Under the pieces are notes generated by a model that worked only from the letters and a program-made list of their open reading frames with translations, had not been told where the DNA came from and made no database searches. From NCBI GenBank assembly GCA_038396605.1, contig CP121690.1:1706500-1770499 (forward strand): DNA of 64,000 nucleotides, given 5' to 3'. This document shows positions 1-64,000 of this stretch, in pieces. Positions within the stretch are counted from its first letter, which is position 1. Every line of letters starts with the position of its first letter. This DNA comes from Eubacteriales bacterium mix99. Its GTDB lineage: Bacteria; Bacillota; Clostridia; Caldicoprobacterales; DTU083. Made by a program: the position numbers and the translations under genes.

Positions 1-192
1 GGTTTTTCTCAGATCCTGTCCCAGAAACAGGTACAGGATAAATCCCACAATGGGAACAAACATCAGAACCAGGACCCATGCCCAGGTGGCACTGGGGTTT
101 TTCCGGCTTAAAAAGATGACAATGAATGCAAGTATAATATTGACAATTAAAACAATTATGGATAAATCAATGTTGCTGTCGCTTGAAACCAT
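1..192 (-). CDS. cls: Cardiolipin synthase, N-terminal part (runs off window)
   Basis: The minus strand reads open from an ATG at 192 to the window edge (64 residues). Two hydrophobic segments (about residues 9-28 and 38-57) flank the signature SRKNPSATWAWVLVL and end in FILYLFLGQDLRK. This is the PLDc_N membrane anchor typical of cardiolipin synthases, which condense two phosphatidylglycerol molecules at the membrane. The catalytic HKD motifs would lie outside the window, so the identification rests on the N-terminal domain only; other PLDc_N-anchored proteins remain possible. A weak AGGTGA lies about 8 nt before the ATG. The gene is divergent from the ZIP transporter. Confidence 0.75.
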   Translation of the reverse strand, partial: MVSSDSNIDLSIIVLIVNIILAFIVIFLSRKNPSATWAWVLVLMFVPIVGFILYLFLGQDLRKT

Positions 193-353
193 ACATCGTC
201 ACCTGCAGTTCCTGGTTTTTTGAACGGACAACCAATCCTCCACTGGGTTGGTAACACGCTTCCTTCCATATGGATCCGATTGTTTTTCATTCCACATCCG
301 CATACTTAAGTATACCACAGACGGGCTGGACAAACACAGCATTTCCGCAGTTT

Positions 354-383
354 TTCACATTCCCCTTTCCGGATCCATATTAT
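354..383 (+). promoter_or_regulatory. Candidate promoter for the ZIP transporter gene
   Basis: TTCACA (354-359), an 18-nt spacer and TATTAT (378-383) match sigma-A boxes at five of six positions each. They lie 38 nt before the ATG at 422. Prediction by eye only. Confidence 0.45.
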
Positions 384-421
384 GAAATAGTTTATTATGT
401 TTTTTTATTGGAGGAAACAGA

Positions 422-1237
422 ATGGTACAATATCTTTCGCAATACAATATTATTTTAGTGGGCTTTCTTGCCAGTTTGACAGCAGGGCTGGCGACCAGTG
501 CCGGTACCCTGCCGATATTTTTTGCCCGGGATATTTCCAAAAGGGTGATGGATGCATTGTTGGGAACTGCTGCAGGCATTATGCTGGCAGCAACCTCCTT
601 CAGCCTGGTGATTCCTGCCATCGACAAGGCTGGCGGCGGTGCCAGGGGTGCCGGAATTGTCCTGGTCGGAATTCTGGCTGGCGGTATGTTCCTGGACCTT
701 ATCGACAAATGTTTCCCAAATACAAACTTAATGGCCAACTCCATGCCGGATACCGGCTCAAAAAGTGGATTATTTGATCTTCACCGGCCTGAGATGAGGA
801 AGGTGTGGATGTTTATCCTGGCGATTACCGTTCACAACTTCCCCGAGGGAATGGCTGTAGGGGTTGGATTTGGCGATGGGGATATCTCCAATGGCCTGAG
901 CATTGCAATCGGAATTGGTCTGCAAAACATGCCGGAAGGGCTGGCAGTTGCATTGCCGCTGCTCCGGGAGGGTTGCCCAAAATGGAAGGCTTTCCTGGTT
1001 TCGACGGCAACGGGGCTGGTAGAGCCCATCGGAGGTTTGCTCGGCATCGGGCTCGTAAACATTGCCCGGCCCATGCTGCCGTTTTTGCTGGCGTTTGCCG
1101 CAGGGGCCATGCTTTTCGTCATTGCGCATGAAGTCATACCGGAGAGTCAGGCCGACAGAGGAAATTCAAAACTGGCTACGTATGCACTTATGGTCGGGTT
1201 TGTCATCATGATGTTCATGGATGTTGTGTTGGGATGA
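422..1237 (+). CDS. ZIP family divalent metal transporter (ZupT/GufA-like)
   Basis: A 271-residue polytopic membrane protein with about eight hydrophobic segments. The two ZIP metal-binding helices are clear: HNFPEG at residues 138-143 and QNMPEG at 168-173. A further HE pair lies at 236-237 and E201 in LVEPIGG. ZIP proteins move Zn2+, Fe2+ or Mn2+ into the cytoplasm; the metal cannot be read from sequence. A cytoplasmic loop at about residues 100-125 has a histidine but no His-rich cluster. The ATG at 422 follows a good ribosome binding site (GGAGGAAACAGA). The gene appears monocistronic or paired with the small gene that follows. Confidence 0.9.
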   Translation: MVQYLSQYNIILVGFLASLTAGLATSAGTLPIFFARDISKRVMDALLGTAAGIMLAATSFSLVIPAIDKAGGGARGAGIVLVGILAGGMFLDLIDKCFPNTNLMANSMPDTGSKSGLFDLHRPEMRKVWMFILAITVHNFPEGMAVGVGFGDGDISNGLSIAIGIGLQNMPEGLAVALPLLREGCPKWKAFLVSTATGLVEPIGGLLGIGLVNIARPMLPFLLAFAAGAMLFVIAHEVIPESQADRGNSKLATYALMVGFVIMMFMDVVLG

Positions 1238-1283
1238 TCCGAACCGGGCGACAGGATAAATCAGCTTAAATCAGAAAAAAGCA

Positions 1284-1568
1284 ATGCCAGGAAGGAAAAA
1301 GAGCCGGGGCTGTGGAATGAAAAATAAGGAAGGAAAAAGCGGAAAAGAGAAAGCGGCACCGAAACTTAACACCTGCCTTGGGAAAGATCGCTTTCGTGTA
1401 CTGGCCTCAGGGGAACGCAGGGACCGGATCGTGTCCGGTGGAGTTACGCTGAATGGTGTAACCCATCATTTCCACGTGATTTCACCGGATTTTGAAGGAG
1501 ATCCGGCCGATCTGATCATTATGGCGGTAAAGGATCCGGAACTGGATCAGGCGACAGAAGACCTATAA
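1284..1568 (+). CDS. Small hypothetical protein
   Basis: A 94-residue frame of unknown family. The first 35 residues are rich in Lys, Arg and Gly. The rest looks like a compact beta-containing domain (VSGGVTLNGVTHHFHVISPD) with an acidic end. A second in-frame ATG at 1317 would give an 83-residue protein; neither start has a convincing ribosome binding site. It lies 46 nt after the ZIP gene and is followed by a clear terminator at 1601, so it is probably the last gene of that transcript. No function is proposed. Confidence 0.55.
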   Translation: MPGRKKSRGCGMKNKEGKSGKEKAAPKLNTCLGKDRFRVLASGERRDRIVSGGVTLNGVTHHFHVISPDFEGDPADLIIMAVKDPELDQATEDL

Positions 1569-1600
1569 CAATGGCATTGCAAGGAATAATGGAATGAATG

Positions 1601-1644
1601 ATAAAGCCCCATGCATTTCTGGATTGCGGGGCTTTATTTTTTTC
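1601..1644 (+). terminator. Intrinsic terminator after the ZIP / small-protein genes
   Basis: ATAAAGCCCC (1601-1610) pairs with GGGGCTTTAT (1628-1637) around a 17-nt loop. The stem runs into a T-rich tract, as expected for a rho-independent terminator. Confidence 0.85.
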
Positions 1645-1744
1645 TTTGACATCTACGTCTCCGATCTGCCGCTTTTTATCAGCATATAAATTGATATAGG
1701 GAGCAAAGTTTTCGTAAAGTCATAATTTCAAGCTGTGGAGTTCC

Positions 1745-1918
1745 TTATTCTTCTTTCCTATCTTCAGCTAAATTAGCAAGTGCATATTCACAGCATTGAA
1801 TAACAAGGTTATTTGTTGAAATATCATTATTGTGGGCAAGCTTGTCCAGCTGTTTTACCAGCTTTACCGGCATACGAAATGTTTTGTTTACCATTTCTGT
1901 TTTATTGACCCTGAACAA
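1745..1918 (-). CDS. Small ribbon-helix-helix-like protein
   Basis: A 57-residue protein read from a TTG at 1918, which sits six to eight nt behind a strong AAAGGAGGTG. Later in-frame ATGs exist, for example the Met of MVNKTFRMPVKL. The core TFRMPVKLVKQLDKLAHNNDISTNNLVIQCCEYALANL fits the Arc/CopG-type fold: a short basic beta-strand (FRMP) followed by two helices. Such proteins bind DNA as dimers, and small ones often repress adjacent genes or act as antitoxins; no toxin gene is adjacent. It is divergent from the sugar-binding lipoprotein at 2085, across a region that contains a dyad. A regulatory link is inference. Confidence 0.6.
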   Translation of the reverse strand: MFRVNKTEMVNKTFRMPVKLVKQLDKLAHNNDISTNNLVIQCCEYALANLAEDRKEE

Positions 1919-1982
1919 TAGAAGCACCTCCTTTATGTTAATTCTATATCCATAACGAAGAACAATATACACGGCGGAATAA

Positions 1983-2024
1983 CACTTATTAAAATATTGT
2001 AAAATACACTTGAAAAAATAAGTG
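1983..2024. promoter_or_regulatory. Dyad CACTTATT...AATAAGTG overlapping the lplA-like promoter
   Basis: CACTTATT (1983-1990) and its exact reverse complement AATAAGTG (2017-2024) flank a 26-nt AT-rich spacer. A further CACTT at 2007-2011 is also complementary to the right arm. The right arm lies inside the promoter spacer, so it could be an operator for a divergent regulator or a far-away AraC protein. Confidence 0.45.
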
Positions 2025-2037
2025 CAAATGTTATAAT
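2010..2037 (+). promoter_or_regulatory. Candidate promoter of the sugar transporter operon
   Basis: TTGAAA (2010-2015), a 16-nt spacer and a consensus TATAAT (2032-2037) lie 47 nt before the ATG at 2085. The perfect -10 box makes it credible; the spacer is one short. Confidence 0.6.
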
Positions 2038-2084
2038 ATAAATGATCAAATAGAAATCCAGAGGGATGAGGAGGAATAATTCAA

Positions 2085-3770
2085 ATGAAAAAAGCTTATC
2101 GTTTCTTGTGTATTGTTCTGGTGATGATGCTGGCATGGAATCTGGCTGCCTGCAGCAGATCAACAAAAAAGTCTAACAAGCCATCAGCTGGCAAATTTTC
2201 TGATTCCGCGGGCAACTCCGGATCGGACAAGACAGCGGAAGGCAAAAAGAAGATCAGTCCCCGGAAGAATAAATTGCCTATTACCACAGAAAATATTAAG
2301 CTGGTATTATATGATGGTTTCCCCACCGGAGCCAGGCAGATTTACAGCAGTATGGCCGAAACGGACATTGTAAAAAAAATGATGAAAGAGACCGGCTTAC
2401 AGCTTGAGTTTGTACATGCGCCGGAAGGTGACGACGGCACCTTCTTCAATACCATGATAGCCAGTGAGAGTTTGCCGGATATTCTTCGTGACGGATTCGG
2501 TTCCTATCCGGGTGGCCCCATGGCAGCCATGGATGATGGAATTTTGCTGGACGCCACCGATTTGATCGATAAATATGCCTATTACTACAACGGTATTCTG
2601 GACCAGGGGGGACCTGAATTACGCCGCAGGGTGATGTCAGACGATGGCCGCTACAAACTGTTTGGTGTTACCTTTTTGCCGGAATACCTGGACGGGGTAA
2701 GGCATGGGGGCTTTCTTACAAGGCAGGATCTGCTGGACAAAGTGGGAATCACAAAACTGCCTGTTACCATGGAAGAATATGAAAAAATGTTTGACGCCTA
2801 TCTTGGTTTGGATATTACTCCCTGGGCAGTTGCCCTGTCGGAATGGCAGTTTAATGACTATGCTCCGGTTGCATCGGCATACGGCGTTCGATACAGTGGA
2901 TTTCAGTTAAGGGATGGGAAAGTTACATATTCCCGCTGTTTGCCGGAATACAAGGATTTCCTGAAGAAGATGGCTGAGTGGGTGAAGAAAGGCTATATAT
3001 CTTCAGATGCTTTCAATCAGAAAGCGGCCGATGCAGGAAAAAGCTTTCAGGCGGGTACTGCAGGCGCAGTGTTATCCGGCTCATGGGAAAATATCACACG
3101 CGAATCGGTTGGAAAGGTATCCGATCCCAGCTTTGAGATTGTGGGATTGGCTTTGCCACGTTTAAAGGAGGATGATATGCTGACAACATTTTCTGCCGTA
3201 CTGAGCAACCCGGAAATGGCGCCGAGGTACATTTCTGCCGGCTGCAAGCACCCGGAGGAAGCGGTTCGGTTTGTAGATTATTTATATAAGCAGGAAACGA
3301 TGAAGATGACTGCCTGGGGTGTGAATACCAAAGAGCATACTCTTTGGAAGGACAATCCGGATGGAAGCCGTTCCTGGACGGATTTTATGGTCAAGAACCC
3401 TGAGGTCGATTATGAGACCATGCGGCAGCGATATACCTTTAATCCCATGCAGGGTATGTGGGATACCGAAATGGAGAAGCTTCAATATGAAATTCCTCAG
3501 GTTCAGCAGCCCTGGAGCGTATGGTCTTACAATACGGACGATTCTGATGTAATACCTAAATATGTTACCCGTACGGCAGAAGAAGAACGGGAATTGAATA
3601 CGTTAATGGATGAAATTGATACTTATTCCGGTGAAATGGTACAAAAGTTTATATCCGGTCAGGAACCCCTGGACCACTTTGATAATTTCGTAAAGCAATT
3701 GGAGAAGCTGGGGATTGAAAGAGCCTGTGAAATTCATCAGCAGGCATATGAACGGTATCTGGATCGCTGA
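2085..3770 (+). CDS. Extracellular sugar-binding lipoprotein, LplA type
   Basis: A 561-residue family 1 solute-binding protein. A hydrophobic signal peptide ends in the lipobox LAAC with the lipidated Cys at residue 23, followed by a Ser/Lys-rich linker to about residue 65. The mature part resembles the large (about 500-560 residue) binding proteins paired with LplB/YteP-like permeases, which capture oligosaccharides at the outer membrane face. It starts at an ATG behind GAGGAGGAATAATTCAA. The two permease genes follow after 32 nt and 13 nt, making one operon. The Gram-positive relative with the same gene set is B. subtilis lplABCD; the substrate here is inferred from the nearby GH4 enzyme, not seen. 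Confidence 0.88.
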   Translation: MKKAYRFLCIVLVMMLAWNLAACSRSTKKSNKPSAGKFSDSAGNSGSDKTAEGKKKISPRKNKLPITTENIKLVLYDGFPTGARQIYSSMAETDIVKKMMKETGLQLEFVHAPEGDDGTFFNTMIASESLPDILRDGFGSYPGGPMAAMDDGILLDATDLIDKYAYYYNGILDQGGPELRRRVMSDDGRYKLFGVTFLPEYLDGVRHGGFLTRQDLLDKVGITKLPVTMEEYEKMFDAYLGLDITPWAVALSEWQFNDYAPVASAYGVRYSGFQLRDGKVTYSRCLPEYKDFLKKMAEWVKKGYISSDAFNQKAADAGKSFQAGTAGAVLSGSWENITRESVGKVSDPSFEIVGLALPRLKEDDMLTTFSAVLSNPEMAPRYISAGCKHPEEAVRFVDYLYKQETMKMTAWGVNTKEHTLWKDNPDGSRSWTDFMVKNPEVDYETMRQRYTFNPMQGMWDTEMEKLQYEIPQVQQPWSVWSYNTDDSDVIPKYVTRTAEEERELNTLMDEIDTYSGEMVQKFISGQEPLDHFDNFVKQLEKLGIERACEIHQQAYERYLDR

Positions 3771-3802
3771 CGGACAATACCATTATGCAGGGAGAATGAA
3801 AT

Positions 3803-4774
3803 ATGAGTAAAATAAAACCAGAAGGAACAGCGTTTCAAATAGATCATTCCTATCGTTATCCTGAAAGGAAGAATACCTTCCTGATGAATATCCGGCAACG
3901 TCCGCTGCTTTATTTCATGGCCATACCAATTATCGTGTATTATGTGGTGTTTCACTATATTCCGATGCTTGGAATCGCAATTGGTTTTCAGAACTTCTTG
4001 CCTGCCAAAGGGTTCCTGAACAGCGAATGGGTAGGGTTGGATCAATTTACCCGTTTTTTTCACAGCATGAATTTTGAGAGACTGGTAAGAAACACCTTTT
4101 TGATCAGCTTTTATGATCTGCTGTTTGGATTTCCTATGCCTGTTCTGTTTGCATTGCTGCTGAATGAAGTGAAAAACACAAAATTTAAAAAGGTGACACA
4201 GACCATTACCTATATGCCCCATTTTATTTCTCTGGTGGTGATATGCGGCTTGATCTATACGTTTACCAAAAGCAATTCCCCTTTGGCCCAACTTGTGGCA
4301 ACTCTTACAGGAAATAAATCGGAGAATCTGTTGTCCAATGCAAAATATTTTCGGACAATTTATGTAGTGTCCGGTATCTGGCAGGGATTTGGATGGGGAT
4401 CCATTATCTATTTTGCAGCGTTGTCAGGTGTGGATCCGGCATTATACGAAGCATCCTACCTGGACGGCGCAGGACGTTTTCAGCAGGTCATCCATGTTAC
4501 CCTGCCGTCCATTGCCCCAACCATCATCATAATGCTGATATTACGGATCGGATCTCTTATGTCTGTCGGGCATGAAAAAATCATTCTGCTGTATTCCCCA
4601 ATTACTTATGAAACATCAGATGTTATTTCCTCTTATGTATATCGTTCCGGATTGCGGGAAATGAATTATAGTTACGGTACAGCGGTTGGTTTATTAAATT
4701 CTGTTATCAATCTGGTGTTGGTTCTGGGAGCGAACTGGATCAGCCGCAGGGTAACGGAAACAAGTTTATGGTAA
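3803..4774 (+). CDS. Sugar ABC transporter permease, LplB/YteP type
   Basis: A 323-residue inner-membrane protein with about six transmembrane segments, the first at roughly residues 33-55 after a cytoplasmic N-terminus. The EAA coupling loop that docks the ATPase is visible as EASYLDGAGRFQQVIHVTLP starting at E216. It follows the binding protein gene and precedes the second permease. The operon has no ATPase gene. Related Bacillus oligosaccharide importers are energised by a shared MsmX-type ATPase, so a remote ATPase is expected here (inference). Confidence 0.9.
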   Translation: MSKIKPEGTAFQIDHSYRYPERKNTFLMNIRQRPLLYFMAIPIIVYYVVFHYIPMLGIAIGFQNFLPAKGFLNSEWVGLDQFTRFFHSMNFERLVRNTFLISFYDLLFGFPMPVLFALLLNEVKNTKFKKVTQTITYMPHFISLVVICGLIYTFTKSNSPLAQLVATLTGNKSENLLSNAKYFRTIYVVSGIWQGFGWGSIIYFAALSGVDPALYEASYLDGAGRFQQVIHVTLPSIAPTIIIMLILRIGSLMSVGHEKIILLYSPITYETSDVISSYVYRSGLREMNYSYGTAVGLLNSVINLVLVLGANWISRRVTETSLW

Positions 4775-4787
4775 GGCGGTGAATTAC

Positions 4788-5678
4788 GTGGTTGGAAAGA
4801 AATCCATTCATGAAATTATTTTTGATCTCTTCAATTATTTATTGATGATACTTCTGATGTTCGTAACGGTCTATCCGCTTCTATATGTAGTATTTGCATC
4901 TTTTTCAGATCCGAAGGTACTGATGGGGACAGAGGGATTCATATGGAAACCATTAGGGGTACCGACAATCCGGGGCTATAGACTGACATTTCAGAATCCC
5001 AATATATTAATTGGATATCGGAATACAATATTCTATGTGGTTGTGGGAGTTATGATAAGTTTATTCCTGACATCCATAGGCGCTTACCTTGTTTCAAGAC
5101 GAAATTTTAAGCTAAAGGGCTTTTTGATGCTGATGATTACCATTACCCTGTTTTTTGGCGGAGGAATGATTCCTATGTTTATGGTCATTAAACAGTTAAA
5201 AATATACAATACAGTGTGGGCGGTTCTTTTACCGGGTGCAATCAGTTCGTGGAATCTAATTGTAATGAGGACTTTCTTTCAGGGGATTCCGGTGGGATTG
5301 GAGGAAGCTGCACTGATTGACGGAGCAAATGACTGGGAAATATTTTCAAAAGTAATCATTCCGCTCAGCAAACCGGTTCTCGCCGTTATGGTGCTTTATT
5401 ACGGCGTTGGAATATGGAATAGTTGGTTTGGTCCGATGATTTATTTGCGAAACAGGGAACTGTTTCCGCTTCAACTTTTCCTGAGGGAAATCTTAATGCA
5501 GAGCGCCCCGGCAAGCGGGCAGAAACTAACCCTGTCGGATATGCAAACGGACAGCTATTATAAGGAATTGCTGCAATATACAACAATGGTGGTATCAACG
5601 GTACCGATTCTCTGTGTTTATCCATTTCTGCAAAAGTACTTTGTAAAAGGAGTTATGATCGGATCCATAAAAGGATAG
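4788..5678 (+). CDS. Sugar ABC transporter permease, LplC/YtcP type
   Basis: A 296-residue permease with six likely transmembrane segments and the EAA loop EEAALIDGANDWEIFSKVIIP starting at about E172. It ends in the family-typical QKYFVKGVMIGSIKG. I chose the GTG at 4788 because AAGGCGG sits about eight nt before it; a GTG at 4779 would add three residues but overlaps that site. It forms a heterodimer with the preceding permease. A truncated paralogue of this same gene type lies at 15388-15795. Confidence 0.9.
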   Translation: MVGKKSIHEIIFDLFNYLLMILLMFVTVYPLLYVVFASFSDPKVLMGTEGFIWKPLGVPTIRGYRLTFQNPNILIGYRNTIFYVVVGVMISLFLTSIGAYLVSRRNFKLKGFLMLMITITLFFGGGMIPMFMVIKQLKIYNTVWAVLLPGAISSWNLIVMRTFFQGIPVGLEEAALIDGANDWEIFSKVIIPLSKPVLAVMVLYYGVGIWNSWFGPMIYLRNRELFPLQLFLREILMQSAPASGQKLTLSDMQTDSYYKELLQYTTMVVSTVPILCVYPFLQKYFVKGVMIGSIKG

Positions 5679-5891
5679 GTGCAGCGCGTCGTCGCGTAGA
5701 GTAATGTCTGGAGTCTCGAACCGCTGGTATGACTGCCTTTTGAGTATATCATGGACCTGCTGTTCCGTTAACAGCGGCAGGTTGGCAGGTACTGTGAAGA
5801 TGACAAAATGTTCCCTGGCATAAAAGATGAAAGGTGATGGAGCCCGCTTACCCGACGTATGGACACGAAGATGTAGACAAAATTTAAAGAT
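5679..5891. other. Non-coding stretch between convergent genes
   Basis: Between the permease stop and the terminator at 5892 I see no credible gene. It contains an imperfect hairpin (CCTGCTGTT...AACAGCGGCAGG, about 5758-5783). The minus strand is open here and reads a somewhat protein-like segment (VPANLPLLTEQQVHDILKRQ), which has no start with a ribosome binding site and may be a gene remnant. Confidence 0.4.
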
Positions 5892-5928
5892 GAGAAAAGG
5901 TCCAAGCAGATGTCTGGGCCTTTTCCTC
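5892..5928. terminator. Terminator between the convergent lpl-like operon and GH4 gene
   Basis: GAGAAAAGGTCC (5892-5903) pairs imperfectly with GGGCCTTTTCCTC (5916-5928). It lies between convergent genes and may serve both; a T-rich tract follows on the plus strand. Confidence 0.6.
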
Positions 5929-6029
5929 ATTCATCATAATTTTTTACCATAAATGGGGACGATTTCGTTCCTTCCGGAGAGCATTGAATCATAACATTAT
6001 CCGGATTGCTTCGTGAAGGAATGGAAGCA

Positions 6030-7535
6030 TTACTCCACCTCAGGCCGCTTTATGGCTTTATCGGCAGCACCGGCATTTTCGCTGGCTGCTTTTCGGTTCC
6101 TGGCCATCTCTTCCACGGTTTTTGTTTTGAGCCGGGCAGCTCCTTTATAGCTTTCCCTGGTGGGGATCAGTTTTCCGGACGCCATTCTCTTTTTGGCTTC
6201 TCCAATCGCCATTTTATATTGCGGCAGCCACTGGGCCTGAGCGATCAGCATTTCATCCACCAGCTGCCAGATTTCAGGAGGATTGCAGACAGCTCCTACC
6301 AGGGGATCCATCATCATAGCCTGCCGTAGCAGCGTATCATTTCCTTGGATAGCTGCTTCCACTGCCAGTCTCTGCACGGATATACTGGCATTGCATATCG
6401 CCGCGCATCCAAGGGGAAGATCCCCGACTTTCGGAATATTGATTCCGTTGTAATCCACATATCCCGGCACTTCCACAATGGCATCATCGGGAAGGTTGGT
6501 TATGGTACGGTTATTTATCACATTGAAGTGCCCTCTGTAGATTCGACCGGTTTCCAGGCCCTCCAGTATATAGGAGCCATGTTCACTGCTCCGTTGCGAA
6601 GCCTCGTATTTTTGGGGCTCTTCCTTCATCCAGTTGGGAAAATCAGTTTCAAACCAGTTGCGGCCTTCCGTACATACTCTCAGATAGCCGCCGGTTTCGC
6701 CATTGATCCAGGACCCCAGATCAATCCAATCCTTTATTTCTTCAGGACGTTTTCGGTACCAGGGTACGTATTCGCTTAAATGGCCGCTGGATTCCGTGCT
6801 GAAGTAACCAAATCGGCGAAGCATGTCGATCCGGACTTTTTCGGTCTTGCTGTATACAGGATGCTTCTCGAAAGCCCCCAGGAGCTTTCCGGTCATATCC
6901 TCCCCCTTATGTTTGACAGAAATATACCAGGTCTGATGATTGATACCCGCGCAGATGATATCCACTTCTTCCGGTTTCAGTCCCAGGACTTCGGCAATTT
7001 GTCGGTGTCCTCCCTGGACACCGTGACACAGTCCAATGGTCCGGACTTTGCCGTATTGATTACAGGCCCAGGTCATCATGGCATTGGGGTTGGCATAGTT
7101 GAGCAGCAGACAATCAGGATGGGCGACTTCCCGGATATCCCTGCAGAAATCCAATACAGCCGGTATGCCCCGTTGTCCGTACATGATTCCCCCAGCGCAT
7201 AAGGTATCGCCCACGCATTGGTCGACCCCGTACTTCAATGGAATATCGATATCTGTTTGAAAGGCCTCCAGACCGCCTATCCGCACCACATTGAACACAT
7301 ATTTGGCGCCTTCAAGCGCCTGTCGGTGATCGGTTGTCGCCTGGATCCGGATATCCAGTCCGTTGGCATTAATATCTCTCTGGCACAACTGGGTAACCAT
7401 GGACAGATTGTGGGGACTGATATCGGTAAATGCCACCTGTATGTCATGAAATTCCGGTACAGAAAGCAAATCCCGCAGCAGTCCCCTGGTAAAGCCGATA
7501 CTCCCGGCACCAATAAAGGTAACTTTAAACGACAT
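6030..7535 (-). CDS. GH4 family NAD/Mn-dependent alpha-glycosidase (LplD-like)
   Basis: A 501-residue family 4 glycoside hydrolase, a cytoplasmic enzyme that cleaves alpha-linked sugars by NAD-mediated oxidation and elimination. The Rossmann motif FIGAGSIGFTRG is at residues 7-18. NYANPNA is at 146-152. The metal ligands are C170 (in GLCHGVQGG) and H200 (in GINHQTWY). The start ATG follows AGGAGGGATGATTCC. Convergence with an LplABC-type transporter matches B. subtilis lplABCD, where LplD is an alpha-galacturonidase; alpha-galactosidase or alpha-glucosidase activity remains possible. The last 35 residues form a Lys/Ala-rich tail. It is probably co-transcribed with the AraC gene upstream. Confidence 0.88.
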   Translation of the reverse strand: MSFKVTFIGAGSIGFTRGLLRDLLSVPEFHDIQVAFTDISPHNLSMVTQLCQRDINANGLDIRIQATTDHRQALEGAKYVFNVVRIGGLEAFQTDIDIPLKYGVDQCVGDTLCAGGIMYGQRGIPAVLDFCRDIREVAHPDCLLLNYANPNAMMTWACNQYGKVRTIGLCHGVQGGHRQIAEVLGLKPEEVDIICAGINHQTWYISVKHKGEDMTGKLLGAFEKHPVYSKTEKVRIDMLRRFGYFSTESSGHLSEYVPWYRKRPEEIKDWIDLGSWINGETGGYLRVCTEGRNWFETDFPNWMKEEPQKYEASQRSSEHGSYILEGLETGRIYRGHFNVINNRTITNLPDDAIVEVPGYVDYNGINIPKVGDLPLGCAAICNASISVQRLAVEAAIQGNDTLLRQAMMMDPLVGAVCNPPEIWQLVDEMLIAQAQWLPQYKMAIGEAKKRMASGKLIPTRESYKGAARLKTKTVEEMARNRKAASENAGAADKAIKRPEVE

Positions 7536-7648
7536 GGAATCATCCCTCCTGATATGTTTTATACGATATAAAAATCATATCATGCAGCAAGGCTTCTGCG
7601 CTTTAAGAATTCTGACGAAAGCGAGCCGGTATGTCAGATATTCTAACC

Positions 7649-8539
7649 TTAATTTCCTGGGATTTCTGATTTGCGCGCCAGATTCCGATATTGGGAAGGT
7701 GTCACATTGGTATGCTTTTTAAACAGGAAGCTAAAGTACTGTCGGCTGTTGATCCCGACATAACCGCATATTTCAATGATGGGAATATCCGTGTAGGCAA
7801 GCAGCATTTTCGCTTTTTCCATCCTCAGTTGGGTCAGATATTCATTGGGAGTAACTCCCATGCATTTTCGGAAAATCCGATAGAAATAACCTTCATGAAT
7901 ATGGAGCACGGCAGCCAGCTGGTTGGTCTTGATGTCCTGATCATAGTGCTGATGGAGGTATTCAACAGCTTTACGAATATGTATGTTGCCCATTAGGGAT
8001 TCTCTTCCCTGCGTATCCTGATTGAGGCGGGCGACGTCCAGTAAAATCTGGCACAATAAAAGCTGTATCATTACGTTGTGCTCCTGTTGCCCACGTTGCT
8101 TTCTGTCCAGCTCCATGATCAATTTTTTCAAAGAGGGATAGATTTCATCGGGATCTTTCAAAAGGATATAAGGCTGTGCAGATGACAACAATTTTCGAAA
8201 GCCGGGAACGGTTTGATACAGATCTTGCAGGGAAGGACAAGGGTTATTCTTTTCAGCGAACTGAAACTCGATATTGAGCATACGGCAGGGAGAGCCCTCC
8301 TCCACCACTAACCTGTGGGCTTTGCCTGCATTCAACAGGATAAGATCTCCTTTTGAAAGGGAGAAGGAATGATCCGAGGTTTCCACAGTACATTTCCCCT
8401 TTATGGCATACATGATTTCCACCTGATCATGCCGATGAAATTTCATATGATAGTCCTCCCATTCACGGTAATAGTAGGCTGCCACTTTGGGTTGGTACTG
8501 ACCGGTAATCCATTTTCTACGATAGAGACTGTACTCCAT
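7649..8539 (-). CDS. AraC family transcriptional regulator with cupin sensor domain
   Basis: A 296-residue regulator. Residues about 30-90 form a cupin-like ligand domain (FHRHDQVEIMYAIKGKC). Residues about 190-290 carry the paired helix-turn-helix of the AraC family, with the recognition elements TNQLAAVLHIHEGYFYRIFR and ICGYVGINSRQYFSFLFKKH. Such proteins usually activate sugar catabolism genes when the sugar binds the cupin domain. It lies 113 nt upstream of the GH4 gene on the same strand, so it likely controls that gene and the convergent transporter operon (inference from position). Confidence 0.9.
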   Translation of the reverse strand: MEYSLYRRKWITGQYQPKVAAYYYREWEDYHMKFHRHDQVEIMYAIKGKCTVETSDHSFSLSKGDLILLNAGKAHRLVVEEGSPCRMLNIEFQFAEKNNPCPSLQDLYQTVPGFRKLLSSAQPYILLKDPDEIYPSLKKLIMELDRKQRGQQEHNVMIQLLLCQILLDVARLNQDTQGRESLMGNIHIRKAVEYLHQHYDQDIKTNQLAAVLHIHEGYFYRIFRKCMGVTPNEYLTQLRMEKAKMLLAYTDIPIIEICGYVGINSRQYFSFLFKKHTNVTPSQYRNLARKSEIPGN

Positions 8540-8644
8540 TATATTTGCTTTGCTGCCAGGATGTATTGCTGCGGGCAGTTAAAACTTCCGGGCAGTTTAT
8601 GGACCTCCCTTGTTTGTTGATAAGAAAGAAACGTCCGTATAATG

Positions 8645-8674
8645 ATTATATACACGAAAAGGTACCATTTGCAA
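8645..8674 (-). promoter_or_regulatory. Candidate promoter of the AraC gene
   Basis: On the minus strand, TTGCAA (8674-8669), an 18-nt spacer and a consensus TATAAT (8650-8645) give a transcript with a leader of about 100 nt before the ATG at 8539. Confidence 0.45.
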
Positions 8675-8866
8675 GATGACCGCCAGGCGGGTATGTATCG
8701 GATCCATGGTGCATTGTATGGCTGGTTGGCCGTAATTGGCTGTTTCTTTTCCTCAAATCCGCTTCATTTTTGTCCAGCCCTTGTGTAGTGAAAAAGAATG
8801 GACTCGTGAACAAATATTAGCGGTCAGAAAAGTAAGGCGGGACCCGTTTGCTATATTAATGAAAAC

Positions 8867-8899
8867 TTCAGATCTATTCTGAAAGAATTATGATATAAT
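8867..8899 (+). promoter_or_regulatory. Inverted repeat and -10 box before the coiled-coil gene
   Basis: A perfect inverted repeat, TTCAGA (8867-8872) and TCTGAA (8878-8883), covers the place where a -35 box would be for the consensus TATAAT at 8894-8899. There is no good -35 sequence, which suggests an activator-dependent or repressor-controlled promoter. Confidence 0.45.
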
Positions 8900-8929
8900 G
8901 AATACGATTATACACAGGGGGGCGCCGGA

Positions 8930-9355
8930 ATGACCAATGAAGAGTTTCAAAAAGCAATGCTTACAGGTCTGGAGAATCTCAGTGGCGGTCAAAAACAGTT
9001 GGAGGCAAAGCTCGGCCATGTGGAGGCAAGACTTGGCCGTGTGGAGACGGGGCAGAAACAGCTGGATACAAGACTTGGCCATGTAGAGACGGGGCAGAAA
9101 CAGCTGGATACAAGGCTCAGCCAGGTAGAGACGGGGCAGAAGCAGCTGGATACAAGACTCAGCCAGGTAGAGACGGGGCAGGACAAGATTCAGCAAACCG
9201 TGGCAGTGATCATGGAGCAAACCGCAGAATTAACAGAATTCAGACAGGAAATGGGACAAATGCTCAAGGATATCCGTGCTGTGATAGTGAAGTTGGAAAT
9301 GACCACTGCAGATAATCGGAGGGAAATCACGGTATTAAAATCTTCCTCACGGTAA
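8930..9355 (+). CDS. Coiled-coil protein with tandem 14-residue repeats
   Basis: A 141-residue soluble, Gln/Glu/Leu-rich protein of no family I recognise. Residues 20-82 are built from the unit GQKQLDTRLxxVET, two heptads long. There are four full copies and one half copy, encoded by near-identical 42-bp DNA repeats (8987-9175). Residues 83-141 continue as heptad-like helix without the exact repeat. The whole protein should form a rod-like coiled coil. Start is an ATG behind GGGGGGCGCCGGA. A terminator follows at 9410, so it is transcribed alone. Similar short repeat proteins occur as uncharacterised Firmicutes proteins; I propose no function. Confidence 0.75.
   Translation: MTNEEFQKAMLTGLENLSGGQKQLEAKLGHVEARLGRVETGQKQLDTRLGHVETGQKQLDTRLSQVETGQKQLDTRLSQVETGQDKIQQTVAVIMEQTAELTEFRQEMGQMLKDIRAVIVKLEMTTADNRREITVLKSSSR
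8987..9175 (+). repeat. 42-bp tandem repeats within the coiled-coil gene
   Basis: Four 42-bp units and one 21-bp half unit, most of them nearly identical (GTAGAGACGGGGCAGAAACA recurs). Each encodes two coiled-coil heptads. The array could expand or contract by slippage without breaking the frame. Confidence 0.9.
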
Positions 9356-9409
9356 ACCCTGCAAATCACTATTATGATCCATAATTTGCCGGATTTCCGG
9401 TCACTTTTC

Positions 9410-9438
9410 AGCCATCCAGAACATCGGATGGCTTTTTG
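9410..9438 (+). terminator. Intrinsic terminator after the coiled-coil gene
   Basis: AGCCATCC (9410-9417) and GGATGGCT (9426-9433) form a perfect 8-bp stem with an 8-nt loop, followed by TTTTTGTT. Confidence 0.88.
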
Positions 9439-9462
9439 TTAAAGAATTCCTTTGAATATTTC

Positions 9463-9491
9463 TTGCCTTATGTGTATATTTGTATTATAAT
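9463..9491 (+). promoter_or_regulatory. Promoter of the GntR / DUF5808 operon
   Basis: TTGCCT (9463-9468), a 17-nt spacer and a consensus TATAAT (9486-9491). The -10 box lies inside the large palindrome at 9475-9507. Confidence 0.75.
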
Positions 9492-9507
9492 ACATAATAC
9501 AAATATA
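9475..9507. promoter_or_regulatory. Palindromic operator, probably for the GntR repressor
   Basis: TATATTTGTATTAT (9475-9488) and ATAATACAAATATA (9494-9507) are exact reverse complements around a 5-nt spacer. The dyad covers the -10 box and reaches to just before the ribosome binding site of the GntR gene. This is the arrangement expected for autorepression by YtrA-type GntR dimers. Binding is inferred. Confidence 0.75.
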
Positions 9508-9520
9508 TGGAGGTGTGTGC

Positions 9521-9913
9521 GTGATCATACAAATTGATATGGCAGCTGATATTCCTATTTATCAGCAAATCCGAAATCAAATTGTTCTGGGAGTTGCCAC
9601 AGGACAAATGAAAGCCGGAGATCCGCTTCCCACCGTTCGTCAGCTTGCCGGTGAAATTGGTATTAATCCGATGACCGTCAGCAAAGCGTATGGATTGCTG
9701 AAAGGAGAAGGGGTAATCTCAATGGATCGAAGAAACGGTGCTCAGATCCATAGCCTTCCGGTAGAAGGTGATGCCATGGATTTGGATTTTGACCAGAGGC
9801 TGACGCTTTTGATTTCGGAAGCGCGGATAAAGGGTGCTTCCGGGCAGGAGCTGAAAGAACGCATGATTCAGCTGATGAACAGAGTATATGAAATGAAGGA
9901 GGTTCTTTCATGA
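9521..9913 (+). CDS. GntR family repressor, short YtrA type
   Basis: A 130-residue regulator. The winged helix-turn-helix occupies about residues 10-75 (PIYQQIRNQIVLGV through RRNGAQI), with the recognition helix in NPMTVSKAYGLL. The remaining 50 residues form a short helical dimerisation tail instead of a ligand domain, as in the YtrA subfamily. I chose the GTG at 9521, seven nt behind GGAGG; a GTG at 9515 overlaps that site. The stop overlaps the next start (ATGA), so the two genes are translationally coupled. The 14-bp palindrome over its own promoter suggests autoregulation. Confidence 0.9.
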   Translation: MIIQIDMAADIPIYQQIRNQIVLGVATGQMKAGDPLPTVRQLAGEIGINPMTVSKAYGLLKGEGVISMDRRNGAQIHSLPVEGDAMDLDFDQRLTLLISEARIKGASGQELKERMIQLMNRVYEMKEVLS

Positions 9914-11310
9914 TTTTGTTTTTACTTATTGTATCGTGGTTGGTGTTTGGAGTAATGACAGCGTCGTCCCTGCTTTTCAGAGAGTATCAGAATCATCAGG
10001 TCCTTGGAGTGACATTAAGCAAGGCGCATTCCCGGCATCCGGAAATAAAGGGAACGATTGCTTTCTTTACAAAAGTCTGCTATGTAATTCTGATTGTTTC
10101 TGTCGGATGCAGCTTTCTCCTTTTGGTTCCGGTGATCGGTGGCTTTGCAGAGTTTGTCATGCTTGTTCTGATAGCACTGAATCTTTTTGTCAATTGGATT
10201 GTGATCGGTCACTTTCAAAAGATTCTGATACAGATCAAAGAGAAAAATGACTGGGTTTATCAGAAGACCAGAGAAGAGAATATTATAACGGCAGACCTGG
10301 ATGTCGCAAGGGAAACGGGAAAGTCCAGTATTTCTTCCGCCTGGGTGTGGCTGTTTTTGCTGCTGAGCTTTATACCGACACTGTTTTTGCTGTTTCATCC
10401 TGATAAAAGGGATCTTTATCCGATTGGACTGAGTTTGATCGGTCCGCTTTGCCAGGCTTTGATGGTTTCCCTGTATTATCAGATGAGAAGTCTGCATTCC
10501 CGGATGGCAGATGGGAGAGCGGGGGTTCGTCCATCGTTTGCACAGCGGGAGGAGCGGATCAACAGCATATCTTCTACCTTATCTGCACTTGCGATGCTTG
10601 TATTCTGGCTTTTATTTAATTTCTCCATGTTATTGTTATATGTCAAGAATGGCTTATTTATCCTCGTTCCGGTGATTTTGCTGATTGCCGCTTTGCTGGG
10701 TATTGCACAATGGCAGCAGAGTAAGATGCGCGGCCTGCAAGAGACATGTTCCGATGATTCGTCCGACGGGAAGGAATCGATTCAGGAGCAGCAAAATAGA
10801 TGGAAGTGGGGCGTCTACCACAATCCCAACGATCCCCGCATCTTTGTTCCCAAGAGGGTTACGGGCATGGGATGGACGATCAATGCCGGACGTCCGGCTG
10901 GAAAACTCCTCTATTTTGGCACAGGGATACTGATTCTGCTGATCATCGGGCTTGTCGCCTTTGGGGGAGCAAGGGATTATCAGGTTACTGTACAGGATTC
11001 GAACATCCATATTGATGCTGCAATGTATGACATGACGATAAAAAGGGATCAGGTTGTTTCGATATCCACGACGGATCAGCTTCCGGGTGGAACACGTACC
11101 AATGGATATGGCGGCGCAAATAAAAGCTTCGGACATTTTAATATGGAAGGATACGGAAAATGCATGATGTATATTTATAACCATGTGGATCAGTATATCG
11201 TCGTTCAGCTGAAAGGCAGGGATCCTGGTTATGTTATCCTGAATGACAAAACCCCGGAAAAAACGAAAGACCTGCACCGGACAATCGATCGCTGGTTATC
11301 GGGGAAATAG
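9910..11310 (+). CDS. Membrane protein with DUF5808-like motif and C-terminal PH-like region
   Basis: A 466-residue membrane protein with about eight hydrophobic segments: roughly residues 1-22, 55-78, 82-102, 143-163, 172-190, 224-246, 248-268 and 328-350. A cytoplasmic stretch at about 298-330 carries WKWGVYHNPNDPRIFVPKR and GWTINAGRP, the signature of the DUF5808 family. Residues 355-466 form a beta-rich domain like bacterial PH domains. Its start overlaps the GntR stop, so it is the repressor's partner gene. YtrA-type operons often encode envelope-stress membrane proteins or ABC transporters; this protein has no ATPase. The precise role is unknown. Confidence 0.8.
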   Translation: MILFLLIVSWLVFGVMTASSLLFREYQNHQVLGVTLSKAHSRHPEIKGTIAFFTKVCYVILIVSVGCSFLLLVPVIGGFAEFVMLVLIALNLFVNWIVIGHFQKILIQIKEKNDWVYQKTREENIITADLDVARETGKSSISSAWVWLFLLLSFIPTLFLLFHPDKRDLYPIGLSLIGPLCQALMVSLYYQMRSLHSRMADGRAGVRPSFAQREERINSISSTLSALAMLVFWLLFNFSMLLLYVKNGLFILVPVILLIAALLGIAQWQQSKMRGLQETCSDDSSDGKESIQEQQNRWKWGVYHNPNDPRIFVPKRVTGMGWTINAGRPAGKLLYFGTGILILLIIGLVAFGGARDYQVTVQDSNIHIDAAMYDMTIKRDQVVSISTTDQLPGGTRTNGYGGANKSFGHFNMEGYGKCMMYIYNHVDQYIVVQLKGRDPGYVILNDKTPEKTKDLHRTIDRWLSGK

Positions 11311-11343
11311 CGGATCTCCTTTTTACTCTTTCTCACTCTTTTC

Positions 11344-11371
11344 TTGACTTCCGGACTATATATGCTATAGT
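11344..11371 (+). promoter_or_regulatory. Promoter of the DUF4965 gene
   Basis: TTGACT (11344-11349), a 16-nt spacer and TATAGT (11366-11371) lie about 155 nt before the proposed start at 11526. Confidence 0.6.
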
Positions 11372-11466
11372 TTTCAGTGTAACAATTGCAGCGATGCTCC
11401 AATATTTATCAATGATTCACTGAAACAGAAAGCCTTCCTGATTTCATTTGTTATGGAGGGGAAACA

Positions 11467-11529
11467 GTGAAAAAGACAGTTCGGGACAACAAGAGCAGAA
11501 CAATGGAACAAGGAGAGTGGAAAACTTGA
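11467..11529 (+). CDS. Possible 20-residue leader peptide overlapping the DUF4965 start
   Basis: A GTG at 11467 follows GGAGGGG at about eight nt. It opens a 20-codon frame (MKKTVRDNKSRTMEQGEWKT) whose TGA stop at 11527-11529 overlaps the TTG start of the next gene in a TTGA arrangement. This geometry is typical of translational coupling. Whether the peptide is made is unknown. Confidence 0.4.
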   Translation: MKKTVRDNKSRTMEQGEWKT

Positions 11530-13628
11530 GCAAAGCATTTCGTATCCCTGCAGTACCGCTGATTACCTGTGACCCCTATTTTTCGGTATGGTCCTTTGCG
11601 GATCATCTGTATGACGGGGATACCCGCCATTGGACAGGGCACAGAAAAGCCATGAGAGGTTTCCTGCAGGTTGGCGACAGAACTTATCGGTTCATGGGAT
11701 CCGGTGACGGGGAAACCGCAAAGCAGAAATCCGTTGAAGTAACCCCTGTTTCTTCAGTCTATACCTTTGAAGCCGGAGGGATGGAGCTGGTGGTAAAGTT
11801 CATCACTCCGCTTCTGTTGAACGATCTGGAACTTACCTCCAGGCCCTGTACCTATGCTTCCATATCCTTACGTTCCGTAGACGGAAGGACACATCAGGCA
11901 TCCCTTTTGTGGGAAGTGGACGCAGAACTCTGTTATCATACAGATGAGGACGAAACGACAGGAATGCAGGATAACCCCGGAAGCGGATGCGGGAAAGATC
12001 CATCGAAAGAGCCAGCTGTCTGCGGAGGGGTACACCATATGAAAGGATTCGAGGCGGCCTGGATGGGCCGTGCCCGGCAGGGAATCCTCTGTCACAGCGG
12101 GGATGATATTACCATCGATTGGGGCTATGCTTATCTGGCTGTTCCGGATCAGGAAGGGAGCCGGGTATTTTACACCCATGACGGGAATCCCGAAATGGAG
12201 CCTGCAGGAACGGGAACAAGCCGCCCTGCCATAGCAGCCAGTCTGTCCTTTGGAGAGGTGGGCAGGGAAAGGGCAGATCGTCTGATTACCATGGCTTACG
12301 ATGATGTGGCTTCCATTATGTATTTTGGCCATCCTCTGAGAGGTTATTGGGCAAAAGATGGAAAGAGCATACTGGAAGCATTGGAGGACAGCATTTGTTC
12401 TTTTGACGATATTGTACGGAAATGTGATACATTGGACAGGGATCTGATGTCTGCCGCCGGGAAAACTGGCGGGGAGGAATATGCCTCCATCGTATCTCTG
12501 GCTTATCGGCAAAGCATTGCAGCACACAAGCTTGTTGCAGGGCCGGAGGGGGAGATACTGTTCCTGTCCAAGGAGTGCTTTTCCAATGGCTGCATTGGTA
12601 CGGTGGATGTCAGCTATCCTTCCGTTCCCCTGTTTTTGCTCTACAATACCGAGCTGGTAAAGGGAATGCTTCGACCGATCTTCCATTTTGCGGAAATGCC
12701 TATATGGGAGTACGATTTTGCACCGCATGATGTGGGCCGGTATCCTTATGCCAACGGGCAGGTATACGGCCTTTCCGATACAGCAGGGAAGGATGGAGGG
12801 AAACAGTGGAGAGCCGGGAACGGGGAAGTCTATCCGCCTTATTGGATGTACCCCGGGGAATGCGGGATTTATTCCCTGAAGCAGCAGATGCCGGTGGAGG
12901 AATGCGCCAACATGCTGATTATGACAGCGGCAGTTGCAGTTGTGGATGGAGAGGCAGCCTTTGCGGAGGAGCATTCCGATTTGCTTCAGAAATGGGTGCA
13001 GTATCTGGTGAAATATGGACAGGATCCGGGCGAGCAGCTTTGTACGGATGATTTTGCAGGGCACCTTGCCCATAATGTCAATCTGTCTGCAAAGGCGATT
13101 ATGGGAGTGGCATCCTGGTCCATTTTGTGCCGCATGATGGGCAGGAAGAAAGAAGCGGAACAGTTTATGCAGCGCGCCGGAGAAATGGCCCGTACCTGGG
13201 AGACCTCCGCTGTGGAAGGGGACCATACCCTTCTGGCCTTTGACAGGAAAGACAGTTGGAGCATGAAATACAATCTGGTGTGGGATATCCTGTTTGGCAC
13301 CGAACTGTTTGATAAAGACATGATGGAAAACGAGATCCAATGGTATCGGAAAAAACAGAATCGATATGGTCTGCCGCTGGATTCCAGAATGAGCGACAGC
13401 AAAACAGACTGGACTTTGTGGTGTGCCGCCATGGCGGATTCGGAAGAGGACCTGAAGGAGCTGATCCGTCCTGTTTATCTGTTCCTGCAGGAAAGCAGGA
13501 GCCGTGTTCCGTTTTCGGACTGGTATGATACGGAGTCAGGAGACGCCAGGAATTTCCGGAACCGGACGGTGCAGGGAGGCCTGTTCATGCCCTTGCTTCG
13601 TCAATCCGGAAAATGCTCCATTGATTGA
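11526..13628 (+). CDS. DUF4965 / DUF5127 (glutaminase GtaA-like) family protein
   Basis: A 700-residue protein from the TTG at 11526, which follows AAGGAGAGTGG. The same frame is open upstream to an ATG at 11448. The N-terminal block FRIPAVPLITCDPYFSVWSF and the middle block YRQSIAAHKLVAGPEGEILFLSKEC are hallmarks of the DUF4964-DUF5127-DUF4965-DUF1793 architecture. This is a beta-sandwich domain followed by an (alpha/alpha)6-barrel-like domain. Fungal members are called glutaminase A; many bacterial members sit with polysaccharide genes and are probably glycosidases. There is no signal peptide, so it acts in the cytoplasm. It is transcribed alone. The true activity cannot be told from sequence. 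Confidence 0.8.
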   Translation: MSKAFRIPAVPLITCDPYFSVWSFADHLYDGDTRHWTGHRKAMRGFLQVGDRTYRFMGSGDGETAKQKSVEVTPVSSVYTFEAGGMELVVKFITPLLLNDLELTSRPCTYASISLRSVDGRTHQASLLWEVDAELCYHTDEDETTGMQDNPGSGCGKDPSKEPAVCGGVHHMKGFEAAWMGRARQGILCHSGDDITIDWGYAYLAVPDQEGSRVFYTHDGNPEMEPAGTGTSRPAIAASLSFGEVGRERADRLITMAYDDVASIMYFGHPLRGYWAKDGKSILEALEDSICSFDDIVRKCDTLDRDLMSAAGKTGGEEYASIVSLAYRQSIAAHKLVAGPEGEILFLSKECFSNGCIGTVDVSYPSVPLFLLYNTELVKGMLRPIFHFAEMPIWEYDFAPHDVGRYPYANGQVYGLSDTAGKDGGKQWRAGNGEVYPPYWMYPGECGIYSLKQQMPVEECANMLIMTAAVAVVDGEAAFAEEHSDLLQKWVQYLVKYGQDPGEQLCTDDFAGHLAHNVNLSAKAIMGVASWSILCRMMGRKKEAEQFMQRAGEMARTWETSAVEGDHTLLAFDRKDSWSMKYNLVWDILFGTELFDKDMMENEIQWYRKKQNRYGLPLDSRMSDSKTDWTLWCAAMADSEEDLKELIRPVYLFLQESRSRVPFSDWYDTESGDARNFRNRTVQGGLFMPLLRQSGKCSID

Positions 13629-13677
13629 TGAATTTCCATATGTCGATAAGTCGATAAGTTGATAATGCAGATTTTTC

Positions 13678-13704
13678 CTGGCGGCGTGAAAGATGCGCCG
13701 CCAG
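13678..13704. other. Perfect 9-bp hairpin after the DUF4965 gene
   Basis: CTGGCGGCG (13678-13686) pairs with CGCCGCCAG (13696-13704) around a 9-nt loop. No T-tract follows on either strand, so termination is uncertain. Just upstream, an 8-nt unit (TCGATAAG) is repeated in tandem. Confidence 0.6.
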
Positions 13705-13803
13705 TTATGCCATAAATAATCTTGAATTGGATCCGGCACTTTGGCCTGTCCGATTGTATTAATAGTGAAGGGAGAGCAAAGTATATAGTGATAGGATAAA
13801 TAT

Positions 13804-13835
13804 AAAGCCTCACGGGAACTATTCCGTAAGGCTTT
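13804..13835 (-). terminator. Terminator of the sirtuin gene
   Basis: AAAGCCT...ACGG pairs with CCGT...AGGCTTT (13804-13835). It lies just after the sirtuin stop on the minus strand, and a T/A-rich run follows in that direction. Confidence 0.65.
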
Positions 13836-13849
13836 GAACAAGCAGGATA

Positions 13850-14575
13850 TCAGTGGACGGCTTCCTGCATCACTTTGCCGATGCTGTCCTGAATAATGAG
13901 ATCCGCTTTTTTATCATAGGGGGTAGAGGTCTTGTTGATCAGTACCAGCTTGTTGCCCCTGTAGTACTCAATCAAAGTGGCTGCAGGATAAACAGCCAGG
14001 GAAGTTCCTCCTACGATCAATACATCGGCATTGTGAATATAACGAATGGACCGGACCAGGGTATCCTCATTCAGCATTTCATCATAGAGAACGACATCCG
14101 GCTTCACGATACCGCCGCATTTGCTGCATTTTGGTATGCCTGTACTGTTTACCACATAGTCCATATCGTAGCTTTGTCCGCATTTCATGCAGTAATTTCG
14201 ATGGATGGACCCATGGAGTTCCAGGACGTTTTTGCTTCCTGCCATTTGATGGAGTCCGTCAATGTTCTGTGTTATGACCGCTTTCAGCTTCCCTTCCTGC
14301 TCCAGCTTTGCCAGTGCAAGATGGGCCGGATTTGGTCCGGCGTCCTTATAAATCATCTGATTTCTGTAAAAATCAAAAAACTCTGCGGTGTGCTTTGTAA
14401 AAAAGCCGTGGCTCAACATGACTTCAGGAGAGTTTCCGTATTTCGTTTTTGTCCGGTAGATACCGTTTTTGCTTCGGAAGTCCGGTACTCCACTTTCTGT
14501 GGAAACCCCTGCGCCGCCAAAAAACACAATGTTGGAACTTTGGGCAATGATCGAACTTAATTTTTGAACTTCCAT
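13850..14575 (-). CDS. cobB: SIR2 family NAD-dependent protein deacylase (sirtuin)
   Basis: A 241-residue sirtuin, the usual length for a bacterial one. It removes acyl groups from protein lysines, producing nicotinamide and O-acyl-ADP-ribose. The NAD motif GAGVSTESGVPDFRS is at residues 21-35, QNID at 103-106, and the catalytic His is H121 in LELHGS. The structural zinc is held by C129, C132, C150 and C153. I chose the internal ATG at 14575, which lies behind GGAAAGGAAG; the frame is open upstream without a better site. The gene is flanked by unrelated genes and is probably monocistronic. Confidence 0.92.
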   Translation of the reverse strand: MEVQKLSSIIAQSSNIVFFGGAGVSTESGVPDFRSKNGIYRTKTKYGNSPEVMLSHGFFTKHTAEFFDFYRNQMIYKDAGPNPAHLALAKLEQEGKLKAVITQNIDGLHQMAGSKNVLELHGSIHRNYCMKCGQSYDMDYVVNSTGIPKCSKCGGIVKPDVVLYDEMLNEDTLVRSIRYIHNADVLIVGGTSLAVYPAATLIEYYRGNKLVLINKTSTPYDKKADLIIQDSIGKVMQEAVH

Positions 14576-14781
14576 GCCATTACGCTTCCTTTCCTGAATC
14601 TTTGTCATATAATTATTTCTGTTCCATGTCGTAATTTCAGTTCCGGCATGTTCCACTTCATTATATCATGAATCCCTTTTTCTGTCTTGTTTCTCAAATT
14701 TCGCAATTGCTGAGCAGAATAGGCGCTTGCCGATACCATGAATGATCTGATCATAGATATTATAGGGGCGGCAACAAGCTG

Positions 14782-15388
14782 TCAGTCTGTTGTTTCCCTC
14801 TTCCTTTGTTTATGAAACTGCCGATACTGGGTGGGAGAGATTCCAATCGTTTTTTTGAAGGCCTTGCTGAAGGACTGAATCGTCTGATAACCCAGCCGGT
14901 ATGCAATTTCAGTGATATTGTATTCATTGGACTGCAGCCATTGGATCGCCTTCTCCATCCGTTTCCTGGTGTAGTACTCCTGGAGGGTGAACCCTGTCTC
15001 TTCGGAAAACACCCGTGACAAATAGGGATAGCTGTAGCCCAGCTCATGTCCGATATCTGCAAGCCCCGTCAGGCTCAACAGCTTGCTGTCAATGTAATTG
15101 ATAATCTGATAAATGGTATCTCCCTGAGACTTTTCCGGATTTGGGATATACTTCTGTTCCCAGGAGGAACAAAAACTCCGATAGGTATATACCAGGATCT
15201 GTTGCAGCAGTATCTTGATCATCAGTTGGGAATATTCATTGACCTGGTTGATTTCTCTCAGTACCTGACGAAAGGGAATGTCAATATCCAGGCAGTCTCT
15301 TGCGCAGGGCACATCCACCTTCTGAAGCATCTTTTCAATATGAATCAAGGCATTTTGCATATGGGGGTATTGGTTGAAGTTAAAGCCT
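14782..15388 (-). pseudogene. Truncated AraC family regulator (N-terminus lost)
   Basis: The minus strand encodes an intact AraC DNA-binding domain near its 3' end (SLTGLADIGHELGYSYPYLS and ITEIAYRLGYQTIQSFSKAF) with part of the linker domain upstream. At about 15388 the reading frame runs into sequence that, on the other strand, is the C-terminal part of an ABC permease. The cupin-like N-terminal half is absent. The open frame extends upstream by chance to about 15525, but those residues are antisense to permease coding. I read this as a remnant left by a deletion. A functional short regulator cannot be excluded, because the DNA-binding half has no stop or frameshift. Confidence 0.75.
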
Positions 15389-15795
15389 TCAAAACGCTCC
15401 CCAAAAGTCTTCAGGAATCTGCCAGGATTGATGGCGCAAATGAATGGACCATTCTGTTTCGTATCGTCGTGCCCTTGTCCAAGGCAGTCCTGGCAGTGAT
15501 GTTGTTGTTTTATGCAGTGGGGCATTGGAATGAATGGTTCAATGCCATGATTTATCTGAGGGACAGGGGAAAGTTTCCATTGCAGCTGATTTTAAGGGAA
15601 CTACTGGTTGAAGAAAGTCAGACGGCAACTGTTTCCCAGTTTTCCAAGGTGATAAAGGTCGGAGACCTGGATATGTATAAACCGCTGATCCGATATACAA
15701 CAATAGTAATTGCCACTGTGCCGGTGTTGTGTTTCTATCCCTTTATTCAGAAGTACTTTGTAAAAGGGGTTATGGTCGGATCCATTAAAGGATAG
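15388..15795 (+). pseudogene. C-terminal fragment of an LplC-type sugar permease
   Basis: From about 15388 the plus strand encodes FKTLPKSLQESARIDGANEW through QKYFVKGVMVGSIKG. This matches the last 130 or so residues of LplC-like permeases, including the EAA loop. It closely parallels the intact permease at 4788-5678. The first half with its start codon is missing, and the upstream part of the frame is antisense to the truncated AraC gene. A nonfunctional remnant of a second oligosaccharide transporter. Confidence 0.85.
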
Positions 15796-15850
15796 GCGCG
15801 AAGAACTGAAATGGGCTGATAATTCCTGTGGAAACTCAGGTTCCCGGGGA

Positions 15851-15879
15851 TTGACAACGATATTGGGATTTGCTATGAT
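15851..15879 (+). promoter_or_regulatory. Promoter of the folT leader
   Basis: Consensus TTGACA (15851-15856), a 17-nt spacer and TATGAT (15874-15879). Transcription would start near 15886, about 26 nt before the riboswitch aptamer. Confidence 0.8.
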
Positions 15880-15911
15880 AAGCAAGTAATAAGGTTTGTG
15901 TAGAACCAGAA

Positions 15912-16024
15912 GCAGAGTAGGATCTTGTGCGTTGATCACACGATTGCAGTGCCTTCTGAACGGGGAGTTGTCAGAGGGACGAAAAGCCGGATTGGCTTGC
16001 GGTACAAGGTTCGCATCCCGCTGC
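15912..16024 (+). ncRNA. Tetrahydrofolate (THF) riboswitch aptamer
   Basis: The closing stem GCAG/CTGC, the GAGTAG block after it, the GCGTT element, the CGAAAAGCCG segment and the 3' block GCGGTACAAGGTTCGCATCC appear in the order known for THF riboswitches. It lies upstream of a folate transporter gene, the usual target in Firmicutes. Identification is by eye; a covariance-model search would settle the exact ends. Confidence 0.8.
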
Positions 16025-16095
16025 TACATAATAAGGAGAAGTATTTTTCAGTGCCTCTTGTTATGTAGCCGAGCTGCATAACAGGAGGTGCTTTT
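16023..16095 (+). promoter_or_regulatory. THF riboswitch expression platform (two mutually exclusive hairpins)
   Basis: CCTCTTGTTATGTAGC (16054-16069) can pair with GCTGCATAACAGGAGG (16073-16088) over 16 bp with two G-U pairs. This is followed by TGCTTTTA. The same strand can instead pair with GCTACATAATAAGGAG (16023-16038), which overlaps the last bases of the aptamer. Ligand binding should hold the aptamer end, free the second hairpin and give an OFF state. That hairpin is terminator-like and also hides the AGGAGG that serves the leader ORF at 16096. Confidence 0.75.
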
Positions 16096-16194
16096 ATGAT
16101 AACGACCTGGCATGTCCGTTTAACGTTGCTTCATTTTTTAAGACACGAATGTGTCTTGTCCGGCAATTTCATCGCGAAAGGAGCGGTTCGTTAA
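16096..16194 (+). CDS. 32-residue leader ORF directly abutting folT
   Basis: An ATG seven nt after AGGAGGTG opens a 32-codon frame (MITTWHVRLTLLHFLRHECV...) whose TAA at 16192-16194 touches the folT ATG at 16195. Its ribosome binding site lies in the riboswitch hairpin, so folate status would control its translation. Translation would be expected to pass on to folT, whose own AAAGGAG lies inside this ORF. A perfect AAGACAC/GTGTCTT hairpin lies within it. The peptide itself resembles no family I know. Confidence 0.5.
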   Translation: MITTWHVRLTLLHFLRHECVLSGNFIAKGAVR

Positions 16195-17076
16195 ATGGAT
16201 AAATCATCTATACGTTTGCGCCGCATTGTAATATCTGCGGTATTTCTCAGTATTTCGCTTGTACTTAAAACAGCCTTTTCATTTCAAATCCCCTTGTTTG
16301 GACAGAATGGAATGAGCATTGGCATATCCGGTATTTTTTCTATCCTTCCTTCCATTTTATTTGGGCCTGTTTATGGGGCTGTGACATCCGGACTTTCGGA
16401 CCTGTTGGGACACTTCCTGAAGCCCATGGGTCCCTTTATTCCTCTCATGACACTGATTGCTGCTGCCGGCGGATGGATCCGTGGCTGTCTGTGGAAGATT
16501 CTGCGGAATCGGGATGTCAGGAGGATGCGGATCGCAGTGGCTGTCCTGTCTGTATTATTGCTGCTGTTCGGCATCTGCAATATGGCATTTCTGTCCGCAG
16601 ACGGTATTGATAAATCATTTTATGACAGGGTACGGATGGACGACATCCATACGGAACGGATGCACCTTGTCAGCAGACTTCTTGTTGCCAGGACAATGAA
16701 TATGAAGGACCCTTCCGGGAATCTTGCAACATATCTATTTTTTACAACTTCCGGTCTGATCGGAAGCGCCGCGTTCGGAATCCTTCTGTTGCTCCTGGAT
16801 CTTCTGATCTCCAGGAAAGTGCGGAGTAACCAGGGGGGAGGGCAGACGATGCCATTGCTTCTGGCCATGATAGGTTCCGGCCTGATCGTTACCACACTCA
16901 ATACAATGGTAATGAGGGAGATGGTCTATACATCATGGAAAATGCTGCCGTTTGTCGTTCTGTGGATTCCCCGCGTAATCGAAGAGATTCTTGCAAATAT
17001 CATCAAGACCTATTTTGTTGCAGTGCTCCTCAGTGCTCTGAACCGACAGAGAGGGATAAAAGAAATGGTCTCCTAG
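16195..17076 (+). CDS. folT: ECF transporter S-component for folate (FolT)
   Basis: A 293-residue membrane protein. The N-terminal half (LKTAFSFQIPLFGQNGMSIGISGIFSILPSILFGPVYGA, given here as its beginning and end) matches the substrate-binding S-components of energy-coupling-factor transporters: a membrane helix set with the glycine-rich stretch FGPVYGAVTSGLSDLLGHFL. The folate assignment rests on the upstream THF riboswitch. Usual FolT proteins are about 170-200 residues; here about 100 extra residues (roughly 100-210) separate the helices. The protein needs the EcfA1/A2/T module, which is encoded at 53.5-56.0 kb. The ATG is fixed by the abutting leader ORF. Confidence 0.82.
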   Translation: MDKSSIRLRRIVISAVFLSISLVLKTAFSFQIPLFGQNGMSIGISGIFSILPSILFGPVYGAVTSGLSDLLGHFLKPMGPFIPLMTLIAAAGGWIRGCLWKILRNRDVRRMRIAVAVLSVLLLLFGICNMAFLSADGIDKSFYDRVRMDDIHTERMHLVSRLLVARTMNMKDPSGNLATYLFFTTSGLIGSAAFGILLLLLDLLISRKVRSNQGGGQTMPLLLAMIGSGLIVTTLNTMVMREMVYTSWKMLPFVVLWIPRVIEEILANIIKTYFVAVLLSALNRQRGIKEMVS

Positions 17077-17144
17077 AAAAAATTTTGTCTGAAAGGAAGG
17101 ATTTTATACATATTTATTGTATTCTATTTATAAAGGGGGAATAA

Positions 17145-17195
17145 ATGGAGGAGGAGTATACAAAAAATGGATTTGCTGCTATTTTTACTAAATGA
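17145..17195 (+). CDS. Possible 16-residue leader peptide overlapping the kinase start
   Basis: An ATG at 17145, behind AAAGGGGGAATAA, opens a 16-codon frame (MEEEYTKNGFAAIFTK) that ends 28 nt inside the kinase gene in another frame. Its first codons also form the GGAGGAGGAG ribosome binding site of the kinase. The overlap could couple translation, but it may be incidental. Confidence 0.25.
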   Translation: MEEEYTKNGFAAIFTK

Positions 17196-18543
17196 TGTGA
17201 TTTTTGTTGCCCTGGAAGGAGCTACACTTCTCTACCTGTTCCTTTATGTACTGGGTGATTCGGACTTTTTCCGCAAAAGTCCGACCAAAGCTATCTTTTT
17301 TATAGCCCTGTATCTCGTCGTGGGCCATGTTTTTGCATTGTATCGGGAGTTCCCGGTCACATTGCTTTATGTACTGTTTTGCTGGTTGGTGCTTGCGTAC
17401 CTGACCAAAACGAATCTTTATCTTTCCGCCATCGCCAGTGTCACTGTATTTTTAATTTATGGGGTTACGGAAGTGGTTACCTCGATCCCTGTCCTGGCGG
17501 TTATGGGCTTGCCTTTTCCCGCTGCTCTGGGTAACAGGGGTATGCAGGCAAAAGCACTTTTGGTGATCCGGCCGATACAGATTGCGCTGATTTTTCTGAT
17601 TACCAGGTTCCGATTCAATAACAGTTTTTTTCAGAGCCAGGTTTTCCGCAAGGATAATTCTTCCTCCGCATATCTGTTTATTGTCCTCTTGTTCATGAGT
17701 CTCTTTTACAGCAATATAGCAAAGTACATAGAGAATATCAGGGCTCTGGTAACCAGTGGTCTTCTGTTTCTCGCTGTATTAGTCATGGGCATCATGGATA
17801 CAAAGGAGCGGATGAAGCTGCTGGACATTGAAAATCAGCTGAAGCTTCAGAAGGAATATTCCAGAAGCATGGAGCTGGTGATTGACGCAGTCCGAAAGGA
17901 AAAGCATGACTATCAGAATCATCTGAGTACTTTGGTCGCCCTTTGCACCATGGATGAACCGGAGGCAATCGGCCGGGTCAAGTCCTATGCCCAGAGGCTT
18001 ACCAGCGCAACCAGCACAAGTTTCCGCTTTTACAATACCGGCAACAAGTATCTGGATGGCCTGCTGGCGGTAAAAAACAATCTTGCGAAGGATAAGAAAA
18101 TCTTTTTTGAGGTGGATACGGAAATGTCTCTGGAAGATATCGAGGTGGATGATGTTGATCTGACAACGATCGTCGGAAACATTGTTGACAATGCCTTCGA
18201 TGCTGTGGCAGCAAATCCGGAGGAGAGCAAAAAAATTGTCTCCCTTGATATTTTTGAAGAAGAGGGGAAATGCTGTATTTCCATATCCAACAATGGCCCG
18301 GAAATTTCCGATGTTCATAAGAAACATATTTTTGATTACAAGTATTCGACGAAAAGCAAAGGGGAAGGGGAGCGGGGCTATGGCCTGTTCATCGTGAAAG
18401 AGCTGGTGGACCGGAACAATGGAAAGATTATCTTCAATAGCTCAGAGTTTGAAACGGAATTCCGTATTTTGTTTCGCCGCAGTGAAAAATCTGTCTCATC
18501 ACATGTTGATCCGAACAATTCCATGTTGAAGAGTCATATCTGA
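17167..18543 (+). CDS. Orphan GHKL-type sensor histidine kinase
   Basis: A 458-residue protein with six to seven membrane segments in residues 1-210, a linker helix, and a cytoplasmic kinase part. The phosphoacceptor region is EKHDYQNHL with H247 and H252. The ATP-binding domain has the N box NIVDNAFDAV (from N338), a G1-like SISNNGPEI and the G2 box GERGYGLFIVKEL. This layout resembles the AgrC/CitA-like kinases that sense peptides or small molecules. Start is an ATG behind GGAGGAGGAG. No response regulator lies within at least 1.5 kb on either side, so its partner is elsewhere. Confidence 0.88.
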   Translation: MDLLLFLLNDVIFVALEGATLLYLFLYVLGDSDFFRKSPTKAIFFIALYLVVGHVFALYREFPVTLLYVLFCWLVLAYLTKTNLYLSAIASVTVFLIYGVTEVVTSIPVLAVMGLPFPAALGNRGMQAKALLVIRPIQIALIFLITRFRFNNSFFQSQVFRKDNSSSAYLFIVLLFMSLFYSNIAKYIENIRALVTSGLLFLAVLVMGIMDTKERMKLLDIENQLKLQKEYSRSMELVIDAVRKEKHDYQNHLSTLVALCTMDEPEAIGRVKSYAQRLTSATSTSFRFYNTGNKYLDGLLAVKNNLAKDKKIFFEVDTEMSLEDIEVDDVDLTTIVGNIVDNAFDAVAANPEESKKIVSLDIFEEEGKCCISISNNGPEISDVHKKHIFDYKYSTKSKGEGERGYGLFIVKELVDRNNGKIIFNSSEFETEFRILFRRSEKSVSSHVDPNNSMLKSHI

Positions 18544-18711
18544 TGTCATTTTTTTCAAAAATTTAACCTCTTTATTGTCCCTGGATTTACGCCATATGGA
18601 ATCGGACGGTTCCTTCCGATAAAAAAGAAAGACAAGCATGAAAAACTGATGTAGAATAGGGATATGGGAAGACTACTCATATTCCTATTTTTATTTTGGA
18701 GTGAAAGCTTA

Positions 18712-19164
18712 GTGAGCGAATTGCTGGATTATATCAAAAGCAGCACGGGGGAAGCAATGGACCGGTCCCGGGTGCGCAGGATGCATCCGCTGGTACTGGC
18801 TTATATCGGGGATACGGTATACGATTTGTTTGTAAGAACCCATTTGATCCTTACCAATGACATCCCGGTTCACCAGCTGCATGTCAGGTCGATTTCCTTT
18901 GTCAATGCCGGTTCCCAGTCGGAGACCCTGCATGATATTGAGGAACGGCTGACGGAGGAAGAGCGATACATTGTCCGAAGGGGAAGAAACGCAAAACCCG
19001 GTTCTGTTCCGAAAAATGCAGATGTGGCGGAATATCATTGGGCCACCGGCTTTGAATCGCTTTTGGGCTATTTGTATCTGAGCGGACAGGAAGAACGCCT
19101 GTGCGAGGTTCTTGGTTTTGCAATGGATGCCAGACAAGGGGGAAACCGCCCCCGAAAGGATTGA
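18712..19164 (+). CDS. mrnC: Mini-ribonuclease III, 23S rRNA maturation
   Basis: A 150-residue catalytic-domain-only RNase III that trims 23S rRNA precursor as a dimer. The motif HPLVLAYIGDTVYDLFVR is at residues 25-42 with the catalytic Asp at D34; a later Glu lies in FESLLGYLYLSG. There is no double-strand RNA-binding domain, as usual for Mini-III. I chose the GTG at 18712, behind GGAG, because it matches the usual N-terminus; the frame is open to an ATG at 18664. It directly precedes rlmB, the conserved Firmicutes neighbour. Confidence 0.9.
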   Translation: MSELLDYIKSSTGEAMDRSRVRRMHPLVLAYIGDTVYDLFVRTHLILTNDIPVHQLHVRSISFVNAGSQSETLHDIEERLTEEERYIVRRGRNAKPGSVPKNADVAEYHWATGFESLLGYLYLSGQEERLCEVLGFAMDARQGGNRPRKD

Positions 19165-19187
19165 ATGCGGGAGAAAGGATGTTGTTT

Positions 19188-20093
19188 ATGAAAAGAGAAA
19201 ATCGGGAAAAAGGCAAAAGGGCAAATGGTTCGCGGCAGAATCCCAGACTGAACGATAGATATGGGGAGGAGCGGGATATTCGGAAAAGAGGAAACCGCCG
19301 CTACGAAAAAAAGGAGGATGGGCGGTCCGAAACGGGCCGGATGGATCCGGTCCATGATGATTGCGATGAAGGTTATATCGAAGGAAAACGTCCGGTGCTG
19401 GAAGCTTTGAAATCCGGACGGACAGTGGAAAAACTGTTGATTGCCCGCGGAAGCAGGGAAGGGTCCGTCCGGGAGATATACAGTCGCGCCAGGGAAGCCA
19501 AAATTGTGATTCAGGAAGTGGACCGGAAGCGCCTGGATGAGATTTCCGAATCCGGGGCGCACCAGGGAGTTCTGGCCTTTGTCACCCCCTATCAGTATGT
19601 GGAGGTGGAAGATATCCTTTCCAGGGCAGAGGAGAAAGGGGAAGCACCTTTCCTGATCGTTTTGGATGAGATCATGGATCCCCATAATCTTGGCGCGATT
19701 CTTCGGACAGCGGAATGCTGCGGTGCCCATGGGGTGATCCTTCCAAAACGGAGGTCGGTGGGCATGACTCCTGTTGCAATGAAGGCTTCTGCCGGTGCTG
19801 CGGAGTATTTGTCTGTTGCAAAGGTTCCCAATCTTGTCCATACCTTGGAGGATCTGAAACAGCGGGGGATCTGGATTGCAGGTGCAGCCACGGAAGGTGT
19901 GGAGTATACAGCTCAGGATCTTGCCGGGCCGATTGCACTGGTAATTGGCAGCGAAGGAAAGGGAATCGGGCGTCTGATCCGGGAAAAATGCGATTTTCTG
20001 GTCCGGATTCCCCTCAGAGGCAGGATAGAATCCCTGAATGCTTCTGTGGCAGCCGGAGTTCTGATGTATGAGGTGGTTCGGCAGAGAGGATGA
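19188..20093 (+). CDS. rlmB: 23S rRNA (guanosine-2'-O)-methyltransferase
   Basis: A 301-residue SpoU/TrmH-family enzyme that methylates a 23S rRNA guanosine with S-adenosylmethionine. The knotted SPOUT domain shows NLGAILRTAECCGAHGVILP, IGSEGKGIGRLIREKCD and the C-terminal IPLRGRIESLNASVAAGVLM. The first 60 or so residues are an Arg/Lys/Glu-rich, probably disordered extension, longer than in most RlmB proteins (about 245-250 residues), which may help RNA binding. The ATG at 19188 follows GAGAAAGG; an ATG at 19179 is the alternative. It lies 23 nt after mrnC. Confidence 0.9.
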   Translation: MKRENREKGKRANGSRQNPRLNDRYGEERDIRKRGNRRYEKKEDGRSETGRMDPVHDDCDEGYIEGKRPVLEALKSGRTVEKLLIARGSREGSVREIYSRAREAKIVIQEVDRKRLDEISESGAHQGVLAFVTPYQYVEVEDILSRAEEKGEAPFLIVLDEIMDPHNLGAILRTAECCGAHGVILPKRRSVGMTPVAMKASAGAAEYLSVAKVPNLVHTLEDLKQRGIWIAGAATEGVEYTAQDLAGPIALVIGSEGKGIGRLIREKCDFLVRIPLRGRIESLNASVAAGVLMYEVVRQRG

Positions 20094-20166
20094 CAGAGGA
20101 TCCCGGCAGCCCGGAAAAATGCAGAACTTCGTTTCGGGCGGGAGGCGCCGGAGGCGCAAAGAGAGC

Positions 20167-20196
20167 TTGACTTATCAGAATTATGTAATGTATAAT
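20167..20196 (+). promoter_or_regulatory. Promoter of sigH
   Basis: TTGACT (20167-20172), an 18-nt spacer and consensus TATAAT (20191-20196), 47 nt before the sigH start. Confidence 0.65.
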
Positions 20197-20243
20197 GAAA
20201 TATGATGTGTAACTCAAGCGATGGAACATTGGGGGAGACGCGG

Positions 20244-20885
20244 GTGGAAGTTATGATATGGAGAGATCCTTACGATCATTATTCTGAAATGCCCGATGAA
20301 CAGGTGGTGGAGTATGCCAGAGCCGGTGAGGAGGAAGCCCTGGAATATCTGATTAAGAAATACCGCAATTTTGTACGTGCCAAGGCGCGCTCTTATTTTT
20401 TGATCGGAGCGGATCGGGAGGATATCATTCAGGAAGGAATGATCGGATTATATAAAGCCATCCGGGATTTTCAGGCGGACAAGCTGTCTTCCTTCCGCGC
20501 CTTTGCCGAGCTTTGCATTACCCGTCAGATTATTACTGCGATCAAGACGGCTACCCGTCAGAAGCATATCCCCCTGAATTCCTATGTATCTTTGAATAAG
20601 CCTATTTATGATGATGAGTCGGACCGGACCCTGCTGGATGTATTGTCCGGCACGCGGATATCGGATCCGGAGGAGCTTATTATCAGTCAGGAGGATTTCA
20701 GCAGCATTGAATCCAAGATCAGTGAGCTGCTTAGTGATCTGGAATGGGAGGTTTTGTCTTCCTATCTGGAAGGGAAGTCCTATCAGGAAATCGCCACGGA
20801 TCTGGATCGTCACGTGAAATCCATTGATAACGCATTGCAGCGTGTTAAGCGTAAATTGGAACGTTATTTGAAGAGCAAGGACTGA
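20244..20885 (+). CDS. sigH: RNA polymerase sigma-H factor
   Basis: A 213-residue sigma-70 family factor of the SigH type, which in Firmicutes directs early-stationary-phase and sporulation genes. Region 2 is seen as YRNFVRAKARSYFLIGADREDIIQEGMIGL in part (about residues 50-80) with the aromatic/acidic melting segment after it. Region 4 ends the protein with the helix-turn-helix SYQEIATDLDRHVKSIDNAL. I chose the GTG at 20244, seven nt behind GGGGGAG; the frame is open to 20202. Its place between rlmB and the rpmG-secE-nusG genes is the one known for sigH. Confidence 0.93.
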   Translation: MEVMIWRDPYDHYSEMPDEQVVEYARAGEEEALEYLIKKYRNFVRAKARSYFLIGADREDIIQEGMIGLYKAIRDFQADKLSSFRAFAELCITRQIITAIKTATRQKHIPLNSYVSLNKPIYDDESDRTLLDVLSGTRISDPEELIISQEDFSSIESKISELLSDLEWEVLSSYLEGKSYQEIATDLDRHVKSIDNALQRVKRKLERYLKSKD

Positions 20886-20908
20886 AAAAGAAATAAATAA
20901 AAATATCA

Positions 20909-20937
20909 TTGACAAATGAAGTGCCCGGGATTAAAAT
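20909..20937 (+). promoter_or_regulatory. Promoter of the tRNA-tuf transcript
   Basis: TTGACA (20909-20914), a 17-nt spacer and TAAAAT (20932-20937), 25 nt before the first tRNA. Confidence 0.75.
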
Positions 20938-20962
20938 AGTAAATGGTTTTGTGACAGGCAAT

Positions 20963-21036
20963 GCGGGTGTAGCTCAATGGCAGAGTTCCAGCTTCCCAAG
21001 CTGGCTGCGTGGGTTCGATTCCCATCACCCGCTCCA
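20963..21036 (+). tRNA. tRNA-Gly (anticodon CCC)
   Basis: The acceptor stem GCGGGTG/CACCCGC, D-arm GTAGCTCAATGGCAGAG, anticodon arm CCAGC-TTCCCAA-GCTGG and T-arm GTGGGTTCGATTCCCAT all pair fully. The loop puts CCC at 20995-20997. The 3' CCA is encoded (21034-21036). It reads GGG codons only by strict pairing, so another tRNA-Gly must exist elsewhere. Confidence 0.95.
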
Positions 21037-21144
21037 TAAGGAAGACTGGAATGTCAGAAGCCTGGTGTCAGGATCTGTTTTAGAGAAACCGTAAAGCGGC
21101 GGACTGGATTCCACCTTCTGATTTCCAACTTTCAATCTTAAAGT

Positions 21145-21220
21145 GCCCATGTAGCTCAGCAGGTAGAGCGCCGCCATGGTAAGGCGGAGGTCATCGGTTC
21201 AAATCCGATCGTGGGCTCCA
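21145..21220 (+). tRNA. tRNA-Thr (anticodon GGT)
   Basis: Acceptor stem GCCCATG/CGTGGGC (one G-T pair), anticodon arm CCGCC-ATGGTAA-GGCGG with GGT at 21178-21180, T-arm with GGTTCAAATCC, and an encoded CCA (21218-21220). It reads ACC and ACU. It lies 86 nt before tuf and is probably cut from the same transcript. Confidence 0.95.
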
Positions 21221-21306
21221 AATGAATTCGTTCATGAAACACCAGGATAAGTTGTACAGACCACTTACGGATTTTCATGGATCAAACAAAGGAGGACAAA
21301 TGAATC

Positions 21307-22518
21307 ATGGCAAAGGCAAAATATGAGAGGACAAAACCCCATGTCAATATTGGGACAATCGGGCATGTAGACCACGGCAAAACCACTTTGACGGCAGCGA
21401 TTACAACGATTCTGGCAAAGCTGGGAAAAGCACAGGCCACGAAATATGATGAGATTGACAAAGCCCCGGAGGAGAAGGAAAGAGGAATTACCATCAATAC
21501 CGCCCATGTGGAGTATGAGACCGATAAACGGCATTATGCCCACGTGGACTGTCCCGGGCATGCGGACTACGTAAAGAACATGATCACAGGAGCTGCCCAG
21601 ATGGACGGAGCGATTCTGGTGGTATCCGCAGCAGACGGCCCCATGCCGCAGACAAGGGAGCATATTTTGCTGGCACGGCAGGTGGGAGTGCCCAACATCG
21701 TTGTTTATCTGAACAAGATTGATCAGGTGGACGATGAGGAGCTTCTGGAGCTGGTGGAGCTGGAAGTGCGTGACTTGCTGACAGAGTATGACTTTCCGGG
21801 GGACGACGTACCGATTATCAAGGGATCTGCCCTGAAGGCACTGGAAGCAGTCAACAGCGGAGCGGATGTGAAGACGGATCCGTGGTGCAAGTCGATATTT
21901 GAGCTGATGGATGCAGTGGACGAATATATCCCCACACCAAAGCGCAGCAATGACAAGCCATTTTTGATGCCGGTGGAGGATGTCTTCACCATTACTGGAC
22001 GGGGAACGGTTGCGACCGGGAGAGTGGAGCGCGGTACGGTAAAGATCTCTGATCCGGTGGAGATTGTGGGACTGGAGCCCAAGGCCAAATCCACAGTGGT
22101 TACCGGGGTCGAGATGTTCCGGAAGGTGCTGGATCAGGCAGAGGCCGGAGACAATATCGGAGTGCTGCTGCGTGGCATTCAGAGGGAGGAAGTGGAGCGC
22201 GGGCAGGTATTGGCCAAGCCCGGGACGGTTCATCCACACACGGAGTTCAGCGGACAGGTTTACGTATTGAAGAAGGAGGAAGGCGGACGGCATACCCCGT
22301 TCTTCAATGGTTATCGCCCACAGTTCTTTTTCCGGACGACAGATGTGACCGGGGACATTGAGCTGCCGGAGGGCGTGGAAATGGTCATGCCCGGGGATCA
22401 TATAACGATGAACGTAAAGCTGATTACCCCCATTGCCATGGAGGAAGGTCTGCGGTTTGCCATTCGCGAAGGTGGAAAGACTGTTGGCGCAGGCGTTGTT
22501 TCTTCCATAAAAGAATAA
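21307..22518 (+). CDS. tuf: Elongation factor Tu, copy 1
   Basis: A 403-residue GTPase that delivers aminoacyl-tRNA to the ribosome. The GTP-binding motifs are GHVDHGKT (residues 19-26), DCPGH and NKID; the switch segment [13 protein letters not shown] is intact. Domains 2 and 3 follow to the typical end [10 protein letters not shown]. The ATG is behind AAAGGAGGACAAATGAATC. This copy follows the Gly and Thr tRNA genes and ends before a terminator, so it forms its own unit. It is almost identical to copy 2 at 37534; the only protein difference I find is N369 here against D369 there. Confidence 0.98.
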
Positions 22519-22566
22519 ATGAGGCAGGGAATCCAATAAGATTCCAATAGAAAAATGGGAATAGGG

Positions 22567-22600
22567 ATAAGTAAGGGGTGTTTCCCCTTGCTTATTTTTT
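22567..22600 (+). terminator. Intrinsic terminator after tuf copy 1
   Basis: ATAAGTAAGGGG (22567-22578) pairs with CCCCTTGCTTAT (22584-22595) around TGTTT; one G-T pair in 12. A six-T run follows. Confidence 0.92.
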
Positions 22601-22617
22601 CGGAAGAAATATCCTGG

Positions 22618-22646
22618 TTGACAGTTGTTTTGAGATATGGTAAATT
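22618..22646 (+). promoter_or_regulatory. Promoter of the rpmG-secE-nusG operon
   Basis: Consensus TTGACA (22618-22623), a 17-nt spacer and TAAATT (22641-22646). A TATAAT further on (22654-22659) is badly spaced for this -35. Confidence 0.6.
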
Positions 22647-22659
22647 ATATAGGTATAAT

Positions 22660-22821
22660 GGTTACGATGAAAGGTCTTTTTTACCGTTTTTGCAGTCCGC
22701 TGGAAATGATTATGGTGTCAGGATAATTGCGAAGTCAGGTATTTTTCAGCCCTTTGCCATGAGAAATTCCATAAGAAAGGAACAACGGATGGATGCCGGA
22801 TACTGAAGCGAGGTGTGGACA
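22660..22821 (+). other. Leader of the rpmG operon
   Basis: About 160 nt separate the promoter from rpmG. I see no strong hairpin or tRNA here; many Clostridia have tRNA-Trp in this neighbourhood but none is present. A 19-codon frame from the ATG at 22668 lacks a ribosome binding site. Confidence 0.4.
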
Positions 22822-22971
22822 ATGAGAGTGAAGGTTACTATGGCTTGTACCGAATGCAAACAGCGTAACTACAACACCATGAAAAATAAGAAGAATAACC
22901 CGGATCGACTGGAAATGAGAAAATACTGTAAATTCTGCGGGACGCATACCCTCCATAAAGAAACGAGATAG
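22822..22971 (+). CDS. rpmG: 50S ribosomal protein L33, zinc form
   Basis: A 49-residue protein of the large subunit. Two CxxC pairs (C9/C12 in ACTEC and C36/C39 in YCKFC) show the zinc-binding C+ form, as opposed to the zinc-free paralogue made under zinc shortage. It ends in the typical HKETR. The gene precedes secE and nusG, its standard place in Firmicutes. The start ATG follows AGGTGTGGACA. Confidence 0.95.
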
Positions 22972-22994
22972 GTCACCACTCGGGGGATAAGGAT

Positions 22995-23255
22995 GTGAGA
23001 GAGATGGGGAAAAAGAAAGAAGCCAGGAAAGAGAAGGACGTTAAAAAAAAGCAGGTTGCAAAAAAGGGAAGCATGTGGCTCCGCATCCGGAAATATTTCA
23101 GGGGAGTTGCTTCTGAACTGAAGAAGGTCAGCTGGCCGACCCGAAAGGAGCTGATCAATTCCACAGCAGTTGTTTTGGTTTTCATTGTAGTTTTTGCCGC
23201 TGCTGTAGGTCTGATTGATTTAGGCCTGGGGTCACTTCTTAAACTGATTACTTAA
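22995..23255 (+). CDS. secE: Preprotein translocase subunit SecE
   Basis: An 86-residue single-span membrane protein of the SecYEG channel. A Lys-rich cytoplasmic N-terminus leads to the amphipathic motif YFRGVASELKKVSWPTRKEL, the signature of SecE, then one transmembrane helix (about residues 56-80). I chose the GTG at 22995, seven nt behind GGGGGA; an ATG at 23004 is in frame. It is co-transcribed with rpmG and nusG. Confidence 0.93.
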   Translation: MREMGKKKEARKEKDVKKKQVAKKGSMWLRIRKYFRGVASELKKVSWPTRKELINSTAVVLVFIVVFAAAVGLIDLGLGSLLKLIT

Positions 23256-23298
23256 AGAAGGAGGAGAAGGTCAGGAGAAAACCTGAACCTTTGGTTTT

Positions 23299-23844
23299 AT
23301 GTCTGAAATATCTGAAACAGAAAAAGAAAATCCACAAGGCAGATGGTATGTGATTCACACTTATTCCGGATATGAGAACAAGGTGAAAGCCAACCTGGAG
23401 AAGGCGGTGGAAAACCGCGGCCTGCAGGATTTGATTTTTGAGATCAAGGTTCCCATGGAAGAACAGATAGAAGAAAAGGACGGCAAGCGAAAAGCCGTCA
23501 TGCGCAAGATATTTCCCGGGTATGTCATGATCAAGATGATCATTACGGATGATTCCTGGTATGTCATACGCAATACGAGGGGCGTGACCGGGTTTGTCGG
23601 GCCGGGATCCAAGCCGGTTCCACTGTCCGATGATGAAGTGCGCTCTATGGGAGTGGAAAATATTCCGATTCGGCTGGATGCGGAGATTGGCGACAATGTG
23701 CGTGTCACAAAAGGCCCCCTGGAGAACTTTATCGGTTCCATTGAGGAGATATTTCCGGAGAAACAAAAGGTCAGGGTATTGGTATCCATGTTCGGCAGGG
23801 ATACCCCTGTTGAGTTGGAGTATAATCAGATACAAAAAATTTAA
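23299..23844 (+). CDS. nusG: Transcription termination/antitermination factor NusG
   Basis: A 181-residue factor that binds the RNA polymerase clamp and links transcription with translation or pausing. The NGN domain starts with GRWYVIHTYSGYENKVKANL and contains the FPGYVMIKM strand. The C-terminal KOW domain begins near residue 128 (GDNVRVTKGPLENFIGSIEE). Located between secE and rplK as in most bacteria. The ATG at 23299 lacks a perfect ribosome binding site (GGTTTT precedes it), which may lower expression relative to neighbours. Confidence 0.96.
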   Translation: MSEISETEKENPQGRWYVIHTYSGYENKVKANLEKAVENRGLQDLIFEIKVPMEEQIEEKDGKRKAVMRKIFPGYVMIKMIITDDSWYVIRNTRGVTGFVGPGSKPVPLSDDEVRSMGVENIPIRLDAEIGDNVRVTKGPLENFIGSIEEIFPEKQKVRVLVSMFGRDTPVELEYNQIQKI

Positions 23845-23887
23845 CGCTATTACGTTGTTTTAATTTCGAAAAAGGAGGTGTGTACCA

Positions 23888-24313
23888 ATGGCGAAAAAGA
23901 TTACCGGCTATGTCAAGCTGCAGATTCCCGCCGGCAAGGCAACACCTGCACCACCGGTAGGCCCTGCTCTGGGACAGTACGGCGTGAATATCATGGGCTT
24001 CTGCAAGGAATTCAATGCACGGACCGCAAAGCAGGCAGGTATGATCATACCTGTTGTAATTACGGTTTATCAGGACAGATCCTTTACATTTATTACGAAA
24101 ACCCCTCCTGCTGCCGTTCTGATCAAGAAGGCATGCGGGATTGACAAGGCTTCCGACCGCCCCAATGAAAACAAGGTTGCAAAAATAACCAAAAAGCAGG
24201 TTCAGGAAATCGCGGAAACAAAGATGCCTGATCTGAATGCTGCCAGTCTGGAAGCTGCGATGAAAATGGTTTCAGGAACTGCCCGCAGTATGGGCGTCAC
24301 GGTTGAGGAATAA
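23888..24313 (+). CDS. rplK: 50S ribosomal protein L11
   Basis: A 141-residue protein of the GTPase-associated centre. It shows [20 protein letters not shown] at the N-terminus, containing the conserved proline-rich loop, and the RNA-binding C-terminal domain ending in [10 protein letters not shown]. The start follows AAAGGAGGTG. It pairs with rplA downstream. Confidence 0.97.
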
Positions 24314-24386
24314 CCCCATCTTCTGTGAAATGAGAAAGTGGCAGGGTAATCTGGAGTGCCCGTTAGGACCACAAGGAGGAATCACG

Positions 24387-25076
24387 ATGAAACATGGTAA
24401 GAAATATCAGGAAAGCATGAAACTTGTGGATCGTTCCCGTTTATACGATCCGGAAGAAGCTTTGGAGTTGGTACAGCAGACTTCCAGAGCAAATTTTGAT
24501 GAGACAGTTGAGATTTCCATCAAGTTGGGAGTGGATCCCAAGCATGCGGATCAGCAGGTCCGCGGCGCGGTTGTATTGCCTCATGGCACCGGAAAAGTGG
24601 TTAAGGTTCTGGTTTTTGCCAAAGGGGAAAAGGCCAGGGAAGCTGAGGAAGCCGGCGCTGATTTTGTAGGCGCTGAGGATATGACCGCAAAGATTCAGAA
24701 TGAAAACTGGTTTGGATTTGACGTATGCGTGGCTACACCGGATATGATGAGCAAGGTGGGACGTCTCGGACGTATATTGGGGCCCAAGGGCCTGATGCCG
24801 AATCCCAAATCCGGTACCGTAACCACAGATGTTGCCAAGGCCATTCACGATATCAAAGCTGGTAAGGTCGAGTATCGTCTGGACAAGGCAGCAATCATTC
24901 ATGTACCCATTGGAAAGAAATCCTTTGGCACACAGAAGCTTTCTGAAAATCTGCAGACTCTCATGGATGCCATCATCAAGGCAAAGCCGGCGGCTTCCAA
25001 GGGAACTTATCTGCGCAGTGCAGTCCTTTCCAGCACTATGGGTCCCGGGATCCGGCTGAATGCTGCAAAGTTTTGA
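24387..25076 (+). CDS. rplA: 50S ribosomal protein L1
   Basis: A 229-residue protein of the mobile L1 stalk. The conserved block [20 protein letters not shown] is present, and the N-terminus reads [18 protein letters not shown] set the start at the ATG at 24387 because CAAGGAGGAATCACG precedes it; the frame is open further upstream but overlaps rplK. It ends the rplKA pair; the next genes have their own promoter. Confidence 0.96.
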
Positions 25077-25108
25077 TTCATCAGGAACCGGCTATCAGCA
25101 GGAAACGC

Positions 25109-25137
25109 TTGACAGCAAGCGGTTGCTGCGCTATAAT
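25109..25137 (+). promoter_or_regulatory. Promoter of the rplJL operon
   Basis: A full consensus pair: TTGACA (25109-25114), 17 nt, TATAAT (25132-25137). Transcription should start near 25144, just before the L10 leader. Confidence 0.88.
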
Positions 25138-25164
25138 GTTGCATGAAATTTGAATAGGATGGAA

Positions 25165-25276
25165 GCATGGTCTTATCGTAGACAGCAGGCGCTTCTTGAA
25201 GCTTAAACCAATCAGCCTGCCGAGGTAAGGGAATGTATTTTGAAGATACTGCCCTCTTGCCTTTGGCGAGAGGGCA
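25165..25276 (+). ncRNA. Ribosomal protein L10 leader
   Basis: The core CGTAGACAGCAGGCGC (25177-25192) pairs with GCCTGCCGAGG (about 25215-25225), the signature of the Firmicutes L10(L12)4-binding leader. It ends in a terminator-like hairpin, GCCCTCTTGC (25251-25260) with GCGAGAGGGC (25266-25275). Excess L10-L12 complex is known to bind such leaders and shut down rplJL. Boundaries are approximate. Confidence 0.85.
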
Positions 25277-25341
25277 TTTCAAATATGACCTTTCCGTGAT
25301 AAGAATCAGCCATATCCAAACAGGAAAGGAGGTGTTTTCTT

Positions 25342-25863
25342 ATGCCTGCCAGAGAGGAAAAGGCGAAAACCATAGAGGAAATAAAGGAAAATCTTTCAGG
25401 ATCCAGCAGTGCAGTGCTGATAGATTATAAAGGACTGACCGTTGAAGAAGTGACCGAGCTCCGAAAAGAATTCCGTGAGAACGGAGTGCACTATAAGGTT
25501 TACAAGAATACTCTGATGCAAATTGCGGCCAGACAGCTGCATATGGAGGACCTGATCCCGTATCTGAAAGGACAGACGGCAATTGCCTTTGGAACGGAGG
25601 ATCCGGTGGCTCCTGCCAAGATTTTGTCCAAAAATATGGAAAAGCTAAACAAGATGGAATTCAAGGTCGGCCTGGTGGATGGCAAGGTGATCAGCGTTGA
25701 TGAGATCAAAACATTGGCAGAGTTGCCGTCCAGAGAAGAATTGCTTGCCAGAATGCTGCGCAGCATGAATGCTCCGGTCAGCGGTCTGGTTACCGTATTG
25801 AGCGGTACGATTCGTTCCCTGGTCTATGCATTGAACGCAGTGAAGGAAAAGAAAGAAGCATAA
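25342..25863 (+). CDS. rplJ: 50S ribosomal protein L10
   Basis: A 173-residue protein that anchors the L7/L12 dimers to the stalk base. The N-terminal rRNA-binding domain contains [20 protein letters not shown] and the C-terminal helix ([16 protein letters not shown]) is where L12 dimers bind. The start ATG follows AAAGGAGGTGTTTTCTT. It is preceded by its autoregulatory leader and followed 31 nt later by rplL. Confidence 0.97.
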
Positions 25864-25894
25864 AAATTATGAAAAGAAACAGGAGGATTTCAGA

Positions 25895-26266
25895 ATGAAT
25901 CAACAGGAAATGTTGGATGCGATAAAAGGTATGACTGTTTTGGAGCTTTCCGAACTGGTAAAGGCTCTGGAAGATGAATTTGGTGTGAGCGCTTCCGCTC
26001 CGGTCGCTGTTGCAGCAGCTCCCGCCGGTGGCGCAGGCCAGCAGGAAGAGGAAAAGACAGAGTTTGATGTAGTTCTGTCGGAGATCGGCGATCAGAAGAT
26101 CAAAGTCATCAAGGTAGCCCGCGAAATCACCGGACTTGGCCTGAAAGATGCGAAGGATCTCGTGGATGCTGCTCCAAAGGCAGTCAAGGAAGGCGTTTCT
26201 AAAGAGGAAGCGGAGTCCATCAAGGCAAAATTCGATGAAGTCGGTGCGAAAGTAGAAATCAAGTAA
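25895..26266 (+). CDS. rplL: 50S ribosomal protein L7/L12
   Basis: A 123-residue stalk protein. An N-terminal dimerisation helix (about 1-33), an Ala/Gly-rich hinge ([14 protein letters not shown]) and the C-terminal factor-binding domain ([20 protein letters not shown] and on) are all present. It recruits translation factors. The ATG follows AGGAGGATTTCAG. A hairpin terminator/attenuator lies after it, before rpoB. Confidence 0.97.
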
Positions 26267-26299
26267 GGTATGATCGGATAACCGTTATCGGAATAAAAT

Positions 26300-26338
26300 A
26301 AGGAGCTCTTTACAGGAAGAAAGAGTTCCTTATTTTTC
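26300..26338 (+). terminator. Terminator or attenuator between rplL and rpoB
   Basis: AAGGAGCTCTTT (26300-26311) pairs with AAAGAGTTCCTT (26320-26331), followed by ATTTTTC. In this position such hairpins often allow partial read-through to rpoBC. Confidence 0.85.
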
Positions 26339-26581
26339 TACGGATTTTCCGTAGAAAGCAAAAACATCACCATTGACAATCTGGCAATCCTATGATAAGA
26401 TTGTAAATTGCATTAATAGTTTTTAGTAGACAACCCTATGCTATTCTTTCTTATCTCTATTCTATACTGAATAAAGGATAAAATGCAAGGGTATAATAAA
26501 TATTAATGCCCTATTACTTAAATTGCCAAATAGCCATTGTTTTGCGGTTGTTTTTGGTGTTATAAAATCTAAAGGGGTGAG
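26339..26581 (+). other. Leader region before rpoB with a candidate promoter
   Basis: TTGACA (26373-26378), 17 nt, TAAGAT (26396-26401) could start an rpoBC-specific transcript with a leader of about 170 nt. The rest is AT-rich with no reading frame or clear structure; a TATAAA lies at about 26563. Confidence 0.45.
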
Positions 26582-29500
26582 ATGTGCATGCTGCATCCAG
26601 TTCAGTTAGGAAAGAGAACCAGGATGAGTTATTCCAAGATCGATGAGGTTCTGGATATGCCAAATCTAATTGAGGTGCAAAAAAACTCATACAAATGGTT
26701 TCTCGAAAAGGGGCTCCAGGAGGTTTTCGATGATATATCTCCCATCTCAGACTATTCCGAGAATCTTATTCTGGAATTCGTGGATTACTATTTGGATGAT
26801 GATCCCAAATACTCTGTGGATGAGTGTAAGGAAAGGGATGTAACGTATTCCAAATCTCTCAAGGTACGTGTCCGGTTAATCAACCGGGAAACCGGTGAAG
26901 TAAAGGAACAGGAAGTATTTATGGGAGACTTTCCGATTATGACCGACCAGGGCACCTTCATTATCAATGGGGCAGAACGTGTCATCGTCAGCCAGCTGGT
27001 TCGCTCGCCCAGCGTCTATTATGCCGAGCAGGTGGATAAAACAGGCAAAAAGCTGTATTCCGCCACAGTCATACCAAACCGGGGCGCATGGCTGGAGTAC
27101 GAAACCGATTCCAATGATGTATTATCCGTACGTGTGGACCGTACCCGGAAAATCAATGTCACCATTCTCCTGAGGGCACTGGGGTATGGAACGGATGCTC
27201 AGATCAAGGATCTTCTGGGGGAAGATGAGATCCTTTCCGCCACCATTGACAGTGATAATACCAATTCTGTGGAAGAAGGGCTTCTGGAAGTCTATAAGCG
27301 TCTCCGGCCCGGAGAGCCTCCCACGGTGGATAGCGCCAGTCAGTTGATCCGGTCCCTGTTTTTTGATCCAAAGCGCTACGATCTGGCCCGGGTGGGCCGG
27401 TATAAGTTCAACAAGAAGTTGTCTCTGGCAGCCCGGATTTCCGGACAGCGCATGGCAGAGCAGGTTGTGAACCCGACCACCGGAGAGGTTCTGGCAGAGC
27501 CCGGGGAAAAGATTACCCGGAAGACAGCAGAATCCATTCAGAATGCAGGGGTAAATGCCGTTTTACTTCAGATGGACAATGGAAAAACGGCAAAGATTCT
27601 TGGCAATCACTTTGTCGATGCCGGAAGTTATCTGGATTTTAATCCGCTGGAGGCGGGCATCACGGATAGGGTGTATTTTCCGGAATTCCAGGCCATTCTG
27701 GAGAAGGATCTGAGTGAGGAGGATCTGAAGGAAGAATTAAAAAGTTCTCACGACAAACTGATGCCAAAGCATATCCTGATTGATGATATTGTTGCTTCCA
27801 TCAGTTATAATCTTCATTTATCCGATGGGATCGGACATGTGGACGATATCGACCATCTCGGGAACAGGAGGCTTCGCTCTGTCGGGGAGCTGCTTCAGAA
27901 CCAGTTCCGGATTGGATTGTCAAGAATGGAGCGGGTTGTGAAGGAAAGGATGACGATTCAGGATGTGGATGTGATCACGCCGCAGGCCCTGATCAATATT
28001 CGTCCGGTTTCCGCTGCCATCAAGGAGTTTTTCGGGAGCAGCCAGCTGTCTCAGTTTATGGATCAGACCAATCCCCTGGCTGAGCTGACCCATAAGAGAA
28101 GGCTGAGTGCTCTGGGACCCGGTGGCCTGAGCCGGGATCGGGCCGGATTTGAAGTGCGTGACGTGCACTATTCCCACTACAGCCGCATGTGCCCCATTGA
28201 GACCCCGGAAGGTCCCAATATCGGTTTGATTGGTTCTCTGAGCACCTATGCGAGAATCAATGAATACGGTTTTATTGAAGCGCCTTATCGCAGGGTGGAT
28301 CATGATAAAAACGTTGTTACGGATGAGATTGTGTATCTCACGGCAGATGAAGAGGACGAATACATCATTGCTCAGGGCAATGAAGCCCTGGACGAGGAAG
28401 GGCGCTTCATCAACGAGCGTGTTATGGTGAGGCTTCGTGAGGATATTTTTGAGGTCCCCCGGGACCAGGTGGACTATATGGACGTATCACCGAAGCAGTT
28501 GGTTTCTGTGGCCACGGCAATGATTCCCTTCCTGGAAAATGACGATGCCAACCGTGCTTTGATGGGATCCAACATGCAGCGGCAGGCCGTTCCCTTGATC
28601 AAGCCGGAAGCTCCCATTGTGGGCACCGGTATGGAGTATAAGGCAGCCAGGGATTCCGGCGTTGTGATTTTGGCGAAGGAAGCCGGCGTAGTCCGGAAAG
28701 TGGATGCCGATTATGTTCGGATCAAGGGGGACGACGGCCGGGAATACCGCTATAAATTATTGAAGTTCAAACGATCCAACCAGGGAACCTGCATGAATCA
28801 GAGGCCGATTGTTTCCGAAGGCGAGCGGGTTTCGAAAGGACAGATCATCGTTGACGGCCCCTCCACCGATGAGGGAGAGGTTGCGCTGGGCCGCAATGTG
28901 CTGATCGGCTTTATGAGCTGGGAGGGTTATAACTATGAAGACGCCGTCCTGATCAGTGAAAAGCTGGTTCGAAACGATGTCTTTACCTCCATCCATATTG
29001 AGGAATATGAATCGGATGCCCGGGATACCAAGCTGGGCCCCGAGGAAATCACACGGGATATCCCCAATGTGGGGGAAGAAGCATTGAAGGATCTGGATGA
29101 GCGGGGCATTATTCGGATTGGCGCAGAGGTGCGGGCCGGAAACATCCTGGTGGGCAAGGTAACCCCCAAGGGGGAGACTGAGCTGACGGCAGAGGAACGT
29201 TTGCTCCGTGCTATTTTTGGGGAAAAGGCCCGCGAGGTTCGGGATACTTCCCTGAAGGTACCCCACGGGGAAAGCGGCATCATTGTGGATGTGAAGGTTT
29301 TTCTGCGGGAGAACGGCGATGAACTACCCCCTGGTGTCAATCAGTTGGTTCGCTGCTATATCGCGCAAAAGAGAAAAATATCCGTTGGAGATAAAATGTC
29401 CGGGCGCCATGGGAACAAGGGCGTGATTTCCCGGGTGCTTCCGGAGGAGGATATGCCCTTCCTGCCGGACGGGACGCCTCTTGAAATCTGCCTGAATCCG

Positions 29501-30364
29501 CTCGGGGTTCCTTCCCGTATGAATATCGGCCAGGTGCTGGAAGTGCATCTGGGCCTGGCTGCAAAAGAGCTGGGATGGCATATTGCCACTCCGGTTTTTG
29601 ACGGAGCATCCGAGATTGATATTATGGATACTCTGGAAAAAGCCAATATCAACCGTGACGGAAAGCTCACGGTTTATGACGGACGTACCGGGGAAGCTTT
29701 TGACAGCCCGGTAACGGTAGGATATATGTATTTCCTGAAGCTGGCTCACCTGGTGGACGACAAGATTCACGCACGTTCCACCGGACCTTATTCGCTGGTA
29801 ACGCAGCAGCCGCTGGGGGGCAAGGCACAGTTCGGCGGGCAGCGTTTCGGTGAGATGGAAGTCTGGGCCCTGGAAGCGTATGGCGCAGCCCATACCCTGC
29901 AGGAGATCCTGACGGTGAAATCCGATGATGTGGTTGGCAGGGTCAAGACCTATGAGGCGATCGTGAAAGGCGAAAATATCCCGGAGCCCGGAGCTCCGGA
30001 GGCTTTCAAGGTCCTGATCAAGGAACTGCAGAGCCTGGCCCTTGATGTAAAGGTGCTGAGCGATAAAAACGAAGAGATCGTCATGAAGGAATCCGACGAC
30101 GATGATGTGGATGATCTGGATATCAATATCGAGGGACGTGAGGAACAGACTCCGGAAGAAGAGTCGGAGGAATACGAAGACGATGAGCTGGATCTGGACC
30201 TGGACAATATTGCAGCCATTCCGGGCATGGACGAAGACGATGCTGCGGACGAACCCGATGATTCCGATGATTCCGACGATTCCGATGATTCCGATGATTC
30301 CGATGATTCCGACGAATCGGATGACCTTCTGGAGGATATCAACCTGGATGACGATGATGAATAA
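26582..30364 (+). CDS. rpoB: RNA polymerase subunit beta, with long acidic DDS-repeat tail
   Basis: A 1260-residue polymerase subunit. The rifampicin-pocket region [20 protein letters not shown] starts at F483, with D494, H504 and S509 at the positions mutated in resistant strains, so it looks rifampicin-sensitive. [12 protein letters not shown] begins at 936. After the standard end (about residue 1170) comes an acidic tail of some 90 residues, including six DDS units and one DES at 1226-1246. The ATG at 26582 sits four nt from AGGGGTG; the ATG at 26588 is better spaced. rpoC follows after 23 nt. Confidence 0.97.
30257..30319 (+). repeat. 9-bp tandem repeats encoding Asp-Asp-Ser in rpoB
   Basis: Seven tandem 9-bp units, five of them exactly GATGATTCC, one GACGATTCC and one GACGAATCG. 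The near-identity of the DNA implies recent slippage expansion in frame. Confidence 0.95.
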
Positions 30365-30387
30365 CATAAAGAAGGGAGAGATAGCCC

Positions 30388-33300
30388 TTGTTCGAGCTGA
30401 ATAATTTGAGTTCCATTCAGATAGGCCTGGCGTCTCCGGATAAAATCCGGGAGTGGTCCAGGGGCGAGGTGAAGAAGCCGGAAACCATCAATTATCGTAC
30501 CTTGAAGCCCGAAAAGGATGGATTGTTCTGTGAAAAAATATTTGGTCCCCAAAAGGACTGGGAGTGCCATTGCGGGAAATACAAGAGGATCCGTTATAAG
30601 GGAATCATCTGTGACCGATGCGGTGTAGAGGTAACCCGTTCCAAGGTGCGTCGGGAGCGGATGGGTCATATTGAGCTGGCGGCTCCGGTATCGCACATCT
30701 GGTATTTTAAGGGAATCCCCAGCAGGATGGGTTTGATACTGGATATGTCCCCCCGATCCCTGGAGAAGATCCTGTATTTTGCTTCTTATGTCGTTCTGGA
30801 TCCCGGAGATACTCCTTTGTCAAAAAAGCTTGTCTTAAATGAGAAGGAATACCGGGAAAACCTCGATAAATACGGCGACAGTTTCCGTTGCGGCATGGGA
30901 GCAGAGGCAATCAAGGAGCTGCTCAAGGAAATTGATCTGAATGCCATGTCCGAAGAGCTTCGCTCGGACCTGAAGAATTCCACCGGACAGAAGAGGATCC
31001 GGATTGTAAAACGGCTGGAGGTTGTGGAGTCCTTCAAGAAATCAGGCAATCGCCCGGAATATATGATTCTGGATGCCGTACCGGTTATTCCGCCGGAGCT
31101 GCGCCCCATGGTTCAGCTGGACGGCGGCCGTTTTGCCACCTCGGATCTGAATGACCTTTACCGGCGAATCATCAATCGCAACAACCGGTTGAAACGGCTG
31201 CTGGATCTGGGAGCGCCGGATATCATTGTCCGCAATGAAAAGCGTATGCTGCAGGAGGCAGTGGATGCCCTGATTGACAACGGGCGAAGAGGACGCCCCG
31301 TTACCGGCCCCGGAAACCGGCCCCTGAAATCCCTCAGCGATATGCTGAAGGGCAAACAGGGACGATTCCGGCAGAATCTGCTGGGAAAACGGGTGGATTA
31401 TTCCGGACGGTCCGTTATTGTGGTCGGCCCGGATCTGAAGATGACGCAGTGCGGCCTTCCCAAGGAGATGGCCCTGGAGTTGTTCAAGCCCTTTGTAATG
31501 AAGCGTCTGGTGGAAAAAGGCCTGGCTCATAACATAAAGAGTGCAAAGCGTATGGTCGAAAGAGTCCGGCCGGAAGTGTGGGATGTGGTGGAAGAAGTCA
31601 TCAGGGAGCATCCCGTTCTGCTGAACCGTGCCCCGACTCTTCACCGCCTCGGTATTCAGGCCTTTGAACCGGTGTTGGTGGAAGGCCGTGCGCTGAAACT
31701 GCATCCTCTGGCATGCACCGCATACAATGCGGACTTTGACGGCGATCAGATGGCCGTTCATGTACCGCTTTCCGTGGAAGCACAGTCGGAAGCCAGGTTT
31801 TTGATGCTGGCTGCCAACAACATCTTGAAGCCTCAGGACGGCAGGCCGGTTGTTACTCCCACTCTGGACATGATTTTCGGATGTTATTATCTGACCATCG
31901 AAAAGCCCGGGGAAAAGGGAGAAGGAAAGGTATTTGGCGATACCAATGAGGTGATCATGGCATACCAGGAAGGCATTGCAGGGCTGCATGCAAAAGTGAA
32001 GATGCGGGTCTTCCGGGAAGTGGACGGGGAAAAAGTTTCCCGGCTGATTGATATCACTCCCGGGCGCGTTATTTTCAATGAAGCCATTCCGCAGGATTTG
32101 GGCTGTCAGGATCGAAGCGACCCGGATCAGATGTTTTTGCCGGAAATTGACAAGCCGGTAAATAAGGGAATGTTGCAAAGGATAATCGATAAATGTTATC
32201 ATAAATTTGGCGGAGCTGAGACTTCCAGGATGCTGGACAAAATAAAGGCACTGGGGTTTCATTATTGCACCAAAAGTGCTCTCACTGTCAGTGTTTCCGA
32301 CATGGTCGTCCCGAAAGAGAAAAAGGAACTTCTTGCCAAAGCCGATGAAGAGGTTCAGAAGATCCATCGTCAGTACCGTCGTGGCTTGATTTCGAATGAT
32401 GAGCGCTATGAAAGGGTCATTGACACCTGGAATGAAACGACGGACGCTGTTACTGGGGCTCTGAAATCCGCATGGAATGAATACAATCCCCTGAACATGA
32501 TGGCGGCTTCCGGCGCCCGTGGAAACATCAACCAGATCCGTCAGCTGGCCGGGATGCGCGGACTGATGGCCAATCCGTCCGGCAAGATTATCGAACTGCC
32601 GATCCGGGCAAATTTCCGGGAAGGTCTCACCGTTCTGGAGTTCTTCATTTCCACCCACGGTGCCAGGAAGGGATTGGCGGATACTGCACTGCGTACCGCA
32701 GATTCCGGATATTTGACCCGTCGTCTGGTGGATGTCAGTCAGGATGTGATTATCCAGTCGGAGGACTGCTTTGAGGAATCCGGGGAAAAGATCCGCGGCA
32801 TATGGGTCAGTGAGATCAAGGAAGACAATGAGATCATTGAGCCGTTTTCCGACCGCATCACAGGACGTTATGTTGCAGAAACGGTGGTGCATCCGGAAAC
32901 GGGTGAAGTCATTGTAGAAGCAAACCATCTGGTTACGCCGGCGATTGCTTCCAGGATCATTGAAGCGGGCATTACACGGTGCTGCATCCGGACGGTTCTG
33001 ACCTGCCGGGCTGAGCACGGCGTATGCGCAAAGTGTTACGGCAGCAATCTGGCCACCGGAGATCCGGTCAACGTCGGCGAAGCAATCGGAATTATTGCCG
33101 CTCAGTCCATTGGCGAACCAGGTACCCAGCTGACCATGAGAACATTCCATACCGGCGGCGTTGCCGGAGACGATATTACGCAGGGCCTGCCCAGGGTAGA
33201 GGAGCTTTTCGAAGCCAGGAAGCCAAAAGGCCTGGCCATTATCTCGGAATTGTCCGGCAAGGTTTCGGTCAATGAACAGAAAAAGAAGAGAGAAATCACC

Positions 33301-33969
33301 ATTATCAATGATGACGAGGGCGATTCCAAGACCTATCTGATACCGTATGGATCCCGCATCAAGGTGGAGGAAGGACAGGTCGTGGAGGCCGGAGACGAAT
33401 TGACGGAAGGCTCCATCAATCCTCATGATATTCTGAAGATCAAGGGGATCAAGGGAGTGCAGGCATATCTGCTGCAGGAGGTGCAGAAGGTTTACCGGCT
33501 GCAGGGTGTGGATATCAATGACCGCCATGTTGAAGTGATCATCCGGCAGATGCTGCACAAAGTCCGGGTGGAGGATGCCGGGGATACGGACCTGTTGCCC
33601 GGCAGTCTGGTTGATATTTTTGATTTCGAGCGGGAAAATGAGCGCGTGATGAAGGAAGATGGCGTGCCTGCCCAGGCGAAGAGAGTTCTGCTCGGTATTA
33701 CCAAATCCGCCCTTTCCACGGATTCCTTCCTGTCTGCCGCTTCGTTCCAGGAAACGACAAGAGTCCTGACTGATGCGGCCATAAAAGGCAAGAATGACCC
33801 ATTGGCCGGCTTGAAGGAAAATGTTATTATCGGAAAGCTGATTCCTGCGGGAACCGGCATGAAACGCTACCGGAATATCGAAATTGTAAATGAAAAAGTC
33901 GGATCAGAAGACGCTCCGGATGCCATTGAGCTGGAGCTCCCTTCGAAGAAGGATCTTGTTGAAGCCTGA
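30388..33969 (+). CDS. rpoC: RNA polymerase subunit beta-prime
   Basis: A 1193-residue catalytic subunit. The N-terminal zinc site is C60, C62, C75 and C78. The active-site magnesium motif [12 protein letters not shown] starts at N447 with D449, D451 and D453. The bridge helix and trigger loop regions follow ([39 protein letters not shown]). The start is TTG at 30388, behind GAAGGGAGAG; a weak start codon for so abundant a protein. It is the last gene of the rpoBC unit, ending at a hairpin. Confidence 0.97.
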
Positions 33970-33983
33970 TCCTGTCGACGCAT

Positions 33984-34040
33984 GGAAAAAGCAAGGCTCT
34001 GCCTGCTTCATGGTTCCGCCTTCTTTTTCCTTGTTTTTCG
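33984..34040 (+). terminator. Terminator after rpoC
   Basis: GGAAAAAGCAAGGC (33984-33997) pairs with GCCTTCTTTTTCC (34018-34030) with one bulge; T-rich sequence follows. Confidence 0.7.
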
Positions 34041-34049
34041 CCTTTTTTA

Positions 34050-34079
34050 TTGACAGCAACAGGCCGTAAGTGCTAAAAT
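34050..34079 (+). promoter_or_regulatory. Promoter of the rplGB-rpsL-rpsG-fusA-tuf operon
   Basis: TTGACA (34050-34055), 18 nt, TAAAAT (34074-34079) with a TG one base before the -10 box. Confidence 0.75.
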
Positions 34080-34130
34080 AATTAAGTGCGCTTATTTTGG
34101 GCATTTGTGTTGTCGCAGGAGGTTGGAAGG

Positions 34131-34418
34131 ATGCCGCATAATCTGAAATTTATCCCATCCCAGACTGTCGTGGGGCGGAAACAAACCGCCAAAGCCATTC
34201 GGCAGGGAAAAGCACAGCGTGTGTTTCTGGCATGCGATGCGGAGAATTATGTGGTAAACGAAATGAAGGATCTTTGCAGCGAATTCCATGTTCCGGTTAC
34301 GGAGATTGCCACCATGAAGGAATTGGGAAAAGCCTGTGGCATTCAGGTGGGAGCTGCGACAGCTGCGATCCGGAAGGAAGCGCCGGGCAAAAAGAAAGAA
34401 ACCGTACCCATCCGTTGA
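34131..34418 (+). CDS. rplGB: Ribosomal L7Ae-like protein (YbxF/RplGB)
   Basis: A 95-residue member of the L7Ae family, RNA-binding proteins that recognise kink-turns. The core VFLACDAENYVVNEMKDLCS and the later GKACGIQVGAATAAI match the family. It lies between rpoC and rpsL, the usual Firmicutes location. I set the start at the ATG at 34131, 11 nt after AGGAGG; an upstream GTG at 34086 lacks a ribosome binding site. Its role in the ribosome is not settled in the family. Confidence 0.9.
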   Translation: MPHNLKFIPSQTVVGRKQTAKAIRQGKAQRVFLACDAENYVVNEMKDLCSEFHVPVTEIATMKELGKACGIQVGAATAAIRKEAPGKKKETVPIR

Positions 34419-34470
34419 TTCCGAAATGTAATTTGCTATAGGAACGATATTTTTGAAAGGAGGTGGAGGA

Positions 34471-34845
34471 ATGCCTACCATCAATCAATTGGTACGAAAA
34501 GGAAGAGAAAAGGTAACCTACCAGTCAGATGCTCCGGCGCTGAATGCGTCGCCCCAGAAGCGTGGAGTTTGTACTGCCGTTAAGACAACGACTCCAAAAA
34601 AGCCAAACTCTGCCTTGAGGAAAATTGCCAGAGTCCGCTTGACTCATGGAATGGAAGTAACCGCTTATATCCCGGGGATTGGACATAACCTGCAGGAGCA
34701 CTCTGTTGTTTTGATCCGCGGAGGCAGGGTAAAGGACCTGCCCGGTGTGCGTTATCATATCGTACGCGGTGCTTTGGATACGGCCGGCGTGGCAAATAGA
34801 ATGAAGGCCCGATCCAAATATGGTACCAAAAGGCCAAAGAAGTAA
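34471..34845 (+). CDS. rpsL: 30S ribosomal protein S12
   Basis: A 124-residue decoding-centre protein. [12 protein letters not shown] begins it; the two loops [15 protein letters not shown] and [16 protein letters not shown] keep the lysines where streptomycin-resistance changes occur, so it is wild type there. The start follows AAAGGAGGTGGAGGA. First gene of the str group. Confidence 0.97.
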
Positions 34846-34884
34846 TGGATTTTGGAGAAAATAGAGTGTTAAGGAGGGAATAGG

Positions 34885-35355
34885 ATGCCAAGAAAGGGGT
34901 ATGTTTCCAAGAGGGAAGTACTTCCTGATCCGATTTATGGCGATAAAGTTGTCACGAAGCTGATTAATCAGGTAATGCAGGACGGGAAACGCGGTGTGGC
35001 TCAGAAAATCTGCTATGAATCCTTTGACCTGATCCAGGAAAAGGCAGGGAAGGATCCGATGGAAGTTTTTGAGCAGGCATTGAATAATATTATGCCTGTA
35101 TTGGAAGTAAAGTCCAGGAGAGTCGGCGGTGCCACCTATCAGGTACCCATGGAAGTCCGTCCGGAAAGACGTCAGACCCTGGGACTGCGATGGCTGGTAA
35201 GCTTTGCAAGGAACCGCGGGGAGAAGACCATGAAACAGCGTCTGGCCGGCGAGATCATGGATGCCGCCAATAATTCAGGCAGTGCAGTGAGAAGGAAGGA
35301 AGAAACCCACAGGATGGCTGAAGCCAACAAGGCTTTTGCCCATTACAGGTGGTAA
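34885..35355 (+). CDS. rpsG: 30S ribosomal protein S7
   Basis: A 156-residue protein that organises the 3' domain of 16S rRNA. It begins [21 protein letters not shown] and ends in [12 protein letters not shown], both typical. The ATG follows AAGGAGGGAATAGG. It lies between rpsL and fusA. Confidence 0.97.
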
Positions 35356-35435
35356 GAGAACAGGTAGAAAACGGACTGAAACTGAATTTGGGGAACGGTA
35401 ATGGATTTAGCATGAATTGAAAGGAGGCTAATTTA

Positions 35436-37502
35436 GTGCCTAGGCAATTTTCATTGGAAAAGACAAGGAATATCGGTATCATGGCACATATCGATGCCGG
35501 TAAGACAACAACAACAGAGCGCATATTGTTCTACACCGGACGGGTTCATAAGCTTGGCGAAGTTCATGACGGCAATGCGACAATGGACTGGATGGAAGAG
35601 GAGCAGGAGCGCGGTATCACGATTACATCCGCCGCCACTACGACACAGTGGAAGGGGCATCGTATCAACATTATTGATACGCCAGGGCACGTTGACTTTA
35701 CCGTTGAAGTGGAGCGTTCTCTTCGCGTCCTCGATGGTTCAGTAGCAGTGTTTTGTGCCAAAGGAGGCGTAGAGCCTCAATCCGAAACGGTATGGAGGCA
35801 GGCAGATAAATATGGTGTTCCAAAAATCGCGTATGTAAACAAGATGGATATTATGGGCGCCGACTTTCTGCGTGTCGTCAATATGATTCATGAGCGGCTA
35901 CAGGCCAATCCGGTTGCCATCCAGCTGCCTATCGGCAAGGAAGACAACTTTACAGGTGTGATCGATCTGATCAATATGGAGGCCTATCACTATACAGATG
36001 ATTTAGGAACCCACAGTGAGGAATCTGCGATCCCGGACGATATGCTGGATATGGCGAAGGAATATCGTACCAAAATGATTGAAGCTGTCGCAGAGACAGA
36101 TGATGACTTGATGATGAAATATCTCGACGGCGAGGAACTGACGGTTGATGAGATTCATAGGGCAATCCGCAAGGCAACCATAGGACTGAAGATGGTTCCG
36201 GTGGTGTGTGGATCCTCTTACAAGAACAAGGGAGTTCAGATGCTTTTGGATGCCATTGTGGAGTATCTTCCTTCTCCCCTGGACGTACCGTCCATAAAGG
36301 GAAAGAAGCCGGATTCGGACGAAGAAGTGGATCGGCATTCTTCGGATGAGGAACCGTTCAGTGCGCTGGCATTTAAGATCATGACGGATCCCTATGTGGG
36401 GAAACTGGCTTTCTTCCGGGTTTATTCCGGAACGCTGGAAAACGGATCCTATGTATATAATTCCGTAAAGGGCAAAAGGGAGAGAGTTGCCCGGATTCTG
36501 TTAATGCACGCGAACCACAGGGAAGAAACTCAGAAAGTGTATGCCGGAGATATCGCGGCTGCGGTTGGCCTGAAGAATACGACAACCGGGGATACCCTGT
36601 GCGATGAAAACAATCCGGTGGTCCTGGAGTCCATGGAGTTTCCGGATCCGGTGATCCAGGTTGCCATAGAGCCCAAAACCAAGGCCGGGCAGGAAAAAAT
36701 GGGCATTGCTTTTGCCAAGCTGGCAGAAGAGGATCCGACTTTCCGGACCTATACGGATCAGGAGACCGGACAGACTATTATCGCCGGCATGGGCGAGCTT
36801 CATCTGGAGATCATTGTGGACCGTCTGCTTCGGGAGTTCAAGGTGGAAGCAAACGTGGGAAAGCCGCAGGTGGCCTACCGCGAAACCATCCGCAAACCCG
36901 TCCGGAGCGAAGGAAGATTTGTCCGGCAGTCCGGCGGGCATGGCCAATATGGACATGTTGTGCTGGAAGTGGAGCCTTTGGAGCCCGGTTCCGGCTATGA
37001 GTTTGTAAACAAGATTGTAGGCGGTGTGGTTCCCAGGGAATATATCCAACCGGCTGACAATGGGATTCAGGAAGCAATGCAGAGCGGTATCCTGGGAGGC
37101 TACCCGGTTGTGGATATCCGTGCCACACTTGTGGACGGTTCCTATCATGAGGTGGACTCTTCCGAAATGGCTTTTAAGATTGCAGGTTCCATGGCGCTGA
37201 AAGACGCATTGAAAAAGGCAAGTTCCGTATTGCTGGAGCCGGTGATGGATGTGGAGGTCACAGTACCCGAGGAATATATGGGCGATGTGATGGGAGACAT
37301 CAATTCCCGACGGGGCAGGATAGAAGGCATGAAACCCGAACGGGGCGCAGAGATTATTCGTTCAGTGGTGCCTTTGGCAGAAATGTTTGGATATGCAACC
37401 GATCTTCGCTCCAGGACCCAGGGACGCGGCGTTTATACCATGCAGCTGTCCCATTATGAAGAAGTTCCGAAGAATATTATGGAAAAAGTTATTACAAAGT
37501 AA
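35436..37502 (+). CDS. fusA: Elongation factor G
   Basis: A 688-residue translocation GTPase. P-loop AHIDAGKT at residues 17-24, switch [21 protein letters not shown] and NKMD are intact. Domains II to V follow, including the domain IV segment [19 protein letters not shown]. The start is GTG at 35436, behind AAAGGAGGCTAATTTA. It is followed after 31 nt by the second tuf. Confidence 0.97.
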
Positions 37503-37533
37503 CAGATGGATCGATAAGGAGGACAAATGAATC

Positions 37534-38745
37534 ATGGCAAAGGCAAAATATGAGAGGACAAAACCCCATGTCAATATTGGGACAATCGGGCATGTAGACC
37601 ACGGCAAAACCACTTTGACGGCAGCGATTACAACGATTCTGGCAAAGCTGGGAAAAGCACAGGCCACGAAATATGATGAGATTGACAAAGCCCCGGAGGA
37701 GAAGGAAAGAGGAATAACCATCAATACCGCCCATGTGGAGTATGAGACCGATAAACGGCATTATGCCCACGTGGACTGTCCCGGGCATGCGGACTACGTA
37801 AAGAACATGATCACAGGAGCTGCCCAGATGGACGGAGCGATTCTGGTGGTATCCGCAGCAGACGGCCCCATGCCGCAGACAAGGGAGCATATTTTGCTGG
37901 CACGGCAGGTGGGAGTGCCCAACATCGTTGTCTATCTGAACAAGATTGATCAGGTGGACGATGAGGAGCTTCTGGAGCTGGTGGAGCTGGAAGTGCGTGA
38001 CTTGCTGACAGAGTATGACTTTCCGGGGGACGACGTACCGATTATCAAAGGATCTGCCCTGAAGGCACTGGAAGCAGTCAACAGCGGAGCGGATGTGAAG
38101 ACGGATCCGTGGTGCAAGTCGATATTTGAGCTGATGGATGCAGTGGACGAATATATCCCCACACCAAAGCGCAGCAATGACAAGCCGTTTTTGATGCCGG
38201 TGGAGGATGTCTTCACCATTACTGGACGGGGAACGGTTGCGACCGGGAGAGTGGAGCGCGGTACGGTAAAGATCTCCGATCCGGTGGAGATTGTGGGACT
38301 GGAGCCCAAGGCCAAATCCACAGTGGTTACCGGGGTCGAGATGTTCCGGAAGGTGCTGGATCAGGCAGAGGCCGGAGACAATATCGGAGTGCTGCTGCGT
38401 GGCATTCAGAGGGAGGAAGTGGAGCGTGGGCAGGTATTGGCCAAGCCCGGGACGGTTCATCCACACACGGAGTTCAGCGGACAGGTTTACGTATTGAAGA
38501 AGGAGGAAGGCGGACGGCATACCCCGTTCTTCAACGGTTATCGCCCACAGTTCTTTTTCCGGACGACAGATGTGACCGGGGACATTGAGCTGCCGGAGGG
38601 CGTGGAAATGGTCATGCCCGGGGATCATATAACGATGGACGTAAAGCTGATTACCCCCATTGCCATGGAGGAAGGTCTGCGGTTTGCCATTCGCGAAGGT
38701 GGAAAGACTGTTGGCGCAGGCGTTGTTTCTTCCATAAAAGAATAG
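37534..38745 (+). CDS. tuf: Elongation factor Tu, copy 2
   Basis: A 403-residue EF-Tu in the classical place after fusA. Same motifs as copy 1 (P-loop GHVDHGKT at 19-26). By eye I count about eight base differences from copy 1 over 1,212 nt, one of which changes residue 369 (Asp here). The upstream ribosome binding site AAGGAGGACAAATGAATC is also identical in both copies, whereas sequence further out differs, which suggests gene conversion. It ends the str operon before a hairpin terminator. Confidence 0.98.
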
Positions 38746-38766
38746 TGGAAAGGCTTTGAAGATTCA

Positions 38767-38806
38767 ACACTATCCTTTCCCGGAACAGGAAGGGATAGTG
38801 TATTTC
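38767..38806 (+). terminator. Terminator after tuf copy 2
   Basis: ACACTATCCTTTCC (38768 region, arm 38767-38780) pairs with GGAAGGGATAGTGT (38788-38801) around a 7-nt loop; one wobble pair. Only a short T-run follows. Confidence 0.75.
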
Positions 38807-38851
38807 ACTGTTGGGCCTGCTTTGCAGAGTTTGTAAAAACTCAAAAAATAC

Positions 38852-38880
38852 TTGCTTTTCTGTAAGTTTTATTGTAGTAT
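38852..38880 (+). promoter_or_regulatory. Promoter of the S10-spc-alpha ribosomal operon
   Basis: TTGCTT (38852-38857), 17 nt, TAGTAT (38875-38880). I see no comparably good promoter in the following 14 kb up to rplQ, so a very long transcript is likely. Confidence 0.7.
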
Positions 38881-39126
38881 GTAATGGTTGTGTTATTATT
38901 AGGACACTAGGGATGAAGTAAAAGGTTGCCGATGAAATCGCGTCGGGGAATTTTTATGGACCAGTCCGTTTGAATCGGGCGAACTGCCTTGTTCCTTTTG
39001 TGTGCTTTTCTTTTTTTCGTTGAAAATGGCACACGTGGTTAAGTGGTAACAAGGTGATGGATTGCCCTGCTTCTGACTTGACGGGACGAAAAAGCGTCCG
39101 GCTATGAGTAAAAGGAGGGGAATTTT
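38881..39126 (+). other. Long leader of the S10 operon
   Basis: About 240 nt precede rpsJ. Small hairpins are visible: CCGAT/GTCGG near 38930-38945 followed by ATTTTTA, and GGACG-AAAAAG-CGTCC just before the ribosome binding site (39085-39100 region). This is suited to autogenous control by a ribosomal protein, but it matches no leader class I can name. Confidence 0.5.
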
Positions 39127-39435
39127 TTGGCAAGCCAAAAAATCAGAATTAAATTAAAGGCCTATGATCACACTTTGATTGATCAGTCGGCAGAAAGGAT
39201 TGTTGAGACTGCAAGGAAAACCGGAGCAAAGGTTTCCGGTCCCGTTCCATTGCCGACAGATAAGGAAGTGATCACTGTTTTAAGAGCTCCTCACAAGTAC
39301 AAGGATTCCCGTGAGCAGTTTGAAATGAGGACACACAAGCGTTTGATCGATATTTTAAGCCCAACGTCCAAAACGGTGGATTCCCTGATGCGATTGGATC
39401 TGCCGGCCGGTGTTGATATCGAAATCAAATTATAG
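39127..39435 (+). CDS. rpsJ: 30S ribosomal protein S10
   Basis: A 102-residue protein, also the NusE antitermination factor. It reads [20 protein letters not shown] and ends in [11 protein letters not shown]. The start is TTG at 39127 behind AAAGGAGGGG; an unusual start for the leading gene of the operon. First gene of the S10 block. Confidence 0.96.
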
Positions 39436-39475
39436 AGCTTCGGACACTATAGTTTCAGAACGGAGGTTTTAAGAA

Positions 39476-40105
39476 ATGCAAAAAGCCATTCTAGGTAAAA
39501 AACTGGGCATGACCCAGATCTTTACAGAAAAAGGCCTGATGGTACCCGTTACCGTAGTGGAAGCCGGTCCCTGTGTCGTCACTCAGGTCAAAACTCAGGA
39601 AAAAGATGGTTATCGTGCTCTTCAAATCGGATTTGATGATATTCGATCCACCCTGGTCAATCAGCCCAGGAAGGGACATTTTGATAAGAACAGCACACCC
39701 TACAAAAGGTATCTCAGGGAAATAAGACTGGATAATGCACAGGATTACCAGGTCGGCAATGAGATCAAAGCGGATGTTTTCGCTGCGGGAGAGAAAGTGG
39801 ATGTCAGTGGTATTACAAAAGGTAAGGGGTTTGCCGGTGTCATCAAGAGATGGAACCAGCACAGGGGCCCCATGGCACATGGATCCAGATACCATCGTCG
39901 TCCCGGATCCCTTGGACCGGGCAGTTCACCGAGTCGTGTGTTCAAGACAAAGCACCTGCCTGGCAGAATGGGGCGGGACAGGGTTACCATTGCCAACCTT
40001 GAAGTTGTCAAAGTGGATGCAAAGCGCAATTTGCTGCTGATCAAAGGCGCCGTTCCCGGCCCAAAGGGAACTTTACTGACCATCAAGGATACCGTAAAGA
40101 GGTAA
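39476..40105 (+). CDS. rplC: 50S ribosomal protein L3
   Basis: A 209-residue early assembly protein. It begins [16 protein letters not shown] and has the conserved extension [22 protein letters not shown] that reaches the peptidyl transferase centre. The start follows CGGAGGTTTTAAGA. It lies 40 nt after rpsJ. Confidence 0.97.
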
Positions 40106-40133
40106 TACATCTAAACGGAAAGGAGGAAAGATT

Positions 40134-40757
40134 ATGCCTAAAGTAGCTTTATATAATATAGAAGGCACTTCAGTCGGCGATATCGAATTGAAGGATGCGA
40201 TTTTCGGGATTGAAGTCAACAAAAATGCGTTGTATCAGGTTACCAGGATGCAACTGGCCAATAAAAGGCAAGGTACCCAATCCACCCTGACCCGCGCAGA
40301 AGTCAGGGGAGGCGGCGCCAAGCCCTGGAGGCAGAAGGGAACCGGCCGTGCCCGGCACGGGAGCAGCCGTTCTCCCATATGGACAAAGGGCGGTGTTGTA
40401 TTTGCTCCCAAGCCAAGGGATTACAGCTATACGGTTCCCAAAAAGATCAAAAGGCTTGCCATGAAATGTGCACTGAGCTCAAAAGTGCAGGAAGACAATA
40501 TCACGGTGATGGATTCCCTGACACTTCCTCAGGCGAAGACAAAGGAAATGGTCCGGGTTCTGAAAAACCTGAAGTCGGAGGGAAAGGCTCTCCTTGTTCT
40601 TTCAGGCAGGGACGAGAACGTGGAGAGAGCGTCCCGCAATCTTCCCAATGTGAAACTTTGTTTTGTCAATACACTGAATGTATTGGATATTTTGAATTAT
40701 GACCGCTTTATCATTACGCAGGATGCCGTAAAAATGGTTGAGGAGGTGTATGCATGA
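40134..40757 (+). CDS. rplD: 50S ribosomal protein L4
   Basis: A 207-residue protein lining the exit tunnel. The loop GGGAKPWRQKGTGRARHGSS is present, the region tied to macrolide resistance, and it is unaltered as far as I can judge. The start follows AAAGGAGGAAAGATT. The stop overlaps the rplW start (ATGA). Confidence 0.96.
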   Translation: MPKVALYNIEGTSVGDIELKDAIFGIEVNKNALYQVTRMQLANKRQGTQSTLTRAEVRGGGAKPWRQKGTGRARHGSSRSPIWTKGGVVFAPKPRDYSYTVPKKIKRLAMKCALSSKVQEDNITVMDSLTLPQAKTKEMVRVLKNLKSEGKALLVLSGRDENVERASRNLPNVKLCFVNTLNVLDILNYDRFIITQDAVKMVEEVYA

Positions 40758-41050
40758 TGAAAGCTCCTCATGATATTATTCTACGGCCGGTATTGACGGA
40801 AAAGAGTTATGATTCCATACCGGATAAGAAATACACCTTTCTTGTGGATGCCAGATCCAATAAAACGGAAATCAAGCAGGCAGTTGAGACCATTTTCGGA
40901 GTAAAGGTAAAAAACGTCAACACGCTTCGCCAGCAGGGCAAAATGAAGCGTGTGGGAGTTCATACCGGCAGGAAGCCTTCCTTTAAGAAAGCCTTTGTTA
41001 CGCTGACTGCCGAGAGCAAGGCAATTGAGTTCTTCGAAGGAATGGCCTAA
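40754..41050 (+). CDS. rplW: 50S ribosomal protein L23
   Basis: A 98-residue protein at the exit tunnel, docking site for trigger factor and SRP. It shows ILRPVLTEKSYD and the loop VNTLRQQGKMKRVG. The ATG at 40754 overlaps the rplD stop; an ATG at 40757 is equally possible. Confidence 0.96.
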   Translation: MMKAPHDIILRPVLTEKSYDSIPDKKYTFLVDARSNKTEIKQAVETIFGVKVKNVNTLRQQGKMKRVGVHTGRKPSFKKAFVTLTAESKAIEFFEGMA

Positions 41051-41067
41051 AAAGGAGGTAAGACAAG

Positions 41068-41898
41068 ATGGCAATCAAAGATTATAAACCAACCTCCCCC
41101 GCCAGAAGGCATATGACCGTTTCTTCTTTTGAAGAAATTACCAAAGCACAGCCGGAAAAGGCACTTTTGGTAGCTCTGAAGGAGAAAGCCGGCAGAAATG
41201 ATGCAGGACGGATTACCGTCCGTCATCAGGGCGGCGGAGCAAAGAGAAAATATCGTATTATTGATTTTAAGCGCAATAAAGATGGGGTTCCCGCAAAGGT
41301 TGCAGGGATTGAGTACGATCCCAACCGAAGCGCCAATATTGCATTGCTGCACTATGCGGACGGGGAAAAGCGATACATCCTCAGTCCCAACGGGCTGCAT
41401 GTCGGGGATACGGTGGTATCCGGCAAGGATGCGGATATCCGGATCGGAAACGCATTGCCGCTTCAGAATATTCCGGTGGGTACCGTGATTCACAACATCG
41501 AGCTTCATGCCGGCAAAGGCGGGCAGTTTACCCGATCTGCAGGCAATGCGGCACAGCTGACCGCAAAGGAAGGGAAATTTGCTCAGGTAAAGCTTCCTTC
41601 CGGTGAAGTACGCATGGTTCGTTCCGAGTGCCGGGCTACGATCGGCCAGGTGGGAAACGCAGAACATGAAAATATCACCATCGGGAAAGCAGGCAAGAAA
41701 AGGCATATGGGGATTCGCCCGACCGTACGTGGTTCCGTTATGAACCCATCGGATCATCCGCACGGCGGCGGCGAAGGCAAAGCTCCCATCGGAAGGCCCT
41801 CTCCTGTTACCCCCTGGGGCAAACCAACGTTGGGATATAAGACCAGAAGGAAAAAGAACAAGTCCGACCAATATATCATAAAACGCAGAACAAAATAA
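41068..41898 (+). CDS. rplB: 50S ribosomal protein L2
   Basis: A 276-residue core protein. It shows [20 protein letters not shown] and the highly conserved [19 protein letters not shown] near the peptidyl transferase centre, including the His (of HPHGGG) studied for activity. The start follows AAAGGAGGTAAGACAAG. Confidence 0.97.
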
Positions 41899-41943
41899 CG
41901 GATCTGGTTTCATTGATTTTAAAAGTCGGAAGGAGGCAATTGA

Positions 41944-42231
41944 ATGAGTCGATCGGTGAAAAAAGGGCCCTATGTCCGTGCGGACCTTTTAAAGAAGATA
42001 GAGGACATGAACAAACAGGGCAAAAAAACAGTTATAAAGACCTGGTCCAGAGCATCCACCATTTTTCCTGAAATGGTCGGACACACCATTGCCGTTCATG
42101 ATGGCAGGAAACACGTTCCGATCTATATTACCGAGGAGATGGTGGGACATAAGTTTGGAGAGTTTGCGCCTACCAGAACCTTTCGGGGTCACAGCGGACA
42201 GCATTCAGAAAAGACTACGGAGCTGAAATAG
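41944..42231 (+). CDS. rpsS: 30S ribosomal protein S19
   Basis: A 95-residue head protein. It begins [20 protein letters not shown] and contains [20 protein letters not shown]. The start follows GAAGGAGGCAATTG. Confidence 0.97.
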
Positions 42232-42247
42232 TGAAGGAGGAATCACA

Positions 42248-42646
42248 GTGGCGACAAGGATGAAAGAAAAATCAGAAGCCCGCTACGAGAGCAGGGAAAA
42301 GCGGCCTCATGCCACCGCCCGTTATGTCCGCATTTCTTCCAGAAAGGTAAAGATTGTGATTGACATGATACGCGGAAAAACGGTCAGCGAAGCACTTGGC
42401 ATATTGGAATATACGCCGAAGGCGGCGTCCGAGCCGGTTGTCAAGCTGTTGAAATCTGCAGCGGCCAACGCAAAAAACAATCTGGAAATGGATCCGGATC
42501 GTTTGTATGTCGCTGAGGTTACCGCAAACGAAGGACCGACCCTGAAGCGTTTGCGGGCAAGGGCTCAGGGCAGGGCAAACCGCATTCGGAAGCGAACCAG
42601 TCATATCAATATCGTATTGGATGAACTGGAACAAGTACAGAAATAA
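42248..42646 (+). CDS. rplV: 50S ribosomal protein L22
   Basis: A 132-residue tunnel protein. [20 protein letters not shown] and the beta-hairpin [20 protein letters not shown] are seen. It starts at a GTG behind AAGGAGGAATCACA and has an N-terminal extension of about 20 charged residues before the core. Confidence 0.96.
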
Positions 42647-42660
42647 GGAGGGATGGATAA

Positions 42661-43326
42661 GTGGGTCAGAAAGTGAATCCCCATGGACTTAGAGTCGGAA
42701 TCATCAAGGATTGGGATGCCAGATGGTATGCTTCCAGGAAGGATTTTGCAGACAATCTGATCGAGGATGTGCAGTTAAGGAATATGCTGAAAAAGAAACT
42801 TTTTCATGCAGGGATCTCGAAAATCGAAATTGAGCGTGCTGCTAACCGCGTAAAGGTGAATATTTTTACAGCCAAGCCCGGTATTGTAATTGGAAGAGGC
42901 GGTACGGGCGTGGATGCCTTGAAGAAAGAAATCGAAAAGTTTACGAAGAAAACGACAATTTTGAATATAGTAGAGGTCAAGTACCCGGACCTGGATGCGC
43001 AGTTGGTCGCAGAGAATATTGCAGCACAGCTGGAACGCAGGATTTCCTTCCGCAGGGCGATGAAGCAGACAATGCAGAGAACCATGAAAGCCGGGGCAAA
43101 GGGAATCAAGACCATGGTCTCCGGGCGTCTTGGCGGAACGGATATTGCACGGAAAGAAGGATATCATGAAGGAACCATACCTCTGCAGACATTGCGGGCT
43201 GATATCGACTATGGGTTTGCGGAAGCAAAAACAACCTACGGAGGAATCGGAGTAAAGGTATGGATTTACAAAGGAGAGGTCCTTCCGAAGGCGAAAAACA
43301 GACCGGTTGCGGAAGGAGGAAAATAA
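42661..43326 (+). CDS. rpsC: 30S ribosomal protein S3
   Basis: A 221-residue protein at the mRNA entry. It begins [20 protein letters not shown], has the KH-domain motif [14 protein letters not shown], and the C-terminal domain [20 protein letters not shown]. Start is GTG behind AAGGAGGGATGGATAA. Its 3' end contains the ribosome binding site of rplP. Confidence 0.97.
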
Positions 43327-43327
43327 T

Positions 43328-43765
43328 ATGTTGATGCCGAAAAGAGTAAAACGCCGCAGGGTGTTCCGGGGCAGGATGAAAGGCAAGGCAACCCGCGGGA
43401 ATACCGTTACTTACGGTCAGTATGGTCTGCAGGCATTGGATCCCTGCTGGATCACCAGCAATCAGATTGAAGCAGCAAGGATTGCCATGACTCGTTTTAT
43501 GAAAAGGGGCGGGAATGTCTGGGTCAAGATATTTCCGGATAAGCCTGTTACGGAGAAACCTGCTGAAACCCGCATGGGGAAGGGAAAAGGTTCCCCGGAA
43601 TATTGGGTGGCAGTTGTAAAGCCCGGCAGGATCCTGTTTGAAGTGGCAGGAATACCCGAAGAGACAGCCAGAGAGGCACTCCGCCTGGCAGCGCACAAAC
43701 TTCCGGTCAAGACCAGGTTTGTGACTAGAGAAGAATTGGGTGGTGAAGGCAATGAAGGCGAATGA
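43328..43765 (+). CDS. rplP: 50S ribosomal protein L16
   Basis: A 145-residue protein near the A-site tRNA. It begins [20 protein letters not shown] and contains [20 protein letters not shown]. The ATG at 43328 lies one base past the rpsC stop and behind GGAAGGAGGAAAATA. Its end overlaps rpmC by 14 nt. Confidence 0.96.
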
Positions 43766-43955
43766 ATTCCGGGATATGACACAGGATGAGCTGAATCAGA
43801 AATGTTCCGAGCTCAAGAGTGAGTTGTTTAACCTTCGATTCCAGCTGGCCACCGGGCAGTTGGAGAATCCCATGAGGATCCGGGAAGTAAAAAAGGATAT
43901 TGCCAGAGTAAAAACGATTCTTAGAGAACGGGAATTGAAAGCCATGGAGGCTTGA
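43752..43955 (+). CDS. rpmC: 50S ribosomal protein L29
   Basis: A 67-residue helical protein at the tunnel exit: [20 protein letters not shown] with [21 protein letters not shown] chose the ATG at 43752 from family N-termini; GTG codons at 43740 and 43743 are in frame. It overlaps the end of rplP. Confidence 0.94.
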
Positions 43956-43973
43956 GGAAAAGGAGGAATATTT

Positions 43974-44237
43974 GTGGCCGAGGAAACAAGAGGAAACCGG
44001 AAGGTCCGCATCGGCAAAGTCGTAAGCAATAAGATGGATAAAACCATTGTGGTTTTGATCGAAAGCCGTGTGAAGCATAAGCTGTACGGAAAGACCATGA
44101 ATCGGACAAACAGACTGAAAGCCCATGACGAAGAAAATACCTGTCAGATCGGGGACCGCGTAAAGATTATGGAAACCAGGCCGATCAGCCGCGACAAGCG
44201 CTGGCGTTTGGTTGAAGTCGTTGAAAGGGCACAATAA
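43974..44237 (+). CDS. rpsQ: 30S ribosomal protein S17
   Basis: An 87-residue OB-fold protein: [20 protein letters not shown], then the [20 protein letters not shown] loop. GTG start behind AAGGAGGAATATTT. Confidence 0.96.
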
Positions 44238-44266
44238 TCGGTCCACTACCGAAAGGAGGGTATAAT

Positions 44267-44635
44267 ATGATTCAGAAGCAGACCCGGTTGAGAGTGGCGG
44301 ACAATACCGGCGCGAAGGAACTGATGTGCATCAATGTCCTGGGAGGTTCCACGAGAAAGTATGGAAATATAGGGGACTCGATTGTAGCATCTGTTAAAAG
44401 TGCAACACCCGGCGGTGTTGTTAAAAAGGGCGATGTCGTAAAGGCTGTCATTGTTCGCACGACCAAGGGCACGCAAAGGCCGGATGGTTCGTTTATTAAA
44501 TTTGATGACAATGCGGCAGTAATCATAGATGATCAGAAGCAACCCAGGGGTACCCGTATCTTTGGCCCGATCGCCAGAGAACTGAGAGAGAAGGATTATA
44601 TGAAAATCATCTCTCTCGCCCCGGAAGTATTATAA
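44267..44635 (+). CDS. rplN: 50S ribosomal protein L14
   Basis: A 122-residue subunit-interface protein: [20 protein letters not shown] at the start and [20 protein letters not shown] near the end, both near-universal. Start behind GAAAGGAGGGTATAAT. First gene of the spc group. Confidence 0.97.
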
Positions 44636-44650
44636 AAGGAGGTGATTGCT

Positions 44651-44986
44651 GTGGTGAAAAAACCAGGGAAAATGCATGTGAAAAAAGGAGATACCGTAGA
44701 AATCATTTCCGGAAAAGATAAATCAAAGCGGGGAAAAGTGCTGACTGCATATCCCAGGGAAGGCAAAATCATTGTGGAAGGGGTCAATTTTGTGACCCGG
44801 CACAAGAAACCCACAGGTGCAAACCAGCAGGGAGGAAGGATCCGTCAGGAAGCCGCCATTGATGCTTCCAAAGCCATGCTTGTTTGTGGGAAGTGCAACA
44901 AGCGGACCCGTGTAGGCCACAAAATACTGGAAGATGGAACCAAGGTGCGCGTCTGCAAGGTCTGCAACGAATTATTCAATGATTAG
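44651..44986 (+). CDS. rplX: 50S ribosomal protein L24
   Basis: A 111-residue assembly initiator with an N-terminal KOW motif ([20 protein letters not shown]). It also has a C-terminal [11 protein letters not shown]...VRVCKVCNE with two CxxC pairs, a possible zinc site seen in some Firmicutes L24. The GTG at 44651 is eight nt past GGAGG; a GTG at 44654 is possible, and one at 44642 overlaps the binding site. Confidence 0.95.
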
Positions 44987-45012
44987 TTCTTCTCAGAAGG
45001 GAGGTAAAAGAT

Positions 45013-45558
45013 TTGGCTCGGTTGAAAGATTTTTATAAAAATGAAGCGATGTCCGATCTGATGGACAAATTTGAATATAAAAATGTGATGCAGGTTCCCA
45101 GACTCGAAAAGATCGTGATCAATATGGGAGTCGGGGATGCGAAGGAAAACCCGAAGTTTCTTGATGCCGCTGTCCAGGAGCTGGCGACCATAACAGGACA
45201 GATGCCCGTTGTAACCAAAGCCAGGAAATCCGTGGCTGCCTTTAAGGTAAGGGAAGGCATGAATATCGGAGCAAAGGTGACGCTTCGCGGCGATAAAATG
45301 TATGAGTTCCTGGATCGACTGGTAAGCATTGCTCTTCCCCGCGTACGGGATTTCCGGGGAGTATCGGAGAATTCCTTTGACGGCAGGGGCAATTATGCGC
45401 TGGGAATCAAAGAGCAGCTGATTTTCCCGGAAATCAACTATGATAAGGTGGATAAGGTAAGGGGAATGGATGTCATATTTGTGACAACCGCCCGGACCGA
45501 TGAAGAAGGAAGAGAACTGTTACGGCTTTTGGGTATGCCTTTTGCTACCAGAAGCTGA
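45013..45558 (+). CDS. rplE: 50S ribosomal protein L5
   Basis: A 181-residue protein of the central protuberance that binds 5S rRNA. It shows [20 protein letters not shown] and [20 protein letters not shown]. Start is TTG at 45013, behind AGGGAGGTAAAAGA. Between rplX and rpsN as usual. Confidence 0.97.
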
Positions 45559-45587
45559 GGAATCCAATGGAAGGAGGAAACAGATAA

Positions 45588-45773
45588 GTGGCAAAAAAAT
45601 CAATGAGGGCGAAGCAGCAGCGTAAGCCCAAGTATTCAACCCGTGCCTATACAAGATGCAGATTGTGCGGACGTCCCCATGCAGTCCTGAAGAAATATGG
45701 TATTTGCCGGATATGCTTCCGGGAGCTGGCCTATAAAGGACAGATCCCCGGTGTCAGGAAGGCGAGCTGGTAG
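45588..45773 (+). CDS. rpsN: 30S ribosomal protein S14, zinc type Z
   Basis: A 61-residue short zinc form with C24, C27, C40 and C43 (CRLCG and CRICF). It ends in [11 protein letters not shown]. Many Firmicutes also have a longer zinc-free S14; none is here. GTG start behind GGAAGGAGGAAACAGATA. Confidence 0.97.
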
Positions 45774-45802
45774 AGGGTCGAGACTGGAAGGAGGTAGAAG
45801 AT

Positions 45803-46201
45803 ATGGTTATGACAGATCCCATTGCAGATATGCTGACCCGCATAAGGAATGCACTGGTTGTAAAGCATGAAGTGATACAGGTACCGGCTTCTAATATGAA
45901 GAAGGCGATTGCAGATATATTGGCAGAGGAGGGGCTTATCAAGGGATATACCGTAATTGACGACGGAAATCAGGGTACTTTGAAGCTTACGTTGAAATAT
46001 ACCAAAGACAATGAACGTGTCATCAGCGGATTGAAGAGAATCAGCAAGCCCGGTCTGAGAGTTTATGCAAACAAGGATGAGATCCCCAAGGTACTGGGTG
46101 GACTGGGGATTGCCATCATTTCCACCTCAAAGGGCGTAATGACGGACAAGAAGGCCAGAAAACTGGGCGTCGGCGGAGAAGTCCTGTGCTACGTCTGGTA
46201 A
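45803..46201 (+). CDS. rpsH: 30S ribosomal protein S8
   Basis: A 132-residue protein binding the central 16S domain: [20 protein letters not shown] at the start and [20 protein letters not shown] at the end. The ATG at 45803 follows AAGGAGGTAGAAGAT; an ATG at 45809 is possible. Confidence 0.97.
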
Positions 46202-46243
46202 CGGATGGGCAGCAGAATTAGCAAAAGGAAGGCGGTGTAATGT

Positions 46244-46786
46244 ATGTCACGGATTGGAAAGCTTCCTGTACACGTGCCCGATGGAGTATCCGTATCAGTC
46301 GGCGATGACAATGTGGTAGCCGTAAAAGGGCCAAAGGGACAGCTGACACAGAAAATCCACAAGGATATGCGGGTTTCCGTGGAAGGGAATCTTATAAAAG
46401 TAGAGCGTCCAAACGACAGTAAACCTCAGAAATCACTGCACGGTTTGAGCCGGGCGTTGATTCAGAACATGGTGGACGGGGTTACCAAAGGATATGAAAA
46501 GGCTTTGATAATCAATGGAGTCGGTTATCGTGCGCAGAAGCAGGGTAAGAAACTGGTTCTGACCGTTGGATACTCGCATCCGGTGGAGATCCCGGAGGAA
46601 AACGGAGTGGAATTTGAAGTACCAGCAGCCAACCGGATCATTGTCAGGGGAATTGACAAACAGGCGGTTGGTGAAATGGCCGCAAAGGTACGGCGGATTC
46701 GTGAGCCGGAACCTTATAAGGGCAAGGGCATCAAATATGAGAATGAAAGAATCCTTCGCAAGGAAGGAAAAGCAGGTAAGAAATAA
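46244..46786 (+). CDS. rplF: 50S ribosomal protein L6
   Basis: A 180-residue protein near the factor-binding site. [19 protein letters not shown] starts it, and [20 protein letters not shown] and [20 protein letters not shown] mark the second domain. Start behind GGAAGGCGGTGTAATGT. Confidence 0.97.
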
Positions 46787-46805
46787 GGGAAGGAGTGAAG
46801 CTTAG

Positions 46806-47174
46806 GTGATCAAACAAAAAGACAAAAATGCGAGCAGGAAAAAGCGGCATGATCGGGTCCGGAGGAAAATTTCCGGTACTTCGGAAAGGCCACGTTTCTG
46901 CGTTTATCGGAGTTTAAATCATATATATGTTCAAATCATCAACGATCAGAACGGAACAACTCTGGCAGCTGCTTCTACCCTTGATCCGGATTTGAAGGAA
47001 AAAGTCGTCGGCAAAACCAGAAAAGAAGCCGCAAAGATCGTTGGAGAGGCGGCCGGAAAAAAGGCGATGGAAAAAGGAATCCACCGTGTGGTATTTGACC
47101 GGAGCGGCTATGTTTACCATGGACGCGTTTTGGAAGTTGCATCCGGAGCGCGTGAAGCCGGACTGGAATTTTAA
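46806..47174 (+). CDS. rplR: 50S ribosomal protein L18
   Basis: A 122-residue 5S rRNA-binding protein: [20 protein letters not shown] then [23 protein letters not shown] start behind GGAAGGAGTGAAGCTTAG. Confidence 0.97.
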
Positions 47175-47187
47175 AGGAGGGAAACAG

Positions 47188-47688
47188 ATGAACCGTATCG
47201 ATGCCAGCACGTTGGATCTGAAGGAAAGGGTAGTGAGTATCAACCGTGTTGCCAAGACCGTAAAGGGCGGACGGAATATGCGCTTCAGTACCGTAGTGGT
47301 AGTGGGCGATGCAAATGGTATTGTCGGGGCAGGAATGGGAAAAGCGGCTGAAATTCCGGAAGCGATCCGCAAGGGAGTGGAGGATGCAAAGAAGCATCTG
47401 ATTAAGGTACCGATTGTGAATACCACCATACCGCATGAAGTTCAGGGAGAGTTTGGAGCCGGTTCTGTCCTGATGATGCCTGCCAAGGAAGGTTCCGGTG
47501 TGATCGCAGGAGGACCTGTCCGTGCGGTGATGGAGCTTGCCGGTATCCAGGATATCCGTACCAAATCCCTGGGATCCAGCAATCCGAGAAATGTGATCAA
47601 TGCCACCATGAGCGGACTTGCAAGATTGAAAACGGCAGAAGATGTTGCGGGATTAAGAGGCAAATCCACCGAAGAGATCTTAGGTTAG
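47188..47688 (+). CDS. rpsE: 30S ribosomal protein S5
   Basis: A 166-residue fidelity protein. It shows [20 protein letters not shown], with the loop where spectinomycin-resistance changes occur, and [21 protein letters not shown] set the start at 47188, behind AAAGGAGGGAAACAG; the open frame extends into rplR. Confidence 0.97.
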
Positions 47689-47701
47689 GAGGGAACTTGG
47701 G

Positions 47702-47884
47702 ATGAAGCTGAAAGTTACCCAAACCAGGAGTACCATAGGCTGCCAGAAGGATCAGATTGCAACAATGGAAGCTCTTGGCTTAAAGAAGATCAGAGACAGC
47801 AGGATACAGGAGGACAATGCAGTTATCCGGGGAATGATCCACAAGGTGAGTCACCTTGTTTCTGTTGAAAAAATCGAAGAGTAA
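47702..47884 (+). CDS. rpmD: 50S ribosomal protein L30
   Basis: A 60-residue protein: [20 protein letters not shown], with [20 protein letters not shown]. Start behind TAGGAGGGAACTTGGG. L30 is absent in some bacteria; here it is in its standard place between rpsE and rplO. Confidence 0.96.
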
Positions 47885-47899
47885 AGGAGGTGCAGCTCC

Positions 47900-48340
47900 A
47901 TGAAGTTACATGATTTAAAGCCTGCTGAGGGCTCTGTGACCGTTTCCCTGCGAAAGGGAAGGGGATATGGATCCGGACTCGGCAAAACTGCCGGACGGGG
48001 CCAAAAAGGTCAGAAGTCCAGAAGCGGAAGCGGGACAAGGCCTGGCTTCGAAGGCGGACAGATGCCTCTTGCACGACGTATTCCAAAGAGAGGGTTCACC
48101 AATATATATGCAACGGTTTACTCCATAGTAAACTTGAGGGATCTGGAGGCTTTTGAAGAGGGTACGGTAGTTACGCCGTCGCTTTTGAAGAAAACGGGTC
48201 TGGTCCGGAAAGATAATGACGGTGTCAAAATTCTTGGCAATGGAAATTTGACAAAGAAACTGACCGTACAGGCTCATAAGTTCAGTAAAACTGCTCAGGA
48301 AAAAATTGAAGCCCTGGGTGGAAAGACTGAGGTGATCTGA
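47900..48340 (+). CDS. rplO: 50S ribosomal protein L15
   Basis: A 146-residue protein: [20 protein letters not shown], the glycine-rich [20 protein letters not shown], then [17 protein letters not shown]. Start behind AAAGGAGGTGCAGCTCC. secY begins one base after its stop. Confidence 0.97.
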
Positions 48341-48341
48341 G

Positions 48342-49613
48342 ATGTTCGAAACATTTAAGAATGCCTGGAAAATAGAAGATCTGAGAAAAAAGATTCTGTA
48401 TACCTTGATGATGTTGTTGGTTTATCGGGTTGGATCCTTTATTCCGGTACCCGGTGTGGATAGTTCCTTTATCAAAAATCTTATCGATCAGGGCGGTCTG
48501 CTCGGATTTTTCGATATTATGTCCGGAGGCGCTTTCGGGAACTTTACGATTTTTGCCTTGTCTGTCACTCCGTACATCAATTCTTCCATCATTATGCAGC
48601 TTCTGACCGTAGCCATCCCCAAGCTGGAACGATTGTCCAAGGAAGGGGAAGATGGAAGAAAGAAGATCGCCAGATATACAAGATATTTCACAGTTGTCCT
48701 GGCTTTTCTGCAGGCGTTCGGAATCACGTTCGGCCTGGCGAGGAGTGCAGGCGCATTGCTTCAGAACAATGCCTGGACTTATATTGTTGTATCCCTGACC
48801 CTGACTGCGGGCACAGCATTCTTAATGTGGCTGGGCGAACAGATTACCGATAAGGGAATAGGAAACGGCGTTTCCCTGATTATTTTCACCAGTATTATTT
48901 CCAGAGCGCCGGTTTCCGTGGTGAAGCTTTGGAATCTGGCTTTTCGGGCGAAATCGATCCATCCGGCTTATCTGTTGCTGATGGTCGTATTCATGATTGC
49001 CCTGATTGTTGGAGTGATCTTTATTGATCAGGGAGAGAGAAGAATTCCGGTGCAGTATTCCAAGAGAGTGGTCGGGAGGAAAATGTACGGCGGGCAAAGC
49101 ACCCATATTCCCATGAAAGTAAATTCATCCGGTGTACTTCCCATTATTTTTGCCGTATCCATTCTGGCGGTTCCTCAGACCATCGCACAGTTTATGTCGC
49201 AGGACAGCGGGTTTGTATTATGGGTGCAGAAATGGTTTACCCAGGATAAACCGTTGTATGCTGTATTATATGCACTGTTGATTGTATTTTTTACGTATTT
49301 CTATACGCAGATTACGTTCAATCCGGTGGAGATTGCAGATAATCTCAAACAATACGGCGGCTTTGTGCAGGGCATTCGTCCGGGAAAGCCCACTTCAGAT
49401 TATCTGATGCGGATTTCCAACCGCCTGACGCTGGTAGGAGCGGTTTATCTGGCATTGGTTGCCATTCTGCCGATTGCTTTGACTGCCATCACGAAAGTCC
49501 CCATGTCCTTTGGAGGTACGGCAATCCTGATTCTTGTGGGTGTTGCACTGGAAACGACAAAGGAGCTGGAGGCACAGATGCTCATGAGACATTACAAGGG
49601 CTTTCTGAAGTAA
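48342..49613 (+). CDS. secY: Preprotein translocase channel subunit SecY
   Basis: A 423-residue channel protein with ten transmembrane helices, which with SecE forms the protein-export pore. The plug and helix 2 region GLLGFFDIMSGGAFGNFTIF and the cytoplasmic loop KPTSDYLMRISNRLTLVGAV are typical. The ATG lies one base past rplO, so translation is coupled. In most Firmicutes adk and map follow; here they are missing and a KOW gene follows directly. Confidence 0.97.
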   Translation: MFETFKNAWKIEDLRKKILYTLMMLLVYRVGSFIPVPGVDSSFIKNLIDQGGLLGFFDIMSGGAFGNFTIFALSVTPYINSSIIMQLLTVAIPKLERLSKEGEDGRKKIARYTRYFTVVLAFLQAFGITFGLARSAGALLQNNAWTYIVVSLTLTAGTAFLMWLGEQITDKGIGNGVSLIIFTSIISRAPVSVVKLWNLAFRAKSIHPAYLLLMVVFMIALIVGVIFIDQGERRIPVQYSKRVVGRKMYGGQSTHIPMKVNSSGVLPIIFAVSILAVPQTIAQFMSQDSGFVLWVQKWFTQDKPLYAVLYALLIVFFTYFYTQITFNPVEIADNLKQYGGFVQGIRPGKPTSDYLMRISNRLTLVGAVYLALVAILPIALTAITKVPMSFGGTAILILVGVALETTKELEAQMLMRHYKGFLK

Positions 49614-49668
49614 TGGAAAGACATCATCCCCATTCCCACGATACCATGATTATGACTTTGGAAGGGTA

Positions 49669-49950
49669 GTGGCAGACATGACGGAAACGGAGTTTCAGGT
49701 TGGCAGGGTTGTGCTGGCGAAAGCCGGCAGGGAGAAAGGGGCTGCTTTTCTTATCATCAGGCGGCTGGACGATGAGTATGTACTCATCGCAGATGGCAGG
49801 AGCAGAACCGTTGCAAAACCCAAAAAGAAGAAAGCGAAACATTTGACTCCAAAGCCAATATTGGTCAGGGAACTGAAAAATAAACTGGAAGCAGGGGAAT
49901 TGATACTGGATGCAGATATCCGGAAAGCCCTGGAGTCCTTTGGATTATGA
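49669..49950 (+). CDS. KOW-domain RNA-binding protein (L14e/L6e/L27e-like)
   Basis: A 93-residue protein. The first 30 residues form a KOW/SH3-like strand set (FQVGRVVLAKAGREKGAAFL), then a basic stretch KPKKKKAKH and a helical end. Such genes sit between map and infA in many Clostridia and are annotated as ribosomal protein L14E-like. The GTG at 49669 is only three nt from GGAAGGG; an ATG at 49678 is better spaced. Confidence 0.88.
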   Translation: MADMTETEFQVGRVVLAKAGREKGAAFLIIRRLDDEYVLIADGRSRTVAKPKKKKAKHLTPKPILVRELKNKLEAGELILDADIRKALESFGL

Positions 49951-49972
49951 GCGGTAAGGAGGATGGTATTCA

Positions 49973-50194
49973 TTGTCAAAAGAAGACGTAATTGAAGTGG
50001 AAGGCAAAGTGCTTGAAGCACTGCCAAATGCGATGTTTCAGGTGGAATTAAAAAACGGACACCAGATACTGGCCCATATATCAGGAAGGCTTCGAATGAA
50101 CTTTATTCGGATTTTGCCGGGAGATAAGGTAACGGTGGAATTGTCCCCCTATGATTTGAACCGTGGTCGGATTACCTGGCGCGGAAAAGCATAA
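49973..50194 (+). CDS. infA: Translation initiation factor IF-1
   Basis: A 73-residue OB-fold factor that binds the ribosomal A site: [40 protein letters not shown] and [10 protein letters not shown]. The start is TTG at 49973, behind TAAGGAGGATGG. Stop to rpmJ gap is 15 nt. Confidence 0.97.
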
Positions 50195-50209
50195 AGGAGG
50201 ATTGAAAAG

Positions 50210-50323
50210 ATGAAGGTAAGACCGTCTGTAAAGCGTATGTGTGAGAAATGTCAGATCATTAAGCGGAAAGGGAAAGTCATGGTGATCTGTGAGAATCCCA
50301 AACACAAACAAAGACAGGGTTAA
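50210..50323 (+). CDS. rpmJ: 50S ribosomal protein L36, zinc form
   Basis: A 37-residue protein: [20 protein letters not shown] with the zinc ligands C11, C14, C27 and H32. The ATG follows AAAGGAGGATTGAAA. Confidence 0.97.
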
Positions 50324-50365
50324 AATTCGTAAAATATGAAATAATTAACATATGGAGGTGTAAGG

Positions 50366-50743
50366 ATGGCGCGTATTTCCGGAATCGATTTGCCTCGTGA
50401 AAAAAGAGTGGAAATTGGTTTAACCTATATTTACGGCATCGGACAGAGCAAGTCCAGAGAGATCCTGAAAGCCACGGGAGTCAATCCCGACACTCGTGTC
50501 AAGGACTTAACCGAAGCGGAAGTATCCAGGCTGAGAGAATATATCGATAAGGATGTAAAGGTCGAAGGAGATCTCCGAAGGGAAGTATCCCTGAATATCA
50601 AGCGGCTGGTGGAAGTCGGCTGTTACAGGGGGATCCGTCACCGGAAGGGATTGCCGGTACGTGGGCAGAGCACGAAGCAAAACGCCAGAACCCGCAAGGG
50701 ACCAAAACGCACCGTTGGTGTGCGCAGAAAAAGTATCGTTTGA
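50366..50743 (+). CDS. rpsM: 30S ribosomal protein S13
   Basis: A 125-residue head protein contacting t[23 protein letters not shown], and [20 protein letters not shown], with the basic tail [15 protein letters not shown]. Start behind TGGAGGTGTAAGG. Confidence 0.97.
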
Positions 50744-50755
50744 GGAGGGGTATGA

Positions 50756-51151
50756 ATGGCGAAACAAACAGCACGCAGAACACGGAAACGCCGTGAAAAG
50801 AAGAATATTGAGCGCGGCGCTGCCCATATTCAGTCGACGTTCAATAATACAATTGTGACCATTACGGACACAGCGGGCAATGCACTGTCCTGGGCGAGTG
50901 CAGGCGGCCTTGGATTCCGCGGGTCCAAAAAAAGCACGCCATTTGCGGCACAGACTGCTGCAGAGACAGCAGCAAAAGCAGCAATGGAGCATGGCCTGAA
51001 AACAGTGGAGGTTTATGTAAAAGGCCCCGGGTCCGGCAGGGAGGCTGCGATCCGTTCCCTGCAGGCAGCTGGATTGGAAGTCAATATGATCAAGGACGTT
51101 ACTCCGATCCCTCACAATGGCTGCCGCCCGCCAAAGAGAAGAAGAGTATAA
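50756..51151 (+). CDS. rpsK: 30S ribosomal protein S11
   Basis: A 131-residue platform protein: [20 protein letters not shown] and the C-terminal [18 protein letters not shown]. Start behind GAGGAGGGGTATGA. It lies 12 nt past rpsM. Confidence 0.97.
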
Positions 51152-51169
51152 GGAGATGGAGGTGTAAAG

Positions 51170-51796
51170 ATGGCAAGAAATATAGAACCGCAGTGCCGCC
51201 AGTGCCGGCGGGAGGGAATGAAGCTCTATCTGAAAGGCGACAGATGCTATACGGAAAAATGCGGATTTGCCCGCAGGCCGGCCGCTCCGGGGCAGCATGG
51301 AACCAGCAGGCGGAAGCCTTCCGAATACGGCATGCAGCTTCGCGAAAAACAGAAGGTAAGGCGAATTTACGGGGTGCAGGAAAAGCAGTTCCGCAACTAT
51401 TTTTCAGCAGCAGAGAAAGCGAAGGGCATCACAGGTGAAAATCTGCTTCAGCTGCTGGAGAGAAGACTGGACAATGTTGTCTATCGCATGGGCTTTGCGG
51501 ATTCCAGGGCTCAGGCAAGACAATTCGTTCGCCATGGGCACATTATGGTGAACGGCAGGAAAGTAAACATTCCCTCCTATCTGACCAACGTTGGGGAAAC
51601 CATTGCTGTCAAGGGCAAAAGTGCTTCCGGAATGGAACACTTCAAGGCATTGAAAGAGGGAGCCGGCAGGGCGGTTGTGCCGTGGCTGCAGGTGGATTAC
51701 GAAAAACTGGAAGGAACTGTTTCATTACTTCCATCCAGGCAGGATATTGATATTGAAATCCAGGAGCATCTGATTGTTGAGTTGTATTCCAGATAA
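51170..51796 (+). CDS. rpsD: 30S ribosomal protein S4, zinc form
   Basis: A 208-residue assembly protein. The N-terminal zinc site is C9, C12, C26 and C31, the S4 layout of Gram-positives. The S4 RNA-binding domain is [20 protein letters not shown]. Start behind GGAGATGGAGGTGTAAAG. rpoA follows after 74 nt. Confidence 0.97.
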
Positions 51797-51870
51797 TACC
51801 GTGGGAGCGGATTTGTTGATAGATAGTTGCCCTCGAAAAAGATTGGAAAATGTTATGAGGAGGGTTTCGT

Positions 51871-52818
51871 TTGATAGAAATTGAAAAACCCAAAATAGAT
51901 ATAGTGGAAATAAGCAAGGATAACACTTATGGCAAGTTCGTATTGGAGCCCCTGGAGAGGGGGTTTGGAATCACCATGGGGAATTCCCTGCGGCGGGTGC
52001 TGTTGTCCTCCCTTCCGGGGGTAGCCGTCACATCCATCAAGGTGGACGGGGTTCTTCATGAATTTTCCACGGTACCGGGCGTCAAGGAGGATCTGGTGGA
52101 GATTATTCTCAACCTGAAGGAACTTGCCCTGAAGATGTCTGGCGACGAGCCAAAGATCATAACTGTCAATGCTCAGGGTGCGGGACAGGTCACTGCAGGA
52201 GATATTATTACGGATGCCGAAGTGGAAATTCTGAATCCGGAGCACCCAATTGCCACCCTGAATGAAGATGCCAAGCTGTATATGGAGATTACCGTTGAGA
52301 AGGGCAGGGGGTATGTTCCTGCAGAACGGAACAAGCATGAGGGCCAGCCAATAGGGATTATTCCCGTGGATTCCATTTTTACTCCTATTCGCAGGGTGAA
52401 TTATAATGTGGAGAATACCCGTGTCGGGCAGATCACCGATTACGATAAGCTGACCCTGGAAGTCTGGACCAATGGAACCATTCCACCGGATGAGGCAACC
52501 AGCCTGGCAGCGAAGATATTGGTGGAGCACCTTTCCCTGTTTATCAACCTGACGGCAAATGTAAGCGATGTGGAAATCATGGTGGAAAAGGAAGAAGACC
52601 AAAAGGAAAAGGTCCTGGAAATGACCATTGAGGAACTGGATCTTTCCGTACGCTCCTATAATTGTCTGAAACGTGCAGGAATCAACACAGTTGAAGAACT
52701 GACCCAAAAAACAGAAGAAGAAATGATGAAGGTCCGGAATCTTGGGCGAAAGTCCCTGGAAGAAGTACAGCAGAAGCTGGCAGCATTGGATTTAAGTCTG
52801 AAAAAGAACGAAGAATGA
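51871..52818 (+). CDS. rpoA: RNA polymerase subunit alpha
   Basis: A 315-residue subunit. The N-terminal domain (1-230) has [20 protein letters not shown] for dimerisation and assembly. After a Glu-rich linker, the C-terminal domain (about 245-310) has [20 protein letters not shown], which touches UP elements and activators. Start is TTG at 51871, behind GAGGAGGGTTTCG. Confidence 0.97.
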
Positions 52819-52838
52819 AGAAGTGAAGGAGGGAGAAT

Positions 52839-53351
52839 ATGCCTGGATACAGAAAACTAGGCAGGGCCAGTGATCAGCGGAGAGCCATGTTGCGCAATCA
52901 GGTCACCGACCTTTTATGGCATGGCAGGATTGAGACAACGGAAGCCCGTGCCAAGGAAGTCCGAAGCATAACAGAGAAGCTGATTACCCTTGCCGTAAAG
53001 GAATATGACAACACTGTCAGGATAACAAAGGAAGTAAATAATGAAAAAGGCCAGACCGTGTCCATGGAAGTTACCAATGACATGCCGTCCCGGCTTCATG
53101 CCAGAAGAAAAATGATGGCCTGTCTGTATGATATCAAGGAACTGCGCGAGGAGGACGAAACCAAGGAGGATTATGCGGAACGCCTGAGAAAGGTTCAGCA
53201 TCCCCTGATCGAAAAGATGTTCAATGAGTATGGTCCGAAGTACAGGGAAAGAAATGAGAAGCAGGCTTCCGGCGGCGGCTATACCCGGATTCTGAAAAAA
53301 GGTCACCGGAGAGGTGACGGAGCGGAAGCGGTTATCATCGAGTTGGTCTGA
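52839..53351 (+). CDS. rplQ: 50S ribosomal protein L17 (long form)
   Basis: A 170-residue protein, longer than the about 120 residues of B. subtilis L17. [20 protein letters not shown] and [20 protein letters not shown] are the standard first half. About 50 mostly charged residues (roughly 65-125) are inserted before the end [23 protein letters not shown]. Start behind GAAGGAGGGAGAAT. Last gene of the ribosomal block, ending at a terminator. Confidence 0.95.
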
Positions 53352-53383
53352 AGAATCATTACGGAAAACCTTTTCGGAAAAGC

Positions 53384-53431
53384 GGATTAAGTTCATGGGA
53401 TATCAGCCTATAGCTTAATCCATATTTTTTA
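53384..53431 (+). terminator. Terminator at the end of the S10-spc-alpha block
   Basis: GGATTAAG (53384-53391) pairs with CTTAATCC (53414-53421), followed by ATATTTTTTATTG. Confidence 0.82.
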
Positions 53432-53552
53432 TTGTTTTGCGGGCTTCCTCTCCGACCTTTTTCATTATCTCAAGTCTTGTAATTGAGAATTCGGAGGAAA
53501 GGGGTTATGACAGGACAGCCCGGGTATCTATGGGTAAGGAGGGGACGGCAGC

Positions 53553-54386
53553 ATGGAACCCATTATTCAGGTTCAGAATGTATCGTTTGATTATGTCGGT
53601 CAGGGAGGGGAAGAAACGGCGGCTCTGGACAACGTATCCCTTACGATTGGAAAGGGCGAGTTTGTCGTGATGATCGGACACAATGGATCCGGAAAGTCCA
53701 CCCTGGCCAAGCACTTCAATGCGTTGCTGAAACCCCGGTCCGGCAATGTATGGGTCAAGGGAATGAACACGAAGGAAGAAGATAAGCTCTGGGATATCCG
53801 ACAGGCGGCGGGCATGGTCTTTCAAAATCCCGATAATCAGCTTGTGGCCACCATCGTGGAGGAGGATGTGGCTTTTGGCCCGGAAAACCTGGCTGTTCCG
53901 CCTGCAGAAATCCGAAAGCGGGTGGACGATGCCCTGTTCGCCGTGGACATGACGAAGTATGCGACTTCTGCCCCTCACTTTTTGTCCGGTGGACAGAAAC
54001 AGCGGGTGTCCATTGCCGGCGTAATCGCCATGCATCCGGAAATTATCATTCTGGATGAGCCTACTGCCATGCTGGATCCTTCCGGCCGCAGGGAGGTAAT
54101 GGACACCATACATCGTCTGAATAAAGAGGATGGAATCACCATTGTGCATATCACGCATTATATGGAGGAAGCCATTCACGCCGATCGTGTCATCGTGATG
54201 GACAACGGCAGGATTGTGCTGGACGGGACTCCCAGAGAGATCTTCCGTCAGGTCGAAACGTTGAAAAACATCGGTCTGGATGTTCCCCAGGTTGTGGAGC
54301 TTTGTCATGAGCTTCGTCGGGAAGGGTTTGATATTGAAGGAGATCCCATGAGTCTGGAAGAGATGGTGGATGCATTATGCCGGTGA
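53553..54386 (+). CDS. ecfA1: ECF transporter ATPase EcfA1
   Basis: A 277-residue ABC ATPase. Walker [10 protein letters not shown] at residues 42-50, Q-loop FQNPDNQ, signature LSGGQKQRV, Walker [14 protein letters not shown]. It pairs with EcfA2 to power the shared energizing module for vitamin S-components. The start ATG follows AAGGAGGGGACGGCAGC. The order ecfA1-ecfA2-ecfT-truA after rplQ is standard in Firmicutes. Its 3' end overlaps ecfA2. Confidence 0.95.
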
Positions 54387-55240
54387 AGATGGAGCAGGTA
54401 ACACACGTTTATATGGAGGGGGGGCCTTTTGAATCCACTGCTCTCCTGGATGTGAATCTGGAAATCCGGGACGGGGAGTTCATCGGGCTCATCGGGCACA
54501 CCGGTTCCGGAAAATCCACTTTAATTCAGCATCTGAACGGATTGCTGAAACCGACACAGGGAACGGTGATCGTCAATGAAATGCGGATAGGGAAAAACAG
54601 CAGGGATCTCAAGCCACTGCGGCAGCAGGTAGGCCTGGTATTTCAATATCCGGAGCAGCAGCTTTTTGAGGAAACCGTCGGAAAGGATATTGCCTATGGC
54701 CCGAAAAATCTTGGGCTGTCCGGGGAGGAGATCGATTATCGGGTGAAGGAATCCGCGGAATTGGTCGGCCTGTCTTTTGAAGAGGTGAAGGATCGTTCGC
54801 CCTTTGAGCTCAGCGGAGGACAGAGACGAAGGGTTGCCATTGCCGGCGTTTTGGCAATGCATCCGGCGATATTGATATTGGATGAGCCTACGGCGGGACT
54901 GGACCCCATGGGAAGGGACGAAGTATTGAACGGAATCCGGGCCCTTCATGAAAAAAATGGCTATACGATCATTTTGGTTTCCCACAGCATGGAGGATATC
55001 GCCCGGCTGGTGGATCGGATCGTTGTCATGAACAAAGGCCGGGTGGTACTGACCGGATCTCCCAGAGAGATCTTTACCCATGCGGAAGAGTTGGAGAGTA
55101 TGGGCCTGGGCGTGCCGCAGATTACCAGGCTGATGAAAGCCCTCCGGGAAAAGGGAATGGATGTTCCGGTCGACATTTATACGGTGGAACAGGCTAAGGA
55201 AGCACTTATCAAGGTATTGGGGGAGAAAAGACATGCTTAA
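54377..55240 (+). CDS. ecfA2: ECF transporter ATPase EcfA2
   Basis: A 287-residue ABC ATPase: GHTGSGKST near residue 45, Q-loop FQYPEQQ, signature LSGGQRRRV, Walker [14 protein letters not shown]. Overlaps ecfA1 by 10 nt and ecfT by 8 nt, so the three are translated together. It lacks a strong ribosome binding site of its own, which fits coupling. Confidence 0.95.
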
Positions 55241-56033
55241 GGATATCACGATCGGCCAGTATTATCCGTCTGACTCTCCGATTCACCGGCTGGATCCACG
55301 GACCAAGCTGATGATTGCCTTTTTGTATATTATCGTTATTTTCTTTGTGCGGTATTCTGTTGGCTATCTGTTTGTTTTTCTCTTTCTGGCACTGACCATT
55401 GCCCTTTCCGGGATTCCGCTCCGATACATTGTAAAGGGGCTGAAGCCCCTGCTGTTCATTATTGTGCTGACGTTCGGAATCAATCTGTTCTTTACATCCG
55501 GTGGAAAAGTTATTTTTCAGCTGGGATTCCTGAAGGTAACGGAGGAAGGCCTCCAACAGGGCATTTTTATGATGCTGCGGCTGCTGTTGTTGGTGATGGG
55601 AACCTCCCTGCTGACCCTGACCACTTCTCCGATTTCCCTGACAGATGGGCTGGAGGTACTGCTGAAACCTTTGCAGGCGATTCATTTTCCCGCTCATGAG
55701 CTGGCCATGATGATGACCATTGCGCTGCGCTTTATCCCCACTCTGCTGGAAGAGACGGACAAGATCATGAAGGCACAGATGGCAAGGGGGGCGGATTTTG
55801 AAAGCGGCAATCTGATCCAGCGGGCAAAATCCATGGTGCCGCTGCTGGTCCCCCTGTTCATCAGTGCGTTCCGAAGGGCGGATGAACTGGCCATGGCTAT
55901 GGAAGCCCGTTGCTATCGGGGAGGAGAGAACCGGACCCGTATGAAGGTATTGCGGATGGAAAGAATCGATTATGGGGCATTTGGTGTTACCCTGCTCCTT
56001 ATTGCAGCGGTTCTGATCAATTCCTACTGCTGA
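55233..56033 (+). CDS. ecfT: ECF transporter transmembrane subunit EcfT
   Basis: A 266-residue membrane scaffold with about five to six helices. The two coupling motifs that contact the ATPases are seen as QMARGADF and MEARCYRG in the cytoplasmic helices (about residues 180-225). I set the start at the ATG at 55233 ([20 protein letters not shown]), behind GGGGGAGAAAAG. With EcfA1/A2 it can serve several S-components, including FolT at 16195. Confidence 0.94.
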   Translation: MLKDITIGQYYPSDSPIHRLDPRTKLMIAFLYIIVIFFVRYSVGYLFVFLFLALTIALSGIPLRYIVKGLKPLLFIIVLTFGINLFFTSGGKVIFQLGFLKVTEEGLQQGIFMMLRLLLLVMGTSLLTLTTSPISLTDGLEVLLKPLQAIHFPAHELAMMMTIALRFIPTLLEETDKIMKAQMARGADFESGNLIQRAKSMVPLLVPLFISAFRRADELAMAMEARCYRGGENRTRMKVLRMERIDYGAFGVTLLLIAAVLINSYC

Positions 56034-56110
56034 TTTTCCGGGAAATATCGGTTCGGAAATTCATATTGTTTTGATAGAAAAGGCCGATACTGTCACACTG
56101 GGAGGAACCT

Positions 56111-56860
56111 ATGAAAAATATTATGCTGACAATGGAATACGATGGCACCTCCTATGCCGGCTGGCAGAGGCAGTCCAATGCAATGACCATACAGCAGGAA
56201 GTGGAAGAGGCATTACAGGATCTCACCGGGGAAACCGTACCTGTCATTGGTTCCGGCCGGACGGATAGCGGAGTGCATGCGAAAGGGCAGACCGCAAATT
56301 TCAGGACGGATTCTTCCATTCCGCCGGAAAAGTTCAGCTTTGCATTGAACTCCCGGCTTCCCAGGGACATACGGATTGTCTGTTCCCGGGAGGTGAGCAG
56401 GGATTTTCATGCCCGGTTTTCTGCGACCGGGAAAAAATATAAATATTCCATGATCGTGCGTCCGCAGGACACTGCCATAGGGTACCGGTATCTGTACCAT
56501 GTTTGTGTTCCATTGGACGTTTCGGCAATGCAGGAAGCAGCAGGATATTTTAAGGGCACGCATGATTTTGCTTCGTTTATGGCGGCAGGTTCCCCGGTCC
56601 GGACAACGGTACGAACGGTTGCCGGCGTCCGGCTGGATTGGGACGATCCTTTTTTGTATTTTATGGTAAATGGGAATGGCTTTTTATATCATATGGTCCG
56701 CATTATGGCTGGAACCCTGATTGAAGTGGGAAGGGGCAGGATCGATTCCCTTTCCGTACCGGAAATTATTCAGACAAGGGATCGGAAAATGGCGGGCCCG
56801 ACAGCTCCTCCCCAGGGCCTGTCACTGGAAAAGGTATATTATGAAAAAATATTTTCTTGA
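56111..56860 (+). CDS. truA: tRNA pseudouridine synthase A (positions 38-40)
   Basis: A 249-residue synthase that modifies the anticodon stem. The catalytic Asp is D52 in GSGRTDSGVHAKGQ. MLTMEYDGTSYAGWQRQ starts the first domain, and YHMVRIMAGTLIEVGRGRID marks the second. Start behind TGGGAGGAACCT. Its stop overlaps the -35 box of the rplM promoter. Confidence 0.96.
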   Translation: MKNIMLTMEYDGTSYAGWQRQSNAMTIQQEVEEALQDLTGETVPVIGSGRTDSGVHAKGQTANFRTDSSIPPEKFSFALNSRLPRDIRIVCSREVSRDFHARFSATGKKYKYSMIVRPQDTAIGYRYLYHVCVPLDVSAMQEAAGYFKGTHDFASFMAAGSPVRTTVRTVAGVRLDWDDPFLYFMVNGNGFLYHMVRIMAGTLIEVGRGRIDSLSVPEIIQTRDRKMAGPTAPPQGLSLEKVYYEKIFS

Positions 56861-56885
56861 CACGTCGAAGCACATGCATTAAAAT
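56857..56885 (+). promoter_or_regulatory. Promoter of rplM-rpsI
   Basis: Consensus TTGACA (56857-56862), 17 nt, TAAAAT (56880-56885); the -35 box overlaps the truA stop codon. A leader of about 130 nt follows, which contains CTCCGGATC and related short hairpins and may be an L13-type autoregulatory leader (not established). Confidence 0.82.
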
Positions 56886-57024
56886 AAGGAATAGTGTCTA
56901 TTAAGATCCACTGGCCCCGGACGGTCTCCGGATCTTTGCGGAATAAAATGAAAATGATATCGAAACGAAATGCCTGAGATACGAATGTCAAAGCGTATTT
57001 CAGTCGGATTGGAGGGAACCCATT

Positions 57025-57453
57025 ATGAAGACCTATATGGCAAATGCCGATACGGTAGAACGGAAATGGTATGTAGTGGATGCCAAAGGGAAAACCCTTG
57101 GACGTCTTTCATCTGAAATTGCAAAAATATTGAGAGGAAAAAATAAGCCCATCTATACTCCTCATGTGGATACCGGTGATTATGTGATTGTGATCAACGC
57201 CGAACTGGTGGAGGTAACCGGTAAAAAGGGAGAGCAGAAGCTCTATCGTCACCATACTTCCTACCCGGGAGGATTGAGGGAAACAAACTTTAATCATCTC
57301 ATTAAGGAAAAGCCCACCACTGTCATCTATGGGGCAGTAAAGGGAATGTTGCCGCATAACAGTCTGGGCAGGGATATGCTCCGGAAATTAAAAGTTTATG
57401 CAGGGCCGGATCACAACCATGAAGCTCAAAAGCCGGAAATGCTTGATTTATAA
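57025..57453 (+). CDS. rplM: 50S ribosomal protein L13
   Basis: A 142-residue early assembly protein: [39 protein letters not shown], then [20 protein letters not shown]. Start behind TGGAGGGAACCCATT. Paired with rpsI. Confidence 0.97.
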
Positions 57454-57478
57454 GGCATACGAAAGGAGGAAATGAAGA

Positions 57479-57871
57479 ATGGCCAAAGTACAATACTTCG
57501 GAACGGGACGAAGAAAGAAATCCGTTGCCAGGGTTCGGTTAATTCCCGGAGAGGGAAATTTTACAATCAATAAACGAAACATTGATGAATATTTCGGACT
57601 GGATACATTGAAGGTAATTGCCCGCCAGCCATTGGAAGAAACGGGCACGACAGGCAGTTTCGATGTCATCGTGAATGTACATGGCGGCGGATTTACCGGA
57701 CAGGCAGGTGCAATCCGTCATGGAATCTCCCGTGCCTTGCTGAAAGCAGATGAGAGCCTGCGTCCCACTCTGAAAAAGGCAGGTTTCCTGACACGGGATC
57801 CCAGAATGAAGGAAAGAAAGAAATACGGTCTCAAGGCTGCCCGCAGATCTCCGCAGTTCAGCAAGAGATAA
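57479..57871 (+). CDS. rpsI: 30S ribosomal protein S9
   Basis: A 130-residue protein whose C-terminal tail SPQFSKR reaches the P-site tRNA. It begins [20 protein letters not shown] and has [18 protein letters not shown]. Start behind AAAGGAGGAAATGAAGA. Ends the two-gene operon before a terminator. Confidence 0.97.
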
Positions 57872-57894
57872 TCAAAGCCCAAAAGATTCAAAAG

Positions 57895-57930
57895 CTCCGG
57901 AAAATCAATGGTTTCCGGGGTTTTCCTTTT
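57895..57930 (+). terminator. Terminator after rpsI
   Basis: CTCCGGAAA (57895-57903) pairs with TTTCCGGGG (57912-57920), followed by TTTTCCTTTT. Confidence 0.9.
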
Positions 57931-58266
57931 CTAAGAGGTTTGACGAAGCCTGACGAAATTTGACCACTTCTACATGGGTTACTAATGGGTTACACATCAA
58001 AATGGGTGACAAAAAGGATCAATTTTGCAGTTGCTTTTATCCACAAGAGCTCTCATCTTCGGCGTCATATTTCCCGAATTTTTACTATGTTTAGCTATGC
58101 ATTAACAGCGAAATTAATTCTTTCAAAAAACAATTTTCCAGATCGGCCGAAATAGGATATACTATGCAGTAGAAGTTTATTTGATTTCCATGGAAAACGG
58201 ATTTTCGGATGCTGCCGAACGATCATGGACGGAGGCAGTGTTTCATAGGATAATGGAGGGGTTTTT
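57931..58266. other. Non-coding region with short direct repeats, before trxB
   Basis: No credible gene. ATGGGTTAC occurs twice and ATGGGTGAC once at 57974-58011, and TGACGAA occurs twice at 57942-57959. A candidate promoter for trxB is TTTCCA (58135-58140), 17 nt, TATACT (58158-58163). The repeats may be a decayed integration site; see findings. Confidence 0.5.
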
Positions 58267-59190
58267 ATGCTGGATGTCATTATAGTGGGAGGCGGGGTAG
58301 CCGGATTGACCGCAGGGCTGTATGCCAATCGCGGCGGTCTGTCCACTCTGCTGTTTGAGAGAATGTTTCCGGGTGGCCAGGCATCCACGACAGGTCTGAT
58401 TGAGAACTACCCGGGTTTTGACGAACCGATCAGCGGCCCGGATCTTGTCGAAAAGATGGAAAATCAGGCCCGGAAGTTTGGCCTGAAAATTCTCTATGAT
58501 GAGGTAACCGGTCTGGACCTGGAGGGAAGAACAAAGAAGGTGGAGGCGGGAGGGAAAACATACGAATGCAAAGCGGTAATCCTCGCCATGGGAGCGGAGC
58601 CAAGGCAGCTTGGCCTGGAGAAGGAAAAGGAATTCCGGGGCAAGGGGATATCCTATTGCGCAACCTGTGACGGTGCCTTCTACAAGGGAAAGGATGTTGT
58701 CGTGGTCGGCGGCGGGGATACTGCGGCGGAGGACGCCATGTTTTTGTCCCGGTATGTCCGTAAGGCTTATCTGGTGCACCGGCGCGATACGCTGCGTGCT
58801 TCCAGAATTCTGGCGGACCGGGTTCTGGCCAGAGAGAATGTGGAAATGGTCTGGAGTTCGGAAGTGGAAGCTATTTTGGGGGATGACCGGGTGACCGGAG
58901 TACGGACCGTTCATCGCAGAACGGGCAAGAAACGGGAAATCAGGGCGGACGGGCTTTTTATCGCCGTCGGAGTGCACCCCAACAGCGAAGGCATTCCGGA
59001 TCCAATACCCATGAGCCGATCCGGTTATGTGATCACCAATGAGTCCATGCAGGCCGGCATTCCGGGTGTATTTGCCGCAGGGGATATCCGGCAGAAGCCT
59101 TTGCTGCAGCTGGTGACGGCGGCTTCGGACGGAGCAGTGGCAGCTGTATCTGCCCAGAGGTACATCATGAAGGAATTTATGTCTCAGTGA
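58267..59190 (+). CDS. trxB: Thioredoxin reductase
   Basis: A 307-residue flavoprotein that reduces thioredoxin with NADPH. FAD motif VIVGGGVAGLTAGLYANRGG at the N-terminus, redox pair C131/C134 in YCATCDGAFY, NADPH-site VVVGGGDTAAEDA and the FAD-binding GVFAAGDIR near the end are all present. Start behind ATGGAGGGGTTTTT. Probably followed by read-through to glmM 65 nt on. The VHRRDTLRAS motif after the NADPH site suits NADPH use. Confidence 0.95.
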   Translation: MLDVIIVGGGVAGLTAGLYANRGGLSTLLFERMFPGGQASTTGLIENYPGFDEPISGPDLVEKMENQARKFGLKILYDEVTGLDLEGRTKKVEAGGKTYECKAVILAMGAEPRQLGLEKEKEFRGKGISYCATCDGAFYKGKDVVVVGGGDTAAEDAMFLSRYVRKAYLVHRRDTLRASRILADRVLARENVEMVWSSEVEAILGDDRVTGVRTVHRRTGKKREIRADGLFIAVGVHPNSEGIPDPIPMSRSGYVITNESMQAGIPGVFAAGDIRQKPLLQLVTAASDGAVAAVSAQRYIMKEFMSQ

Positions 59191-59255
59191 TGGGACTTGT
59201 TTACGGCTGCATTGTTGTTTATTGAGAGAGTCTGAAAGAGGGAAGGGGAGCCTGG

Positions 59256-60602
59256 ATGGGACGTTTGTTTGGAACAGATGGCGTAAGGGGACTTGCAAAT
59301 TCGGAGCTGACCTGCAAAATGGCATTTGAACTGGGGCAGGCCGGCGCCTATGTACTGACGAAGGCGAGGCACAGGCCAAAGATATTGGTTGGGCGGGATA
59401 CCCGCATTTCCGGCGATATGCTGGAGGCTGCACTGACTGCAGGCATTTGCTCTGTGGGAGCAGAGGCTGTTGTAGCCGGTGTCCTGCCTACGCCTGCCAT
59501 TGCTTATTTGACCCATCACTATGGTCTGGACGCCGGTGTTGTGATCTCTGCCTCTCACAATGCAATGGAATACAACGGGATCAAATTTTTTGATCATCGC
59601 GGATATAAACTGCCGGATGAGTTGGAAGACCGCATTGAACGTATTATTTCAGACGGCACCGGCAAATTACCGGTTCCGGTGGGAGAAAAAGTGGGCAGAA
59701 GGGTTCCGGCGTGGGCCGCCGAAAAGGATTATGCAGAGTTTCTGAAGAGCACCATTGATGGGCATCTGAAAGGATTGAAGCTGGCTCTGGATTGTGCCAA
59801 CGGCGCTTCGTATCGGGTGGCTCCAAAAGTGCTGGAATCTCTCGGAGCGGAGGTACGGATTCGGAAGAATGCTCCGGATGGAATCAATATCAATGATGGC
59901 TGCGGATCCACCCATCCGGAGGGACTTCAGGACTTTGTCACGGAGGAGAAAGCGGATGCCGGTCTTGCCTTTGACGGGGATGCGGATCGGCTGATTGCCG
60001 TGGATGAAAACGGGAATCTGGTGGATGGGGATCAGATTCTGTTGATTTGCGCCCTGGATATGAAGGACCGGGGCCTTCTGAAGCAAAATACGGTTGTCGG
60101 GACGGTCATGAGCAACCTTGGCCTGGAAATTGCCCTGAAAAAAGCGGGATGCAGACTGGAGCAAACCAGGGTAGGAGACCGGTATGTGCTGGAAAAAATG
60201 TTGGAAAAGGATTATTGTCTGGGCGGAGAACAATCAGGACATATTATTTTCCGGAATCACAGCACGACAGGGGATGGGATCCTGACGGCACTGCAGATGC
60301 TGTCCGTTGTCCAACGCAGCGGAAAGCCGCTTTCCGCTCTGGCAGCCGGCATGACAAAACTGCCTCAGGTACTGGTGAATGCCAGGGTTTCCGAGGCAAA
60401 GAAACATCGTTATGCAGAGGATGCGGTCATACAGGAGGAAATCCGGAAAATCGAATCCAGGTTTCGGGAAGAAGGCCGGGTATTGATCCGGACTTCGGGA
60501 ACCGAGCCATTGGTAAGGATTATGATAGAGGGAACGGACCAACAGCTTATGGAAAAGGAAGCTGTTCGGCTGGCCGGGCTGATTGAACAGCGTCTGGCTT
60601 AG
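59256..60602 (+). CDS. glmM: Phosphoglucosamine mutase
   Basis: A 448-residue enzyme converting glucosamine-6-phosphate to glucosamine-1-phosphate for peptidoglycan precursors. It begins MGRLFGTDGVRGLAN. The phosphoserine is S100 in VISASHNAMEYNG, the magnesium site is DGDADR at 240-245, and the phosphate-binding end is RTSGTEPLVRIM. Start behind GGAAGGGGAGCCTGG. It is not next to glmS or cdaA as in many Firmicutes. Confidence 0.97.
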   Translation: MGRLFGTDGVRGLANSELTCKMAFELGQAGAYVLTKARHRPKILVGRDTRISGDMLEAALTAGICSVGAEAVVAGVLPTPAIAYLTHHYGLDAGVVISASHNAMEYNGIKFFDHRGYKLPDELEDRIERIISDGTGKLPVPVGEKVGRRVPAWAAEKDYAEFLKSTIDGHLKGLKLALDCANGASYRVAPKVLESLGAEVRIRKNAPDGININDGCGSTHPEGLQDFVTEEKADAGLAFDGDADRLIAVDENGNLVDGDQILLICALDMKDRGLLKQNTVVGTVMSNLGLEIALKKAGCRLEQTRVGDRYVLEKMLEKDYCLGGEQSGHIIFRNHSTTGDGILTALQMLSVVQRSGKPLSALAAGMTKLPQVLVNARVSEAKKHRYAEDAVIQEEIRKIESRFREEGRVLIRTSGTEPLVRIMIEGTDQQLMEKEAVRLAGLIEQRLA

Positions 60603-60623
60603 ACTGAGAAAAGGAGAATTTTC

Positions 60624-62372
60624 ATGCAGACAACGCAGAAAAATACTGTTCCGAGGCCGGAATATCCCAGGCCTCAGCTGGTTCGGGACCGTTGGATGAA
60701 TTTGAACGGACCCTGGGAATTTGAAATGGATTTTGGAAGAAGCGGAAGAGCAAGGGAAGTATACCGGTCGGAAAAGCTGAAGACACAGATTGTGGTTCCT
60801 TTTTGCCCGGAAAGCAGACTGTCCGGCATCGCCTACGAGGATTTTATACCGGCTGTCTGGTATCGCCGGGAGTTTGCTCTCCCGGGCAGCTGGAACGGGA
60901 GTCGTATTCTGATCCACTTCGGGGCAGTGGATTATGATACGGAGGTCTGGATCAACGGAGTATCCGCAGGCACGCACCGGGGTGGATATACTTCCTTTTC
61001 CTTTGATATCACGGAGCAGCTCCGGCCCGGCAGCAATGTCGTGACCGTCTGTGCGGAGGATGAACCGCGCTCCGGACTGCAGCCCGTGGGCAAGCAAAGG
61101 AGGGAGCATCATTTCATCCAGGCACGGTGCGATTATACCAGAACCACGGGCATCTGGCAGACTGTCTGGCTGGAGTGCGTTCCGCAGCAGTATCTATCCG
61201 CCCTGAAAATCCTTCCGGATCCGGAAAACAAACGGGTACATATCGAATCCAGGATAAAGGGGAATACAAATGGGCTTTTGCTGGAAGCGGAAGCCTGGTA
61301 TCAGGGCAGACGCGTGGGAAGCTCCGTGGCTGGGATTGCGGGGGAAACCGCATATCTTACCATAGAGTTGGAGGAAATCCATCTGTGGGAACCGGGAAAG
61401 CCGGAGCTGTATGATTTGAATTTTATCGTTCAGAAAGGGAAGGAACCGATTGACAGGGTCCGGAGTTATTTTGGGCTGCGATCTGTAACCATCCGGAACC
61501 ACGCTGTTGCCATCAACGGAAAGCCTGTTTTTCAAAGGCTTGTGCTGGATCAGGGATTTTATCCGGATGGGATCTATACGGCTCCCACTGAGGAAGATCT
61601 GAAAAAGGATATCCGGATTTCCATGGAGATGGGCTTTAACGGAGCAAGGCTTCATCAGAAGGTTTTTGAGCCGGAATATCTGTATTGGGCGGATAAGATG
61701 GGATATCTGGTCTGGGGAGAGTCCGCAAGCTGGGGGCTGGACATTACCGCTCCCATGGGACTGGAACGCTTTCTGCCGGAATGGATGGAGGCTGTGGAAC
61801 GGGATTACAATCACCCGTCCATCATCGGCTGGTGTCCATTCAACGAGACCTGGGACAAAAACGGAACCCGGCAGGATGACGAGGTGCTTCGCATCGCCTG
61901 GCAGGTTACAAAATCCATGGATCCATCCCGGCCGGTCATCGATACCAGCGGGAACTTTCATGTGAAAACCGATATTTTTGATATCCATGATTATGATCAG
62001 GACCCGGAATCCCTGCGGGCCAAACTGGAACCGATGCGAACCGGTGAAGGGGTTTATGTCACTTTCCCGGATCGGCAGAAATATGAGGGTCAGCCCTATT
62101 TCGTAAGTGAATACGGCGGGATCTGGTGGAAACCCGGGGATAAGCAGGGCTGGGGTTACGGGACCCGTCCCGGGAGTGAAAAGGAGTTTCTGGAACGTTA
62201 TCGGGGGTTGACGGAAGCCCTGCTGAAGCATCCCCGGATCTGTGCCTTCTGCTATACCCAACTCTACGACGTGGAGCAGGAAGTCAACGGATTGTACACC
62301 TATGACCGGAAACCCAAATTCGATCCGGAAATCATAAGGGCCATAAACAGCCAAAAAGCAGCGATAGAGTAA
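60624..62372 (+). CDS. Glycoside hydrolase family 2 protein
   Basis: A 582-residue cytoplasmic enzyme (no signal peptide). The jelly-roll domain carries WYRREFALP and IHFGAVDYDTEVWINGV, an immunoglobulin-like domain follows, then the TIM barrel from about residue 290. The acid/base is E408 in CPFNETWD and the nucleophile is E496 in FVSEYGG. Short members of this kind act as beta-galactosidases or beta-glucuronidases, but the exact sugar is unknown. Start behind AAAGGAGAATTTTC, 21 nt after glmM, so it may share its transcript. Confidence 0.9.
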   Translation: MQTTQKNTVPRPEYPRPQLVRDRWMNLNGPWEFEMDFGRSGRAREVYRSEKLKTQIVVPFCPESRLSGIAYEDFIPAVWYRREFALPGSWNGSRILIHFGAVDYDTEVWINGVSAGTHRGGYTSFSFDITEQLRPGSNVVTVCAEDEPRSGLQPVGKQRREHHFIQARCDYTRTTGIWQTVWLECVPQQYLSALKILPDPENKRVHIESRIKGNTNGLLLEAEAWYQGRRVGSSVAGIAGETAYLTIELEEIHLWEPGKPELYDLNFIVQKGKEPIDRVRSYFGLRSVTIRNHAVAINGKPVFQRLVLDQGFYPDGIYTAPTEEDLKKDIRISMEMGFNGARLHQKVFEPEYLYWADKMGYLVWGESASWGLDITAPMGLERFLPEWMEAVERDYNHPSIIGWCPFNETWDKNGTRQDDEVLRIAWQVTKSMDPSRPVIDTSGNFHVKTDIFDIHDYDQDPESLRAKLEPMRTGEGVYVTFPDRQKYEGQPYFVSEYGGIWWKPGDKQGWGYGTRPGSEKEFLERYRGLTEALLKHPRICAFCYTQLYDVEQEVNGLYTYDRKPKFDPEIIRAINSQKAAIE

Positions 62373-62414
62373 AGCTACGCCCTATATGCTGAAGGTGCCG
62401 AAGGATCGGGGGAC

Positions 62415-62870
62415 TCATTTTTTGGCTTCGGAGGCACTGATCTCCGGCGCTTTTTCTTCAGCACGGCATTTGGGACAGATGCCCCGGTAATAGACATTCC
62501 TTTCCCGTACTTCAAAGCCATCCAGCTCACTGGCGGACAGAGCGTCGGGATTGATGTCAAATTCATAGATGCTGTTGCAGCGCTCACATTTAAAATGTCC
62601 GTGATCCGTGATGTCCACATCGTATCGCAGCTCGTTGCCATCTATGGTAACGGCTCGGATTACATTGGCCCGGAGAAACAGATCGAGCGTGTTGTAAATG
62701 GTGGTTTTGGACAGGGTCGGCATTTCCGCCACCAGTGCCCGGTAAATATCGTCCACAGTTGGATGGCTTGCGTTGGCTGCAAGGTATTCAAACACCTTCA
62801 GCCTGGGAAAGGAAGGCTTGATATGATTCTTCAACAGGTACTTTTGAATTTCTTGCAGGGGAATCGACAT
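62415..62870 (-). CDS. perR: Fur family regulator, PerR type
   Basis: A 151-residue repressor. The N-terminal winged helix (LKVFEYLAANASHPTVDDIY, TLSKTTIYNTLDLF) is followed by the dimer domain. Residues matching the regulatory Fe/Mn site of B. subtilis PerR are seen: H36, D84, H90, H92 and D105. The structural zinc has C95/C98 and C132/C135. PerR senses peroxide by oxidising its histidines. I set the start at 62870, behind GGAAGGAAGGG; the open frame is longer. It sits opposite the GH2 gene and divergent from the PAP2 gene; trxB is nearby, which fits an oxidative-stress role. Confidence 0.9.
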   Translation of the reverse strand: MSIPLQEIQKYLLKNHIKPSFPRLKVFEYLAANASHPTVDDIYRALVAEMPTLSKTTIYNTLDLFLRANVIRAVTIDGNELRYDVDITDHGHFKCERCNSIYEFDINPDALSASELDGFEVRERNVYYRGICPKCRAEEKAPEISASEAKK

Positions 62871-63050
62871 GATATACCCTTCCTTCCTATATTTCGTATG
62901 ACAATACAATAATTGTAATCCTTATAATTTTATTATACCTACATAGTTGCAATAATGCAAGGGGCTTTATTGGGCAAAAATGAGTGATATCGTAAGACCT
63001 ATCGTATTGTAAGAGGCATTAAGAGACATAAGGAAGGGAAGGCTGAAAAT

Positions 63051-63938
63051 ATGATCCTCCAGGTCGGAATACCATTTCAGGAGCAGATGCTTGCCATCAT
63101 CCGATGGATCCAGTCTTTTTCCAATCCATTTCTGGATGTGGCTTTCCAGTGGATTACCATGCTGGGAGAAACGATGTTCTCCCTGATTGTCGTTGCATGG
63201 ATTTTTTGGTGCGTTGACAAGGACTTCGGATACCGGATGGGATTTGCCTGTCTGACAAGCGTGATTGTCAATACGGTGATCAAGGCGGTTTGCCGAATCC
63301 CAAGGCCCATCGGCTATCCGGGGATCCGATCCCTGCGGAAGGAGACCGCCGGCGGATATTCCTTTCCCAGCGGACATACGCAGCAGATTGGGGTGTTCTG
63401 GTATTCGCTGATATTAAAATATCGGAAAAAATGGATGGCTCCTGCCGGCGGAATCCTGATATTCCTTGTGGGTCTGTCCAGACTGTATCTTGGCGTACAC
63501 ACACTTCTGGATGTCGTGGGAGGCCTTTTGACCGGACTGGCATGGGTTCTTGTTTCCAATGCGGTATTCGACTGGTCAAAGCGAAAGGAAAAACCGGTCC
63601 TGCTGGCGGTGTTTATCGTTCCCATGCTGATCGGGCTGCTCTTTCTCCGAATTCCTTCCTATTACAAGGCGGCCGGGTCGGCCTTCGGGTTTTGGCTGGG
63701 CTACCTGATGGAATTTCGGTGCATCCATTATTGTGTGGAGGCATCTTTCCCCCGGCAGATCGCGAAAATGGGGATCGGACTTGCCGGTTTGTCAGTGCTC
63801 CGATTTTTGCTGAAGGCGGTTTTGCCCGCCGGATTGCTTTGTAATTTTGTCAGCTATACCGGTATGGTCCTGTGGATGACGGCAGGAGCCCCACTTTTAT
63901 TCCGCAGTTTGTTCCGCAATCCTGCAAAGAGCCGCTGA
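63051..63938 (+). CDS. PAP2 family membrane phosphatase
   Basis: A 295-residue membrane protein with about eight helices. The three-part phosphatase active site is complete: K78/R85/P86 (KAVCRIPRP), P106-S107-G108-H109 (PSGH) and S143-R144...H150...D154 (SRLYLGVHTLLD). It probably dephosphorylates a lipid phosphate such as undecaprenyl or phosphatidylglycerol phosphate; members this long occur in Clostridia. Start behind GGAAGGGAAGGCTGAAAAT. Transcribed alone. Confidence 0.92.
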   Translation: MILQVGIPFQEQMLAIIRWIQSFSNPFLDVAFQWITMLGETMFSLIVVAWIFWCVDKDFGYRMGFACLTSVIVNTVIKAVCRIPRPIGYPGIRSLRKETAGGYSFPSGHTQQIGVFWYSLILKYRKKWMAPAGGILIFLVGLSRLYLGVHTLLDVVGGLLTGLAWVLVSNAVFDWSKRKEKPVLLAVFIVPMLIGLLFLRIPSYYKAAGSAFGFWLGYLMEFRCIHYCVEASFPRQIAKMGIGLAGLSVLRFLLKAVLPAGLLCNFVSYTGMVLWMTAGAPLLFRSLFRNPAKSR

Positions 63939-63951
63939 CAGCGGGAACGGT

Positions 63952-64000
63952 TTACATCCATTCCCCATAGCGGCGCACATAATATTTTTTGACAAACATC
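63952..64000 (-). CDS. Possible 3' end of a minus-strand gene (runs off window)
   Basis: The minus strand ends with the readable tail MFVKKYYVRRYGEWM followed by TAA at 63954-63952. The basic, aromatic composition looks like a true protein end and the direction is convergent with the PAP2 gene. Too short to assign. Confidence 0.35.
   Translation of the reverse strand, partial: MFVKKYYVRRYGEWM

Follow-up and report, generated by a model that had tools for sequence, protein, structure and literature searches.

The window analysed here is a stretch of 64,000 nt from the genome of Eubacteriales bacterium mix99. It contains a folT-like gene whose leader carries a riboswitch aptamer, competing hairpins and a short ORF. 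The features of the locus, with coordinates in the window, are as follows.

15851–15879, + strand: sigma-70-type promoter TTGACA-17-TATGAT with TG ahead of the −10 box (11 of 12 consensus matches).
15911–16025, + strand: THF-I riboswitch aptamer (RF01831, 80.4 bits against a gathering score of 36, full model 1–99).
16023–16069, + strand: antisequestor hairpin (16020–16072 folds at −18.5 kcal/mol, z −4.6).
16050–16092, + strand: sequestor hairpin, 20 bp, terminator-like (16050–16100 folds at −30.2 kcal/mol, z −7.4).
16083–16088, + strand: Shine-Dalgarno (SD) sequence AGGAGG of the leader ORF, within the sequestor and 7 nt ahead of the ATG at 16096.
16096–16110, + strand: mini-ORF core ATG ATA ACG ACC plus codon 5 (TGG in the window, TAG or TAA in nine other leaders).
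16096–16194, + strand: 32-codon ORF, probably derived by loss of a stop; its TAA (16192–16194) touches the folT ATG at 16195.
16113–16132, + strand: 5′ arm of a second hairpin, two unpaired nt after codon 5 in the duplex fold.
16177–16183, + strand: SD of folT itself, AAAGGAG, its GGAG lying within the 3′ arm of the second hairpin.
16180–16201, + strand: 3′ arm of the second hairpin, containing part of the folT SD and the start codon.
16195–17076, + strand: folT-like ECF S component, 293 aa, long form (PF12822, 2.4e-13; TIGR04518, 57.8 bits).

The strong promoter and the THF aptamer had both been claimed in the original prediction, made from the sequence alone, and both are confirmed, the aptamer by the Rfam THF model. 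The two elements are separated by 31 nt. Helix P1 of the aptamer pairs AGCAG (15911–15915) with CTGCT (16021–16025), and in a covariance-model scan this aptamer is the sole THF match in the 3.13-Mb genome. A link to a folate gene may be provided by the downstream ECF S component, whose TIGR04518 score is slightly below the cut-off of 60. Upstream of the promoter lies an ABC permease remnant (15046–15795, + strand), residues 112–242 of which match BPD_transp_1 (profile positions 73–182 of 184). The 5′ part of this remnant is antisense to a gene for an AraC-type regulator (14782–15525, − strand), and the overlap looks like a deletion or rearrangement junction.

Downstream of the aptamer, two mutually exclusive hairpins had been proposed, the second of them hiding AGGAGG. 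Folding bears out both points: the antisequestor and the sequestor both use 16054–16069, both extend past the arms originally given, both are more stable than expected by chance, and AGGAGG is enclosed in the sequestor. The 5′ arm of the antisequestor has GCT (16023–16025) in common with the 3′ strand of P1, an overlap that gives the OFF logic usual for such switches. On this logic THF would stabilise P1, the antisequestor would lose its base and the sequestor would form.

To compare leaders we collected loci of close FolT homologues. Pattern matching across 84,980 species genomes, a method that reaches close relatives only, gave six loci beyond that of the congener (L044 in genome G001, the sole other genome of the genus compared). 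Two further loci, L052 and L053, came from 398 genomes drawn from the phylum. In the orders of Anaerocolumna and Scatolibacter, where 392 and 394 genomes were drawn, just more distant long FolTs turned up beyond the known loci, and FolT searches in plasmids and in viral contigs returned no match. A THF aptamer precedes folT at all nine loci of close homologues, which with the window makes ten leaders; the long-form FolTs in the tree have 293–306 aa. The aptamers of the window and of L044 are identical at 115 of 115 positions. By folding, the antisequestor is found in all ten leaders (−14.6 to −21.4 kcal/mol), as is the sequestor (−27.4 to −30.7 kcal/mol; the folded stretch of L052 included an additional small hairpin). 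AGGAGG lies inside the sequestor in each of the ten, at a distance of 7–9 nt from the start codon.

The proposal that the sequestor could also work as a terminator points to a real ambiguity: the T-run that follows it measures 4–7 nt. Such a hairpin could make the leader a transcription attenuator, with the 20-bp helix and the T-run terminating transcription in the presence of THF, AGGAGG and its ATG being left over from the ordinary THF/folT layout, and folT using its own SD regardless. This explanation agrees with the terminator-like call at 16050–16092 (three such sites are found in the region against 2.4 expected), with T-runs of 5–7 nt in six of the ten leaders (4 nt in the other four) and with several ordinary THF leaders that carry AGGAGG and a T-run directly ahead of folT. 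We nevertheless regard it as unlikely, if worth keeping in view. The run in the window is T4 only, and attenuation leaves unexplained both a stop kept at codon 5 while codons 2–3 drift and a covarying hairpin over the folT start right behind that stop.

The stop belongs to an ORF of exactly four codons that is present in nine of the ten leaders (eight end in TAG, one in TAA), the window with TGG being the sole exception. The peptides encoded are MIST, MVAT (three times, two of them from a Lutispora duplicate), MVIT, MKIT, MKRT, MTAT and MYSN; all except the last follow the pattern M-x-x-T (8/9). Pairwise identity is 36% at codons 2–3, 68% at codon 4 and 92% at the stop (eight loci, 28 pairs, with the window and the duplicate L047 dropped). 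Shared ancestry alone is a poor explanation of the kept stop, since only two of the seven inner branches of the FolT tree are well supported, namely the close pairs window/L044 and L046/L047, and the end branches of the six other rows are 0.14–0.49 long. Stalling of the ribosome at the stop of the mini-ORF is conceivable.

The 32-codon ORF abutting the folT ATG is present as the original prediction had it. That prediction had named stops in relatives with conserved hairpins as evidence against the ORF, and this is what the congener has: ATG ATA TCG ACC TAG, with the stop at codon 5 and with aptamer and hairpins conserved. Over the ORF stretch the window and L044 show ten differences, seven changing (stop included) and three silent, as in a sequence without coding constraint (74% changing expected); in folT the same pair shows 33 changing and 54 silent differences. 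The frame after codon 5 (81 nt) remains open in 24% of shuffles, which is within chance, and the product has no NCBIfam match. Being non-conserved, showing the substitutions expected without coding constraint and open at a chance rate, the 32-codon ORF is unremarkable by itself. It does have a good SD at good spacing and a frame open up to the folT start, as a functional leader peptide would; still, we find that interpretation hardly credible given the codon-5 stops in the congener and eight other leaders, and as a conserved peptide it is refuted by those stops and by the lack of coding constraint. What stands of the earlier claim is a leader ORF as relay for the riboswitch, a function probably conserved in the FolT clade; what falls is the conserved ORF of 32 codons.

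On the best reading of the sequences, the window is a derived, stop-loss version of the four-codon leader, and the stop-start contact is a stop-loss trait of the window; TGG at codon 5 might also be a single-base sequencing error. Two other candidates were rejected. A relic of an older folT N-terminus would be expected to resemble the starts of short FolTs, and by eye it does not. Read-through of the conserved stop would give no constant product, since the frames after codon 5 run for 12–41 codons and their ends vary: at the folT start in the window and L044, 1 nt before it in L052, 15–20 nt before it in L045, L046, L047 and L049, 102 nt before it in L050, 177 nt before it in L048, and inside folT in L053.

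The second hairpin, which the original prediction did not mention, covers the start of folT. In the window its duplex has −24.1 kcal/mol versus −12.3 ± 2.7 kcal/mol for shuffles. In all ten leaders the duplex folds leave 2–5 nt unpaired after codon 5, and the bases that follow form pairs with the folT start codon and the positions on either side of it. The distance from stop to start is 56–60 nt in six leaders, 84 nt in two, 126 nt in L050 and 228 nt in L048, and the outer helix is kept despite this range. The loop in L048 holds an inverted-repeat-rich stretch (2760–3015), and the helix there is unbroken. Nine of the ten leaders have a duplex more stable than that of dinucleotide shuffles at p < 0.05 (mean z −3.4; p is 0.049 in L053 and 0.085 in L050). 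The folT start codon is ATG in the window and L044 and TTG in the other eight leaders, and the 5′ arms differ to match.

Covariation was assessed on eight distinct rows whose arms were cut in register from the folds, L049 being out of register at a bulge. In this set 92.5% of the cells are paired and three of ten pairs are changed on both sides (nine arm pairs, eight distinct). Among 500 shuffles the paired fraction was reached by one, the covariation score by one and the count of doubly changed pairs by 14; further pair types were no more numerous than in shuffles (96 of 500 reach the observed count). Sliding the structure by one to three columns leaves 15.6–56.3% paired, a comparison biased toward the structure because the arms were cut in register from folds.

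The aptamer, both switching hairpins, the four-codon ORF and the second hairpin with its covariation are thus seen in sequence and folding. It is probable, judging from these elements and from modelling, that the THF-I riboswitch directly targets the tiny leader ORF and relays its state to folT through the second hairpin. Without THF, the antisequestor would expose AGGAGG and ribosomes would initiate on the four-codon ORF; when a ribosome reached the stop, its leading edge would meet the arm paired with the folT start, so that the hairpin would open and initiation at folT would become possible. With THF, P1 would retain GCT, the sequestor would form, the mini-ORF would stay untranslated and folT masked; transcription may stop too, at the same sequestor. 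In the window, where TGG replaces the stop, the ribosome would traverse the second hairpin before terminating directly at the folT start (TAA-ATG), the local opening being replaced by full stop-start coupling.

We modelled the ribosome as a footprint from −15 to +15 around the P site, the length being assumed. In this model, initiation on the mini-ORF does nothing to open the folT start. With a ribosome terminating at codon 5, the modelled unpaired probability of the folT start goes from at most 0.05 to 0.43–0.77 in seven of the ten leaders (L045–L049, L052 and L053), and the opening cost falls in each of them; in L045, for instance, 9.6 kcal/mol becomes 2.0 kcal/mol. The codon-5 ribosome opens little in the window and in L044 (P 0.04; cost 17.0 to 11.2 and 17.4 to 11.3 kcal/mol, respectively), which in the model is due to the very stable second hairpin, and it gives no gain in L050 (0.35 to 0.33; cost 6.4 to 8.5 kcal/mol). 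Accessibility of the folT SD shows no consistent rise across the leaders. For the window with its stop lost, the model has the folT start partly open (0.29) when the P site is at codon 8 and shut once more at codon 20; at codon 28 the folT SD is fully exposed and the start is at 0.09.

The three leaders in which the modelled codon-5 ribosome leaves the hairpin closed (window, L044 and L050), together with the fact that the footprint test is a model, would suit a mini-ORF that is a decoy or brake beside an independent second hairpin, which might be a further sequestor that temperature, a protein or an sRNA opens. We think this improbable: in ten of ten leaders the hairpin keeps its position 2–5 unpaired nt behind codon 5 whatever the length of the loop, which ties it to the mini-ORF. 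A further possibility, offered tentatively and with low expectation, is that the four-codon ORF is a conserved platform that solely places a terminating ribosome at the second hairpin, possibly with a second input, so that folT would read both the aptamer and the state of translation. The second input might be the speed of termination and recycling at the stop, or folate-dependent formylation of the initiator; the latter was prompted by the idea put forward for a Streptococcus fthC uORF in an excerpt of PMC11109978. As a simple folate sensor, initiator formylation was rejected because its direction is wrong, low folate being expected to lower initiation on the mini-ORF; it is kept just as a possible second input.

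The relay through the mini-ORF, the reading we prefer, contrasts with the layout of other THF leaders. In the family of the window, the other 11 of 13 genomes (L003–L013) have, by eye, a purine-rich SD directly before folT and no leader ORF. In the class of the Lutispora genome G031, 223 of 368 genomes have a THF match. Of the places with a match we examined 70: the 30 with the highest scores and 40 chosen manually, in part because their aptamers are long. A wide SD pattern finds an ORF of at least 100 aa headed by an SD in 59 of the 70; the remaining 11 have none and are therefore of little help. Two of the 59 have a small ORF with its own SD in front of the gene. One, in L123, is a one-codon TTG ORF two bases before the gene start. 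The other, in L126, is a four-codon ATG ORF behind a weaker GGAGA, at positions 74–88 after the aptamer end (0-based); it ends 18 nt before the start of an ordinary folT with its own AAAGGAGG and may be a chance occurrence or a second, independent relay. With a narrower SD pattern, a TTG in the T-run of L082 heads 11 codons, and L078, L079 and L089 have overlapping alternative starts.

L107 and L108, further THF leaders from the Lutispora genomes G033 and G031, stand before ORFs of 173 aa and are of the ordinary type. In L046, L047, L048 and L050 the THF aptamer has a ZTP aptamer upstream of it, a tandem pairing already described as an A-AND-NOT-B gate (PMC9481103, in part); ZTP remnants were absent, at E up to 1, from L045, L049, L052 and L053, and also from 15800–16300 of the window. 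Among the more distant long FolTs, two from the order of Scatolibacter (L066 and L067) combine THF aptamers with an SD immediately in front of the folT start; ten loci (L055–L064) have no THF match. The ordinary layout, or the lack of a THF match, in these contrast loci suggests that a single FolT clade evolved the relay out of the ordinary layout.

In erm/cat translational attenuation and in the Mg2+-sensing mgtA leader with mgtL, a ribosome on a leader ORF alters a downstream hairpin. Like erm/cat, the FolT-clade leaders have a hairpin over the start of the next gene, folded in 10 of 10 and showing covariation; in erm/cat, however, the drug stalls the ribosome, whereas in the THF relay the aptamer would gate the access of the ribosome. 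Ordinary THF-I/folT leaders likewise combine an aptamer with a nearby downstream SD, but that SD serves folT itself and there is no leader ORF.

Control by a riboswitch through a uORF is already known from two M. tuberculosis leaders, and the freeing of a masked RBS by a tiny ORF from mgtQ. In the B12 riboswitch–uPPE2–ppe2 leader, as the excerpt of PMC11260477 has it, the riboswitch acts via a leader ORF termed an indispensable relay. That OFF riboswitch hides the SD of a short ORF in the leader, and the downstream gene depends on translation of this ORF, as we propose for folT; the stop-start contact there is like that of the window. It differs in aptamer and phylum, and the same excerpt describes coupling mainly by termination-reinitiation at AUGA and a gene without an SD; in the FolT-clade relatives the ORF has four codons and ends 56–126 nt (228 nt in L048) upstream, and a second hairpin hides the gene start. 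The second M. tuberculosis case is an Mbox that directly controls a conserved small uORF in the pe20 leader through translation (PMC12810186, abstract). Unlike the THF relay it is a Mg2+ sensor with Rho termination, the role of its uORF is unclear, and the abstract has no relay hairpin. In Salmonella mgtQ–mgtB, translation of a tiny ORF (8 aa) frees the masked downstream RBS, according to the excerpt of PMC8092293; unlike in the THF relay, that ORF is intergenic, has no aptamer gate ahead and depends on Asp/Glu codons. Among the matches listed for the open-licence literature, the two M. tuberculosis leaders were the riboswitch/uORF cases that stood out, and no report of a THF riboswitch with such a leader ORF was found. 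The excerpts of PMC12452182 and PMC13273304 contain nothing on a riboswitch–leader ORF–folT layout.

If the proposed relay is true, a metabolite riboswitch would act at one remove, its moving part being a ribosome that translates a four-codon ORF, in an arrangement kept across several Bacillota lineages. An ORF of four codons is far below the usual limits of annotation, so similar relays behind other aptamers could be missed, and predictions that search just for masking of the main gene's own SD would interpret them wrongly. The four-codon leaders and the stop-lost coupling of the window would be natural variants of one circuit that can be compared directly.

Two of the loci, L046 and L047, are near-identical THF-leader-folT units of Lutispora saccharofermentans (NZ_JAJEKE010000006.1), in opposite orientation and ∼25 kb apart; one of the copies adjoins group II intron matches. 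The gene after folT in Lutispora (L046, 3933–4724) belongs to the N-formylglutamate amidohydrolase family (PF05013, 3e-45), which could be a link to folate breakdown products. Elsewhere in the window, at 25158–25290, there is a ribosomal protein L10 leader (RF00557, 65.1 bits).
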